64,000 nt of DNA, taken from assembly GCA_945280365.1 (NCBI GenBank), contig CALYQD010000005.1:1-64000 (forward strand), given 5' to 3'. The stretch's first letter is position 1. Each line of letters opens with the position of its first letter. This DNA comes from an uncultured Apibacter sp. Its GTDB lineage: Bacteria > Bacteroidota > Bacteroidia > Flavobacteriales > Weeksellaceae. The notes under the pieces were generated by a model. That model made no database searches, was not told the origin of the DNA, and was given only the letters and a program-made list of their open reading frames with translations. Shown piece after piece: positions 1-64,000 of the stretch. A program made the translations under genes and the position numbers.

Positions 1-147
1 TTAGGTAATTTAGAAGAATTTTTACAATTAATTGCCAAAGATCATTCTGCAGAGATGGTAGAAAAATATAAATACTCAGCAATTCAGTGTATTAAAAATC
101 TATCTGATAAACTTACTAAAAAAAATATTAATTGGTTATATAAATAA
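1..147 (+). CDS. C-terminal end of a CDS truncated by the window edge (hypothetical)
   Basis: Open frame from base 1 (LGNLEEFLQLIAKDHSAEMVEKYKYSAIQCIKNLSDKLTKKNINWLYK) ending in TAA at 145-147. Confidence 0.5.
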   Translation, partial: LGNLEEFLQLIAKDHSAEMVEKYKYSAIQCIKNLSDKLTKKNINWLYK

Positions 148-570
148 TTTTAATGATATATATTTAGTTAAACTATAAATTTATTGAGCTGATTCTAATT
201 ATCTAACATCGTGTTATAGAACAAAGAAAAAGATAGTAATGGTAATTATATTGAAGTTCTTTGGACGACACTTTTAATAATATTCAGAAGAAATAATAAC
301 ACAAAAGGTTTCAATACACAGAATCATGATTCTAAAGATGTGCATAACTCTAGTAATATGGTGAGTCCAAGTTATTCTGGAACACAAAGATAAAGTGATG
401 GTACAGTTCCATTACCAGTGGATTCTATACGAGGTACTTTAAATGCAATTACAAAGTTAGATAAATTACCTAATGGGCTAAATGCGAGTAACAATTATGG
501 TTCCCGCATACTCTATATATCCCGAAAGAAATATGACTTTTGTGAATACAAAAAAATACTTGATCAAATT

Positions 571-1002
571 ATGAAAAGAGAAGAATTGATAGAACTTTTT
601 GAAAAATATTCCGATTTAATAAACATGGGGACATCTGATGATGCTCCCGGTAACGACTGGATTGATGCTGCTGAAAAAGAATTGTTAGTCAGTTTTCCTG
701 CTGATTATAAATGGTTTCTAAATAATTATGGTGGTGGGGATATTTGCGGGGAAGAAATATATAGTATTTATTGTCTTCCATTTAATGAAGCAGTCGGTGG
801 AGATATAGTTTATCAAAATATGATAGCTAATAATAATTTGGAATCAGGGAAAATTGTTTTGTCCAATACAGATTTTGGCGAAGAGTTCTTTTTTGATACT
901 AATGACATGGAAAAAGTCTACATATCAATTGGAAATAATCGCCAATTATATGCCAATGACTTTTTAGAATATCTTCAAAAACGATTATTTTCATATGTTT
1001 AA
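571..1002 (+). CDS. SMI1/KNR4 (SUKH)-like immunity protein
   Basis: ATG at 571 is a better start than the 418 ORF start; the E-x-x-L-x-x-x-F-P-x-D-Y-K-x-F-L-x-x-Y-G-G-G pattern is typical of SUKH; lies in an Rhs region. Confidence 0.75.
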   Translation: MKREELIELFEKYSDLINMGTSDDAPGNDWIDAAEKELLVSFPADYKWFLNNYGGGDICGEEIYSIYCLPFNEAVGGDIVYQNMIANNNLESGKIVLSNTDFGEEFFFDTNDMEKVYISIGNNRQLYANDFLEYLQKRLFSYV

Positions 1003-1606
1003 TATTTATTGGGAAGGTGTTTTTCTTAACATAAAACTGGGTAAATCATTAAATCTCACCAGCTTTTTTAATATTTAACCCTCATTCAACACACTAAACA
1101 TATTGTCCATAATTCTCTTAACCACCTATTAAGTCTGATAAAGATGCTCGCACAGCTCCTGCACTACGTTAGATATTCGTGGTTATGATTGGTGTATTCA
1201 AAATAAATAGCAAATGCTTGAACATTGTCATTACGAAAAAGGTGTTAGATAAAGTTAACCGAAATATTTAGCTAAAATAAAGGAATTCGTTTTATTGACT
1301 TTCTAACAAACACAGTTGGACAAATGGATGTAAAAGAAGTTTTTACTTTAACTTATAGTGGCATATTATTTCTTAGAACACTATCAATTGCTGGATAATC
1401 CATTTACTATCACTAGATAATGAAAGTAATTATTTATCTTAAATAAAAATGAACCGATTAGGTTAATAGCTTTCAATAATAATCTATAATGGCAAGAAGT
1501 CGTATTTACACTATCATATAACATTACGAAGTCAGGGATAGAGCGATTACTGCCTGAGCGAATTGCGTATCTAACAGCTGAACCGTAGCGAATGATACAT
1601 ATATAA

Positions 1607-1840
1607 GATGCACACGGTCGGCAAGCCGAAAACACCGAACTGAGCAGTATACCAGCTGAGCTAGTGAAACAAAATGTAGATAAAACTGAGGCAAATATGG
1701 TTGCTGCAATCGAATTTGCTAATTTATTGAAGATTTCTAAAAATATATCTAAATTTGAAGTATGGTATATTTATGTTGATTTAGATTTTGATAGTACGAA
1801 GAAATGCATTGAATCAGCCAACTATTATCTTTCTGAAACG
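1607..1840 (+). repeat. Direct repeat copy A (partner at 7042-7273)
   Basis: By-eye alignment; high identity. Confidence 0.8.
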
Positions 1841-2014
1841 AGAGATGAAGAGGAAGATATGTATGAACAGGAAGATAAATATCTAGCTTGGCTGGAGTAC
1901 GCAACATTTTTGGATATCATTTCTAATAAACTGGAACATCACCCTAATGCCTCAGAAGACGATTTACTGGAGGCTATGATGTATTATCTTGAACAAGATG
2001 ATTTTCTGGATTAA
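1664..2014 (+). CDS. Hypothetical acidic protein, candidate polymorphic-toxin immunity protein
   Basis: Intact 116-aa ORF ending where Rhs core homology begins; a decayed copy lies at 7042-7273. Confidence 0.5.
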   Translation: MKQNVDKTEANMVAAIEFANLLKISKNISKFEVWYIYVDLDFDSTKKCIESANYYLSETRDEEEDMYEQEDKYLAWLEYATFLDIISNKLEHHPNASEDDLLEAMMYYLEQDDFLD

Positions 2015-2015
2015 C

Positions 2016-2589
2016 AGAGATACAACAGAACTTGAGGTATCAGGGAAAGTACTTAGACAGAGAAACCGGACTGCACTACAATACTTTCAGGTACTATCAT
2101 CCGGAAACAGGTTGCTTTACCCAGCCGGATCCGATTGGATTAGCCGGCGGATACAATCTTTATCAGTATGCACCTAATGGATTTACTTGGATTGGTCCAC
2201 TTGGATGGGGTTATAGTACATGGCAGATCCATTCACCTGGCTATGATGATATTGTCCAAAAAGAATTGCATTTTTATGCTCCTGGAGGTGTTGAATTATC
2301 AGTAAGACCCCATCACAAAGGTGGTATAACCTTTACTAATGCAATTCGAAATGAGAAAGGTAGTCTAAAAGTAACAAAAGCCATCGCACTAGCAAAAGAG
2401 CGCTTTGAAAATGATATGAAATTTAGAAATGATATTTTAAATAAAGCCAATGAAGGTGTACGTTCTGTTTTAGCTCATGCCAAGACACAACAAACAGATT
2501 TGCGTAATTTAGCTAATGGTAGGTTGAGAGAGCTACGTGATATTGGACGTAATGTACAAAGATATAATGCTAAAATAGGTTGCTCATAA
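2016..2589 (+). CDS. Orphan Rhs core tip with C-terminal toxin-like domain (rhs-CT fragment)
   Basis: LRYQGKYLDRETGLHYNTFRYYHPETGCFTQPDPIGLAGGYNLYQYAPNGFTWIGPLGWG is the Rhs-repeat-associated core end, followed by a divergent ~120-aa tail; no full-length Rhs N-terminus upstream. Confidence 0.75.
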
Positions 2590-3011
2590 TGAATGAAGAA
2601 TGGAAACCCATATTTCAAATAGAGTTAATGGATATTATTAACAGTCTACACATTAAAAAATTGCATGTCGGATCATCTGATTCTCTTATTTATGAAACGA
2701 TGGGAGAACCAGAATTACCTGTAGCAAGACTGAACAGAAAATCAAAAATATTTAGTCATCTATATGGCAATGTCAATATTTTATCTAAAAATAACACTGT
2801 AATAAGTATAGATATTGACATGCATGGTTTTAGAAAAAAGATGGTAATTCTTGGTAGAATAAATAGCTGGAAACTTAATAATTGGCTAGAGCTAGCTAAA
2901 ATAAAAAATTGGAATGTAAATAAAATTTGTGATGTAGTTCGACTTGAAGGAAAAGGAATAGTTATTTGTTTATCACCGGATGGAAAAGTAGGAATGATTT
3001 CTCTTTCTTGA
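2589..3011 (+). CDS. Candidate cognate immunity protein
   Basis: ATG at 2589 overlaps the stop of the upstream rhs-CT ORF (TAATG); 140-aa hypothetical protein. Confidence 0.55.
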   Translation: MNEEWKPIFQIELMDIINSLHIKKLHVGSSDSLIYETMGEPELPVARLNRKSKIFSHLYGNVNILSKNNTVISIDIDMHGFRKKMVILGRINSWKLNNWLELAKIKNWNVNKICDVVRLEGKGIVICLSPDGKVGMISLS

Positions 3012-3038
3012 ATAACTTTTAACTGTTTCCAATATAAG

Positions 3039-3859
3039 ATTGCTGGCTGATTAATTGAACAAACCTATCTGGACGGGCGTAAATAACAACTAAGCTACGA
3101 CCCACTGGACAACCGCACAACCTTCCTGTGGGAGGAGGTGCAGATGATTCAGGAAAGCATCGCATACAAACGGCAGAGCCTGTATCTGTATACTGACCAA
3201 TACAGCTATGAACCGTTGGCACGGATAGATCGGACCGGTAATCAGGAACAACACATCTACTACTTCCATACCGACCTGAACGGCATGCCGGAGGAGCTGA
3301 CGGTTGAAGCCGGTGAAATCGTTTGGGAATGCTCATATCAGTTGTAGGGTAAGCCGATACAGGAGATTGCTTATACAGAGATATAACAGAACCTGAGATA
3401 TCAGGGACAGTATTTAGACAGAGAAATCGGATTTCACTACAATGTTTTCAGGTATTAAGATCCTGATACGGGTAAATTTAATCAGCCGGATCCTATTGGG
3501 GGCTGATTGGTATTAATCCTTATCAGTATGTGCCTAATGCATTGACGTGGATTGATCCGTGGGATCTACGTAAATGTTCTACTAAACGTAAGCCAAAAAA
3601 AGTAAAATCTAAATCAACGGGAAGAACTAAAGTTAAAAATAAGAATGTACCTTTTGCATATGATCATGTACAGTGACATCCTGAAAATGGAACTTTAATA
3701 ATTGAACCTGATAAAATTATAGATAGGTACTTCAAAGATAAGGGCTGGTTTAAAATGGATCAAAAAATTAATGGCTTGACTGTTTATTATATGGCTACAA
3801 TAGATAAAAATGGTAAAATGACACATATTATGGATTTTAAAATAAAAAACTGGTTATGA
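3039..3859 (+). pseudogene. Decayed Rhs core plus toxin tail
   Basis: QSLYLYTDQYSYEPLARIDRTGNQEQHIYYFHTDLNGMPEELTVEAGEIVWECSYQL then in-frame stops and frameshifts; tail continues to the TGA at 3857-3859, with an internal TGA at 3674-3676. Confidence 0.75.
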
Positions 3860-4194
3860 AAAAATATGTATATAGTGATGATGAAACTAAAGATGTTCAT
3901 TGGAATTTTTGCGAAAAAAATCATGTTCCATTTATAGAGTTAAGTAATATTAATAAAGAATATATTAATATTTTTTACGATGTAACAAATTATCATATTT
4001 CTTTAGAAGAAATCTCTGATGACATAAAAAAATTATATTCAGCGTATATCGAATTTTGTATGTTGTCGGATACATTAATACAAGATATGTATGATCAATA
4101 TTATCTTTTTAATTTAATAGTAAAAAAGGAGCATGCAAATTTTTTAGCAGAAAATTTGTATAATTATCTTTCATTTAAGTTAGGTAATTTATGA
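3856..4194 (+). CDS. Candidate immunity protein (hypothetical)
   Basis: 112-aa ORF; ATG overlaps the stop of the upstream toxin tail (ATGA). Confidence 0.5.
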   Translation: MKKYVYSDDETKDVHWNFCEKNHVPFIELSNINKEYINIFYDVTNYHISLEEISDDIKKLYSAYIEFCMLSDTLIQDMYDQYYLFNLIVKKEHANFLAENLYNYLSFKLGNL

Positions 4195-4852
4195 TCTAAA
4201 AATTCTATTTTTTATTTTATTATAGTTTAATTAACTAATTTGTCAATTTTTAATATTAATTAAATGGTGATTATTTTTTGAAAAATAAATAAAATATTTG
4301 AATAAGAAAGTACCTTGTGTATTTTCAAAAAAAGTCTACATTTAACACAAAAGATGCTAAAGAGATAGCAGAAAATTTTGAAAGAAAATCTTAATTAAAA
4401 AATATTAGGAATAAAATCAATCTTAATAAATTAAAGCTATATTTATTGATGAAGGTATAGCTGTAGATATATTCTAGATGTATTTAATCATAAAATGATT
4501 TCTATTATTAACTTGGAGTCATATAAATATAATAAAAAAATGAAAAATGATATTAAATATCTTATATCATAACAAACAAATATTTATAAAATATTTGAAA
4601 ATTAATTTATATTATTTACTAAAAGGATTTGTAAAAATTTATATTAATATGCATTAACGCAAACATATTTATTTACCTGAAATTTAAGATAAAGATGTTT
4701 TTTTATTTGATTGGGGTAGAGTAGATATAGAAAGCATGGTATAGGAGTAAAAATGAAAAACTTTTCGGAGATAGAAATAGTAGAAGAAGAATTGTCATAT
4801 CTTTAAAATTAAAAATATTTTATACAATTATTTATGCTTTAATTTAACTAAA

Positions 4853-5867
4853 ATATATTCCGACTACCTGCATCAGATTAACCTAGATGGAGACATTATC
4901 ATCGACATTGAACACGACCGTTTGCATTGTGAAGTTCTGCGCTCATGGGAAAACTGAATACCCAATTTAAATAACCAGTGTCTGTTTTAAAAATTACTTG
5001 TTAACCACTAACCAAATATGCTGTCTGATCCTCTGATCGAATGCAGATATCAATACAACAAACTTGATCAACTGGAAAGCAAATACTACAGCAGACAGTG
5101 ACAAAGCGACTATCGTTACGACATCACCAGCCACATCGAAAAACACCGCCTGGACTGGGATGGAAAGCCATGTAACCGCGCCACCTTCCTGTGAAACAGT
5201 ATAGAAATGATTTAGGAAAGCATCGCATAAAAACGGCAGAGCTGTATCTGTATACTGACCAGTACAGCTATGAACCGCTGGCGCGTATAGACCGGAACGG
5301 TAATCAGGAACAACACATCTACTACTTCCATACCGACCTGAACGGCATGCCAGAGGAGCTGACGGATGAAGCCGGTGAAATCGTCTGGGAATGCTCATAT
5401 CAGTTATGGGGTAAACCGATACAGGAGATTGTTCATAGAGAGATACAACAGAACCTGAGGTATCAGAGACAGTATTTAGACAGAGAAACCGGACTGCACT
5501 ACAATATTTTCAGATATTATGATCCGGATATAGGGCGCTTTACCCAGCCAGACGTGATTGGACTGTTTTAATCTGTATCAGTATGCGCCCAATGGATTTA
5601 CTTGGATCTATCCATTTGGTCTTGAAGTTATTCGTTTAAGACATTACACAAACAATAAAGGTTTGGCGGGGTAAAAGAAAGTATGAAAATACTTGCAGGT
5701 TACCAAAATGCTGTATATTTGCTGTAAGAGCAAAAGGAAATCCTTTAAGTATGGCTGATGCAGCAAATAAACTCAAAATAAAACCAGATCACGCCAGAAA
5801 TTATATTGAATTTGATATAGATACGACTCGGGTAGAGTTCAGGGAAGATGACTTAGATATTGAATAA
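4853..5867 (+). pseudogene. Decayed Rhs fragment with C-terminal toxin remnant
   Basis: Rhs-like reading with multiple stops before 5191; core ORF 5191-5571 (TDQYSYEPLARIDRNGNQEQHIYYFHTDLNGMPEELTDEAGEIVWECSYQLWGKPIQEIVHREIQQNLRYQRQYLDRETGLHYNIFRYYDPDIGRFTQPDVIG); frameshifted tail contains RLRHYTNNKG. Confidence 0.75.
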
Positions 5868-5886
5868 TATAAGATAAAATGCGAAA

Positions 5887-6264
5887 TTGAATTGGATAAG
5901 AAAACAACTAAATTTTTTTATAAAAAGTGCTAAAGTTATGAAAAAGCATAACTCAAAAAATGAGGATGATCTAAAAAATATTTTAATATTTTTAGAAGAA
6001 ATTGTTGTAGTAATAGATAAAATTGGTTCTGGATTTGATAAAAGTAGTAAAACAGCAGCAGCTTTGTTGCTTTTCTTTAATCAATGTAATGTGTTAGATA
6101 AACTATCTACAATTAGAAAATATCTATCTCAAGAGTTAGAAGCTAAAATGACTTCCGATGAATACGATAAATGGATAGAAATAGATTTACCATTATGGAA
6201 ACCTCCATATGATAAAACGGAAGAGGAAATATTGGGAATGTTAAATTCTGTGAGACCAAAATGA
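5887..6264 (+). CDS. Hypothetical protein, candidate immunity protein (alternative ATG start at 5938)
   Basis: 125-aa ORF directly downstream of an rhs-CT remnant. Confidence 0.45.
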   Translation: MNWIRKQLNFFIKSAKVMKKHNSKNEDDLKNILIFLEEIVVVIDKIGSGFDKSSKTAAALLLFFNQCNVLDKLSTIRKYLSQELEAKMTSDEYDKWIEIDLPLWKPPYDKTEEEILGMLNSVRPK

Positions 6265-6540
6265 ATATTTAGATAGTGAATTAAAGATAGAAAGCTTTGA
6301 CCGATATTTCTGGCTATTTTTAATTGTTATCTAGATGTAAACATATTCTCTGTCAGGATGTAAATTTATATACAGTACTAGCCAATATTATTGTAACGAT
6401 TGATTTAAATAAATAGAGTGCAAATTAATAATAGTGATATTAATATCTTGAAAAATTTTACTAGTAAAATTAAAAACAATTATTTACCTAATAAAGGTAG
6501 ATCAAATGTAAATAAAGGGTAAGAAAAGGATGTAAATAAC

Positions 6541-6897
6541 ATGAATGTAAAACCAATAGAAACAAAATATGGCTTGATTATCGGGCGAGATGCTTTAATT
6601 ATATCTGAGACTGAACTCAGTTTATATCCTTTAAATTTTGTCATTAAAACATCATTATCTTTGTCTTGCTGTGAACCAGCTCTTATAGGTGCTTCTGATG
6701 TTAATGTCGATTTTTTATTTAGTAACATAAAAAAACTGACTATATATAATTTAGATGATTATCCGTATGAAAAAAATTCTAAATCATGCTTTGATTTGAT
6801 AGCGGATATGAATGAAGATGAATCCCTGCATATAATTCTTAGCACTTATGATCATGTTTTCGATATAATTGGAAACTATGAAATTAAATATTCATAG
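6541..6897 (+). CDS. Hypothetical protein, candidate immunity protein
   Basis: 118-aa ATG-initiated ORF in the Rhs region, followed by a strong hairpin/U-tract. Confidence 0.5.
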   Translation: MNVKPIETKYGLIIGRDALIISETELSLYPLNFVIKTSLSLSCCEPALIGASDVNVDFLFSNIKKLTIYNLDDYPYEKNSKSCFDLIADMNEDESLHIILSTYDHVFDIIGNYEIKYS

Positions 6898-6915
6898 ATA
6901 AATCGCATTATATTG

Positions 6916-6949
6916 AAAAACTGGAAAAATTAATATTTTCCAGTTTTTT
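6916..6949 (+). terminator. Intrinsic terminator
   Basis: 13-bp stem AAAAACTGGAAAA/TTTTCCAGTTTTT, 7-nt loop, T-run. Confidence 0.75.
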
Positions 6950-7041
6950 ATTACTAAACTATTGTTCCACCTATTAAACAAGTCATTCGTAATATTTTTT
7001 AGCCTGATTCATCCACACCTAACGCTACGGTTATATTATAC

Positions 7042-7273
7042 GATGTACACGGTCGGCAAGCCGAAAACACCGAACTGAAAAGTATACCAGCTGAGCTAGT
7101 GGAACAAAATATAGATAAAACTGAGGCAAATATGATTACTGAAACCGAATTTACTAATTTATTGAAGATTTCTAAAAATATATCTAATTTTGAAGTATGG
7201 TATATTTAAGTTGATTTATATTTTGATAATACGAAAAAATGTATTGAGTCAGCCCTATTATCTTGTTGAAACG
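7042..7273 (+). pseudogene. Decayed second copy of the 1607-1840 segment
   Basis: GATG[C/T]ACACGGTCGGCAAGCCGAAAACACCGAACTG... near-identical over ~230 bp, with an in-frame TAA and a deletion. Confidence 0.8.
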
Positions 7274-7527
7274 GTGGATTTATTGTATGCTAATATAAAA
7301 AAGGCATTATTGTAGGTAGCGCTTTATCATCTTTTACCGTAGAAAAATCGGAACAGATAAATTCCAAAACTTATCTTTTACAGAATTTGAAAATAGGCTT
7401 ACTGAATTTAAAAGTCGAACGGAGTACAACTATAGATTCTAAATTTTAAATTATCAAAAATTATATATAACCTTTGATTTAAATAATTAAAGTTTTTTTA
7501 AATTTCGTAGCTAATAAGTGTGTTTTT

Positions 7528-9648
7528 ATGATAAAATCAAAAATTATAACCCTGAATTTACTAACAATCTTAACCTTAAACGTAAATGCACAAATCATGA
7601 AATATCCGGTCACAGAAAAGGAAACGGTAAACGATGAATATTTTGGAGAAAAAGTTCCAGCCCCCTATAGATGGTTAGAGTATGACCAATCTCCAAAAAC
7701 AAAACAATGGATAAAGGAACAGAATGAATTGACTTTTGACTATTTAAGTAAAATACCTTACAAAAACCAACTCAAAGACCAACTTAAAAAATTATGGAAT
7801 TACGAAAGAGTATCTGCTCCAATTGAAGAAGGAGACTATACTTATTATTATAAAAACGATGGTTTGCAGCCGCAGTCGGTTTTATATAGAAAGTTAATCT
7901 CCGGAGGTAAAGAAGAAATATTTTTAGATCCCAATAAATTTTCAAAAGACGGTACTACTTCGCTGGGAGGAATTTCATTCAGCAAAGATGGAAGTTTGGC
8001 TGCCTATCAAATATCTGAAGGAGGATCTGATTGGAGAAAGGTTATAGTCGTAAACACGAAAACAAAAAAGCAAATTGGAGATACCCTTACAAATGTCAAA
8101 TTTTCAGATATTGCTTGGAAATCAAATGAAGGATTTTATTATTCAGGTTATCAAAAACCTAAAGAAGGAAGTCAGCTATCGGGAAAAACCGAACATCATA
8201 TATTGTACTTTCACTACATAAAAGAATCTCAATCCGCAGATCGCATAATTTTTGGTGGAGAAGAAATACCTCGAAGATATATTAATGCTAAAGTTTCTGA
8301 AGATCAAAGATATCTTATTATTTCAGCAGCCAATTCGACTTCAGGTAATGAATTATATATACAAGATTTAAAAAATAACAATAAAATATATCCGATAGTA
8401 ACCGGTTTTTCTAACAGTTACGATGTTATTACAACAGATGGTGATTGGTTATACATACTAACTAATGAACAAGCGCCCAATAATAAATTAGTCAAATTGA
8501 ATGCTAGGCAAATAAGTAAAAAAAGATTACCATGGCAAACCGTGATTTCTGAGTCCGAATCAGTACTATATGTAAGCAGTGCTCATAAGTATTTATTTGC
8601 AAAGTACGTAGTAGATGTCCACTCAGAAGTCAAACAATATACACTAGAAGGGAAATTATTAAGGACAATTGAATTACCCGGTCTAGGTCAGGCAACAGGA
8701 TTTATTGGAAAAGTTAACCAAAAGGAGATATATTATTCTTTTACTAACTATATTTATCCATCTACCATTTTTAAACTGAATACTGAAAGCGGTGAATCCA
8801 AACTTTATAAAAAACCTGAAATAAACTTTAATCCGGAACATTTTGAGAGTAAACAAATTTTTTATACTTCTGAAGACGGGACAAAAATACCAATGACCAT
8901 TACGTATAAAAAAGGAATAAAGTTAGACGGTAAAAATCCGACTATTCTATACGGATATGGAGGATTTGAAATCAGCTTGTTGCCTTCTTTCTCGGTTGCT
9001 ACGGCAGTATGGTTACAAAATGGAGGGGTATATGCAGTAGCTAATCTTAGAGGAGGAGGAGAGTATGGAAGAAAGTGGCATGATGCAGGAATTAAACTTA
9101 AGAAAAAAAATGTTTTTAATGATTTTATAGCAGCTGGAGAGTATCTTATTTCTCAAAATTATACTTCATCTGAACGTTTAGCTTTATCAGGTGGATCTAA
9201 TGGTGGATTGCTTGTGGGAGCAGTAATGACAATGCGTCCAAATTTAGCTAAAGTAGCCTTACCTGCTGTAGGGGTTTTGGACATGTTACGTTATCATACC
9301 TTTACTGCAGGTGCTGGATGGGCCTACGATTACGGAACTGCAGAAGATCATAAAGATATGTTTACCTATCTAAAATCGTATTCTCCTGTGCATAATGTAA
9401 AAAAGGGAATTTGTTACCCTGCAACCCTGACTACTACCGGAGATCATGATGATAGGGTGGTTCCTTCTCACTCATACAAATTTACAGCGGAATTACAGGA
9501 AAAGCAAAATTGCTCTAATCCGGTTTTAATTAGAATTGAAACTCGAGCCGGACATGGAGCTGGTAAACCGGTAGAATTATTGATTGAGGAAACTGCAGAT
9601 AAATTTGCTTTTACACTTTATAATTTTGGAATAAAAGATTTAAAATAA
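7528..9648 (+). CDS. Prolyl oligopeptidase family serine peptidase (S9), exported
   Basis: Signal peptide; YPVTEKETVNDEYFGEKVPAPYRWLE; catalytic GGSNGG; ATTTTGDHDDRVVPSHSYKF. Confidence 0.95.
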   Translation: MIKSKIITLNLLTILTLNVNAQIMKYPVTEKETVNDEYFGEKVPAPYRWLEYDQSPKTKQWIKEQNELTFDYLSKIPYKNQLKDQLKKLWNYERVSAPIEEGDYTYYYKNDGLQPQSVLYRKLISGGKEEIFLDPNKFSKDGTTSLGGISFSKDGSLAAYQISEGGSDWRKVIVVNTKTKKQIGDTLTNVKFSDIAWKSNEGFYYSGYQKPKEGSQLSGKTEHHILYFHYIKESQSADRIIFGGEEIPRRYINAKVSEDQRYLIISAANSTSGNELYIQDLKNNNKIYPIVTGFSNSYDVITTDGDWLYILTNEQAPNNKLVKLNARQISKKRLPWQTVISESESVLYVSSAHKYLFAKYVVDVHSEVKQYTLEGKLLRTIELPGLGQATGFIGKVNQKEIYYSFTNYIYPSTIFKLNTESGESKLYKKPEINFNPEHFESKQIFYTSEDGTKIPMTITYKKGIKLDGKNPTILYGYGGFEISLLPSFSVATAVWLQNGGVYAVANLRGGGEYGRKWHDAGIKLKKKNVFNDFIAAGEYLISQNYTSSERLALSGGSNGGLLVGAVMTMRPNLAKVALPAVGVLDMLRYHTFTAGAGWAYDYGTAEDHKDMFTYLKSYSPVHNVKKGICYPATLTTTGDHDDRVVPSHSYKFTAELQEKQNCSNPVLIRIETRAGHGAGKPVELLIEETADKFAFTLYNFGIKDLK

Positions 9649-9901
9649 TAATTTAGTCAGATTAAAAGAAGTGGGGATTATTTTATAAATATAACAATCC
9701 CCATATTTTGTTCTGTTTATTAGTTAAAAATAGTAAATGCAGAGAAGGTTGAATAGCTTTATTTTGATTACGATCATTCAGGTAATCAAATTTTAAGAAT
9801 TTTGCAATATCATGGTCAAAATGAACCTGTGCCATATGAGTTGCAGCCAGTACCTAATCCACTTCAAATAATAGATGGTCCTTTGTTATTTAGAGTTTGA
9901 T

Positions 9902-10315
9902 TAATAAAATGCAAAAGACGGCGACCCGGAATTGTTTGAAAAACTTCGTCAACACTATGAAGCTAAAACAGGCAAACTTCATACTTTAATCAAAAAGGAG
10001 TTATTGCATATGATGAAAACTGACTGTTTCTGAAAAACTAATTGATTCCTCTAATGCAAAATATGTAGATCGAAGTTGCACGGTAACAGTAGATTTCTAT
10101 AAATCAAGCAATAATGATTTGAAACTTTCATTAGATAGAGCGAATGTTAAATTTTATTATAATAAATACCGTTACGATGTTCCCAATGGCTTTAACGATA
10201 AATATGTTTTTACCCTAAATTCTTGAGGAACGAGAAGCATAATGAATGAAATTATAACAAAAGCTTACCATGTATATTCAAGTGGAAAAGCATTTGAAAT
10301 TAAATATCCATAAGT
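9902..10315 (+). pseudogene. Decayed hypothetical/effector-like gene
   Basis: NAKDGDPELFEKLRQHYEAKTGKLH, frameshift, then LTVSEKLIDSSNAKYVDRSCTVTVDFYKSSNNDLKLSLDRANVKFYYNKYRYDVPNGFNDKYVF, stop, NEIITKAYHVYSSGKAFEIKYP*. Confidence 0.5.
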
Positions 10316-10317
10316 TA

Positions 10318-10722
10318 TGAGAAAATATAGAATGGTTATTTTTTTAGTGATAATATAGGTAATTGGGGGTATCGTTTTTTTTTATTTAAAAGTCAAGTTA
10401 TAAAAATCGTATTAAAAAAGATTTAGGATTTAAGACAAATGGTTTAAAACTTGAGAAAAAAACTAAAAAAGAAGAATGTTCACCTAATGGAGACGGTATA
10501 AAATCCTAACTCTGAAATATGAAAATTTAATTAGAGGTATTGAAGATTTAGATAATCCCTATCAAAGAAGAATTGCCACCAAATGAAATTCCGAACGATT
10601 TTCAATCAATTGTAAAAGGTTATTATAAATGTATTATTGATGAAGATGACAACAGAAATTTTAAAATATTGATAATAGACTCTCATAGCAAAGAAATATG
10701 TGTATATTATCAAATTATGTAA
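10318..10722 (+). pseudogene. Decayed small membrane-type gene, possible former immunity gene
   Basis: ATG plus hydrophobic start, then multiple stops/frameshifts; coding-like tail GYYKCIIDEDDNRNFKILIIDSHSKEICVYYQIM*. Confidence 0.4.
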
Positions 10723-11253
10723 TAAAATTCCTTGCAAATGCGAGAAGTTTTAAAAGCTTTAATGAGTGGTAAGCGGTTTAAACCCAACTAAACAACAGAT
10801 AGAAAAAACAAAAGAATTAAAAAAGGAATCCACTGTGTTAAAGTTTTGTATTCACAATAATTGTACTATCAATATTTGGAGTTTATTCTACTATTTTGGT
10901 TGAAACGAAAATGAAATAGCTTAAATAAATCGTTGAAAAATTACGACTATCAAATCGGCGTCTTAACAAAAAAATAAAAAATTTGGGATATATAGATAAA
11001 AAGAATAAAGTTGAAATTTAAATATATAAAATATTTATACTTCAAAGTGGTTTGTTCATTATCAAAATATATAGTAAACAAATAAATAAGGTAATAACCC
11101 TACATGGGGAAAAAAAGTGTAAAATATAACTATCTAATTTACAATGGTTTTAATAAGGGAGAGAAAATCAAAATAAAATTTCAAACTAAATTAAAACTGA
11201 ACCCCAAAAACAAGAAAAATAAAATATAAAAAATTTTGAATCAGAATGTTAAA

Positions 11254-11278
11254 TTGTGAAAAAAATTTTATAATTTTG
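11254..11278 (+). promoter_or_regulatory. Candidate Bacteroidota promoter for rplC
   Basis: TAATTTTG (TAnnTTTG) at 11271-11278 about 28 nt before the rplC ATG; the TTG at 11254 gives short spacing, so the upstream element is weak. Confidence 0.4.
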
Positions 11279-11306
11279 CAGTCCGAAAAATATATAAATA
11301 AAACAC

Positions 11307-11930
11307 ATGTCAGGTATTATTGGGAAAAAAATTGGCATGACCAGCTTATTTGATGAGGAAGGTAAAAACATTCCTTGTACAGTTATTGAAGCGGGTCCTT
11401 GTACAGTTTTACAGGTCAGAACCGAAGAGAAGGACGGCTATTTTGCAGTCCAGCTTGGTTTCGATGACAGAAGTGAAAAAAATGTAGGCAAAGCCCTTTT
11501 AGGTCACTTCAAAAAAGCAGGATCAACACCAAAAAGAAAAATGGTGGAGTTTCGTCATGGATTTGACGGATTAAAAATTGGAGAAGAAGTAAAAGTAGAT
11601 TTATTCTCTGAGGGAGAATATGTTGACATTACCGGAACATCTAAAGGTAAAGGGTTCCAAGGGGTGGTTAAAAGACATGGCTTTGGAGGAGTTATGCAGG
11701 CCACACATGGACAGCACAACAGATTGAGAGCACCGGGTTCTATTGGAGCGGGATCAGATCCATCAAGAGTATTCAAAGGGATGAGAATGGCTGGAAGAAT
11801 GGGTGGAAATCAAGTGACAGTACAAAATTTACAGGTTATAAAAGTGGACAATGAAAAAAATCTTTTAATAGTAAAAGGTGCAATTCCAGGTCCTAAAAAT
11901 TCATATGTAATTGTAAGAAGATGGAATTAG
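11307..11930 (+). CDS. rplC: 50S ribosomal protein L3
   Basis: [34 protein letters not shown]. Confidence 0.98.
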
Positions 11931-12550
11931 TAGTACTAGACAGAAGCGGAAAAGAAACCGGAAGAAAGGTTACTTTGGACGAAACAATATTTGGGATAGA
12001 GCCTAATACACATGCTGTGTACTTAGAAGTAAAGCAATATCTGGCATCACAAAGACAAGGAACACATAAATCTAAAGAAAGATCCGAATTAAGTGGGTCT
12101 ACTCGAAAACTTCATCGTCAAAAAGGAACGGGAGGATCTCGAAAAGGAGATATAAATAATCCCCTATTTAGAGGTGGAGCAAGAGTGTTTGGTCCTAAAC
12201 CAAGAGATTATAGATTCAAATTGAATAAATCACTAAAAAGAGTAGCAAAAAAATCAGTTTTAAGTCAAAAATTAAAAGAAAACAACCTGAAAATTGTTGA
12301 AGACTTAAAATTTGAAGCACCTAAGACTAAAGATTTCAATAAACTTCTACAGGATTTAGGATTAGCTAATAAGAAGGCTTTATTCGTTTTAGGAGAGTCA
12401 AATAAATATGTATATTTGTCATCACGAAATTTACAAGACGCTAAAGTATTAGAATATAACGAAATAAGTAGTTATGATATTTTAAAAGCGAATGAAGTGG
12501 TTTTATTTGAAAGCTCAGTAGAAAAAATACAAGAAAATTTAAGAAAGTAG
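11921..12550 (+). CDS. rplD: 50S ribosomal protein L4
   Basis: Translation; overlaps rplC by 10 nt; operon order. Confidence 0.97.
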
Positions 12551-12554
12551 AATT

Positions 12555-12845
12555 ATGTCTGTACTAATAAAGCCTATTATATCAGAAAAAGCAAACGAAA
12601 TCGCTGAAAAAAGAAATCGCTATACTTTTTTAGTAGATACCAGAGCGAATAAATCAGAGATTAAATATGCAGTAGAGCAAACTTATGGAGTAAGTGTAGT
12701 TGCAGTAAGAACATTAATTTCTGCACCTGTTGTAAAATCGAAATATACAAAAACAGGTCTTCAAGTTGGAAAAACTAATAAATTGAAAAAAGCAATGGTG
12801 GATATAAAAGAAGGAGAAACCATTGACGTATTTGGAAATATATAA
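12555..12845 (+). CDS. rplW: 50S ribosomal protein L23
   Basis: IKPIISEKANEIAEKRNRYTFLVDTRANKSEIKYAVEQTYGV. Confidence 0.97.
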   Translation: MSVLIKPIISEKANEIAEKRNRYTFLVDTRANKSEIKYAVEQTYGVSVVAVRTLISAPVVKSKYTKTGLQVGKTNKLKKAMVDIKEGETIDVFGNI

Positions 12846-12858
12846 TTATTAAAGAATC

Positions 12859-13680
12859 ATGTCGGTAAGAAAATTAAAACCTATCACCCCCGGACAAAGA
12901 TTCAGAATTGTTAACAATTTTGAAGAAATCACTACTTCAAAACCAGAAAAATCCTTAGTAAAAGGAATTTCTAAATCAGGAGGTAGAAATAATTCCGGAA
13001 AAATGACCATGCGTTATACCGGAGGTGGACACAAGAAACGATACAGAGAGATCGATTTCAAGAGAAATAAGTTTGGCATTCCGGCTACTGTAAAATCAGT
13101 AGAATATGATCCAAACAGAACTGCATTTATCGCATTATTGTATTATGCAGACGGTGAAAAACGCTACATTGTGTCTCCTCACGGAATTAAAGTGGGGCAA
13201 AAAGTCATTTCAGGAGAAAGTGTTGCTCCAGAAATCGGGAACGCAATGAAATTAAAAAACATACCTTTAGGTACTGTTATCTCATGTATCGAATTACGTC
13301 CAGGACAAGGAGCAAAAATGGCAAGAAGTGCAGGAACTAGCGCACAACTAATTGCTAGAGACGGAAAATATGCCGTTTTAAAAATGCCTTCTGGAGAAAC
13401 TCGTATGATTTTAGTAGAATGTATGGCAACAGTTGGTTCAGTATCCAATTCAGATCATCAGCTTATTGTGTCTGGTAAAGCAGGTAGAAGCAGATGGTTA
13501 GGAAGAAGACCAAGAACAAGGCCGGTAGCAATGAACCCTGTAGATCACCCAATGGGAGGTGGTGAAGGTAGATCAACGGGAGGACATCCAAGATCTAGAA
13601 AAGGTATGCCTGCAAAAGGCTACAAGACTCGTTCAAAGAAAAAAGAATCGAATCGTTATATATTACAAAAAAGAAAATAA
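12859..13680 (+). CDS. rplB: 50S ribosomal protein L2
   Basis: [50 protein letters not shown]. Confidence 0.98.
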
Positions 13681-13686
13681 TCTAGT

Positions 13687-13965
13687 ATGGCACGTTCGTT
13701 AAAAAAAGGACCTTATATTCACTATAAATTAAACAAGAAAGTTCAAGCCAATATAGAGTCAGGAAAGAAAGTCGTGATAAAAACTTGGTCTAGAGCCTCA
13801 ATGATATCTCCGGATTTCGTTGGTCAAACGTTTGCAGTACACAACGGAAAACAATTTGTACCCGTATATGTAACTGAAAATATGGTTGGACATAAGTTAG
13901 GAGAATTTTCGCCTACTCGTGTGTTTAGAGGTCATGCAGGAAATAAAAATAAAGGTAACAGATAA
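13687..13965 (+). CDS. rpsS: 30S ribosomal protein S19
   Basis: [19 protein letters not shown]... Confidence 0.98.
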
Positions 13966-13971
13966 TAAGCA

Positions 13972-14376
13972 ATGGGTATTAGAAAACAAAATAGTGCTAC
14001 AGCACGTAAAGAAGCTAAGAAAAATTTAGCAATTGCTCGCTTGAATAATTGTCCTACCTCGCCAAGAAAAATGAGATTAGTAGCAGATATCATTAGAGGC
14101 GTTGATGTTGATAAAGCATTATACATATTAAAATATTCAAAAAAAGAGGCTTCAATTAGATTAGAGAAACTTTTATTAAGCGCTATTGCCAATTGGCAAG
14201 TTAAAAATGAAGGAAAAGACATCGAAGAAGCTAAACTTTATGTAAAAGAAATTTTTGTTGACGGTGGATCTATGTTAAAAAGATTACGTCCTGCTCCTCA
14301 AGGAAGGGGATATAGAATTAGAAAAAGATCTAATCATGTAACAATAATTCTTGGAAATAAAAACGAAGTAAATTAA
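13972..14376 (+). CDS. rplV: 50S ribosomal protein L22
   Basis: [14 protein letters not shown]...[17 protein letters not shown]. Confidence 0.97.
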
Positions 14377-14378
14377 GT

Positions 14379-15074
14379 ATGGGACAAAAGACAAATCCAA
14401 TAGGTAATAGATTAGGAATCATCCGAGGATGGGATTCTAATTGGTATGGTGGAAAAAACTTTGGAGATAAAATTGCAGAAGACTATAAAATCAGAAGATA
14501 TTTAGAAGCTAGATTATCCAAAGCAGGTGTTTCCAGAATTTACATCGAAAGAACTCTAAAATTAGTTACAATCACCATCACTACCGCTAGACCTGGAATT
14601 ATCATAGGAAAAGGCGGGCAAGAAGTAGATAAACTAAAAGAAGAGTTAAAAAAGATTACAAAAAAGGAAATTCAAATAAATATTTTTGAAATTAAAAGAC
14701 CTGAGCTTGATGCAAAATTAGTTGCAGAAAGTGTAGCACGCCAAATTGAAAGCCGTATTTCTTATAGAAGAGCGGTAAAAATGGCAATTGCCTCCACAAT
14801 GAGAATGAATGCGGAAGGAATTAAAATTATGATTTCCGGACGTTTAAATGGAGCAGAAATGGCAAGATCAGAATCTTTTAAAGAAGGAAGAATTCCTTTG
14901 TCAACTTTCCGTGCTGATATTGATTACTATATAGCTGAAGCTCATACTACATATGGTCGCTTAGGTGTGAAAGTATGGATTATGAAAGGTGAAGTATATG
15001 GTAAAAGAGAGTTATCTCCATTAGTAGGTCTTCAGAAAAAGACTCAGAAAAGAAAAGTTAAAGAAAGAAGATAA
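14379..15074 (+). CDS. rpsC: 30S ribosomal protein S3
   Basis: [40 protein letters not shown] motif. Confidence 0.98.
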
Positions 15075-15092
15075 AAAATATCTTAGGTAATT

Positions 15093-15515
15093 ATGTTACA
15101 ACCAAAAAGAACAAAATTCCGTAAACAGCAAAAAGGACGTATGAAAGGTCTCTCTTATAGAGGAAATAGATTAGCATACGGAACTTTCGGAATTAAAGCG
15201 TTAGATTCAGTATTTATTACTGCAAGACAGATAGAAGCTGCACGTATTGCTGCAACCCGATATATGAAAAGAGAAGGGCAATTATGGATTAAAATATTTC
15301 CGGATAAGCCAATCACTAAAAAACCAGCCGAAGTTCGTATGGGTAAAGGAAAAGGAGCTGTAGAATACTGGGTAGCAAGAGTATCACCGGGAAGAATTTT
15401 ATTTGAAATAGGCGGAGTTCCTTATGATGTTGCGAAAGAAGCATTACGACTTGCAGCTCAAAAATTACCGGTTAAAACTAAATTTGTTGTTGCTAACGAT
15501 TTTGTACAATCATAA
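15093..15515 (+). CDS. rplP: 50S ribosomal protein L16
   Basis: [19 protein letters not shown]. Confidence 0.98.
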
Positions 15516-15527
15516 ATAATAAAATCG

Positions 15528-15704
15528 ATGAAAGCAGTTGATATAAGAAATTTAAGTCAAGAAGAAGTAAAAGCAAAATTAGCTGAAACAAAAGCTGAAT
15601 ATGCTAAGCTAAGATTATCACATAAAGTGTCTCCAATTGGAAATCCGATTCAATTAAGAGAGATGAGAAAAACAATAGCAAGGTTGTTAACAGCCTTAAA
15701 GTAA
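15528..15704 (+). CDS. rpmC: 50S ribosomal protein L29 (58 aa, absent from the ORF track)
   Basis: [58 protein letters not shown]. Confidence 0.95.
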
Positions 15705-15735
15705 TTTAAAATCCGAAAAGAATTTAATTTCAACT

Positions 15736-15990
15736 ATGGAAAGAAATTTAAGAAAAGAAAGAATCGGAGTAGTATCTAGCAATAAAATGGATAAAACTAT
15801 CGTTGTTAGTGAGACAAGCAGAATGAAGCATCCTATGTATGGAAAGTTCGTTTTGAAAACAAAAAAATATACTGCTCACGATGAGAAAAACGAATGCAAT
15901 GAAGGAGATACCGTTCGCATTATGGAAACTCGTCCATTGAGTAAAAGTAAAAGATGGAGATTAGTAGAAATATTAGAAAGAGCTAAATAA
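15736..15990 (+). CDS. rpsQ: 30S ribosomal protein S17
   Basis: [32 protein letters not shown]. Confidence 0.97.
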
Positions 15991-15997
15991 TTTAGAG

Positions 15998-16366
15998 ATG
16001 CTACAAACAGAATCAAGATTAAAAGTTGCAGATAATACTGGAGCAAAGGAAGCTTTAGTTATCAGAGTGTTAGGAGGTTCAAAAAGAAGATATGCATCTG
16101 TAGGTGATAAAATAGTTGTTACTATAAAAGATGCAACTCCATCAGGAAACGCTAAAAAAGGTCAAGTATCCAAAGCAGTAGTTGTAAGGACCAAAAAGCC
16201 TGTAAGAAGGAAAGACGGTTCTTATATAAGTTTTGAGGATAATGCATGTGTATTGTTAAATGCAGCAGGAGAAATGAGAGGAACTCGTGTTTTTGGACCA
16301 GTAGCCAGAGAATTACGTGATAAAGAGTATATGAAAATTATATCATTAGCTCCTGAGGTATTATAA
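15998..16366 (+). CDS. rplN: 50S ribosomal protein L14
   Basis: [37 protein letters not shown]. Confidence 0.98.
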
Positions 16367-16381
16367 GGTAAATTAAAAGAA

Positions 16382-16696
16382 ATGGCAAAAGTTAAAATAA
16401 AAAAAGGAGATAAAGTTCAAGTTCTTGCAGGAGCATACAAAGGAAAGCAAGGACAAGTTTTAGTAATTTATCCTGAAAAAAACAGAGCGATAGTTGAAGG
16501 AGTTAATATCGTTAAAAAACATAAAAAACCTTCAGCTGAAAACCCTCAAGGAAGCATTATTGAAAAAGAAGCTTCCATTCATATTTCTAATTTAGCTCTT
16601 TTAGATCCTAAATCTGGAAAACCTACAAGAGTTAGTTATAAAATAGATGGTGAGAAGAAACTTAGAGTTGCAACCAAATCAGGAGAATTGATTTAA
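16382..16696 (+). CDS. rplX: 50S ribosomal protein L24
   Basis: [23 protein letters not shown]. Confidence 0.97.
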
Positions 16697-16712
16697 TTAA
16701 ATTAGAAAGATT

Positions 16713-17264
16713 ATGCAATACGTAGCAAGACCGAAACAATTATATAAAGATAAAATCATCTCTGCTTTAAAAGAGGAATTTGGTTATACATCTGTAATGC
16801 AAGTTCCAAAATTAGAAAAGATAGTGATTAGCCAAGGACTAGGAGCAGCAACAGCAGATAAAAAAATCGTAGATTATGCAGTTGAAGAAATTTCTTTAAT
16901 AGCAGGACAAAAAGCAATCCCATGTCTTTCCAAAAAAGATGAAGCAGGTTTCAAATTAAGAAAAGGAATGCCTATTGGAGCAATGGTTACCTTAAGAGGT
17001 GATAGAATGTACGAATTTCTAGATAGATTAATCACAGCTGCTCTGCCAAGGGTACGTGATTTTAATGGAATAAAATCAGATGGTTTTGACGGTAGGGGAA
17101 ACTATACTTTAGGGATAACTGAACAAATCATATTTCCAGAAATAAATATCGATAAAGTGAAAAAAATTCAAGGTATGGATATTACCTTTGTAACTAATGC
17201 AAAAACCGATAAGGAAGCTAAGGCATTATTAACCCATTTTGGATTACCATTTAAAAAGAATTAA
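16713..17264 (+). CDS. rplE: 50S ribosomal protein L5
   Basis: [42 protein letters not shown]. Confidence 0.98.
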
Positions 17265-17272
17265 TTTACAGT

Positions 17273-17542
17273 ATGGCTAAAGAATCAATGAAAGCGCGCG
17301 AGCGCAAAAGAGAAGCACTTTCTGCTAAATATGCCGCTAAAAGAAAAGCTTTAAAAGAGGCTGGAGATTATGAAGCACTTCAAAAGTTACCTAAAAACTC
17401 TTCTCCCGTAAGGTTACACAATAGATGTAAATTAACAGGAAGACCAAGAGGTTACATGAGAGTTTTTGGAATTTCCAGAGTTACATTTAGAGAAATGGCT
17501 AATGAAGGATTAATACCAGGAGTAAAAAAAGCTAGTTGGTAA
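17273..17542 (+). CDS. rpsN: 30S ribosomal protein S14 (zinc-free type)
   Basis: [69 protein letters not shown]. Confidence 0.97.
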
Positions 17543-17606
17543 AGAAAATAAAAATAATAGATTTTAAAAGTAGAATTTAAATTCTAAACTCTAAAATTAA
17601 ACAAAT

Positions 17607-18005
17607 ATGGTAACAGACCCAATTGCAGATTACTTAACAAGAGTAAGAAATGCCATAAGAGCAGGACACAAGGTAGTGGAAATTCCTGCTTCAAAAATTA
17701 AAAAAGAGATTACAAAAATTCTCTTTGATCAAGGATATATCCTTAACTACAAATTCGAAGATAGTAGTGTACAAGGAACAATTAAAATTGCTTTAAAATA
17801 CGATAAGGTAACCAATCTTCCAGCAATTAAAAAAATACAAAGAGCATCTAAACCGGGTTTAAGAAAATATTCCGGTTGTAAAGAACTTCCAAGAGTATTA
17901 AACGGTTTAGGTATAGCTATTATCTCAACTTCAAAAGGAGTAATGACAGATAAAAAGGCAAGACAAGAAAACGTTGGAGGAGAGGTAATTTGTTATGTTT
18001 ATTAA
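17607..18005 (+). CDS. rpsH: 30S ribosomal protein S8
   Basis: [32 protein letters not shown]. Confidence 0.98.
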
Positions 18006-18017
18006 AAAATTGAAGAA

Positions 18018-18563
18018 ATGTCAAGAATAGGAAAAGCAATAATAAATATTCCAACAGGTACTACTATCGATTATAAAGATAACGTAGTTACAGTAAAAGG
18101 AAAAAATGGTGAGTTAAAGCAAGAACTTACTGGAGGAATAACTATAAATATAGAAAATTCTCAATTAACTGTAGAGCGTCCTTCCGATAACAAACAACAT
18201 AAATCTTTGCATGGATTATATAGAGCACTTATTAATAACATGATAATCGGTGTATCAGAAGGATTTACAAAAAAATTAGAATTAGTCGGAGTAGGATACA
18301 GAGCTTCTAATCAAGGACAAAAATTAGAATTAGCTTTAGGATTTTCACATTTAGTAGTTGTTGAATTACCTCAAGAAGTAAAAGTTGAAACACTTACTGA
18401 AAAAGGTAAAAATCCAATAATTACCTTATCTTCATATGATAAGCATTTATTAGGAATGGTTTGTGCAAAAATAAGATCACTACGTAAACCTGAACCATAT
18501 AAAGGCAAAGGAGTTAAATTTGTAGGAGAACAAATCAGAAGAAAAGCAGGTAAATCCGCATAA
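18018..18563 (+). CDS. rplF: 50S ribosomal protein L6
   Basis: MSRIGKAIINIPTG...EPYKGKGVKFVGEQIRRKAGKSA. Confidence 0.98.
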   Translation: MSRIGKAIINIPTGTTIDYKDNVVTVKGKNGELKQELTGGITINIENSQLTVERPSDNKQHKSLHGLYRALINNMIIGVSEGFTKKLELVGVGYRASNQGQKLELALGFSHLVVVELPQEVKVETLTEKGKNPIITLSSYDKHLLGMVCAKIRSLRKPEPYKGKGVKFVGEQIRRKAGKSA

Positions 18564-18574
18564 AAAATTAAGTT

Positions 18575-18931
18575 ATGGCATTAACTAAAAGAGAAAAAAG
18601 AATAAGAGTAAAAAGGAGAGTACGTAAAAATATATTCGGTACAGCTGAAAAACCACGTTTATCAGTTTTCAGAAGTAATAAAGAAATTTACGCTCAACTT
18701 ATAGATGATAATTCCGGTAAGACTTTAGCATACGCTTCTTCGCGTCAAAAAGAAATAGCTGGAGAAAAAGGAACTAAAACTGAAATTTCTGCTTTAGTAG
18801 GAAAAAAATTAGCTGAAAACGCAAAAATTGCCGGTATTGAGAATGTTGTTTTTGATAGAAATGGATTTATCTATCATGGAAGAGTTAAAGCTTTAGCTGA
18901 AGGTGCAAGAGAAGGTGGTTTAAAATTTTAA
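18575..18931 (+). CDS. rplR: 50S ribosomal protein L18
   Basis: [20 protein letters not shown]...[26 protein letters not shown]. Confidence 0.98.
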
Positions 18932-18944
18932 TTAGTAAGAAATT

Positions 18945-19466
18945 ATGTTAGGAATAAATAATATTGAAAGAGTTAAACCTGGTGGGTTAGAACTTGTAGA
19001 CCGATTAGTAGGTGTACAAAGAGTAACAAAAGTAACCAAAGGAGGTAGAGCATTTGGATTCTCAGCTATAGTAGTGGTAGGTGATGAAAAAGGTGTCGTT
19101 GGATTCGGTTTAGGTAAATCTAAAGAAGTTGCTAGCGCAATATCTAAAGCAGTTGAAGATGCTAAGAAAAATTTAGTAAGAGTTCCGATATTAAACGGAT
19201 CACTTCCTCATGAACAATCCGCAAAATATGGAGGTGCTGACGTATTTATACGTCCTGCTTCTCATGGTACAGGATTAATTGCCGGAGGTGCTGTCCGTGC
19301 TGTCTTAGAGTCTGCAGGAGTTAAAGATGTACTTTCAAAATCTAAAGGATCATCTAATCCGCATAATGTAGTAAAAGCTACAGTTAAAGCATTATTAAAC
19401 TTGAGAAGTGCAGAGACGATTGCACAACAAAGAGGAGTTTCACTTTCTAAAGTATTTAAAGGATAA
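18945..19466 (+). CDS. rpsE: 30S ribosomal protein S5
   Basis: [37 protein letters not shown]. Confidence 0.98.
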
Positions 19467-19470
19467 GAAC

Positions 19471-19647
19471 ATGGCAACGATAAAAGTAACTTTAAAAAGA
19501 AGTTCAATTAAAAGACCAAAAAATCAAAAGCGTACATTAGAAGCTTTAGGTTTAACCAAATTGAATAAGACCGTTGAACATGAAGCAACCCCTCAAATAT
19601 TAGGAATGGTTGCTGTAGTAAAACATTTAGTAACCGTTGAAGAATAA
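19471..19647 (+). CDS. rpmD: 50S ribosomal protein L30
   Basis: ATG at 19471: [58 protein letters not shown]; the ORF track start at 19408 is upstream of this. Confidence 0.96.
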
Positions 19648-19655
19648 TAAGAGAT

Positions 19656-20105
19656 ATGAATTTACATACTTTAAAACCTGCACAAGGTTCAACACATAAT
19701 AGCAAAAGACTAGGTAGAGGACAGGGAAGTGGTAAAGGAGGAACTTCTACTAAAGGTCATAAAGGTGATAAATCTCGTTCAGGACATAAAGATAAAGTAG
19801 GGTTTGAGGGAGGTCAAATGCCTTTACAAAGAAGAATCCCTAAATTTGGCTTTAAAAACGTTAATAGAAAAGAATATGTCGGATTTAATTTAGACACTAT
19901 TCAAGAACTAATAAATAGCAATAAAATTTCTACTGAAATCACTAAAGAAACATTAATTCAAAATGGATTAATATCTAAAAATGATTTAGTTAAAATTCTT
20001 GGAAGAGGAGAATTAAAATCTGCTATTACTATAACTGTAGATAAATTCACTAAATCAGCTAAAGAGTCTATAGAAAAAGCAGGAGGGAAAGCTAACACTT
20101 TATAA
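19656..20105 (+). CDS. rplO: 50S ribosomal protein L15
   Basis: MNLHTLKPAQGSTHNSKRLGRGQGSGKGGTSTKGHKG. Confidence 0.98.
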   Translation: MNLHTLKPAQGSTHNSKRLGRGQGSGKGGTSTKGHKGDKSRSGHKDKVGFEGGQMPLQRRIPKFGFKNVNRKEYVGFNLDTIQELINSNKISTEITKETLIQNGLISKNDLVKILGRGELKSAITITVDKFTKSAKESIEKAGGKANTL

Positions 20106-20115
20106 AATAGACAGC

Positions 20116-21495
20116 ATGAAAGGATTTATACAGACATTAAGGAATATCTGGAGTATAAAAGAGTTAAGAGATAAGCTTATTTTCACTTTTGTTCTAGTAT
20201 TGGTTTATAGATTTGGTACGCATGTTTCACTTCCTGCTATCAACATGGTTGAAGTAGGTAATATTCTTGAAATCTACAAAAACAATGGTGGTAATCAACA
20301 AGCAACAGGATTATTAGGTCTATTATCTTCATTTACAGGTGGTGCATTTAGTAAGGCATCAATTTTTGCTTTGGGTATTATGCCGTATATCTCTGCTTCT
20401 ATTGTGGTGCAATTAATGGGATTAGCTATACCCTATATACAAAAACTACAAAAAGAAGGAGAGAGCGGACGTAAAACGGTTAATCAGATTACTAGGTGGT
20501 TGACAATCTTAATATGTTTAATCCAAGCTCCTGCCTATTTGACATCAATTACACAAGTTTTTTTACCTGTTGAGCAATTTAGAACTGCCTATTTGGTTGA
20601 TCCTAATAATGTAATGTTATTTTGGGTGCCTAGTATAATAATACTTATTTCAGGCACAATTTTTGCTATGTGGATGGGGGAAAAGATTACTGACAAAGGA
20701 ATTGGAAATGGGATCTCTATCTTAATCATGGTAGGAATTTTAGCAGGTTTTCCAACAGCTTTTGTACAAGAAATAGGGGTACAAATGGGAGATTCTGGTA
20801 AAGGACTTATAATGATGTTTGTTGAGATTGTTGCCTGGTTATTGGTAATTATATTATGTATTATGTTAACGGTTGCCGTTAGAAAAGTACCTGTACAATA
20901 TGTAAGTAGAACCAAATCAGGGTCGTTGCGTTCAATAACCAATGCAGCTAGACAATATATCCCGTTAAAAGTTAACGCAGCAGGGGTTATGCCTATAATT
21001 TTTGCACAAGCATTAATGTTTATACCAGGACTGTTAGTTCGCTCAGAAACTACAACAAATACTTTTTGGGCAGGTTTCAGTCAAGTATTCAGTTGGCAAT
21101 ATAATTTGTTATTTGCATTACTGATAATAGTTTTTACCTTTTTCTACACAGCAATTACAATTCCTATAAATCAAATGGCTGATGATTTAAAAAGAAATGG
21201 AGGTTTGATACCACGTGTAAAACCAGGTAAAGAAACAGCAGATTTTTTAGATGATGTTTTATCTAAAATTACGTTACCAGGAGCTATCTATTTAGCTCTA
21301 ATAGCAGTTCTTCCTGCAATAGTTAAAATTATTGGTCTCACCGCAACCGATAAATTTGCTTTGTTTTTCGGAGGGACATCATTATTAATAATGGTGGGCG
21401 TATTATTAGATACAGTTCAACAAATTAATACTTATTTATTAAATCATCATTACGATGGTTTGATGCAGTCAAGATTAAGTAGAAATCCGAGTTAA
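20116..21495 (+). CDS. secY: Preprotein translocase subunit SecY
   Basis: Multi-TM; MGEKITDKGIGNGISILIM; VAVRKVPVQYVSR. Confidence 0.98.
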   Translation: MKGFIQTLRNIWSIKELRDKLIFTFVLVLVYRFGTHVSLPAINMVEVGNILEIYKNNGGNQQATGLLGLLSSFTGGAFSKASIFALGIMPYISASIVVQLMGLAIPYIQKLQKEGESGRKTVNQITRWLTILICLIQAPAYLTSITQVFLPVEQFRTAYLVDPNNVMLFWVPSIIILISGTIFAMWMGEKITDKGIGNGISILIMVGILAGFPTAFVQEIGVQMGDSGKGLIMMFVEIVAWLLVIILCIMLTVAVRKVPVQYVSRTKSGSLRSITNAARQYIPLKVNAAGVMPIIFAQALMFIPGLLVRSETTTNTFWAGFSQVFSWQYNLLFALLIIVFTFFYTAITIPINQMADDLKRNGGLIPRVKPGKETADFLDDVLSKITLPGAIYLALIAVLPAIVKIIGLTATDKFALFFGGTSLLIMVGVLLDTVQQINTYLLNHHYDGLMQSRLSRNPS

Positions 21496-21498
21496 TAT

Positions 21499-21714
21499 AT
21501 GGCAAAACAAAAACATATAGAACAAGACGGAACTATTATTGAGGCATTGTCAAATGCAATGTTCAGAGTAGAATTAGAAAATGGCCACATTTTAACTGCA
21601 CATATTTCAGGTAAAATGAGGATGCATTATATTAAATTGCTACCCGGAGATAAAGTAAGATTGGAAATGTCGCCATACGATTTATCAAAAGGTAGAATAA
21701 CTTTCAGATATTAA
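21499..21714 (+). CDS. infA: Translation initiation factor IF-1
   Basis: [71 protein letters not shown]. Confidence 0.98.
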
Positions 21715-21726
21715 AATAGAAAGAAA

Positions 21727-21843
21727 ATGAAAATTAGAGCATCACTTAAAAAAAGAAGTTCAGATGATATAGTTGTAAGACGTAAAGGTCGTCTTTACAT
21801 TATAAACAAAAAAAATCCTAAATTTAAACAAAGACAAGGTTAA
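21727..21843 (+). CDS. rpmJ: 50S ribosomal protein L36 (cysteine-free form; absent from the ORF track)
   Basis: [38 protein letters not shown]. Confidence 0.96.
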
Positions 21844-21847
21844 TACT

Positions 21848-22225
21848 ATGGCTAGAATTTCCGGTGTAGATTTACCAAAAAATAAAAGAGGAGTTATAGG
21901 CCTTACCTATATATACGGTGTTGGTAAAAGTACTGCAGCAAAAATTTTGAAAGATGCAGGAATTAGTGAAGATAAAAAAGTTTCTGAATGGAATGACGAT
22001 GAAGTTAATGCCATTAGAAAATTTATTTCTGAAAATGTAAAAGTTGAAGGAGAATTACGATCTGAAATTCAATTGAATATTAAACGATTAATGGATATTG
22101 GATGTCAGAGAGGAATTAGACATCGTTTAGGCCTACCACTTCGAGGACAAAGAACAAAAAATAATTCTCGTACAAGAAAAGGTAAAAGAAAAACTGTAGC
22201 TAATAAGAAAAAAGCCACTAAATAA
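21848..22225 (+). CDS. rpsM: 30S ribosomal protein S13
   Basis: [29 protein letters not shown]...[14 protein letters not shown]. Confidence 0.98.
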
Positions 22226-22236
22226 TAAATAGAAAC

Positions 22237-22629
22237 ATGGCAAAAACAGCATCAAAAACAGCTAAAAAAAGAAAAGTAAAAGTTGAAGCAGTAGGGGAAG
22301 CTCATATCCAAGCCTCATTTAATAATATTATTATCTCCTTAACAAACAAAAACGGAGAAGTAATATCTTGGGCATCTGCTGGAAAAATGGGTTTTAAAGG
22401 CTCTAAAAAAAATACCCCTTATGCAGCACAAATGGCAGCAGAAAATTGTTCTCAAGTTGCATATGAACTAGGATTAAGAAGGGTAAAAGTTTTTGTGAAA
22501 GGTCCTGGAGCTGGTAGAGAATCAGCTATAAGAACTATTCATAATGCCGGTATTGAAGTTAGTGAAATCATTGATGTAACTCCTATACCTCATAATGGAT
22601 GTAGACCTCCAAAAAGAAGAAGAGTTTAA
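22237..22629 (+). CDS. rpsK: 30S ribosomal protein S11
   Basis: [46 protein letters not shown]. Confidence 0.98.
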
Positions 22630-22656
22630 TTCTATAATTATTATTCAAATTTTACA

Positions 22657-23268
22657 ATGGCAAGATATATTGGTCCAAAAACGAAAATAGCTAGAAAATT
22701 CGGACAAGCTATTTATGGGGAAGATAAGTATTTTGAGAGAAGAAAATACCCTCCAGGACAACACGGTCCGAACAAGAGAAGAGGCGCTAAAAAATCTGAA
22801 TATGCAGTTCAGTTAGCTGAAAAACAAAAAGCAAAATATACTTATGGTATCTTAGAAAGACAATTTGCTAATTTGTTTGATAAAGCCCAAAGAAGTAAAG
22901 GGATTACTGGTGAAGTTTTATTACAATTATGTGAATCTAGATTAGACAATGTTGTTTTTAGATTTGGATTGTCAAACACAAGAGCCGGATCTCGTCAATT
23001 AGTTTCTCATAAACATATTACTGTAAATGGTGAGATAGTTAATATACCATCTTATCTTTTAAAACCCGGTGATGTGATTGGAGTTAGAGAAAAATCTAAA
23101 TCATTACAAGTAATTAAAGATGCTTTAGCTAATAATTCTCATAAAACTTACGAATGGTTAGTATGGAATGATGAAAAATTATCGGGAGAATTTAAAGTCG
23201 CTCCTGAGAGAATTCAAATTCCTGAAGATATCAAAGAACAATTGATAGTCGAATTATATTCTAAATAA
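22657..23268 (+). CDS. rpsD: 30S ribosomal protein S4
   Basis: [17 protein letters not shown]...[41 protein letters not shown]. Confidence 0.98.
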
Positions 23269-23291
23269 AACAAAAATTAGCTAAGATTTAT

Positions 23292-24284
23292 ATGGCAATT
23301 TTAAACTTTATAAAACCTGATAAGGTAATTTTAGTTGAATCAGACGATTTTAAGGGGCAATTCGAATTCAGACCGTTAGAGCCAGGATTCGGATTAACCG
23401 TAGGAAATGCTTTGAGAAGAGTTTTATTATCTTCATTGGAGGGGTATGCTATTACATCAATAAAAATAGAAGGCGTTGAACATGAATTTTCAACAATCCC
23501 AGGTGTAATAGAAGATGTGACGGAAATCATATTAAATCTTAAAAAAGTTAGATTTAAAAATCAAATTAATAAGGGAGGAAATGAAATTGTAACTGCTCAG
23601 ATTTCTGGTAAGACTGAATTGACTGCCGGTGATTTGGGGAAATTTATTTCTTCTTACCAAGTTTTGAATCCTGATTTAGTGATTTGTCATATGGATAAAT
23701 CAGTAAAATTTAACATAACTTTTAATATAGATAAAGGAAGAGGGTATGTACCTGCAGAGCAAAATAAATCTAATCATGCTCCTATAGGAACTATAGCAAT
23801 TGACTCTATCTATACACCAATTAGAAATGTTAGTTATAGCATTGAAGATTATCGTGTAGAACAGAGGACAGATTATGAAAAGCTTATTTTAGATATTCAT
23901 ACAGATGGTTCTATAACTCCTCAAGAAGCTTTAACAGAAGCAGCTAAAATTTTAATTCATCATTTTATGTTATTCTCTGATGAAAGGATAACTTTAGAAG
24001 CAGATGTAGTTTCATCAGCTGATACTTATGATGAAGAAGCTCTTCATATGAGGCAGTTACTAAAAACTAAATTAGTTGATATGGATTTATCTGTAAGGGC
24101 TCTCAATTGTCTTAAGGCTGCTGAAGTTGAAACTTTGGGAGAATTAGTTTCCTTTACAAAATCAGATTTAATGAAGTTTAGGAATTTTGGTAAAAAATCT
24201 CTAACCGAATTGGAAGATTTAGTATATTCTAAAAATCTGACTTTTGGTTTGGATGTTTCAAAGTATAAATTAGAAGCAGAATAA
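23292..24284 (+). CDS. rpoA: DNA-directed RNA polymerase subunit alpha
   Basis: [44 protein letters not shown]-terminal CTD with [16 protein letters not shown]. Confidence 0.98.
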
Positions 24285-24293
24285 TAAGAAATT

Positions 24294-24818
24294 ATGAGAC
24301 ACGGAAAAAAGTTTAATCATTTAGGGAGAACAGCATCACATCGTAAAGCTATGCTTTCAAATATGGCTACTTCCCTTATTCTTCATAAAAGAATCAATAC
24401 TACTGTTGCTAAAGCTAAAGCATTAAGAACATATATAGAGCCATTATTAACAAAATCTAAAGAAGATACTACTCATAACAGAAGAATTGTTTTTAGTTAT
24501 CTTCAAAGTAAAGAGGCTGTAACAGAATTATTCAGAACAATTGCTACCAAAATTTCCTCAAGAAACGGTGGATATTGCAGAATAATAAAGACAGGTTTTA
24601 GATTAGGAGATGGTGCTGATACTGCTCTTATTGAATTAGTAGATTTTAACGAAACTTACAATTCAGGAGAATCTAACAAAAAAGTAACTAGAAGAAGCAA
24701 TCGTCGATCCACTAAAAAGACGGAAACTACAGAATCTCAGACAACAACTGATACTGTAGTTAATGAAACTACTAATAAAGAAGCTTCTGAAAATAAACAA
24801 GAAGAAACTAAAGAATAA
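24294..24818 (+). CDS. rplQ: 50S ribosomal protein L17
   Basis: [45 protein letters not shown]. Confidence 0.98.
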
Positions 24819-24839
24819 AAAATAAATTTAAATATTTAG

Positions 24840-24868
24840 AAAAAGCAGGTTTTTAAAACCTGCTTTTT
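24840..24868 (+). terminator. Intrinsic terminator closing the ribosomal superoperon
   Basis: AAAAAGCAGGTTTT/AAAACCTGCTTTTT hairpin followed by T-rich sequence. Confidence 0.85.
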
Positions 24869-25549
24869 TATTTAAAGTGTATGTATAATTATATTGTTAA
24901 ATATTATAGTAAATGAAATATTAAATTTAAGAGTAAAATTTTACCATAATCACTAATAAAAATATAAATTTTAAATCTTTATTTATATACATTCATACAT
25001 TTTAAAATTTAACTAATGATTATTTTTAAAGATTACATCTTTTATAAATATTATTTTTTAATTGAATAATTTAAACTAAAACTATAACAAATAAAATTTT
25101 ATAAAAGGGGTTATTGTTAACTTATTTATAAGATAGATATATGTATAAAGTTATATATGAGTAATAATATTAATATTAAAGAGTCATTAACAATGATCAT
25201 GGAAATATAATTTGTGGATTTAAACAATTGTATATTCTCTTGAAATTGTATAATGAAAATACTTCTTATCAATGCAAAAAACTTTAAAAATTGTTAACCA
25301 AAACAACTAAAAAAAATAATATTAATAATTCATTTCATTTAATTTTTTTTTATTTTAAGTAGGGTTAACATAATGATGGACGGGTTTTAAACAACTGATT
25401 TAACAGCTAATAAAGTTATTTTAAAACAGAAAATATTATTTGAGAACATGAATTAATGAACAAATAATAGATATTTGGACTTTATCTGCTATAAATTATA
25501 ATTATTTACTAAAAAGTAATAATAGAAACTGAAACATTAAGTAATTATT

Positions 25550-25584
25550 AATTAATAAAAAAGCCTCTATTGATAAGAGGCTTT
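25550..25584 (-). terminator. Intrinsic terminator of the OmpA-like gene
   Basis: AAAGCCTCT/AGAGGCTTT 9-bp stem with a T-run on the minus strand. Confidence 0.75.
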
Positions 25585-25612
25585 AATAATAAATTATATT
25601 TTGCTATTAATT

Positions 25613-27046
25613 TTATTCTACTGAATCAAGTAGTTTAAAAATAACCCTTCTATTTTCTTTGTTTTTCCATTCTGGACATTTAGAAGCAGGACTACATTCA
25701 GGATATTTTGGATTTTTAAATCCCATTCCTTTACCTGTTAATTGGTAAGGCGGCACGCCTTTAGAAACTAAATATTTGATAACAGAAGTTACTCTTCTTT
25801 TAGATAGATTCAAATTATAAGCGACTGAACCTCTTGCATCAGAATGGCCTTCAACTAAAAATCTTGTTCCTTTACCGTATTTAATAATGACTTCAGCTAC
25901 TTTATCTAAAATAGGTTGAGATTCTAATAAAATCTTATCTGAATCAAGATTAAACTGTATACCACCCATAGTAGCGATAAGCGGATTAATTGCGTCATCA
26001 GCTAATTTTTGTGGTTCAGGACAACCGTCATTGGATGCAGGGCCAGGGAAAGTCGGACATTTATCATATAAGTCGATTATACCATCAAAATCAACATCTA
26101 AGGCTCTACCGGATCCATCTACGCGCGCTCCTTTAGGTGTATCAAGTTCTCTATCCCAATCATCACAAACTCCATCATCATCTTTATCACCAAATACACA
26201 AACTTCTAATTGCTGTTGACTTGCTACATCATTAATTTTAGTAAACATTTCACGTAATGGATCAACCCAACTTAAATGCTCATTATGTTTTCCTATTTTA
26301 TATGTTAAACCAAAAGATGTAGTTATAAAGTTATCCGATTTACCTCCTTTATGCAAATCAGCATAATGCCCATTATTACCAGAACCATCAAAAAGTTCAT
26401 CTCCAGTCATTACGTATATTGCTTTGAAAGAAGTATCCCATCTTTTATTAATTTTGTATGTTACTCCGGGTCCCACCTGAGCAAACACAGATTTAAGACC
26501 CATATCTACATCAGCCGTAGTCGAATATTCCGTCTCACCTTGTTCACGTGCTTTAGTTTTAGCTTTATATTGAATTGTTCCTATACCTGCATAAGCATGA
26601 ATTGCCCATCTATAAGATGATCTATTGTCTATTCTTCTAAATAACGAGGAAACATTTAAATCACCTAAAAAGCTAGCTGCTAAATAATTTGTTTTTGCAT
26701 CCACTTTTTTTGAACCATATCCTTGTCTTGATTCGCCAAATTGTCCCAATAAACTTATTCCAAAGGCGTGAGATATTTGTTTATTTATTGAGGCTTGAAA
26801 ATCATATCCAACTCTCCATTTGGTTGATGCACCGTTATCAACAGAGGTAAAGTCAGCAGTTATTAACCAAGGAACACCTCCATATATAGATACAGACCAG
26901 TCATTAAATTGTTTCTGATCTTTAGTGAATTTTACATAATCTTCAGTGAAATTACTACTATCTACATTTTGAGCATGTACATTCAAGTAAATACAAAGAA
27001 CTGAAAGTAAAATTAGAATACATTTTTTATTCGTAACAATATTCAT
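25613..27046 (-). CDS. OmpA family outer-membrane protein
   Basis: Signal peptide, beta-rich N-half, Ca-binding TSP3-like DDDGVCDDWDRELDTPKG, C-terminal OmpA domain FLVEGHSDARGSVAYNLNLSKRR. Confidence 0.95.
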   Translation of the reverse strand: MNIVTNKKCILILLSVLCIYLNVHAQNVDSSNFTEDYVKFTKDQKQFNDWSVSIYGGVPWLITADFTSVDNGASTKWRVGYDFQASINKQISHAFGISLLGQFGESRQGYGSKKVDAKTNYLAASFLGDLNVSSLFRRIDNRSSYRWAIHAYAGIGTIQYKAKTKAREQGETEYSTTADVDMGLKSVFAQVGPGVTYKINKRWDTSFKAIYVMTGDELFDGSGNNGHYADLHKGGKSDNFITTSFGLTYKIGKHNEHLSWVDPLREMFTKINDVASQQQLEVCVFGDKDDDGVCDDWDRELDTPKGARVDGSGRALDVDFDGIIDLYDKCPTFPGPASNDGCPEPQKLADDAINPLIATMGGIQFNLDSDKILLESQPILDKVAEVIIKYGKGTRFLVEGHSDARGSVAYNLNLSKRRVTSVIKYLVSKGVPPYQLTGKGMGFKNPKYPECSPASKCPEWKNKENRRVIFKLLDSVE

Positions 27047-27140
27047 AACTATAATTAATTAGTAAGTATATTAAGCCTTCTTCTATACAAAATCATTGAA
27101 GGTTGTAAAATTATCAAAATTTTTTAAATAAAAAAATATA

Positions 27141-27551
27141 TTAAACTAATTCGTATAAAATTTTTTTTGAAAAACTTCTTTTTGAAATATGTGAAATATG
27201 AGGAATATTTAAGTGTTTTGAATAAAATAATATAGAATTATAATAAACTATATCAATATCTATAGTTCTATCCTCATATTTTCCGCTATAGAAACTATCA
27301 TAATCTCTACCTAAAAAATGTTCAATTTTTTTTATGGATTTTAAAAGTTTAATAGGAGAAAGAGTTGTATTAATAACAACACCTATATTAAAATAATTAT
27401 TTTTTGAGATATAATCTTCAGGTTCAGATTCTATTAATTCAGATTTTTTTAAAATACGACCTATTTTGTAATTAATTAAATCTAAAGCTTTTATTATATT
27501 ATTTTTTTTATCTCCTAAATTACTTCCAAGTAACAAAACAACTTTATTCAT
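27141..27551 (-). CDS. folK: 2-amino-4-hydroxy-6-hydroxymethyldihydropteridine diphosphokinase
   Basis: MNKVVLLLGSNLGDKKNNIIKAL...ESEPEDY...DRTIDIDIVYYN. Confidence 0.93.
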   Translation of the reverse strand: MNKVVLLLGSNLGDKKNNIIKALDLINYKIGRILKKSELIESEPEDYISKNNYFNIGVVINTTLSPIKLLKSIKKIEHFLGRDYDSFYSGKYEDRTIDIDIVYYNSILFYSKHLNIPHISHISKRSFSKKILYELV

Positions 27552-27597
27552 CTATTAATTTATAATTATATTATATTTGATTAAAAATAATGAAGAA

Positions 27598-29358
27598 ATG
27601 AAAAAATTTATCATACAAGTATTAGCAACTATCGTTGGAATTATATTATTAACGAGTATAGGTGTGTTTAGCTTGATTGTAATAAATATTATTGCATTTA
27701 TTCCATCTAAACCAGTTGTTAAAGATAATTCAATTTTAGAAATAAATCTAAATAATCCAATAATTGAATCTCCAAACGATGGTATTGATATTTTTTTCAT
27801 TGATAATGAAAATCATATTTCTTTAAAAGAAATTTTAGATTTAATTAAATATGCAAAAAATGATGATAAAATTAAGGGAATAAGCTTGAAACTATCAAAT
27901 TTAAATGCAGGATATTCGCAAATATCTGAAATTCGCCAAGCTTTGATTGATTTCAAGCAAAGCAATAAATTTATTTATTCTTATAGTAATGATTGTGATC
28001 AAAAAGCATATTACTTGTCTTCAATATCTGATTCTTTATTCCTAAACCCGAATGCCAGTTTAGAATTAACGGGTTTATCAGCAGAAGTTTTATTTTATAA
28101 AAATTTAGGACAAAAATATGGGATAGGTTTCGAGGTTATTAGACATGGAAAATATAAATCAGCTGTAGAACCTTATCTTAGAGAGAACCTATCTAAAGAA
28201 AATAAAATTCAATTAAATGAGTTATTGCAAAACTATTGGCATAAAATATCTAATGATATAATTTCATCAAGAAAAATAACTACCGAAAATTTTAATGAAT
28301 GTGTGGATAGTTTATATAGTTTTATACCGGAATTAGCTTTAAGGTATAAATTGGTAGATAGATTAATTAATGAGTCTGAATATGATAATATCATTAAAAA
28401 GAAATTAGTGTTTAATGATGATGAGAATATTAATAAGATATCTCCATATCAGTATAATAAAACTATTAAGAATGATTCAAAGAGTAATAATAAAATTGCA
28501 ATATTATATGCTACAGGTCAAATATACTCAGGAATAGGAGATACGGAGATTCATTCCAAAACATTTATAGATAATATTAATGAAATAAAAAATGATGATA
28601 ATATAAAGGCCGTAGTATTAAGAATAAATTCACCGGGAGGAAGTGCAAATGCATCCGCAGAAATTTTATATGAATTGTTAGAATTAAAAAAGAAAAAACC
28701 TATAATCGTTTCTTTTAGTAATATAGCTGCTTCTGGAGGATATTACATTTCTATGGCTGGCGATAAAATTTATGCTCAAGAAAATACACTTACAGGCTCA
28801 ATCGGAGTATTAGGAATGATTCCAGATATTAAAAAATTAGCTAATAATGTCGGTATTACTTCTGATTATGTGGCTACTAATGCAAATTCATTGTATTATT
28901 CTTTAATGGAAGGTACATCTGAAGGTTTTAGAGATGTTATGGGTAAAGGTGTGGAAATAACTTATAAAAAATTTGTTAATGTGGTTATGAAGGGGAGAAA
29001 TATGAGTTTTTCACAAGTAGATTCATTAGGAGGAGGGAGAATTTGGAGTGGGAAAGATGCAGTTCGACATGGTTTAGTAGATGAAATAGGTAATTTTAAC
29101 GATGCAATTAATTATGCTGCAAAAAAAGCAAATTTATCTAAATATAATTTACTTACTTATCCTAAACCGAAATCCGAATGGGATTTATTTTTAAGTATAA
29201 TAAAACCTGATAATGAAGAAACTAGCGTAAGAATTAAAGATAGATTTCTTAAATATGAATTAGGAAATGATAATTATAAACTGTTGCAAAAATTAAAAAA
29301 TATTGATAACGGTCAAGAGATAAAGTGTTTAATGCCTTTTGAAATAAAAATTAGATAA
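27598..29358 (+). CDS. sppA: Signal peptide peptidase SppA, 67K type
   Basis: N-terminal TM; LRINSPGGSANASAEI; SFSNIAASGGYYISMAGDKIYAQENTLTGSIGV; ATG at 27598 preferred over the 27577 TTG. Confidence 0.95.
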   Translation: MKKFIIQVLATIVGIILLTSIGVFSLIVINIIAFIPSKPVVKDNSILEINLNNPIIESPNDGIDIFFIDNENHISLKEILDLIKYAKNDDKIKGISLKLSNLNAGYSQISEIRQALIDFKQSNKFIYSYSNDCDQKAYYLSSISDSLFLNPNASLELTGLSAEVLFYKNLGQKYGIGFEVIRHGKYKSAVEPYLRENLSKENKIQLNELLQNYWHKISNDIISSRKITTENFNECVDSLYSFIPELALRYKLVDRLINESEYDNIIKKKLVFNDDENINKISPYQYNKTIKNDSKSNNKIAILYATGQIYSGIGDTEIHSKTFIDNINEIKNDDNIKAVVLRINSPGGSANASAEILYELLELKKKKPIIVSFSNIAASGGYYISMAGDKIYAQENTLTGSIGVLGMIPDIKKLANNVGITSDYVATNANSLYYSLMEGTSEGFRDVMGKGVEITYKKFVNVVMKGRNMSFSQVDSLGGGRIWSGKDAVRHGLVDEIGNFNDAINYAAKKANLSKYNLLTYPKPKSEWDLFLSIIKPDNEETSVRIKDRFLKYELGNDNYKLLQKLKNIDNGQEIKCLMPFEIKIR

Positions 29359-29417
29359 GGAAAAAAAACATTAGTAAAAATATTATAAGTAATATATCAT
29401 TTTCAATAAAGATGTTA

Positions 29418-29425
29418 TATCTTTG
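29418..29425 (+). promoter_or_regulatory. Candidate -7 element upstream of mreB
   Basis: TATCTTTG matches TAnnTTTG about 86 nt before the ATG. Confidence 0.5.
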
Positions 29426-29510
29426 CACAGCTTAAAAGATTTAGAAGAGATAATTTTAGTTTTTTCTAGAAGTTATTCAAACAAATAGCACATAATTAAT
29501 TTAAATTTAA

Positions 29511-30539
29511 ATGGGATTATTTGATTTTCTTACACAAGAAATTGCGATTGATTTGGGTACAGCAAATACTTTAATCATTCATAATAATAAAGTAGTTGTT
29601 GACAGTCCTTCCATTGTTGCAATAGATAGAAGAACAATGAAACCTATTGCAGTGGGAGAAATAGCCAAACAAATGCAAGGGAAGACACATGATGACATTA
29701 AAACAATAAGACCTTTGAAAGATGGGGTTATAGCTGATTTTGGTGCATCTGAGCATATGATAAGAGAATTTATAAAACAAATTCCCGGGATAAAAGGTAA
29801 AATATTTAACCCGTCTCTTCGAATGGTTATTTGTATTCCATCAGGAATAACAGAAGTTGAAAAAAGAGCTGTAAAAGATTCAGCAGCTAAAGTTAATGCA
29901 AAAGATGTAAAGCTAATATATGAGCCCATGGCAGCAGCTATTGGAGTCGGGATAGATGTTACTCAGCCTAAAGGTAATATGATTATTGACATAGGAGGGG
30001 GGACAACGGAAATTGCTGTTATTGCCTTAGGAGGAATAGTTTGTGATAATTCTATTAAAATTGCTGGAGACGTTTTCAATAATGATATTCTATACTATTT
30101 AAGGACTCATCATAATTTATTTATTGGAGAAAAAACGGCTGAACATATTAAAATGGAAGTAGGTTCCGGGCTTGAAGAGATAGATAATCCACCGGATGAT
30201 TTACCAGTACAAGGAAGAGACCTGATCACAGGTAAACCTAAGGAGATTATGGTTAATTATAAAGAAATGGCTAGGGCTCTTGATAAATCTATATTAAGAA
30301 TAGAAGATGCTATTATGGAAACTTTATCAAGAACACCTCCGGAATTATCAGCGGATATATATAACACAGGTATATATTTAGCCGGAGGAGGAGCTTTACT
30401 TAGAGGTTTAGATCAAAGAATAAGTAGGAAGACAGGATTACCTGTTTTTATAGCTGATGATCCACTAAGGGCGGTAGTTAGAGGTACGGGAATTGCACTA
30501 AAAAATATTGAAAAGTTCGAGAATTTTTTAATAAAATAA
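29511..30539 (+). CDS. mreB: Rod shape-determining protein MreB
   Basis: IDLGTANTLIIHNNKVVVDSPSIVAID...IDIGGGTTEIAVIALGGIV. Confidence 0.97.
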   Translation: MGLFDFLTQEIAIDLGTANTLIIHNNKVVVDSPSIVAIDRRTMKPIAVGEIAKQMQGKTHDDIKTIRPLKDGVIADFGASEHMIREFIKQIPGIKGKIFNPSLRMVICIPSGITEVEKRAVKDSAAKVNAKDVKLIYEPMAAAIGVGIDVTQPKGNMIIDIGGGTTEIAVIALGGIVCDNSIKIAGDVFNNDILYYLRTHHNLFIGEKTAEHIKMEVGSGLEEIDNPPDDLPVQGRDLITGKPKEIMVNYKEMARALDKSILRIEDAIMETLSRTPPELSADIYNTGIYLAGGGALLRGLDQRISRKTGLPVFIADDPLRAVVRGTGIALKNIEKFENFLIK

Positions 30540-30566
30540 TAACAACTTTTAAAATAAAATATTTTA

Positions 30567-31394
30567 ATGTCTGTATTGGTGAATTTTCTATCAAAAAATA
30601 GTAGATTTTTACTATTTTTATTTTTACAGATATTAGCGCTTTTTTTTTCCTTTAATAAGAATGTTTATCATAATTCAATTCTTGAAGGTAAAATAATTTC
30701 ATTTACAGGTTTTTTTGATAATAAAATTTCTTATTTAACATCTTACTTAAATCTTAAAGAAGAGAATGAACGTTTAATTGAAGAAAACAAAGAATATAGA
30801 AATAAGTTCTTAGGAAAGACAAAAATAATAAAACCTGAGTTTTTTGCTATGTTGGATACAACCAAATATAAGCAAAAATATTATTATACCAATGCTGATA
30901 TAATATCTAATTCAATTACCAGATCAAACAATTATTTAATTATTGATAGAGGTACAAATCAAGGGATAAATCCGGAAATGGGAGTAATTACTTCTACTGG
31001 TGTTGTTGGAATGATTATTAATTGTACAAAAAATTATTCAAAAGTCATATCCATACTTAATAAAAATACAAGAATAAATGCTAGATTAAAATCAAGTAAA
31101 TATTATGGTACGCTATTATGGCAAGGAGAAGATCCACGAATTATGACATTATCGGATATTCCTAAATATGTAGGAGTAAAAGTAGGAGATACCATTGAAA
31201 CCGATGGTAAGTCAAAGGTGTATCCAGAAGGTATATTGATCGGAAGAGTTAGTAGCAAATCTATAGATGAAGAGACAGGTAATTGGAATATTTCAGTAGA
31301 ATTATTTCAAGATATGGGTAATATACAAAAAGTATATGTTGTGGATAAATTGGATAAAGATGAAATAAAAATTTTGAAAGATTCGATCAATTAA
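30567..31394 (+). CDS. mreC: Rod shape-determining protein MreC
   Basis: N-terminal TM/coiled-coil; GVVGMIINCTKNYSKVISILNKNTRINARLKSS; position after mreB. Confidence 0.93.
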   Translation: MSVLVNFLSKNSRFLLFLFLQILALFFSFNKNVYHNSILEGKIISFTGFFDNKISYLTSYLNLKEENERLIEENKEYRNKFLGKTKIIKPEFFAMLDTTKYKQKYYYTNADIISNSITRSNNYLIIDRGTNQGINPEMGVITSTGVVGMIINCTKNYSKVISILNKNTRINARLKSSKYYGTLLWQGEDPRIMTLSDIPKYVGVKVGDTIETDGKSKVYPEGILIGRVSSKSIDEETGNWNISVELFQDMGNIQKVYVVDKLDKDEIKILKDSIN

Positions 31395-31396
31395 TA

Positions 31397-31909
31397 ATGC
31401 TTACTAGATATACATTAATTAATTTAATTTTAATACCCATTATAATATTAGTACAGATTTTCGTATTTAATAATATATGTTTTTTCCATAAGTATAATCC
31501 TATAATTTATATTATATGGATAATTTTTTATCCCTATGATAAATCTTCTAGTTATTTATTTTTAATATTTTCATTTCTATTGGGTTTTGGTATGGACTGC
31601 TTTATGGATACTGGAGGGATAAATGCTTTTTCATCTGTATTAATAGCTTATATAAGAAATTTTATTATACGATATATTTCAGACATGCATAGAGAGATGA
31701 AATTATTAAAATTTTCAGATTTAAATTTCATTCAATTAACTTCTTATATAATTGTAATTATACTTATACATCATCTAAGTTTATTTATTTTAGAAAGTTT
31801 TAAAATATCTATGATATTAGATGTAATAAAAGATGCTCTAATAACATCTGTATTTTCATTTTTATTTATTATCATTCTTTACGCTTTCTTTAAAAATAAA
31901 ATTGGATAG
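31397..31909 (+). CDS. mreD: Rod shape-determining protein MreD
   Basis: Small multi-TM protein between mreC and the PBP2 gene. Confidence 0.88.
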   Translation: MLTRYTLINLILIPIIILVQIFVFNNICFFHKYNPIIYIIWIIFYPYDKSSSYLFLIFSFLLGFGMDCFMDTGGINAFSSVLIAYIRNFIIRYISDMHREMKLLKFSDLNFIQLTSYIIVIILIHHLSLFILESFKISMILDVIKDALITSVFSFLFIIILYAFFKNKIG

Positions 31910-33933
31910 TGAAAAAATTTCAAATCTTGATAGGAGTACTTATTTTTTTTGCGTTAACTTTTATCGCACGTATATCCTACTTACAATTGTTTACTGAAAA
32001 ATATAAATTAAACGCAGCAAATACATCTATAAAAGCGGAATACCAAATTCCTTTAAGAGGATATATAATGGATAGAAATGGTAAAATATTAGTAGGAAAT
32101 ACACCTTCCTATGAATTAACCTTTACCCAATCCCAAATGGAAAAAAATTTTGATACCATAGGTTTTTGTAAGTTAGTTAATATAACAAAAGAGGATTTTA
32201 TAAAAAAAATAAAATATATCAAATCGAATAAAAAAATATATAATAATCTGGTTCCAATGACCTTTATGAAAGGACTAACAAGTGAAGATTTAGCAAGGAT
32301 TCAGGAAAAATTATTTAAATATAATGCTTTTTCAATAGTAAGAACTCCTGAACGGAATTATCTTGTACATTCAGCAGGAAATATATTAGGATATATTAAT
32401 GAAGTTAATGAAAAATATATAAAATCCGATTCTAGCTATTATATGCCGGGAAATTTAGCCGGGATGACTGGCGTTGAAAAATCCTATGAAAAGTATTTAA
32501 GAGGGATAAAAGGGGTTAAATATATTCAAAAAGATAGAAGATTGAGAAGTATAGGTTCTTATAAAGATGGAGAATTTGATCAGCAAATGCAAAGTGGAAA
32601 AGATATTACTTTATCAATTGATTATGAATTACAAAATTTAGCAGAAAGACTATTAACAAATAAAAGAGGAGGAGTAGTTGCATTAGATCCTAATAATGGA
32701 GAAATTTTAGTGATGGCCTCATCTCCGGTTATCGATCCATCTGTTTTTGTAGGTAGAGATAAGAATAAGCATATACACACTTTACAAATGGATTCAATGA
32801 ACAAACCTATGTACGACAGGTCTGTCCAAGCATCTTATCCTCCAGGTTCAACATTTAAACTAATAAATGGATTAGCAGCCATGCAAATGGGAGTAATAGA
32901 TGAGAATACAACTTTTGTTTGTAAACATGGTTTTCATTACGGTAATCGTAAAATAGGTTGTCATTGTGGATATTTTTATACTCCCATAACAATAGATAAA
33001 GCAATTCAAAAATCATGTAATAATTATTTTGCAGAAGCCTATGTAAGAATACTTAATAAATACCCGGGCAATATTGAGAAGAGTATTGATGAATGGAGTG
33101 ATATTGTTAAAAGTTTTGCTGTTGGTGAGTTTATGCGTAATGATTTACCAGTAGGAAGTAAAGGCAATATTCCGGATACACACTATTATAATAAACGCTA
33201 CGGAAAAGATAAATGGAATATATATACGATTATATCAAATTCAATAGGTCAAGGTGAAATTTTAGCAACGCCTTTACAAATTGCTAATTATACAGCCGTC
33301 ATTGCTAACAGAGGTTTTTTTTATACCCCTCACATAGTAAAAGCTATTGATGGAAAACCTATAGCGGATCCACAATTTATTATACCCAAACAAACAAAAG
33401 TGGAAAGAAAATATTTCGATATTGTAAATAAAGGGATGAATATGGTGGTATTGTCGGGTACGGGACGTAGAATTTTTACCAATACATTTAGCCAAGAAGG
33501 AAAGACAGGAACCTCTCAAAATCCTCATGGAAAAGATCATTCCATATTTGTTTTAATAGCTCCTGTAGATAAACCCAAAATTGCTGTGGCCGTGGTAGTA
33601 GAAAATGGCGGATTTGGAGCTACTTATGCAGGTCCTATCGCGTCTCTTATAGCAGAACAATATCTTACCGGTACTATAGAGAGAAAGGCAATGGAAGAAA
33701 GTATAATAAAGGCTGATTTTAAAAATGAATATTTGAGGCAATGGAATGATTATTTAAAAAGAACAGGAAAATATATTCCAACGAATTTACCGCAGTCTTT
33801 AAAAGATAGCATTAATAAAATTAAAATAAATAAAAAATTAATTGCTAAAGAAAAGCAAAGATTAATACAAAATATAATTAGTAAAAGTGATACAACAAAG
33901 GCTAAAATATTAGATAATTTTATGGGTGATTAA
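31909..33933 (+). CDS. mrdA: Penicillin-binding protein 2
   Basis: RGYIMDRNGKILVGN; SYPPGSTFK (SxxK); QEGKTGTSQNPHG (KTG). Confidence 0.96.
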   Translation: MKKFQILIGVLIFFALTFIARISYLQLFTEKYKLNAANTSIKAEYQIPLRGYIMDRNGKILVGNTPSYELTFTQSQMEKNFDTIGFCKLVNITKEDFIKKIKYIKSNKKIYNNLVPMTFMKGLTSEDLARIQEKLFKYNAFSIVRTPERNYLVHSAGNILGYINEVNEKYIKSDSSYYMPGNLAGMTGVEKSYEKYLRGIKGVKYIQKDRRLRSIGSYKDGEFDQQMQSGKDITLSIDYELQNLAERLLTNKRGGVVALDPNNGEILVMASSPVIDPSVFVGRDKNKHIHTLQMDSMNKPMYDRSVQASYPPGSTFKLINGLAAMQMGVIDENTTFVCKHGFHYGNRKIGCHCGYFYTPITIDKAIQKSCNNYFAEAYVRILNKYPGNIEKSIDEWSDIVKSFAVGEFMRNDLPVGSKGNIPDTHYYNKRYGKDKWNIYTIISNSIGQGEILATPLQIANYTAVIANRGFFYTPHIVKAIDGKPIADPQFIIPKQTKVERKYFDIVNKGMNMVVLSGTGRRIFTNTFSQEGKTGTSQNPHGKDHSIFVLIAPVDKPKIAVAVVVENGGFGATYAGPIASLIAEQYLTGTIERKAMEESIIKADFKNEYLRQWNDYLKRTGKYIPTNLPQSLKDSINKIKINKKLIAKEKQRLIQNIISKSDTTKAKILDNFMGD

Positions 33934-33936
33934 AAA

Positions 33937-35172
33937 ATGAATAAAATTTTTAGAGGAATAGATTGGTTAATGTTATTTTTATATTTGTTTATAGCCCTAT
34001 TTGGTATAGCAAATATATATAGTGTTGATAGTTCGAGTGGAACTAAGCAATTAATTTGGCTTCTAATATCTTTAACGCTGGGCACTTCCACCTTTCTCGT
34101 TCGCCCGAAATTTTTCGAAAATTTTGCAGGTTTATTTTATATTCTAGGTTTATTCTTACTCGCAGGGGTTTTATTTTTTGGCAGTTATGTTAATGGAGCC
34201 AAAGCATGGTATAGAATCGGAGGATTTAGCCTACAGCCGGTTGAGTTAGCTAAAATTTCTACAGCTCTTATGTTAGCTAATTATATTGACTCACCTAATT
34301 TTAACATAAAAAATAATCAATCGTTAGCAATATCGTTTCTTATAATATTTATTCCTATTGTATTGATACTCTTGCAGCCGGATGTTGGATCAATACTTGT
34401 GTTTATAGCCTATTTTATTGCTTTATACAGAGAAGGTATGACCGGATGGCTATTTGTAATAGGATTTTATTTTTTACTATTGTTTTTAGTATCTATATGG
34501 ATACCTTCTTGGATTATTATATTGATATTAGCTTCATTCATAATTGCATTCTTATTTATATTTAGAAAAAAAATTAGATGGAATCAGCAAATAAATATTT
34601 TATTTATAATAATATTTTTATCCATTTCAAGCCTAGTAAGTATATGTTCTCCATTTATATTTGAAAATTTACCTAAACATCAAAAAGAACGAATTTTAGT
34701 TTTATATGAAGGAGAAAGGAAATATAGAGATACGGCCGGATATAATCTTTTATATTCAAAAACAGCCATAGGGTCAGGAGGTTTTTGGGGGAAAGGATAT
34801 AAACAAGGCAGTGTAACAGCAGGAAAATTTGTTCCAGAACAACAAACTGATTATATATTTTGTACAGTTGGAGAAGAATGGGGGTTTGTCGGATGCACCA
34901 TTTTAATTTGTTTATATACTTGCCTAATAGCTCGTATATACTATTTAGCAGAAACTCAAAAAAGTGCATTTTCCAGAGTTATGGGATACTCATTAGCTTC
35001 TATTTTATTTATGCACTTTTTAATAAATATAGGAATGGTTATAGGTTTATTTCCAACGGTAGGTATTCCATTACCCTTTTTCAGCTATGGCGGTAGTTCA
35101 TTACTAGGTTTTTCATTATTTATTTTTATTTTTTTACGTTTAAATTATTCAGATAGAAATAGACTTATATAA
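33937..35172 (+). CDS. rodA: Rod shape-determining protein RodA (SEDS)
   Basis: QPVELAKISTALMLANYI; QPDVGSILVFIAYF; PLPFFSYGGSSLLGF. Confidence 0.96.
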   Translation: MNKIFRGIDWLMLFLYLFIALFGIANIYSVDSSSGTKQLIWLLISLTLGTSTFLVRPKFFENFAGLFYILGLFLLAGVLFFGSYVNGAKAWYRIGGFSLQPVELAKISTALMLANYIDSPNFNIKNNQSLAISFLIIFIPIVLILLQPDVGSILVFIAYFIALYREGMTGWLFVIGFYFLLLFLVSIWIPSWIIILILASFIIAFLFIFRKKIRWNQQINILFIIIFLSISSLVSICSPFIFENLPKHQKERILVLYEGERKYRDTAGYNLLYSKTAIGSGGFWGKGYKQGSVTAGKFVPEQQTDYIFCTVGEEWGFVGCTILICLYTCLIARIYYLAETQKSAFSRVMGYSLASILFMHFLINIGMVIGLFPTVGIPLPFFSYGGSSLLGFSLFIFIFLRLNYSDRNRLI

Positions 35173-35184
35173 TCAATAAAGATT

Positions 35185-37287
35185 CTAGCTAATTTTTGAC
35201 CATCTAACTTTATTTTTATGATGAGATAAAAAGAATTTTCTTATCGGCCTGTTTTTTTCAAGCATAAGATCAGGATCTTCAAATAATAAATTGTCTACGC
35301 AAGATTTAGATAATGATACAATGGCTTTATCATGTATCAAATCAGCTTTATTAAAATTTATTGTACCACTTTGTTGGGTGCCTAAAATATTTCCGGGACC
35401 TCTTAATTCTAAATCTACTTCGGATATTCTAAATCCATCGTTAGTCTCACACATCGTTGAAATTCTTTTTTGTGCATCATTAGAAAGCTCCAACTTAGTC
35501 ATAAGTATACAATAAGATTGATCAGCTCCTCTTCCGACTCTTCCTCTTAATTGATGTAACTGTGATAAACCGAATTTTTCAGCACTTTCAATGACCATTA
35601 CACTAGCATTGGGTACATTTACTCCCACCTCAATAACAGTAGTGGCAATCATGATTTGAGTTTGATTATTGACAAAACGTTGCATTTCATACTCTTTATC
35701 AGCAGCTTTCATTTTTCCATGAATGATACTTATTTGATAATTGGGCATAGGGAAATCTCTTACTATGCTTTCATAACCATCCATAAGGTCTTTGTAATCC
35801 AAGGTTTCGCTTTCTTCGATAAGCGGATATACAAAATATACCTGTCTTCCTTTTTTGATCTCATTCTTAAGAAAACCAAAAACAGATAATCTGTTTGCGT
35901 CAGTTTTATGAAAAGTTTTTATTTCTTTTCTTCCTTTCGGTAGTTCATCAATTATCGATACATCCAAGTCGCTGTAATAGCTCATGGCTAATGTTCTAGG
36001 TATCGGAGTAGCGGTCATAACAAGTATATGGGGAGGTATTGTATTTTTACCCCATAACCGAGAACGTTGTTCTACCCCAAATCTATGTTGTTCATCAATA
36101 ATAGCTAATCCTAAATTCTTAAATAGCACATTTTCTTCTAAAATAGCATGTGTTCCTACTAATATATTGATTTCACCTGATTGTAGTTTCTCAAATATAA
36201 TTTTTCTTTCTGAAGTCGGAGTCGATCCTGTTAACAAATGAATTGTAATGTCCATTTCAGTGACCAGATCAGTAATACTTTTAAAGTGTTGAACGGCTAA
36301 AATTTCAGTTGGAGCTATCATACAAGCTTGAAAACCATTATCTAATGCTAAAAGCATACATAACAAAGCAACCATAGTTTTCCCACTTCCTACATCGCCT
36401 TGCAATAACCTATTCATTTGAATATTTTTACTTAGGTCTTTACGTATTTCTTTAATTACTTTTTTTTGAGCATTTGTTAAAGTGAAAGGTAAATGGTAAC
36501 TATAAAATTGATTGAAATAGTTGCCAACCTTTGTAAAAGGATGTCCTAAATTTTGACGTTGTCTATGAATTTTTTGTAAACCGAATCCCAGTTGAAAAAA
36601 AAACATTTCTTCAAATTTCAATCGATATTCAGCCTGTTGCAAAGCATTATATGAACTAGGAAAATGTATGTCTTCATATGCTTTTTTACGAGATATTAAT
36701 TTATAATGCACTAAAATATCAGATGATAGATTTTCTTCAATTTGGTTTTGAATATTTAGTAAAATTTCTCTAATAGCTTTTTTAAAAAAGCGTTGATTAA
36801 TACCTCTTTTTTGAATTTTTTCTGAACTAGAATAAACTGGTTCTAGGACAATAGGAGATAGTTTAGTTTCAACAGTTTTTTCAATTTCAGGATGAGCCAT
36901 GGTTAATTTTCCATTAAAAGCATTGACTTTTCCAAACAATATAATCTCTTCATTTAACGGAATGCTCTTAATTAGCCAATTAGTAACATTGAACCATATA
37001 AGTTCCAATTTTCCAGTAGAATCTTCAAAAATTCCAGTTAATCTATTTTTTTTGTTTATATTAGATTCCTTTAATGAAACTATTTTACCTTTTAATTGAA
37101 TTTCAGCTGAAGAGACGCCAATTTGATTTATTTTATATATTTTACTTTTATCGACATATCTATAAGGGAAGTAATTTAAAAAATCTTCGCACGTGTGTAT
37201 ATTAAGCTGTTTTTTTAATAAATTAGCTTTTTCAGTTCCTATACCTTTAACATATTCAATGGAAGATTGAAGATATATCGTACTCAT
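35185..37287 (-). CDS. recG: ATP-dependent DNA helicase RecG
   Basis: LLQGDVGSGKTMVALLCM; IDEQHRFGVEQR; MTATPIPRTLAMSYYSDLDVSIIDELPKGRKEI. Confidence 0.97.
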   Translation of the reverse strand: MSTIYLQSSIEYVKGIGTEKANLLKKQLNIHTCEDFLNYFPYRYVDKSKIYKINQIGVSSAEIQLKGKIVSLKESNINKKNRLTGIFEDSTGKLELIWFNVTNWLIKSIPLNEEIILFGKVNAFNGKLTMAHPEIEKTVETKLSPIVLEPVYSSSEKIQKRGINQRFFKKAIREILLNIQNQIEENLSSDILVHYKLISRKKAYEDIHFPSSYNALQQAEYRLKFEEMFFFQLGFGLQKIHRQRQNLGHPFTKVGNYFNQFYSYHLPFTLTNAQKKVIKEIRKDLSKNIQMNRLLQGDVGSGKTMVALLCMLLALDNGFQACMIAPTEILAVQHFKSITDLVTEMDITIHLLTGSTPTSERKIIFEKLQSGEINILVGTHAILEENVLFKNLGLAIIDEQHRFGVEQRSRLWGKNTIPPHILVMTATPIPRTLAMSYYSDLDVSIIDELPKGRKEIKTFHKTDANRLSVFGFLKNEIKKGRQVYFVYPLIEESETLDYKDLMDGYESIVRDFPMPNYQISIIHGKMKAADKEYEMQRFVNNQTQIMIATTVIEVGVNVPNASVMVIESAEKFGLSQLHQLRGRVGRGADQSYCILMTKLELSNDAQKRISTMCETNDGFRISEVDLELRGPGNILGTQQSGTINFNKADLIHDKAIVSLSKSCVDNLLFEDPDLMLEKNRPIRKFFLSHHKNKVRWSKIS

Positions 37288-37342
37288 AATACAAAAATAA
37301 GAAACTACATTTAATCAACTTAAAATATACATATATAAAAAA

Positions 37343-37366
37343 TGAGAAGGAATTATTTCCTTCTCA
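37343..37366 (-). terminator. Intrinsic terminator after the thioredoxin-fold gene
   Basis: TGAGAAGGAA-ttat-TTCCTTCTCA stem, T-run on the minus strand. Confidence 0.75.
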
Positions 37367-37389
37367 TAAAATTTTATACTAATATCAAA

Positions 37390-38709
37390 TTATTTAATTA
37401 AATTATTAATATTGGAAATTTTAGATGTTATTTTTAATATCTTATTATTTTTATCTAGCAAAAATATAGTTGGAGTACCTGTAACATTAAGTTCTTTTGC
37501 AAACTTACTATCCCAGTATAATAAATCAGAATCATTTAACCAAGGAGTTTCTTTTATAACATTTTCCCAATCCTCTTTATTATAATCTACAGAAAGTCCA
37601 ATAATTTCACCACCAGAATTTTTGAAATTTTCATAAAATTGCTTAATAAATGGCAATTCTTGGTTACAATGTCTACACCATGATGCCCATACTATAATTA
37701 ATTTATATTTGGTTTTAATATCATACAAATTTTGATATTTACCATTTAATTTATGGGTAAATTTTATATTTGGAATTATTTTTCCTTCTTTTATTGAATT
37801 ATTAGTTTTAATGGTTTCTTTAAGTTCCGGACTAATTTCACAAGTTAAAGATTCTGCTCTTTTTATATATTTTTCTGCAAGATTATCAACTCCGTATCCA
37901 TTAAGAAAATTGATAGTAGCTGATAGTATTTCTTGACCTCTGTTAGTATCTTCACCCACTTCATCTAATAAAATTTCTATAGCTTTATCAATCTTATTTT
38001 CCCAATCATTTTGAGTGGAAGCTCCGGTTGTGGACAATTTTAAATAATTGTATAAAAGAGATCTTCCTAAACCGGAAGTATCAAATTCTTCCCCATCATT
38101 CTTTAAATGATTTAATATTAAATTTTTATTCGAGAGAATGTCACCGTTCTCTATTTCTGAATTTTTGATAAGGTCAGAAGTTTTTATATAATATGTTAAA
38201 AAAGGATACTCGGAGATATCAGGTTGCTTTGTAGTAGATATTCTTTGAATTTCATTTTTTAGAGGTAGATAAAATTGGTCTTGTGAGTTATAATATTCTA
38301 AAAAAAATTGTAATTGATTAAGTATGGAATTTTTTTTAATATCAAAATTGATATAATCTTGGTATCTAACATTAATTAAATTACCAGGATTGTTTATACG
38401 AAACTCCCCCGAAGGACCGATTGAGGCGGTAAAATCGATATTGGTATTGTCAGATATAAAGTTGAAATTTTTTTTTGCGTCAAGTAATGAAATTTCAATT
38501 ATTCCAGAATATTTTTCTTTAATAGGAACTGAAAAATCTCCTTTTGAATTGGTGGTTATATTTCCTATAAGTATATCATCAAATGCTCTATCTATTTTTA
38601 CTAATATTCTTTTGTTAGAATAATTAGAGATAGAACCTTTAAAAACAAACTGTGCTTGAGTTAATAAGCAGGTGAGAATTAAAAAAGATGTAATTGAAAT
38701 TTTTTTCAT
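37390..38709 (-). CDS. TlpA/AhpC-like thioredoxin-fold protein (DUF4369-type N-terminus)
   Basis: Signal peptide; FVFKGSISNYSNKRILVKI; active site VWASWCRHCNQELPFIKQF. Confidence 0.88.
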   Translation of the reverse strand: MKKISITSFLILTCLLTQAQFVFKGSISNYSNKRILVKIDRAFDDILIGNITTNSKGDFSVPIKEKYSGIIEISLLDAKKNFNFISDNTNIDFTASIGPSGEFRINNPGNLINVRYQDYINFDIKKNSILNQLQFFLEYYNSQDQFYLPLKNEIQRISTTKQPDISEYPFLTYYIKTSDLIKNSEIENGDILSNKNLILNHLKNDGEEFDTSGLGRSLLYNYLKLSTTGASTQNDWENKIDKAIEILLDEVGEDTNRGQEILSATINFLNGYGVDNLAEKYIKRAESLTCEISPELKETIKTNNSIKEGKIIPNIKFTHKLNGKYQNLYDIKTKYKLIIVWASWCRHCNQELPFIKQFYENFKNSGGEIIGLSVDYNKEDWENVIKETPWLNDSDLLYWDSKFAKELNVTGTPTIFLLDKNNKILKITSKISNINNLIK

Positions 38710-38710
38710 A

Positions 38711-38738
38711 AAAAAGCCTTGTTATTTTTAACAAGGCT
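38711..38738 (-). terminator. Intrinsic terminator or attenuator abutting the next ATG
   Basis: AGCCTTGTTA-tttt-TAACAAGGCT 10-bp stem; minus strand reads ...AACAAGGCTTTTTTATG. Confidence 0.75.
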
Positions 38739-38757
38739 AATTTATAAAATTAAATCT

Positions 38758-39009
38758 TTATATAGATTTTATTCTTCTCTTTTTATATATATAAAGTATT
38801 AAAAATATAGCACTTATAAATAAAAAAGGTACTATAAAATTGATGGGAGTAGTTTTGCCAGGGATACCAATTCCATAAGCTACCGAATCTCCTTCAGCAG
38901 ATGGTATAGGTGGAACTTCTTCTGTTTCAACTACAACTTGCAATATATTGTAGGCAAAAGAATGGCTATAAACTAGGACTATAAGTATTATGGAAAATAA
39001 TTTTTTCAT
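38758..39009 (-). CDS. Small exported/membrane-anchored protein
   Basis: 83 aa: signal peptide, short linker (PPIPSAEGDSVAYGIGIPGKTTPI), C-terminal TM and basic tail. Confidence 0.7.
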   Translation of the reverse strand: MKKLFSIILIVLVYSHSFAYNILQVVVETEEVPPIPSAEGDSVAYGIGIPGKTTPINFIVPFLFISAIFLILYIYKKRRIKSI

Positions 39010-39024
39010 TTCAAATTTACTTTA

Positions 39025-41037
39025 TTATTTAACTATTTTTTTAGTTATTTTCTCACCGGTAATTTGATTAATTACTACTATAACGTACAAAGATGAAGAT
39101 GTAGTATAAATTGGTAGTAGATAGTCATTATTCGTATTAATATTCTTTTCTGTAGAAATTAACTGACCTAAAACGTTAAAAATATTTACTTCAGCCTTTT
39201 GCCAATTTTTGTCAAATTTGACTTTATATTCATTTCCTGTCTTATAAATAGTAGTTAAGCCTGATAGGGCATTGATATCCTCATTTCCTAAGGTTCCAGG
39301 CTCTTTCCAAAAGATTTCGAATCTATCATTAGTAGATTCGTTAAGTTTTGTACTATAAGTAAAGTTTGTATCGATTTCTTTAACTACATTAGTTAATTTA
39401 TCATGAAAATAAAATTTTGCATTTGAATTATCAAAATTTGTTTTTCCTTCATCCACTAAAGGAACCATATTTAATTTAAGCTCTGACTTAAATGTAAATT
39501 CATTTCCCTTATCATTATCATTCAGATTTATACCTACCGGTATAGCAATTCTAGAAGCATCATTTGAATTAATTACATTAATATATAATTTTGTATTTTC
39601 ATATCCAGCTTGAATTCCTCCTGTATTTGATTCCGGTATAGTATATATACTTGTGTCATCGTTATTATTTAAACCTGTTGCTTCCCATTTATTTACTTCT
39701 CCGGTTATGAGATCGGAACCCGCTGCTACATAAGTGTTACCATAAAACGTATTACCTGAATATAATTCAAGATTTAACTGATATTTTTCATTGTTAACTG
39801 AATAGGCAGAACTTCTATTCATTTGTTCTCCCCCTTTAGCGTAAACATTTCCTTTATCAAATTTATAATTTGATGATTTAAAAGTCTGAATACTACTATT
39901 TGTATACAAATTTACTTTTACTCTACTATTTGGGATAGTTTTTATAAAAAAATTGGTCATAGGAGGAATTACACTTAAATCGTCACCTAGTGCCTTTCCA
40001 TCAGGACTGAAGGTTTGTCTTTGATATTTTGTCTTGTATCTTGTATACCCATCAACAACACGTTCCATTATATTACCGTCACTACCAATACCTATAATCT
40101 CGTTATTTCTAATATTTTCTTTTAATAATTCATTTATATCCAAATTAGAAGTATACGGATTAACCATGCGCAACATATTAGTCCAATAGTTGGCATTGTT
40201 TAATTCGTCATTAGTAGTAGATTGATTAAAAGTTATACCGGGAACAAAAGGATCATTTAAATAGGTCCAATAATAGATACCATATCCGTTTGCGCTATTA
40301 GATCCAATTTGATATCCTGTACCGATTCTGTCGATAACAGAGAGGGACAGATTTGAAGATACTCCTCCATCATTAGGACTGGTTCCTGCAACATAAGGAG
40401 ATCCAATAAATGAAATAATATCACTAAGGTTAGAACCACTAGCAAAACTTTCTGCTCTAAAAGAATAATGTTTTCCGGGAATAAATTTTTCATCTTTTTG
40501 GAAAGGATCAAATCTAAATCGATCTTCTCTCCAAGTAAAAACAGGATGTCTCAACCATTTAGTTGCATTGCCCCCGCAATTGTTGTTTATAGAAAATAAA
40601 CCACATATTAAGTCAGGTGCATTGATACTTGAGTTTGAAACATCTTTTACAAATTGTTCATAGGTATAATTTATAAATGGTGTTCCGAAAAGAATTTCAC
40701 CAGATGTTCCAGTTCCATCCGGTAATTTTTTCTGTAAAGTTATTGTTCCAACACTGCGTTTATTAGTTGCAATAATTAATTGACCATACTTTTGTTCATC
40801 ATCATAAGAAAGCACAAAATTTTTAGGAAGACTATTATTTTTTAAAGTACCATCTGATATTTTTATATTACCTTTATTGGTAAATACATCCGAACTGCTT
40901 TCTATAGTTATGTCACCAGTACTATATAGAGTCGTACCTTGACTCACAAAGAACTTCGCCCCACCCGTTGTGGTTATTTGTGAATTGCTTGCAATACAAC
41001 CCAATACAAAAAGTAAGGGTATAAATTTTATTTTCAT
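39025..41037 (-). CDS. T9SS type A sorting domain-containing secreted protein
   Basis: Signal peptide; C-terminal KAEVNIFNVLGQLISTEKN...GEKITKKIVK sorting domain. Confidence 0.88.
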   Translation of the reverse strand: MKIKFIPLLFVLGCIASNSQITTTGGAKFFVSQGTTLYSTGDITIESSSDVFTNKGNIKISDGTLKNNSLPKNFVLSYDDEQKYGQLIIATNKRSVGTITLQKKLPDGTGTSGEILFGTPFINYTYEQFVKDVSNSSINAPDLICGLFSINNNCGGNATKWLRHPVFTWREDRFRFDPFQKDEKFIPGKHYSFRAESFASGSNLSDIISFIGSPYVAGTSPNDGGVSSNLSLSVIDRIGTGYQIGSNSANGYGIYYWTYLNDPFVPGITFNQSTTNDELNNANYWTNMLRMVNPYTSNLDINELLKENIRNNEIIGIGSDGNIMERVVDGYTRYKTKYQRQTFSPDGKALGDDLSVIPPMTNFFIKTIPNSRVKVNLYTNSSIQTFKSSNYKFDKGNVYAKGGEQMNRSSAYSVNNEKYQLNLELYSGNTFYGNTYVAAGSDLITGEVNKWEATGLNNNDDTSIYTIPESNTGGIQAGYENTKLYINVINSNDASRIAIPVGINLNDNDKGNEFTFKSELKLNMVPLVDEGKTNFDNSNAKFYFHDKLTNVVKEIDTNFTYSTKLNESTNDRFEIFWKEPGTLGNEDINALSGLTTIYKTGNEYKVKFDKNWQKAEVNIFNVLGQLISTEKNINTNNDYLLPIYTTSSSLYVIVVINQITGEKITKKIVK

Positions 41038-41133
41038 TTATTAAGTATTTATTAGTTAAAATTTATTTATTAAATATAATATATACTAGTAATGCAAAGA
41101 TAAATAAAAATATTATTCGCAAGCCATTTTTTT

Positions 41134-42330
41134 TTATTTTATTGATTTGTGTTTTGTTAAGATGACAAATTTATCCATATCTATAAATAAATTTCCTTTA
41201 TAATTGTCAATATCATAACTAATTTGAGAAAATAAGTTTTCGGCTATGCTTCTTAGTCCTCTTGCTCCTAAACCTAAGAGCTGGGTTTCTTTTACAATTT
41301 CTTTTAAAACATCTTCAGTAATCGAAAGATCTATATTATCTAATTTAAAAAGGGCCTGATATTGTTTAATTATTGCATTTTTAGGTTTAGTCAAAATTTG
41401 AAGCATTGCATTCTCATCTAACGGCTCTAGATTAGTAATTACCGGAAATCTTCCCAATAATTCAGGAATAAGACCGAAATTTTTTAGGTCGGTTGCATTA
41501 ACTTGAGATAAAATATGCTCTTTTTCAACATTTATATCGGTTGTATTACTAAATCCGATTGTGTTTTTATTTAGTCTGTTTGAGATTATTTTATTAATTC
41601 CTGAAAAAGCACCGCCCGCTATGAATAAAATGTTTTGTGTATTTACTTGAATATATTTTTGATCTGGATGCTTTCTGCCTCCTTGAGGAGGTACATTAAT
41701 AATACTTCCTTCTAAAAGTTTTAATAAGGCTTGTTGTACACCTTCTCCTGAAACATCGCGAGTGATACTAGGATTGTCACTTTTTCTACTAATTTTATCT
41801 ATTTCATCAATGAAAACTATTCCTTGTTCAGCTTTTTCAACATTGTAATCTGCCGCTTGTAATAAACGAGTGAGAATACTTTCTACATCTTCGCCGACAT
41901 AACCGGCTTCGGTTAACACAGTAGCATCTACGATTGTAAAGGGAACATCCAGAAGTTTTGCAATAGATTTAGCAATAAGTGTTTTTCCGGTGCCTGTTTC
42001 GCCAACCATCAAAATGTTTGATTTTTCAATTTCGACTTCCCGATCTACTTCTAAAGAATGAGCTAGTCTTTTATAATGATTATAGACCGCAACAGACAAT
42101 GTTTTTTTTGCATTTTCTTGTCCTATTACATATTGATCTAAAAAATCTTTTATCTCTTTCGGTTTTTTTATTTGAAGTTCAAATGCTTTGTTTTCTTTGT
42201 GATTTTCTTCCTGAGCAACAATATGATGAGCCTGTTCAATACAGTCATTACATATGTGACCATGAAGTCCGGCTATTAACAATTGAACTTCCGATTTTTT
42301 TCTACCGCAAAAAGTGCATTTTTGTTCCAT
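41134..42330 (-). CDS. clpX: ATP-dependent Clp protease ATP-binding subunit ClpX
   Basis: Zinc finger [52 protein letters not shown]. Confidence 0.98.
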
Positions 42331-42444
42331 AAGCTTTTATAAAGCTGATATTAATTTAAAATTCAGGCTTCAAAATTAATTTACTTATTAAAATTGAAAC
42401 CTGAAAATATTTTTAATTATTCTTTTAAAGAAAATAAATATGAA

Positions 42445-43425
42445 TTATTTTTTATATAAAGTATTTTTAACCGCAGTAATTACTTGATTAACGTTTGGAT
42501 ACCATTTAGAAAATAAAGAGGATGAATAAGGTGCTGACGCATCTGCGGTTGTAATTCTTTTTATAGGTGCATCTAAATAATCAAATGCTTTTTGTTGTAC
42601 CATATAAGCTACTTCGCTGGCTATAGAAGCAAACGGCCACTCTTCAATCAATAAAACCAAACGATTAGTCTTTTTAACTGAATTAATTACAGTATCATAG
42701 TCTAATGGTCGAACGGTTCTCAAATCTATTACTTCTGCACTTATACCTTCTTTTTCCAATTCTGTAGCTGCTTCTAATGCTACTTTCATTACTTTTCCAA
42801 AGGAAACAATGGTAACATCTGACCCTGGTTTCTTTATATCGGCAACTCCTATAGGTATTAGAAATTCATCTTCAGGTATTTCCATTTTGTCTCCATACAT
42901 TTGCTCAGACTCCATGAAAATAACAGGATCATTATCTCTAATGGCAGATTTCAATAAACCTTTAGCGTCATAAGGATTAGACGGAACAATAACTTTTAAT
43001 CCGGGACAGTTGGCAAACCAACTTTCAAAAGCTTGGGAATGGGTAGCTCCTAATTGTCCTGCTGAAGCAGTAGGACCACGAAATACGATTGGTACATTCC
43101 ATTGTCCACCGGTCATTTGGTAAATCTTAGCTGCATTATTTATGATTTGGTCGATAGCAACCAAAGAAAAGTTAAATGTCATAAATTCTACAATAGGGCG
43201 GCATCCGTTCATAGCTGCACCGACGCTAATTCCTGTAAAACCACTTTCAGCAATAGGGGAATCAATGACTCTTTTGGCTCCGAATTCGTCTACCATTCCT
43301 TTGGATGCTTTATAAGCTCCATTATAATTAGCAACTTCTTCACCAATTAGAAAAATAGAAGAATCTCTTCTCATTTCTTCACTCATGGCTTCGCAAATTG
43401 CCTGTCTAAATTGAACTTCCTTCAT
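42445..43425 (-). CDS. pdhB: Pyruvate dehydrogenase E1 component, beta subunit
   Basis: REAICEAMSEEM-type start; GEEVANYNGAYKASKGM; RGPTASAGQLGATHSQAFE. Confidence 0.95.
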   Translation of the reverse strand: MKEVQFRQAICEAMSEEMRRDSSIFLIGEEVANYNGAYKASKGMVDEFGAKRVIDSPIAESGFTGISVGAAMNGCRPIVEFMTFNFSLVAIDQIINNAAKIYQMTGGQWNVPIVFRGPTASAGQLGATHSQAFESWFANCPGLKVIVPSNPYDAKGLLKSAIRDNDPVIFMESEQMYGDKMEIPEDEFLIPIGVADIKKPGSDVTIVSFGKVMKVALEAATELEKEGISAEVIDLRTVRPLDYDTVINSVKKTNRLVLLIEEWPFASIASEVAYMVQQKAFDYLDAPIKRITTADASAPYSSSLFSKWYPNVNQVITAVKNTLYKK

Positions 43426-43691
43426 TGTACTTTAAATTATTACGGCAAAAATACGAATTTTTTGTACAATCAAATTCTTTTATGTTTAAAAAAAAAGAAA
43501 ATTTGTATAAAAATGAGAATTTATTTTGTATAAAATAAATTTCTGATGCTATTTGCTTATCTTTTATATTGTTAATGTGTTTATTTTACGAGGACTGGAT
43601 ATAAGAGATACAATTGTAAGATCTTTATCAATGATAAAATATAAATGCCTTTACATTTAAAAAGTCGAAGAATAAATATTAAAAAATAGAA

Positions 43692-44696
43692 TTAATTTTT
43701 TATCATGATTTGATCTTTTATTTTGTTTAAAATATCAAAATTGTCTAAATTTCTTGTACAAGCCCAATCTTTTCTATAGCATGTCTTATTTCCAAAAATT
43801 GAGCAAGGTCTACAAGCAAGATCATTATTTTGTATGATATCTTTTTGTTCCTGGCCGTAACCTAAAAAACCGGCAAAAGGATGCGTTGCACCCCATATGG
43901 AAATAACTTTTGTTCCTACAAGAGAAGCAATATGCATATTAGCGGAATCCATAGTTACCATTACAGGCAATTGACTAATACAATTCATTTGCTCTTTTAA
44001 GGTGATTTTGCCCGATAGGGAATGTATGTTAGGGTGTAATTTTTGCCATGAATCAAGAATTTCCGATTCTTCCTTTCCACCTCCAAATAAAAAAATATGA
44101 TAATTTTCTTTTGCTAAATTTACACATATTTCCTTCATCTTATTTAGAGGAAGCATTTTTTCTTTATAATTAGCGAAAGGAGCAATTCCGATAGAGTTTT
44201 CTTTTTTGATTGGACTAGTAGTAAGTTTATGAGATAATTGTAAATGGAATCCTAATTTTCTAAAAACATCGGCATAACATTCAGATACAGGGCGTAATGG
44301 AAATAGTTTTTTATTTTTTTTACGCGTCAATAATTTTCTTTCTTTTCGATTTTTATCTAAAGTAGCTATTTTTTTTACATATTTATATAAAAATAGCTTT
44401 AAAAATCTAGTTCTAAGTACATTGTGTAAATCTGCTATCATTGTAGGCTTATACTCTTTTAGCTCATCAGCGAGCTTTTTTAGTCCTACAATTCCATTAT
44501 AGTTTTCAATGTCAACTCCTATAATGGTTGTATTTGGAATTGATTGAAAAAAGGGCGAAAAAAAATGACGAGTAACAATCAATAATTCTACTTCCTTATT
44601 TTGCTCTACAAATTCCCTTATAATGGGTACGGTCATTGCGACATCTCCCATTGCAGAAAAACGAAAGACTAAAATTTTTTCTTTAATCTTACTCAC
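43692..44696 (-). CDS. Glycosyltransferase family 9 (heptosyltransferase-like)
   Basis: ILVFRFSAMGDVAMTVPIIREF; VTMDSANMHIASLVGTKVISIWGATHP. Confidence 0.9.
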   Translation of the reverse strand: MSKIKEKILVFRFSAMGDVAMTVPIIREFVEQNKEVELLIVTRHFFSPFFQSIPNTTIIGVDIENYNGIVGLKKLADELKEYKPTMIADLHNVLRTRFLKLFLYKYVKKIATLDKNRKERKLLTRKKNKKLFPLRPVSECYADVFRKLGFHLQLSHKLTTSPIKKENSIGIAPFANYKEKMLPLNKMKEICVNLAKENYHIFLFGGGKEESEILDSWQKLHPNIHSLSGKITLKEQMNCISQLPVMVTMDSANMHIASLVGTKVISIWGATHPFAGFLGYGQEQKDIIQNNDLACRPCSIFGNKTCYRKDWACTRNLDNFDILNKIKDQIMIKN

Positions 44697-44706
44697 TTTT
44701 ATCTAA

Positions 44707-45126
44707 TTATTTTTTTGCAGAGTAAGCAATTGCGTAATATTTTATTTGTTTGATCATTGCCAATAGTCCATTTGCACGTGTAGGAGATAAGAATTCTTGC
44801 AGACCAATTTTCTCGATAAAATTTTCATCAGATTTTAATATGTCCTCAAATCGCTGGCCCGAATAAATACGCACTAAAATAGCAGCTATTCCTTTCGGTA
44901 AAATAGCATCAGAATCAGCTTCAAAAAACAATTTACCATTTTCCATTCTAGCATCCAGCCAAACTTGAGATTGGCAGCCTTTAATCAATTTATCTTCTGT
45001 TTTGATTTTTTCAGACATTTTCGGCAGAGATTTACCTAATTCAATAACATACTCATACCGCTGTTCCCAGGTATCAAATAAATTAAATTCATTTATTAAT
45101 TCTTGTTGTATCTCCGAAATAGTCAT
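44707..45126 (-). CDS. sufE: SufE family cysteine desulfuration protein
   Basis: KIKTEDKLIKGCQSQVWLDARMENGKLFFEADSDAILPKGIAAILVRIYSGQ. Confidence 0.93.
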   Translation of the reverse strand: MTISEIQQELINEFNLFDTWEQRYEYVIELGKSLPKMSEKIKTEDKLIKGCQSQVWLDARMENGKLFFEADSDAILPKGIAAILVRIYSGQRFEDILKSDENFIEKIGLQEFLSPTRANGLLAMIKQIKYYAIAYSAKK

Positions 45127-45136
45127 GCTAAAAAAA

Positions 45137-46405
45137 TTAAATTATTTGATCAAAACCTGTATAGGGAACCAATGCCTTTGGTATGGTAATGCCCTCACTT
45201 GTTTGATGATTTTCAAGCAAAGCAGCTAAAACCCTTGGCAAAGCTAGAGAAGAACCGTTTAGCGTATGGCAAAGTTTATTTTTACCTTCTGATTTATAAC
45301 GTAGTTTTAAACGATTAGCTTGAAAAGTCTCGAAATTTGAAACAGAACTAACCTCTAGCCATCTTTGTTGTGCCGCTGACCATACTTCAAAATCATAGGT
45401 AATGGCTGATGTAAACCCTAAATCTCCTCCGCACAATCGTAATATACGATAAGTTAACTGTAACGATTCTAATAGAGATTTTATATGAGTAACCATTTCT
45501 TCCAAAGCCTGATATGAATTTTCAGATTTTTCAATTCGAACGATTTCAACTTTTTCAAACTGATGTAATCTATTGAGTCCTCTTACCTCTTTACCATAAG
45601 ATCCAGCTTCTCTTCTAAAGCATGGAGAATAAGCAGTTAATTTTATAGGCAATTGATTTTCGTTTAGAAGTACATCTCTATAAATATTGGTTACTGGAAC
45701 TTCAGAAGTTGGAATTAAATAAAGTCCATCTTCATTAATGTAATACATCTGTCCTTCTTTATCTGGTAGTTGCCCCGTTCCGTATCCCGATGCTTCATTG
45801 ACAACGAAGGGAGGAACAATTTCTGTGTAACCAGCCTCAGCATTTTTATCTAAAAAAAACTGTATTAGAGAGCGCTGCAATCTTGCTCCTTTTCCTTTAT
45901 ACACGGGAAAGCCTGCTCCAGTTATTTTGACTCCCAGTTCGAAATCAATTAGATCGTATTTTTTGGTAAGATCCCAATGAGGTAAAGCATTAGTGTCAAT
46001 ATTTTCATTAGCCGAATGTCTAAACACTTCTAAGTTATCTTCTTCATTAATTCCGGCAGGAACCAAATCGTTTGGAATATTCGGAACTTCATATAAAACA
46101 AATTTTAATTTCTCTTCCGTGTCAGATAAATTTTGTTGCAATTTTTTTGTGGATTCCTTCAAAGAAAGGGTCATAGATTTTGCTTGTTCAGCTTCGTCTT
46201 TTTTTCCGTCTTTAATTAAAATTCCTATATCTTTTGAAATTTTATTCATTTCCGAAAGTTGTGAATCTAAATCAAATTGGATTTTTTTTCTTGATTCATC
46301 TAGTGAAAGAATTTCATCGATAAGTTCTAATTTGCTAAAATTTCTTTTCTTTAATCCAGCTAAGACCTTTTCTTTATTATCTTTAATAAATGCAACTTGT
46401 AACAT
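45137..46405 (-). CDS. serS: Seryl-tRNA synthetase
   Basis: LIPTSEVPVTNIYRD; FRREAGSYGKEVRGLNRLHQFEKVEIV; NGSSLALPRVLAALLENHQTSEG. Confidence 0.98.
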   Translation of the reverse strand: MLQVAFIKDNKEKVLAGLKKRNFSKLELIDEILSLDESRKKIQFDLDSQLSEMNKISKDIGILIKDGKKDEAEQAKSMTLSLKESTKKLQQNLSDTEEKLKFVLYEVPNIPNDLVPAGINEEDNLEVFRHSANENIDTNALPHWDLTKKYDLIDFELGVKITGAGFPVYKGKGARLQRSLIQFFLDKNAEAGYTEIVPPFVVNEASGYGTGQLPDKEGQMYYINEDGLYLIPTSEVPVTNIYRDVLLNENQLPIKLTAYSPCFRREAGSYGKEVRGLNRLHQFEKVEIVRIEKSENSYQALEEMVTHIKSLLESLQLTYRILRLCGGDLGFTSAITYDFEVWSAAQQRWLEVSSVSNFETFQANRLKLRYKSEGKNKLCHTLNGSSLALPRVLAALLENHQTSEGITIPKALVPYTGFDQII

Positions 46406-46611
46406 AATTAATGTAAATCTTTAAAAGGCAAATTTAGTGTAAAAAAATAAATATTTAATAGAGATTAAAAATGGGATAATAAATATGTGTGTAGAAATTA
46501 AATTTAAGAGATGAATGTCACCATGTGCTTATGAAATTTTATGACTTTTTAGTAGCGATTGATGAATAAATAATTAAAGTTGTATTTTTAATAAAAAAAG
46601 TAAAAAAATAC

Positions 46612-47601
46612 TTAGGGCAATTGTTCCATAATATATTGTTTAGGTGTTTTTCCATAAAATTTTTTAAAAGAAGTTATAAAATGAGAAGAACTTTTATACC
46701 CAACCGCTAAAGCTATTTCGTTTATAGGATATTTATTATACAGCATTTGATGAGCATGTTTCATACGCACGTTTGTTATATAATCATGAATAGTACATTT
46801 ATTTAGAATTTTAAAGCCAGTTTTGAGTTTCAATTCATTTAAATGAATAATTTTAGAAAGTTGCTTAATTGTCGGAGGCTCTTCATAATGAGTATTTAGA
46901 TAAGCTTCAGCCATATTAATCTTATCTAAATCTTCTTTTTTTATAAGATTAACCACCTTATACTTTGTAGATAATTCTGTTAAAATTAATAAAAATAATT
47001 CTTTGAATTTAATATGATAATAGCTGTGACCCAATACTCCAATTTCTGAATTTTTAACTATTTCACTTAATATATTTACGATATTAAAATTAACAGGTAA
47101 AAATATTTCACCAAAATTTATATAATTATCGGATTTTATTTTCCTATATAATATAGTTTCTGAAAACCATTTTTCATTTTTAAATATAGATAAAATAAAT
47201 GATTTTGAAATAAAGATTCTTGTATAGTTTATAGTCTTTTTTTGACTAAACACCTTTATATCTATATTATCTTTATTTTTAAAAGCTAATTGTAAAAAAC
47301 CTGATTGAATATCTTTTATAGTTTTAGTTAAAGGCTTAATTATTTGTACTTTACCTTTTAATAATAATGATAATTGTATATAGTCTTTTTCTATAGACAA
47401 CGAATTTGCGAAATTGTTTAATACAGTAAAATTTTGAAAAATTATACAAAATCCACTGGTATGTATAACTTTCTGCAGTCCACTAGCACAATTTGTTTCA
47501 ATATAATTTTGGTTTATAGTAATAGGAAAATTAATATTCAACTCATCTTGAATTTCCAGTTTTAACGAGAATTTCTTATCTATTTCAGAATAAATACGCA
47601 T
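46612..47601 (-). CDS. AraC family transcriptional regulator
   Basis: C-terminal double HTH: NTHYEEPPTIKQLSKIIHLNELKLKTGFKILNKCTIHDYITNVRMKHAHQML...IALAVGYKSSSHFITSFKKFYGKTPKQY; divergent to a TonB receptor. Confidence 0.92.
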   Translation of the reverse strand: MRIYSEIDKKFSLKLEIQDELNINFPITINQNYIETNCASGLQKVIHTSGFCIIFQNFTVLNNFANSLSIEKDYIQLSLLLKGKVQIIKPLTKTIKDIQSGFLQLAFKNKDNIDIKVFSQKKTINYTRIFISKSFILSIFKNEKWFSETILYRKIKSDNYINFGEIFLPVNFNIVNILSEIVKNSEIGVLGHSYYHIKFKELFLLILTELSTKYKVVNLIKKEDLDKINMAEAYLNTHYEEPPTIKQLSKIIHLNELKLKTGFKILNKCTIHDYITNVRMKHAHQMLYNKYPINEIALAVGYKSSSHFITSFKKFYGKTPKQYIMEQLP

Positions 47602-47673
47602 TATACTATTTATGTTATTTTTTGTACCAAATATGGTATTATTATATGTTATTTAATTTTACTTTTGTCAATA

Positions 47674-47698
47674 ATCTTTATTTAGTCTAAACAAAGAT
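47674..47698. promoter_or_regulatory. Candidate operator/divergent promoter inverted repeat
   Basis: ATCTTTATTTAG-t-CTAAACAAAGAT, 11/12 arm match; minus strand contains TATCTTTG (47692-47699). Confidence 0.55.
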
Positions 47699-47738
47699 AA
47701 GAAATAAAAAATATTTGAGAGATATAACTTACTACTCC

Positions 47739-50135
47739 ATGAAATTATTGATAACTATTTTAATTATTTGTTCATTTTCAGATCATTTATATGCACAGTT
47801 TGGAATAATAGAGGGAAAAGTTAAATCACATAATATTCCTCTAAAGGAAATAAAAGTCGAAGTTGAAAGTACCGACTATGCTACTAAAACAGATCAAAAT
47901 GGATATTTTAAACTTTTTTTACCTGAAGGGAATTATTTTCTCATTTTTTCAAAAGATGAGTATGAAAATCAGCGTCTTAATATTAGCATAAAAAAAGAAG
48001 AGAATAAAAATATTGTAATTGAACTTAAAACTATACAATATAAAGATATTGAAGATGTAATAATTAAAGGGAAAACAGCTATCCAAAAAACAAAAGAAAT
48101 TCCTTTTAGTGTCACTGTATTAGATGCTAAATCATTTTATAATAGTTCATTGGATTTGGCGCATATGCTTGAAAAAGCTCCAGGAGTCAAAATAAGGGAA
48201 TCGGGAGGAGTAGGTTCAGACATGTCTATCTCATTAAATGGTTTTACAGGTAAACATGTAAAATTATTTATGGATGGTGTCCCTATGCAGGGATTTGGAA
48301 CAGCTTTTCAATTAAATAATATTCCTGTAAATATTGCGGATCGCATTGAAATATATAAAGGGGTGGTTCCTATTGAATTTGGTACAGATGCCATTGGAGG
48401 AGTAATTAATATTGTAACAGCACAAAGCGCAAATACCTACATGGATTTATCCTATTCATCTGGTTCTTTTAATACCTATAAAACCAATATTAATTTCGGT
48501 CATACAACAAACTCCGGATTTACAATTCAATTAAACGCTTTTCAAAACTATTCAGATAACAATTATAAAGTCAAAACCTCTGTATTAGATTTAAAAACAA
48601 ATGTTTTTTCATCAGAAAAATTTTGGGTAAAAAGATTTCATGGTAAATATCACAACGAGACAGGTATCTTAAAATTAGGGTTTGTTAAAAAAAGTTGGGC
48701 AGATCGATTTTTAATCGGAATTACATTAGGAGAAGAATATGCCGATGTACAAAATGCTAATTTGATGGAAATTGTGTATGGTTTGAAAAAAAGAATGGGA
48801 ACGACTGTTATGCCTTCTTTGGTTTATGAGAAGAATAATTTTTTAATTAAAAAATTAAACTTCAAACTGACGGGTAACTATAATCGAAATTATAATAAAA
48901 ATACAGATACGGCAGCGAGACAATATAATTGGTTTGGAGATTATGTACCAAAAAAAACTAAGGGAGAAGGAATTTATTCACTTTCAAAATTTTTCAATGA
49001 TAATTATTCTGCTACAGCTAATCTAAGCTATAAGTGGAATGAAATGCATTCTTTTTCAATTAATGATGTTATAACAGATTTTAAAAGAAAAAAATCTGAT
49101 CGGGTTTCCATAGTAGAAATAGGCTCTGTAAAAGACACAATGCGTAGAACCAATCTAAAAAATATTTTGGCGGGATCATATAAATTTAATTATCGAAATA
49201 TATGGAATGCGATTGCTTTTGGGAAATATTATTATGAAAAAGTAAAGGGGCCTAAAAATATTTCTACTGTAACAAACGGTTCAAAATACGTTGAAAACAC
49301 GGAAAAGTTTAATACCACTGGATATGGAATTGCATTTACATATTTTTTAAAAGATTATCAGCTAAAAGGATCTTTTGAAAAAGCGTTTCGGTTACCAACA
49401 GATAATGAGCTCTTTGGAGATGAAGTATTAGAGATGGGTAATTCAGTTTTAAAAGCAGAAAATTCAATGAACTATAATATTGGAATGATACTCAACAAAG
49501 AATTTAAAAATTCCAATGCTATATATTTTGATATAAATGGATATTACAGAGATACTCGAGACTATATCCGGCGAATCATTGAGCAACATTATGGAACGGC
49601 AACCTATGTAAACCATGGAAAAGTGCGAAATATAGGAGTAGATGCAGAGGTTAAATTTTATTATAAAAATAAGTATATGATTGGAGGAAATATAACTTAT
49701 CAAGATATAAGAAATAAAGAACGTTATTCCTCAATAAGTGGAAATAGAAAAGATATTACCTATAATGACAGAATTCCTAATGTTCCTTATTTTTTCGGAA
49801 ATGTTGATGCAGCTTATTACATCAATAATATCGTACATAAAGGGAATAACTTAAGTATTGGGTACACATTTAACTTTATAGAGAAATTTTATCTCAACTG
49901 GGAAAGTTTAGGAACAAAAAAATCAAAATATACTTTACCCGGGCAATTATCTCATGATATAATCATAAACTATACTTTCAATAAAGGAGCATTTAATGTT
50001 TCATTTGAACTAAAGAATTTAACCAATGAATTTCTTTATGATAATTATAGCTTACAGAAGCCAGGAAGAGCTTATTATATCAAATTAAGGTATTTATTTT
50101 ATCAATTACAAAAAAAATCTAAAAAATCAATATGA
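47739..50135 (+). CDS. TonB-dependent receptor with carboxypeptidase-like N-terminal domain (XusA-like)
   Basis: ATG at 47739 gives a signal peptide; plug domain DLAHMLEKAPGVKIRESGGVGSDMSISLNGFTGKHVKLFMDGVPMQGFG...IEIYKGVVPIEFGTDAIGGVINI; C-terminal barrel. Confidence 0.93.
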   Translation: MKLLITILIICSFSDHLYAQFGIIEGKVKSHNIPLKEIKVEVESTDYATKTDQNGYFKLFLPEGNYFLIFSKDEYENQRLNISIKKEENKNIVIELKTIQYKDIEDVIIKGKTAIQKTKEIPFSVTVLDAKSFYNSSLDLAHMLEKAPGVKIRESGGVGSDMSISLNGFTGKHVKLFMDGVPMQGFGTAFQLNNIPVNIADRIEIYKGVVPIEFGTDAIGGVINIVTAQSANTYMDLSYSSGSFNTYKTNINFGHTTNSGFTIQLNAFQNYSDNNYKVKTSVLDLKTNVFSSEKFWVKRFHGKYHNETGILKLGFVKKSWADRFLIGITLGEEYADVQNANLMEIVYGLKKRMGTTVMPSLVYEKNNFLIKKLNFKLTGNYNRNYNKNTDTAARQYNWFGDYVPKKTKGEGIYSLSKFFNDNYSATANLSYKWNEMHSFSINDVITDFKRKKSDRVSIVEIGSVKDTMRRTNLKNILAGSYKFNYRNIWNAIAFGKYYYEKVKGPKNISTVTNGSKYVENTEKFNTTGYGIAFTYFLKDYQLKGSFEKAFRLPTDNELFGDEVLEMGNSVLKAENSMNYNIGMILNKEFKNSNAIYFDINGYYRDTRDYIRRIIEQHYGTATYVNHGKVRNIGVDAEVKFYYKNKYMIGGNITYQDIRNKERYSSISGNRKDITYNDRIPNVPYFFGNVDAAYYINNIVHKGNNLSIGYTFNFIEKFYLNWESLGTKKSKYTLPGQLSHDIIINYTFNKGAFNVSFELKNLTNEFLYDNYSLQKPGRAYYIKLRYLFYQLQKKSKKSI

Positions 50136-51361
50136 GAGATCTATTTTTTACAACGAAATTTTTTTTACTAATAACTATTTCCACATTTATAATAGGCTGT
50201 GGAAGTGATGACAATGTAAATGATTTTGACAATAACGGATATGATGATGCTACTCAAAAATTTGTAATAGCAGCTACCATGGGGAGTTCAAGCTATATGT
50301 TGGCATCAGATCATTTAGATACTGGTACAACAACTATGTCCAGAAATGGGGTAGAGGTTGGGAGAGTATTTACTCATTTTATAAATAATAATTATAAGTC
50401 TTTAGTAGGACTTGTATATGGACAAGGAGGAGCTTATGTTGGATATTGCTTCATTCTTGGACAAAACGGCAAGATACAAAAATTGAAAGGAGATGGAGAT
50501 ATGGGATTTCAGGTAAATAGCTATAATACTGTAGGGAACTTTGGAGATTATATGATTGCTGCAAGAGGTTCGCAAGCTTTAGCAGATGGAACAACCGGAG
50601 CCATATTCAGTTTTATTGAACAAAAAGGAAATGATTTATCTATCAAACAAAAGACATTACATACAAATAATATTGTTGGCAATGGTTATAATCCAACCAT
50701 AAGTGGTATTGTGGATATTGGGAATGGAGAATTTCTTACTGCTTTAGTTACTCCTAATGACCCGGATAAAGTATACGTATTGGCATTAGATGAAGATTTG
50801 AATGTCAAACGAATTTATTCAGATGATAGAATCAGTTATTCTTCCGGTAGATGGCGATCCGCTATGTATTCTCAAATGGGTAAAGATGATTCCGGAAACG
50901 TATATGTTTTTTCAGGTTCTTTTGAAAGTGCAACGACAAAACCGGCTGGAGCTTTATGTATTAAAAAAGGAAGTACCTCATTTGATAAAGATTACTATTA
51001 TAACATTGAACAGGCATCAGGTGGGTATAGATTTCGAAAAGTTTTCCATATAACTGAAGATTATTTCCTTTTAGAGTTTTATAATGATTTAGATTATTCA
51101 ATTATAAGTTCTGCCTCTCAATATGCAATTCTAAAAATGAGTACAAAAACCTTTAACTGGTTAAGAGCAGGCTTTCCTTCAAAGGATCAAATCACGGCTA
51201 CCGGATGGCCATTAAGCTGTGAAGGGAAAATTTATTTGCCGGTAACTACAACTAATGAGCAACCAACTGTGTATGTAATCGATCCGAAAACTACTTCCGC
51301 AAAACGAGGCTTGGTAGTTGAATCGGAAGGAATAACAGGATTGTCGCTCTTAAAAAAATAA
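50132..51361 (+). CDS. DUF4374-like surface lipoprotein 1 (XusB-like)
   Basis: Lipobox IIGC-GSDDN; KFVIAATMGSSSYMLASDHLDTGTTTM; ATGA overlap with the receptor. Confidence 0.78.
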   Translation: MRDLFFTTKFFLLITISTFIIGCGSDDNVNDFDNNGYDDATQKFVIAATMGSSSYMLASDHLDTGTTTMSRNGVEVGRVFTHFINNNYKSLVGLVYGQGGAYVGYCFILGQNGKIQKLKGDGDMGFQVNSYNTVGNFGDYMIAARGSQALADGTTGAIFSFIEQKGNDLSIKQKTLHTNNIVGNGYNPTISGIVDIGNGEFLTALVTPNDPDKVYVLALDEDLNVKRIYSDDRISYSSGRWRSAMYSQMGKDDSGNVYVFSGSFESATTKPAGALCIKKGSTSFDKDYYYNIEQASGGYRFRKVFHITEDYFLLEFYNDLDYSIISSASQYAILKMSTKTFNWLRAGFPSKDQITATGWPLSCEGKIYLPVTTTNEQPTVYVIDPKTTSAKRGLVVESEGITGLSLLKK

Positions 51362-51394
51362 TAAAAAATAAAAACTCTTAAATAAAAGTATAGT

Positions 51395-52627
51395 ATGAAA
51401 AAAACAAATGTATTCCAAAGAGTATTCTTAAGCTTTTTGGCCGGTTATATGACTTTATCATGTAGCAGTGATGATGATAACAATAATGCTAAAACTATCG
51501 GTCCTACAAAAACAGGAAAGTTTGTAGTTGCTGCCTCTCCTGGTAGTGGAAAGTTAGGGACAGGCACCTATTTTTTAGCTCTAGATCATTTAGATTCGGG
51601 GAAAGATAGTGTATCAGGAAATCTTAACTCTGTAAAAACTACCAGTTCTTTTACACAGATTGTAGTCAATAATTCTAATAATTTAGTAGGATTCATTTAT
51701 CCGAATGGTTCAGATTTAGGACAAGGAAAATCTGGGTCAAGAGCATTTAAACTTTCTGGAGACAATAAGATTGAGGAATTAAAAGGTAGTCCATTTATAA
51801 CAGGAAGGTTTTCAGTAACAGGCAATTTTGGAAAATACATCTATGCAATATCTAATAATGATAATAGTTACATCTATGAAAGAAATGGAGATAATATGAC
51901 CCTAGTTGATAAACCTATAGATTTAGCATCCCATATGATTGAAGATAAAAAACCATCCATAACTGGAATTGCAGATAGAGGGAATAATGAAATTGCAGTT
52001 ACTTTTAAATATACGAATTCAGATAATGTATTTGTAGCCTTTATGGATTATAACTTTACTATTAAAACGGTAATACAAGATACACGTATTAGTTTTTCCG
52101 GAGGTCAGTGGAGAGGAGCTATATATTCGCAAATTTGGCCAGATCAATCAGGGAATATCTATGTATTTTCTGGAGCAGGTTCCGGAAATAAAACTACCAA
52201 AAAAGCCGGTGCGTTAAAAATAAATAAGGGGGCTATAACATTTGATTCTGACTATTTTTTTGATATAGAAACTGCTGCAGGAGGATATAAATTTAGAAAA
52301 GTTTTCCCTATTACTCAAGATTATTATTTGATTGAATTCTATAATGAAACTTCTGATTCAGGAAACACATCTAGCGCTACTCGCTTTGCTGTGGTTAAAA
52401 TGGAAAATAAGAAATTTAAATGGATTGATGGAATTCCGGACTATATTCAAATATCTAGTAACGGATGGCCATTAGCACACAAAGGTAAAATATATTTACC
52501 GTTAAACCTAGTAAGCGGTAATTCAGCCATATATGAAATTGATCCGGTGACTGGAATTGCTAAAAAAGGATTTGAGCTTGCAAGTGATAAAGAACATATC
52601 AGAGCCGTAACATACTTTGAAAATTAA
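51395..52627 (+). CDS. DUF4374-like surface lipoprotein 2 (XusB-like paralog)
   Basis: Lipobox TLSC-SSDDDN; clear paralog of the preceding ORF (ALDHLDSG, SGGQWRGAIYSQ, FRKVFPITQDYYLIEFYN). Confidence 0.78.
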   Translation: MKKTNVFQRVFLSFLAGYMTLSCSSDDDNNNAKTIGPTKTGKFVVAASPGSGKLGTGTYFLALDHLDSGKDSVSGNLNSVKTTSSFTQIVVNNSNNLVGFIYPNGSDLGQGKSGSRAFKLSGDNKIEELKGSPFITGRFSVTGNFGKYIYAISNNDNSYIYERNGDNMTLVDKPIDLASHMIEDKKPSITGIADRGNNEIAVTFKYTNSDNVFVAFMDYNFTIKTVIQDTRISFSGGQWRGAIYSQIWPDQSGNIYVFSGAGSGNKTTKKAGALKINKGAITFDSDYFFDIETAAGGYKFRKVFPITQDYYLIEFYNETSDSGNTSSATRFAVVKMENKKFKWIDGIPDYIQISSNGWPLAHKGKIYLPLNLVSGNSAIYEIDPVTGIAKKGFELASDKEHIRAVTYFEN

Positions 52628-52654
52628 GTACTTTTACTTAACTAAAATTTTAAT

Positions 52655-52682
52655 AAAGCAGTTGATAATTATCAACTGCTTT
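52655..52682 (+). terminator. Intrinsic terminator between lipoprotein 2 and the ankyrin gene
   Basis: Perfect palindrome AAAGCAGTTGATAATTATCAACTGCTTT. Confidence 0.7.
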
Positions 52683-52695
52683 AAACTATTATATT

Positions 52696-52723
52696 TTTAT
52701 TTAGTCTATATTAAGTAATATTG
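52696..52723 (+). promoter_or_regulatory. Candidate promoter/operator upstream of the ankyrin gene
   Basis: TTTATTTAGTCTA (52696-52708) exactly repeats 47677-47689; TAATATTG (52716-52723) is one mismatch from TAnnTTTG. Confidence 0.45.
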
Positions 52724-52766
52724 CAAAAAAATGTAGATTTATACCCTCTACTAAAAAAATAAATAA

Positions 52767-54236
52767 ATGAAAAGAATTCTTATAACCTTAGTATGTATTG
52801 CATCTACCTGGATGTATGCACAAATGAATAATACCTTATTGGATAATGACTTTTGGAAGAATAAACCTAATGTACAGATAGTTGAAGCGGAAATTAAAAA
52901 AGGTAATAGCCCAGTAGAATTTAATGATAATAAGTTCGATGCGGTTTCGGTTGCAATATTAAATGAAGCACCATTGGAAACTATTAAATATTTGATAAAG
53001 CAAAAGGGAAATGAAATAAATAAATTGACTCACGATAATAGAATTTATCTCCATTGGGCGGCGTTTAAGGGAAATACAGAATTAATTAAATATTTAATAG
53101 ATAAAAAAAGTGACATAAATATTGAAGATTCTCATGGATTAACTCCTCTAGTATTTGCTGCAAATGCGGGACAAACTAATATAGAAATATACCGACTTTT
53201 TTTTAACGCTGGTGTAAATCCTAAAACAAAATATAAAAACGGTACTAATATATTACTGTTAGCAATACCGTATGATTCCGATCTTCGGCTTACAGCTTTT
53301 TTACAGTCCAAGGGACTTTCTCTTTCCGATACGGATGATAAAGGCAATACTGTATTTGATTATGCAACCAAAAAAGGTAACGTTGATTTGTTGAAAAATC
53401 TAAAGGATAAGGGAGTAAAATATACAAATAATGCTTTATTTATGGCCGCTGAGGCAACACGTAGGACGGCAAATACCATTGAAGTTTTCCAATATCTGGT
53501 CGATGATTTAAAAATTAATCCACTAATTACTAATGAAGATCAACAAACTGTTCTTCATATTCTCGCTAATAAACCTGATCAGCAGCAGATTATTACCTAT
53601 TTTATAAACAAAAAAGTAGATACACAAAAAAAAGACAAAAATGGAAATACTGCTTTTATGATTAGTGCTTCTGGAAAAGATTCTAAAAATACAGAAGTAT
53701 TTTTACCTTTTGTTAAGAATATAAATGATACAAATAACAAAGGTGAAAGCGCATTAATGCTTGCGGTTAAATCAAGTACTCCTGAAATGATATCTTTACT
53801 TCTAAATAAAGGAGCCAATATCAATCAAAAAGATAATAAAGGAAATAATTTAGCGTATTATCTTGTTCAATCTTATCATCCAAGAAATAAAGATTTTGAT
53901 TCAAACTTAAATATGTTAAAGAATAAAGGGGTAAATTTCGGATTAAAACAAGAGGAAGGTAATACCATTTATCATTTAGCTATAATAAAAAACGATCTAA
54001 ATTTAATAAAAAAGCTTTCTGATCTTAATGTAGATGTGAATATAGCAAATAACGAAGGTATTACACCTTTGCAAAGGGCAGCTATGGTAGCCAAAGATGA
54101 TCAGATTCTAAAATATCTAGTATCTTTAGGTGCTAAAAAAAATGTAAAAACGGAATTCGGCGAAACAGCCTATGATTTAGCAAAAGAAAATAAAATTTTA
54201 ACTCAAAATAATATATCTGTAGATTTTTTAAAATAA
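52767..54236 (+). CDS. Exported ankyrin-repeat protein
   Basis: Signal peptide MKRILITLVCIASTWMYAQ; multiple ankyrin units (LHWAAFKGNTELIKYLIDKKSDINIEDSHGLTPL; LMLAVKSSTPEMISLLLNKGANINQKDNKGN). Confidence 0.92.
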   Translation: MKRILITLVCIASTWMYAQMNNTLLDNDFWKNKPNVQIVEAEIKKGNSPVEFNDNKFDAVSVAILNEAPLETIKYLIKQKGNEINKLTHDNRIYLHWAAFKGNTELIKYLIDKKSDINIEDSHGLTPLVFAANAGQTNIEIYRLFFNAGVNPKTKYKNGTNILLLAIPYDSDLRLTAFLQSKGLSLSDTDDKGNTVFDYATKKGNVDLLKNLKDKGVKYTNNALFMAAEATRRTANTIEVFQYLVDDLKINPLITNEDQQTVLHILANKPDQQQIITYFINKKVDTQKKDKNGNTAFMISASGKDSKNTEVFLPFVKNINDTNNKGESALMLAVKSSTPEMISLLLNKGANINQKDNKGNNLAYYLVQSYHPRNKDFDSNLNMLKNKGVNFGLKQEEGNTIYHLAIIKNDLNLIKKLSDLNVDVNIANNEGITPLQRAAMVAKDDQILKYLVSLGAKKNVKTEFGETAYDLAKENKILTQNNISVDFLK

Positions 54237-54242
54237 ACTCGT

Positions 54243-54725
54243 ATGAAAATACATATAAAATTACTAGTATACAGTTTCCTTCTTATGTTACTACCTATAA
54301 TGGGTTACTCTCAAGCACATAAATATAAATGCTTACTTCAAATGAACAACTATATAGGAGAAGGAGCATATATTGTGGTATCCTTGATTTCTCCTAAAGG
54401 GCAGTATGAAAAAACATTATATATAATGGGAGAAGATCAAAGATGGTACAATACATTAAAAGAGTGGCATAAATTCTATTCAAAAAAGAAAAGTGTTGAT
54501 GCTAAAACAGGAGCATCGGTAGCTGGAGGAGATAGAAGCACAACAACTCTAGAAATAGAAGATTCCAAAATCGATAAAGGATATAAACTTAGATTTGAAA
54601 CAGCTGTGGAAGATCAAGATTATTATGTGAAAGATTTGGAAATTCCCCTAACTACACAAACACTTTCGGGAAAAAATTCAGGGACCGGATATATTAATTA
54701 TGTGAGATTTAGTAAGATTCAATAA
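54243..54725 (+). CDS. DUF2271-like periplasmic protein with candidate flavinylation motif
   Basis: Signal peptide; DAKTGASVAGGDRSTT (54498-54518 encodes DAKTGAS); neighbours PepSY reductase and ApbE. Confidence 0.75.
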   Translation: MKIHIKLLVYSFLLMLLPIMGYSQAHKYKCLLQMNNYIGEGAYIVVSLISPKGQYEKTLYIMGEDQRWYNTLKEWHKFYSKKKSVDAKTGASVAGGDRSTTTLEIEDSKIDKGYKLRFETAVEDQDYYVKDLEIPLTTQTLSGKNSGTGYINYVRFSKIQ

Positions 54726-54729
54726 TTCA

Positions 54730-56928
54730 ATGACTCTTTCTATTTGGAGATATGCTCATTTAATTTTAGCATTAGTATCTTTTGTGTTTTTAAGTATGGC
54801 TTCCATAACGGGATCCATACTTGCTATTAATGCAATAAAAGAAAAATCTTCCTCTTATAGTATTCATGGATTAAATCATGTAAGCTTAGCCCAAACAATA
54901 TCTTCATTACAAACAAAAGTTCAAGAAATTTCTGAATTGGAGGTTTCTGAAAACTCTTATGTAAAATTAAGGGGTATTGATAAATCTGGAGATGACGTAG
55001 AGGTATATATCAACCCTAAAACTGGGGAAATGCTTGGAAAACCTAAAGATAAGAGCCAATTTATTCTTTGGATAACTTCCTTGCATAGATCCTTGTTTTT
55101 ACATGAAACCGGGCGAATACTAGTGGGTATCAATGCATTTTTACTTTTCTTAATAGTTAGTTCAGGAAGCATACTTATTATTAGAAGACAAAAAAATATC
55201 AAAAATTTCTTTTCAAAAATTAAAAAAGCTACTTTTTCCCAGTATTATCACACTCTATTTGGGCGATTGATGCTTATACCCATACTCATTATTTCTATAA
55301 CCGGAAGTTATCTGTCATTGGATAGATTTAATTTTTTTTCTAAAAAAGAATATAATACTATTCTTAATCTGCCGAAATTAAGTGATGAAAGTACACATAT
55401 CGCTTATAAAGACATCCCTTTATTTTCAACTATCAAGCTTTCAGAAATAAGAAAAGTGGAATTTCCTTTTTCTGACGATCCGGATGAATATTTCATTATA
55501 AAGTTGAAAGATAGAGAAATAACTGTTGATCAATTTATGGGATCGATTGTTTCACAAAAAGATTTTCCATTATCACAAAAGTTAATAAACGTAAGTTTAG
55601 ATCTTCATACCGGAAGAACTAATATAATTTGGGCGACATTCTTATTGGTTTCTTCTTTATTTATTTTATTTTTTATAGGTTCAGGTTTCACAATAACTTT
55701 GAAAAGAAGTAAATCTAAGTTGAAAAATAAATATAAAGCTTCAGAAAGTAAAATTATTATTTTGGTTGGGTCTGAAAATGGAAGCACATTTAGCTATGCA
55801 AATGCAATACATCAACAATTATTGTCGCAAAATTATACTTCTCATCTAACAGAGCTTAATAAATATCAGCTATTTCAAAATGCTGAATATCTACTTATAT
55901 TAACCTCAACGTATGGATTAGGAGATGCTCCCTCCAATGCGCAAAAATTTGAATCTCTTTTAAACGCATATCCGCAAAATCGAGCAATAAAATTTAGCGT
56001 AATAGGATTTGGTTCCAAATCTTATAAAGACTTTTGTTTGTATGCAAAAAATGTAAATGAAAAAATAAAAGTACAGTCATGGAGTCAACAGTTGATTGAA
56101 ATGCATACAGTTAATGATCAATCTTCTGATGATTTTGTAAAGTGGATAAAGGAATGGAATAATAAAACAAAGTTAAAATTATATGCAGACACTCACTATT
56201 ATAGTCAACGCCCTAAGAACATAAAAAAGATGAAAGTAGAAGAGGTCTATATACCTAAAGATACTAATGACACTTTTATTGTTAAATTAAATCCTGGAAA
56301 AAGGAAATATAATTCAGGTGATATTTTAGCTGTATATCCCTGTAAAGATAAAAGAGAGAGGTATTATTCCATAGCCAAAATTGATAATGAGATACAATTA
56401 TCAATAAAATATTATCCATCCGGGTTAGCTTCAGAGTACCTAATTAATAGTATAAGTGGAGATTTTATTTATGGAAGAATAATAAACAATATTCCATTTC
56501 ATTTTCCCATAAAAGCAACTCAGGTAGTTATGATAGCAAATGGAACAGGAATAGGACCGTTTTTAGGAATGATTTCCCAAAATGTTAAAAAAAGGAAAAT
56601 TTATCTTTATGGAGGTTTCAGACAGGAAACGGAGATAGTCCTAAGATATAAAGATTTTTTGGAAGAGCAAATAAACAAAAATAAGCTAGAAAAATATAGC
56701 TTATCTTTTTCATCAAATTCTGAAAACAAATACGTTATGGATTTATTGCGAAAAGATTATGATTTTTTGGTTAATTTGCTTGAAAATAACGGAGCTATCA
56801 TGATTTGTGGATCATTACAAATGCAAGTAAGCGTGGAAGAAGTTTTAGACGATATACTTTTTAAAAGAACCAATAAAAAATGTTCCGATTATAAAAAAAA
56901 TGGACAGATTTTAACAGATTGTTATTAA
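54730..56928 (+). CDS. PepSY-TM/flavodoxin/ferredoxin-NADP reductase-like membrane flavoreductase
   Basis: N-terminal PepSY-type TM with conserved His; flavodoxin segment IIILVGSENGSTFSYANAIHQQLL...TSTYGLGDAP; FNR segment ANGTGIGPFLGMISQ...AIMICGSLQMQVSVEEVL. Confidence 0.9.
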   Translation: MTLSIWRYAHLILALVSFVFLSMASITGSILAINAIKEKSSSYSIHGLNHVSLAQTISSLQTKVQEISELEVSENSYVKLRGIDKSGDDVEVYINPKTGEMLGKPKDKSQFILWITSLHRSLFLHETGRILVGINAFLLFLIVSSGSILIIRRQKNIKNFFSKIKKATFSQYYHTLFGRLMLIPILIISITGSYLSLDRFNFFSKKEYNTILNLPKLSDESTHIAYKDIPLFSTIKLSEIRKVEFPFSDDPDEYFIIKLKDREITVDQFMGSIVSQKDFPLSQKLINVSLDLHTGRTNIIWATFLLVSSLFILFFIGSGFTITLKRSKSKLKNKYKASESKIIILVGSENGSTFSYANAIHQQLLSQNYTSHLTELNKYQLFQNAEYLLILTSTYGLGDAPSNAQKFESLLNAYPQNRAIKFSVIGFGSKSYKDFCLYAKNVNEKIKVQSWSQQLIEMHTVNDQSSDDFVKWIKEWNNKTKLKLYADTHYYSQRPKNIKKMKVEEVYIPKDTNDTFIVKLNPGKRKYNSGDILAVYPCKDKRERYYSIAKIDNEIQLSIKYYPSGLASEYLINSISGDFIYGRIINNIPFHFPIKATQVVMIANGTGIGPFLGMISQNVKKRKIYLYGGFRQETEIVLRYKDFLEEQINKNKLEKYSLSFSSNSENKYVMDLLRKDYDFLVNLLENNGAIMICGSLQMQVSVEEVLDDILFKRTNKKCSDYKKNGQILTDCY

Positions 56929-56938
56929 AATATGATGT

Positions 56939-57979
56939 ATGGTTGATATGAGTAAAAATTGGAAAATAATACTAATATTTTATATTTTAATTTTATCTAT
57001 AACAGAGGGTAAAACTCAAGTACAAAGACATCGTACAACAACTCTTATGGGGTGTCGTTTTGATTTTACAGTAATTGCGGAAGATTCATTACAGGCAGAA
57101 AAATACATTGATCAGGCCATAGATGAGGTTGTTCGTATTGATAATTTGATTTCCGATTGGAAATCGGAATCTCAAATATCAAAAGTAAATCAAAATGCAG
57201 GAATACGACCGGTTAAAGTCGATCGAGAAGTTTTAGAGCTAACACGAAGGGCTATATATATATCAGAAATTACCCATGGTGCTTTTGACATAAGTTTTGC
57301 GGCAATAGATAAGATCTGGAAATTTGATGGTTCCATGAAGCATGTACCTTCGCCGAGTCAAATAAAAAAATCAATAAAAAAAATAGGATATAAAAATATT
57401 ATCTTAGATACCATAAATTCGACCATTTTTTTAAAATTACCCGGCATGAAAATCGGATTCGGATCGATAGGTAAGGGGTATGCTGCCGATAAGGCTAAAG
57501 AAGTATTGGCATATAAAAAAGTTAAAGCAGGAATCATCAATGCTTCAGGAGATATAAGCGTATGGGGAAGCCGAATGAATAGAGAAAATTGGAAAATTGG
57601 AATTGTGAACCCTTTCATCCCTTCAGATATTATTGGAGCTTTTAGCCTTAAAGAAGAATGCGTCACTACTTCAGGATCATATGAAAAATTTGTAGAACTT
57701 GAAGGGAAAAGATATTCTCATATTATCGATCCCCGAACCGGATATCCGGTAAAAGGAATTTTGAGTGTTAGTGTTGTAGGACCTAAAACCGAAATGGCAA
57801 ACGGGTTCAGTACTTCTATTATGGTTTTAGGAACGCAAAAAGGCATAGAGCTGATCAATCATTTTCCAGATTATGGATGCCTTATTATTACAGATGAAGG
57901 AGAATTAATAAAATCGAAAAATTTTAATACAAAAATAGAATTATACGATTCGGAAATAAAGCCAACATCCAAATCTTAA
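56939..57979 (+). CDS. apbE: FAD:protein FMN transferase
   Basis: TTLMGCRFDFTVIA; ISDWKSESQISKVNQNAG; GSIGKGYAADKAKEVL; INASGDISVWG; SHIIDPRTGYPVKG. Confidence 0.94.
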   Translation: MVDMSKNWKIILIFYILILSITEGKTQVQRHRTTTLMGCRFDFTVIAEDSLQAEKYIDQAIDEVVRIDNLISDWKSESQISKVNQNAGIRPVKVDREVLELTRRAIYISEITHGAFDISFAAIDKIWKFDGSMKHVPSPSQIKKSIKKIGYKNIILDTINSTIFLKLPGMKIGFGSIGKGYAADKAKEVLAYKKVKAGIINASGDISVWGSRMNRENWKIGIVNPFIPSDIIGAFSLKEECVTTSGSYEKFVELEGKRYSHIIDPRTGYPVKGILSVSVVGPKTEMANGFSTSIMVLGTQKGIELINHFPDYGCLIITDEGELIKSKNFNTKIELYDSEIKPTSKS

Positions 57980-59112
57980 GTACAGACTAAACTTTGAAAC
58001 AAGTTTATCCATTTTTCCATAATTGTATCGGGTGAATAACGAAGTACATTTTGAGAGGCAGCTCTTCCTAAAAGTTTTCTAATTTTGTCATTTTCAATTA
58101 AATAAGAAATTTTTTCGACAAAAATTTCTTTATTATTGAAAGGAACTAACAATCCATCTATTCCATCACAAATGATTTCTTTTGGTCCGCTTTTACAGTT
58201 ATAAGAAATCGGGGGGACTCCATGAGACATGGTTTCAATCAATGTCAATGGAAAACCTTCATATTTGGAAGTCATTACGTAAATTGAACTTTCGAGTAAA
58301 ACTGAGCTTATATCTGAAATCGCTGGATAAATTTTAATACTGGAATCTAAATTTAGGCTCTTAATCTTTTTTTTAAGCTCCTTCTCTTTCTCTCCATTTC
58401 CATAAATTACTAATTTCCAATCAGGATATTTTTGCGCTATTATTTTCCATATATCAATAAGATGATCGAACTGTTTTTGTTGGTTCAATCTACCTAAACT
58501 AATCACTTTTTTATTAGTAAGAGAAGCATAGTTCTCCGGGATTAGGGTAAGTGGATTCTCGATAACTTCAAGATTGGTTAAATATTCACCCCATGATTTT
58601 TTATCTTCATGGGTTAAAACTACAAAACGATCAAAATGTTTAACAATATCATAATCTTTTTTACGATATAAATAAGTGATAATTCTACCCAGATAATATT
58701 TATCTAGTTTTGAATAATATTGTGCTCGTTTATATTTTGCAAAATGACGTTCTATAATTTTTTTACTTCCATCTTTGAGCTCATAAATATACTTTGAGTA
58801 TTTGCAAAATGTAGATATTGCTATATCCGGCTTAATTTCTTCAAAAAGTTTAGCAATAGTTTGGAGGAAAATTTTTTTATTTTTATTAAAATTAATATGT
58901 TTTATTATTCCATTTTCCTTTTCAAAATCCAAATTTAAATAATGAAATTTAATACGAGAATCAAAATGAAAGAAAGGTTTTTCAGAGGAGGGATATATTA
59001 CCACAATATGTACTTCATAGCCCTTATTAACAAGATAGTTTGATTTAAGAGAAATAACACGTTCTATGCCTCCGGAATTATGAATGTTACCAATACAATA
59101 TGCAATTTTCAT
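57976..59112 (-). CDS. Glycosyltransferase family 4
   Basis: ATG start MKIAYCIGNIHNSGGIERVISLKSNYLVNKGYEV; ISLGRLNQQKQFDHLIDIW; SKYEGFPLTLIETMSHGVPPISY. Confidence 0.9.
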   Translation of the reverse strand: MKIAYCIGNIHNSGGIERVISLKSNYLVNKGYEVHIVVIYPSSEKPFFHFDSRIKFHYLNLDFEKENGIIKHINFNKNKKIFLQTIAKLFEEIKPDIAISTFCKYSKYIYELKDGSKKIIERHFAKYKRAQYYSKLDKYYLGRIITYLYRKKDYDIVKHFDRFVVLTHEDKKSWGEYLTNLEVIENPLTLIPENYASLTNKKVISLGRLNQQKQFDHLIDIWKIIAQKYPDWKLVIYGNGEKEKELKKKIKSLNLDSSIKIYPAISDISSVLLESSIYVMTSKYEGFPLTLIETMSHGVPPISYNCKSGPKEIICDGIDGLLVPFNNKEIFVEKISYLIENDKIRKLLGRAASQNVLRYSPDTIMEKWINLFQSLVCT

Positions 59113-59464
59113 TAAAATTTCACTTGCTATTTTAAATATTTTAAATTGGATCAAATATATAAAATAATAATGTATAATTATATTTATAAATTATATAATA
59201 GGGATAAATATATAGTTGAGTGTTTTAATAAATATCACAGAAAATAATTATATACAAGCTTACCTAATATATTTTTTATAAGTTCACGAATACCTTTTAT
59301 TTGATACCAAAGTGCATAAATATTAATAATATTTTTATAAGTAAATGTCAGGAAGTTTCGGCATTAAATTAAGATTATATACTAATTATTCATTCATGGA
59401 AAAATTTATATCTAAAGATATGATATCGTAAAATCGTATGAAATAAAAAAGATTTAAAATTAGC

Positions 59465-60322
59465 TTATTTAATCCCTTTTTTTGCAAAATATTCTAAAAA
59501 ATGGTCAGGATGGGCACCAGTTCGGTCGTTACAATCTAAAGAATCTATTCTCTTAATATCTTCATCACTTAAATGAAAGTCGAAAACATTAGCATTAGAA
59601 ATAATTCTATCCTTATTGGTACTTTTAGGAATGGTAACAACTCCTTTTTGCAAATCCCATCTTATAATAATTTGTGCGACGTTTTTATTATATTTTTTAG
59701 CTATTTCTAGAAGTAAAGGATCGTTGAATAAGGCACCCCGTTTTAATGGAGACCATGCTTCATACTGAATTTTATTTTTCTTACAAAAATCGAGTAGGTC
59801 TTGTTGAACTAGGCTAGGATGAAATTCCATTTGGTTAACCATGGGCATCGTCTGCCCTAAATCGATGATTTTCTGGATATGATGTTGTAAAGAATTACAT
59901 AATCCTATAGCACGTATTCTTCCAGCTTTATATAATTCTTCCATCGCTTTCCATGCCTCCAAATAATAATCAGGATGCGGCCAATGGATTAAATATAAAT
60001 CCAAATATTCAAGACCTAGTTTTTCCATGGATTCTTCGAAAGCTTTGAAAGTATCTTCGTATTTTTGTCGGCTAAACCATATTTTTGTGGTAACAAAAAT
60101 TTCCTCTCTAGGTATAGAAGCTGTTTTTATAGCTTTACCTACACCTTCTTCATTATAATAATAAGCGGCCGTATCAACATGTCGATATCCCGCATCTAAA
60201 GCATCATGAATAGCATTGATAACTTCCTGCCCTCCATCTGCTTTATATACGCCTAATCCCAAATAAGGCATTTTAACACCATTAGATAAAGTAGTAGTTC
60301 CAGAAATATCTGTAATATTCAT
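59465..60322 (-). CDS. Aldo/keto reductase
   Basis: GLGVYKADGGQEVINAIHDALDAGYRHVDTAAYYYNEEGVGKAI; LDLYLIHWPHPDYY; VNQMEFHPSLVQ. Confidence 0.95.
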   Translation of the reverse strand: MNITDISGTTTLSNGVKMPYLGLGVYKADGGQEVINAIHDALDAGYRHVDTAAYYYNEEGVGKAIKTASIPREEIFVTTKIWFSRQKYEDTFKAFEESMEKLGLEYLDLYLIHWPHPDYYLEAWKAMEELYKAGRIRAIGLCNSLQHHIQKIIDLGQTMPMVNQMEFHPSLVQQDLLDFCKKNKIQYEAWSPLKRGALFNDPLLLEIAKKYNKNVAQIIIRWDLQKGVVTIPKSTNKDRIISNANVFDFHLSDEDIKRIDSLDCNDRTGAHPDHFLEYFAKKGIK

Positions 60323-60735
60323 AATATTTTATTATAGAATTGAAAAACATTTAGGAATTATCCAACTTATTACTTTAATTTTTGATATATTTCATTAATT
60401 CACTAAAGCTCATTTCAACAGGCGGATATTCATCGTCTTTAAGTTAATACATTGTTAGATAAAAAACCATAAGTAATATAAAAAAATTTAACCTTATTTC
60501 ATTTCTTTTTTTACTTATTTTACTTAATTTGTTATTAGTAATATCTTGTTTTACTCTATTACCGTTAAATATTGATTCTTTTAAAGCAGCTAATGTATTT
60601 TTTTATTACTATAAAACTCCAAATTATATTTTCAAAATTAAATATAATTCAAATATACAATTAATTTTTTTATTTAAAAATATAATCAAAGCAATTATTT
60701 CGTATAATTTTGTTCATTATATTTTGTTGATATAG

Positions 60736-61887
60736 ATGAAAAAATCTACTATAGCTTTAGCCTTAGGTACCTTAGGATTAGGAATGTCAGAGTTTGGTAT
60801 GATGGGAATACTTCCGGATATAGCCCAAAATATGTCTATAAGTATTCCAAAAGCAGGATATTTTATTTCTGCTTATGCTATTGGCGTTGCAATAGGAGCG
60901 CCATTACTTGTTTTAATCGCCGGAAAGCTTCCTTTAAAAAGAATATTATTGTTTTTAATTCTCCTTTTCATAGTAGGAAATCTATTTTTTTCTTTATGTA
61001 CACATTATGAATTAAATTTGTTCTTTCGATTTATTTCAGGACTTCCTCATGGGGCTTATTTTGGTGTCGGATCCATTGTTGCCAGTAAACTTGCTCCTCC
61101 AGGGAAAGGAACCTCAGCAGTTTCCGGTATGATCTCAGGAATGACTATTGCTAATTTAATAGGAGTACCGTTAGGTACTTTTGTGAGTCATCATTTTTCG
61201 TGGAAAATTACCTATTTTTTAATTTCAATACTTGGAGTTTTAATTTTTCTATCAATTAGGAAATTTGTTCCAGAACTTAAGCCACTTCCTTATACGGGGT
61301 TTAAAAAACAATTTTATTTTTTGAAAAATATAAATCCTTGGCTTATCATATTGACTACTATTCTGGGAAATGGAGGAATTTTTTGTTGGTATAGTTATAT
61401 AAATCCGATTATGACTCAATCTGTAGGTTTTTCAGAAGAAGCAATGACAGGAGTGATGATGTTTGCCGGTTTAGGAATGGTAATTGGGAATATGGCAAGT
61501 GGAAAATTTTCTGACCAATATTCTCCCCAGAAAGTAGCTACTGCAACTCAGGGGCTGGCAATGGTAACCTTATTGTTATTTTTCTTTTTCGTAAATTCTC
61601 ATTTTATTTCTTTATCACTTATGTTTATATGCACCGGTTGTTTATTTGCTGTATCTGCTCCTCAACAGATTTTATTATTACATAATTCTAAAGGAGGAGA
61701 GATGCTAGGATCAGCTATGGCTCAAGTTTCTTTTAATATAGGAAATGCATTGGGTGCTTTTTTAGGAGGTATTCCCATAAGTCAACATTATCCCTATGAA
61801 TATAGTGCCTTACCCGGTGTAATATTAACAGGCATAGGATTTCTGATTTTTTTGTACTATACTAAGTTTAGATCACAAGTAGAATAA
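60736..61887 (+). CDS. MFS transporter (AraJ/drug-efflux-like)
   Basis: Twelve-TM-like; MSEFGMMGILPDIAQNMSISIPKAGYFISAYAIGVAIGAPLLV; RFISGLPHGAYFGVGSIVASKL. Confidence 0.92.
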   Translation: MKKSTIALALGTLGLGMSEFGMMGILPDIAQNMSISIPKAGYFISAYAIGVAIGAPLLVLIAGKLPLKRILLFLILLFIVGNLFFSLCTHYELNLFFRFISGLPHGAYFGVGSIVASKLAPPGKGTSAVSGMISGMTIANLIGVPLGTFVSHHFSWKITYFLISILGVLIFLSIRKFVPELKPLPYTGFKKQFYFLKNINPWLIILTTILGNGGIFCWYSYINPIMTQSVGFSEEAMTGVMMFAGLGMVIGNMASGKFSDQYSPQKVATATQGLAMVTLLLFFFFVNSHFISLSLMFICTGCLFAVSAPQQILLLHNSKGGEMLGSAMAQVSFNIGNALGAFLGGIPISQHYPYEYSALPGVILTGIGFLIFLYYTKFRSQVE

Positions 61888-61989
61888 AAAACATAAAAAT
61901 GAGGGTTAAATTTTATTCCAAAAAGTTGGTGAAAGGTAATAGTAAAAAATAAGAAAATATTTTATTTGCCTTTTATCTGCGAAATATTC

Positions 61990-63477
61990 CTATTCTAAAA
62001 TTTGTAAGGAATATTTAATTATTTCAATTATTTTTTTCAATTCTTCGATTGTGAAATTTCCAAACCCAAATCTCATGGCAGAGATTTTTTTGTTCTGATA
62101 AAGTAAAGATTTAGGAATAAAAAGATCCTGTTTTAGACAGATTTCCCTTAATTTCATTAGATTTATAGACGAATTCCATTGAGTCCATATGGCTAATCCA
62201 CCAGAAGGAAGTGTAAAATTTACATATTCATTCAATTGATTTTTTAATAAAGATCCTAAATAATCTCTTCTTTCTTTATAAACGGCTGAAGTTTTTCTTA
62301 AATGTCTGTGTATCTCTCCTTCTTCAATAAGTTCACCTAATGCGTATTCCATAAAAATATCGCCTTGTCTGTCAAGCATACTGGAAAATTTTTGCATTTC
62401 AGAAATAAGATTTTCGGGAGCTATGACAAAGCCCATACGAAATCCAGGGGCAAGTGATCTTCCAAATGAACCTATATATACGACCATGCCCGATGTATCA
62501 GCGCTGGCAAGAGGGAGCAGACGATTATTTTCGTAATGAAAATCGTAATCATAGTCATCTTCCAAAATTATAAAACCATAAAGTTGGGAAAGTTCCAATA
62601 ATTCTAATCGCCGACCCGCACTTAAAGGAACCGTAGTTGGGTAATGATGGTGTGGGGTTATATAAAGCATACGAATTTTTCTTTGTTCGCAAAGTTTTTT
62701 TACAGCTTCGGAAGAAATTCCTTCCTCATCTACCGGTATGGTTACAATTTCTGCTCCTACCTTTTGTAATATCATATTTGTGACAAAAAAACTTAGTTCT
62801 CCAACTAATACAACATCTTTAGGAGAAATAAGAAGTTCGGCGGCAATATAGACTCCCATTTCAATACTGCGGGTGATAAGAAGATTATTTTTTGAAATAT
62901 GCAGCCCTCGCGTTAGATTCAGAAAATTAGATAAATTATTTTTAAAATATTCACTGTGGTCAATGAAAGAATCATCTCCTTTTTTATGAAATCTTTTTCT
63001 TTTTAAGTTGGAAGAATATAAACTTGAAAGCAAGTGTATCTGCAATAAACGAGTATCAGGTATTCCATCATTCAGTGCTAAAGAACAAGTTGAAGATTCA
63101 AAAGGATTATCCAATAAATTTGATATTTTATAAGAAAATCCTGTTTTAGAAGGATATTGCGTTAAATAGTCTGTAGATACCTGTTTAATTTTTTTATTAG
63201 TATCATTAGATTTTTGTATGATAAAACTACCCTTATTAGGAAATACTTCAATCCAACCTTGCGCTTCCAATTCTTCGTATACCTTAACGATAGTATTACG
63301 ATTTACCTGAAGCAAATTTCCTAAGATACGGGTTCCCGGAAGACGAGTTCCTTTAGGTAGATATCCTCTTTGGATGGCATTAATCATCTGAGTCGTAATT
63401 TGCAGATATACAGAAATAGTTGAATTTCGATCTATTTGTATAAAACTAAGATAGTGAGTAATAACCGGACTAGCCAT
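61990..63477 (-). CDS. MocR-type regulator: GntR HTH fused to PLP aminotransferase-like domain
   Basis: VYLQITTQMINAIQRGYLPKGTRLPGTRILGNLLQVNRNTIVKVYEELEAQGW; TPHHHYPTTVPLSAGRRLELL; YIGSFGRSLAPGFRMGFV. Confidence 0.95.
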   Translation of the reverse strand: MASPVITHYLSFIQIDRNSTISVYLQITTQMINAIQRGYLPKGTRLPGTRILGNLLQVNRNTIVKVYEELEAQGWIEVFPNKGSFIIQKSNDTNKKIKQVSTDYLTQYPSKTGFSYKISNLLDNPFESSTCSLALNDGIPDTRLLQIHLLSSLYSSNLKRKRFHKKGDDSFIDHSEYFKNNLSNFLNLTRGLHISKNNLLITRSIEMGVYIAAELLISPKDVVLVGELSFFVTNMILQKVGAEIVTIPVDEEGISSEAVKKLCEQRKIRMLYITPHHHYPTTVPLSAGRRLELLELSQLYGFIILEDDYDYDFHYENNRLLPLASADTSGMVVYIGSFGRSLAPGFRMGFVIAPENLISEMQKFSSMLDRQGDIFMEYALGELIEEGEIHRHLRKTSAVYKERRDYLGSLLKNQLNEYVNFTLPSGGLAIWTQWNSSINLMKLREICLKQDLFIPKSLLYQNKKISAMRFGFGNFTIEELKKIIEIIKYSLQILE

Positions 63478-63496
63478 AATACTAAAACTGGTATAG

Positions 63497-63525
63497 TTGA
63501 ATCATCCGGAAAGATAGTACTTTTG
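63497..63525 (+). promoter_or_regulatory. Bacteroidota-type promoter for the terminal TonB receptor
   Basis: TTG (63497) - 18 nt - TACTTTTG (63518-63525). Confidence 0.55.
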
Positions 63526-63571
63526 CTCTAAATTTCAATTATAAATTGTTTTTAATCAAATTATATATTAT

Positions 63572-64000
63572 ATGAAACTACTGCTATCGAATGTAGCTTT
63601 ATCTATAACTTTTATATTAGCTGCACAAAACCATAAAGATTTAGGGGAAGTTGTTATAGAAGGGAAAACTCTCTCTTTACCCTTTTATAAAACTTCACAG
63701 AACGTGCAGATAATTAGTAGAGAAGAAATTGCTTCTATGCCGGCTTCCAGTATTGAAGAAGTACTTTCATATTATTCAGGAGTCGATATCAGACAAAGGG
63801 GGGCACACGGAGTACAAGCTGATATAAGTATAAGAGGAAGCTCATTCGAGCAAGTACTTATTTTAATAAATGGGGTAAGAATGAACGATAGCCAGACAGG
63901 ACATAATTCCATGAATATTCCAATAGATTTAGCCTCCATTGAAAGAATAGAAATAGTTAAAGGACCTTCAGCTCGTCGTTTTGGACAAAATGCGTATGCC
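63572..64000 (+). CDS. TonB-dependent receptor, truncated by the window end
   Basis: MKLLLSNVALSITFILAAQ...SSIEEVLSYYSGVDIRQRGAHGVQADISIRGSSFEQVLILINGVRMNDSQTGHNSMNIPIDLASIERIEIVKGPSARRFGQNAYA. Confidence 0.9.
   Translation, partial: MKLLLSNVALSITFILAAQNHKDLGEVVIEGKTLSLPFYKTSQNVQIISREEIASMPASSIEEVLSYYSGVDIRQRGAHGVQADISIRGSSFEQVLILINGVRMNDSQTGHNSMNIPIDLASIERIEIVKGPSARRFGQNAYA

Follow-up and report, generated by a model that had tools for sequence, protein, structure and literature searches.

Xus clusters and PepSY–DUF2271–ApbE clusters are both already known, each separately. The study of XusABC from Bacteroides thetaiotaomicron assigned reduction to XusC and left the Fe(II) importer unnamed (PMC13142918). 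DUF2271 has been shown to be flavinylated by ApbE, and some PepSY–DUF2271–ApbE clusters carry TonB genes, for which a role in siderophore-iron reduction was proposed (PMC8238504). Two further reports describe induction of DUF2271/PepSY genes by iron limitation at Caulobacter CCNA_03155-03159 and at Alteromonas DUF4198/DUF2271 loci (PMC12004947, PMC7190382). Here we analyse an eight-gene locus at 46612-57979 in a 64,000-nucleotide stretch of DNA (the window) from an Apibacter-like bacterium, which bears on how iron is released from imported siderophores in the Bacteroidota periplasm. The locus is a hybrid in which a classic Xus capture arm is joined to a separate reductive operon. We think it probable that the two arms form one iron-piracy system, with xenosiderophore capture coupled to a flavin-based reduction that replaces XusC and frees iron in the periplasm. 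Coordinates were confirmed for all eight open reading frames, and Pfam matches bear out the domains given to them in an initial annotation. The features are as follows.

46612..47601, minus strand: AraC-family regulator (Pfam HTH_18, 1.2e-18)
47677..47695, no strand assigned: 19-bp palindrome TTTATTTAGTCTAAACAAA, upstream of the receptor and a candidate operator for an iron response (PWM score 21.1)
47715..50135, plus strand: XusA-like TonB-dependent receptor (phmmer to B. thetaiotaomicron XusA)
50132..51361, plus strand: XusB1, DUF4374 surface lipoprotein (Pfam DUF4374, 1.3e-62)
51395..52627, plus strand: XusB2, second DUF4374 surface lipoprotein (Pfam DUF4374, 3.2e-47)
52696..52714, no strand assigned: second palindrome copy TTTATTTAGTCTATATTAA, before the reductive operon (PWM score 18.8)
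52767..54236, plus strand: exported ankyrin-repeat protein, Ank (Pfam Ank_2, 3.2e-46)
54243..54725, plus strand: exported DUF2271 protein, putative electron carrier expected to be flavinylated (Pfam DUF2271, 3.6e-36)
54507-54518, plus strand: TGAS flavinylation motif within the DUF2271 gene
54730..56928, plus strand: inner-membrane PepSY_TM–flavodoxin–FNR reductase, 732 aa (Pfam PepSY_TM, Flavodoxin_1 and NAD_binding_1), comprising PepSY_TM (54754-55707), flavodoxin (55759-56157) and the FNR NAD(P)-binding part (56530-56835)
56939..57979, plus strand: ApbE, exported FAD:protein FMN transferase (Pfam ApbE, 1.8e-81)

The seven plus-strand genes are closely set, with gaps of -4 to 140 bp, and the AraC gene lies divergently on the opposite strand. 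The full eight-gene arrangement recurs in two further Apibacter-genus genomes (L034, L035). A third (L036) retains the order from receptor to ApbE with two extra genes inside, and the DNA covered there stops short of any AraC gene. In A. mensalis, the capture arm from AraC to XusB2 is deleted and Ank–DUF2271–PepSY–ApbE is retained.

The initial annotation had proposed a Xus-like capture arm with DUF4374-like lipoproteins, and both assignments hold. The receptor matches B. thetaiotaomicron XusA (PDB 9gbc_A) over its full length (residues 14-795; phmmer E = 1.4e-178), carries Plug, TonB barrel and CarbopepD_reg_2 Pfam matches with an N-terminal CarboxypepD_reg domain, and groups at 100/100 with receptors from classic DUF4374 loci. 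Because its orthologues are 794-795 aa long, ATG at 47739 is a more likely start than TTG at 47715. Two DUF4374 lipoproteins adjoin this receptor, and each is a short XusB-type protein that lacks the siderophore-contact hook. Both match XusB in sequence, and XusB1 does so in fold as well: Foldseek paired its model best with B. fragilis XusB chains 9hqk/9hqe. The model, built from three sequences, is of middling confidence (pLDDT 73) and served for fold class only. XusB2 is 40% identical to XusB1 and matches XusB in the PDB (E = 1e-24) and B. fragilis XusB (1.5e-14). After the lipobox cysteine, XusB1 reads GSDDN and XusB2 SSDDD, and compared by eye these S-D-D residues resemble a described surface-export signal (PMC5080379). 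The AraC-family protein probably regulates the capture arm locally, and an AraC gene also adjoins several classic Flavobacterium Xus loci.

The second half of the locus carries the DUF2271 protein, the PepSY/FNR reductase and ApbE, again in agreement with the initial annotation. The PepSY_TM gene neighbours both DUF2271 and ApbE (54243-57979), as in PepSY-like flavinylation clusters. The flavinylation motif of DUF2271, in the form [ST]GA[ST], is kept in 78 of 79 homologues, and the protein is predicted from sequence to be a flavinylated electron carrier. Histidines H10, H119, H174 and H293 of the reductase are invariant among 17 homologues and are, by analogy with FoxB, predicted heme ligands; its flavodoxin/FNR portion resembles CPR and CysJ. 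Only one PepSY_TM gene, the 732-aa fusion, was found genome-wide, and therefore no separate XusC was detected. The proposed likeness to xusABC thus stands for XusA and XusB and not for XusC, whose place is taken by the fused PepSY/FNR reductase.

Comparison across Bacteroidota separates a conserved core from a variable part. Gene order and strand of Ank–DUF2271–PepSY, with Ank upstream of DUF2271, are kept in 77 of the best 80 Bacteroidota loci, a frequency that, together with the eight-gene layout in L034 and L035, places the arrangement far beyond chance. Ank and DUF2271 co-occur nearly one-to-one among 297 genomes. The conserved unit is Ank–DUF2271–PepSY/FNR(–ApbE), and the AraC–XusA–XusB set is the variable part. 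The neighbourhood conservation check suggested in the initial annotation was passed, but ankyrin, DUF2271 and ApbE, described there as extras on xusABC, are instead parts of a separate and widely conserved reductive operon. Its overall interpretation is partly supported. A constant role for DUF4374 in this unit was considered and rejected, as DUF4374 and DUF2271 never share a locus among the 297 genomes, the window's own excepted. DUF4374 loci elsewhere (n = 20) all carry a receptor, with a short XusC-like PepSY gene immediately after DUF4374 in 14.

Where the reductive arm has a capture partner elsewhere, this is mostly a different receptor with a 445-aa lipoprotein. These module-type receptors form a single clade (100/100) that excludes the Apibacter receptor, from which we conclude that the locus is of hybrid origin. 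The 445-aa family has nothing above the Pfam cut-off and no PDB sequence match. The notion that its members are unrelated lipoproteins was rejected, since profile comparison (99.5%) and the seven best structure matches, all XusB, identify the family as XusB-like both in profile and in fold. Wherever a module locus has a XusA-like receptor (25 loci), a XusB-like lipoprotein is present too.

Could the two arms be co-regulated and functionally separate? The reductive arm might be a general periplasmic reductase of Fe(III), or of another metal or quinone, that feeds FeoB. Among the 80 module loci, 60 showed no XusA-like receptor in the flanks covered (up to 10 kb per side), and in A. mensalis the reductive arm has outlasted the deleted capture arm; the reductase accordingly also has uses without this capture arm. 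Related Pseudomonadota cassettes adjoin ferric-reductase-like and VIT1 genes rather than receptors. A purely general reductase is nonetheless unlikely: a classic XusA/XusB pair is linked to the reductive arm at least twice, in Apibacter and independently in L084, where XusA–XusB–XusC lies immediately 5′ of Ank–DUF2271–PepSY–ApbE, the 445-aa-type pair is linked to it widely, and the window's genome yielded no separate XusC.

Placement of a shared palindrome suggests that both arms may respond to iron. The copy at 47677..47695 has the highest PWM score in the window, and the motif precedes 24/26 receptors (0/26 shuffled) and 73/92 Ank genes (6/92 shuffled). It also precedes feoAB, which suggests common iron control of XusA, Ank and feoAB through this candidate operator. 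The Fur box of Riemerella has identical half-sites, ATTTAG/CTAAAT (PMC5609570, PMC10986502), although they are separated by 1 base in Apibacter and by 7 in Riemerella. Placement alone counts here: the pattern has 10 matches in the window's own genome, below a backward control (24), so how often it occurs across the genome carries no weight.

Gene content, homology, motif conservation, hybrid origin and the common operator sequence are supported directly; from these we infer ligand, electron route, flavinylation and regulation for a coupled, two-arm system. By homology to solved XusAB, XusB1 and XusB2 would bind ferric xenosiderophores at the surface and pass them to the XusA-like receptor for import into the periplasm. 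Import of heme or another iron chelate instead is very improbable. Ligand sites vary among DUF4374 members, and sequence cannot tell the ligand of the hookless XusB1 and XusB2, but in PMC13142918 each of the three XusB proteins assayed had a ferric siderophore as its ligand (enterobactin or ferrichrome), and the receptor is nearest to XusA and the myxochelin receptor model MxcH. In the siderophore-reduction route, electrons from cytosolic NAD(P)H would pass through FAD and FMN in the FNR/flavodoxin portion, cross the inner membrane via two b hemes on the four invariant histidines and reach FMN attached to DUF2271 by ApbE. Flavinylated DUF2271 would then reduce Fe(III) to Fe(II), freed from the siderophore to enter through FeoB. 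That the PepSY protein is instead an inner-membrane siderophore permease, an interpretation given to PepSY_TM proteins for pyochelin, ferrichrome and rhizobactin (PMC7190382), is hardly credible given the fused flavodoxin–FNR, the four invariant histidines, the flavinylation partner and ApbE, which indicate electron transfer.

The role of Ank is the weakest step of this route; its likeliest function is to scaffold or dock DUF2271 in the periplasm. More tentatively, Ank may be an essential and so far undescribed subunit of flavin-based iron reduction in Bacteroidota, joining flavinylated DUF2271 in the periplasm to ferric siderophore, the released Fe(II) or heme, which would make the reductase a module able to combine with various surface-capture arms. 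With this locus a candidate route can be traced in full, from capture at the surface through NAD(P)H-driven reduction to FeoB, apparently under one operator and testable by gene deletion, with ankyrin as a newly named missing part. The unannotated XusB-like family beside many loci would reveal Bacteroidota siderophore piracy where Pfam sees nothing.

The general idea is not new: a role in reducing siderophore iron had been put forward for PepSY–DUF2271–ApbE clusters that carry TonB genes (PMC8238504). The literature searched appears to contain no description of the hybrid locus, of ankyrin as a near-obligate partner or of the XusB-like family that lacks annotation, and we found no relevant open-access papers connecting ankyrin with PepSY or DUF2271. 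As in B. thetaiotaomicron XusABC (PMC13142918), a XusA-like receptor is followed directly 3′ by a DUF4374 lipoprotein, with a PepSY_TM gene in the same run; unlike XusABC, the Apibacter locus has two XusB proteins and a divergent AraC gene, and XusC is replaced by the PepSY–flavodoxin–FNR fusion together with Ank, DUF2271 and ApbE. It shares PepSY_TM with a NAD-binding part, DUF2271 and ApbE with the PepSY-like flavinylation clusters of Meheust et al. 2021 (PMC8238504), but shows no DUF4198 and adds a Xus capture arm and an ankyrin gene, of which that paper makes no mention. The Caulobacter and Alteromonas loci likewise share DUF2271/PepSY, whereas the available portions of those reports mention neither ankyrin nor a XusB-type lipoprotein (PMC12004947, PMC7190382). 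Like the Pseudomonas siderophore reductase FoxB, as cited in PMC11334425, the Apibacter reductase is built on a PepSY_TM core whose histidines could hold two hemes; unlike FoxB, it is fused to a cytosolic flavodoxin–FNR and is encoded alongside a predicted periplasmic flavin carrier.

The genome that holds the window (2.57 Mb, 99% complete) falls in the same genus group as the assembly of Apibacter mensalis, its closest named relative as judged by the reductase (68% identity), and we infer its genus name. ORF and domain checks bore out all eight open reading frames and domains proposed in the initial annotation. From the receptor to ApbE the genes form a closely packed run on the + strand, with the AraC gene divergent. 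Read by eye, the N-termini of DUF2271, the exported ankyrin protein (Ank) and ApbE look like signal peptides. The DUF4374 proteins XusB1 and XusB2 start, again by eye, with lipoprotein signals; C-GSDDN and C-SSDDD come next, resembling the export signals SDDFE/SDDDD known from Flavobacterium and Bacteroides (PMC5080379).

Against the PDB, the receptor aligns with B. theta XusA (9gbc_A) over residues 14-795 (E=1.4e-178); BtuB ranks second, at only 1e-14. XusB chains are recovered with both DUF4374 proteins (1e-32 and 1e-24), a profile built from 25 family members spans the full length of B. fragilis XusB (3.1e-88), and B. fragilis XusB chains are the best structure matches of the predicted XusB1 model. 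At ~410 aa, XusB1 and XusB2 belong to the short group without the hook, a form tied to hydroxamate siderophores such as ferrichrome (PMC13142918); the ligand class is not narrowed to hydroxamates, because R167-S168 in ligand loop L2 of B. theta XusB has Arg-Ser as its counterpart in XusB1 and Arg-Gly in XusB2. In a comparison with the PDB XusB chains 9gcy/9hq1/9gbc_B, B. theta XusB fits the profile in swapped order only, with profile 199-408 aligning to 126-348 and then profile 36-138 to 351-455; no such swap is seen in B. fragilis XusB, nor is there a shift in the main stretch of B. viscericola. These alignments suggest a circular permutation by about two blades, which would explain why the hook is in blade 2 rather than blade 4; the term is absent from the text of PMC13142918.

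Module-type receptors, which lie beside an Ank–DUF2271–PepSY module, form one clade of the receptor tree (100/100), and the Apibacter receptors sit in the other. There they join, at 100/100, the receptors of classic DUF4374 loci, of which several likewise carry an AraC gene in divergent orientation. By this grouping, the Apibacter locus carries a classic Xus capture arm on the reductive module. No separate XusC was found in the window's genome; a second such junction, in a Flavobacterium MAG (L084), retains XusC. The existence of an XusA/XusB pair on the module in the absence of XusC is an argument that the module takes over the role of XusC. In A. mensalis (L033:12685-13360), ~5.7 kb from AraC to XusB2 is cleanly deleted, so that the truncated AraC end (window near 46815) directly joins the last XusB2 codons (window near 52484), leaving a homologous remnant on each side. 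The reductive operon is intact, and the reductive arm can therefore persist without the capture arm. In one Apibacter-genus genome, XusB2 and Ank are separated by an insertion encoding two exported proteins that resemble each other (192-196 aa; L036:12954-14155).

An XusA-like receptor lies near the module in 25 loci, always with an XusB-like lipoprotein beside it. In 21 loci this lipoprotein is 440-470 aa long; the other four loci are L084 and the Apibacter loci L034-L036. Nine of the 21 longer lipoproteins were scanned and had no Pfam match above cut-off; hhalign (99.5%, E=3e-23) and an AlphaFold model (pLDDT 84.7) whose seven best PDB matches are all XusB nevertheless mark this longer type as XusB-like. 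Classic Xus loci elsewhere pair receptor and DUF4374, with a short, XusC-like PepSY gene directly after in 14/20; none of the 20 has Ank, DUF2271 or a fused reductase nearby. Across the 297-genome sample, seven other genomes hold both DUF4374 and DUF2271, never at one locus.

Within the reductive arm, the window's DUF2271 carries the TGAS motif, kept in 78/79 homologues; ApbE flavinylation of DUF2271 at a TGAS-type motif has been shown in another species (PMC8238504). In the PepSY protein, four histidines (H10, H119, H174 and H293) are invariant, a pattern that, on the FoxB analogy (PMC11334425), would fit two b hemes; the flavodoxin and FNR parts of the protein are similar to CPR and CysJ, making NAD(P)H the likely electron donor. 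Among the 80 best Bacteroidota loci of the module, DUF2271 adjoins the reductase in 78, Ank lies upstream of DUF2271 in 77 and ApbE within 6 kb in 71; L073 and L105 end at contig breaks, and L111 has DUF2271, but the 4.8 kb read ahead of its reductase contained no Ank homologue. A phylum-wide sample of 297 genomes includes 20 with a strong match to Ank (E below 1e-80); all of these also have DUF2271 above cut-off, with the two genes adjacent by coordinates in 19 and split over contigs in the remaining one. DUF2271 occurs in 22 genomes of the sample, the two lacking Ank having it inside a longer, apparently fused frame. The ankyrin protein is therefore a near-obligate partner of DUF2271 in Bacteroidota. 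One genome has a tandem pair of Ank homologues (G311:C129:89-3015). Ank was not found in two related plasmid cassettes from Marinobacter and Salmonella (L236, L237), which encode a ferric-reductase-like protein, PepSY, DUF2271, PepSY-FNR and VIT1 with AraC and two-component regulators.

A 19-bp palindrome, TTTATTTAGnCTAAATAAA, has two copies in the window:
47677, palindrome copy
52696, palindrome copy
It precedes 24/26 receptors (shuffled, 0/26) and 73/92 Ank genes (shuffled, 6), the sets on which its matrix was trained and whose sequences are also related by descent, and is rare before DUF2271 (1/93), PepSY (1/93) and ApbE (1/86). Given that training, the more independent tests are the classic XusA genes, a partly related set in which it precedes 16/21 (shuffled, 0), and a site ~30 bases before feoAB in the window's genome (score 19.7), where FeoB is encoded away from the locus. 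A further match in that genome (L245 1497-1515, score 15.6) lies just before a 237-aa ORF without known function. The half-sites are identical to those of the Riemerella Fur box, tested by gel shift (PMC5609570, PMC10986502), whereas the spacing differs; we propose the palindrome as a candidate site of Fur control.

Both halves of the locus are of known kinds, XusABC on one side and, on the other, PepSY-DUF2271-ApbE clusters, already described and in some cases accompanied by TonB genes (PMC8238504). As far as the open-access literature shows, what is new is the joining of the two, the constancy of the ankyrin as a partner, an XusB-like family that lacks annotation and the putative shared operator.
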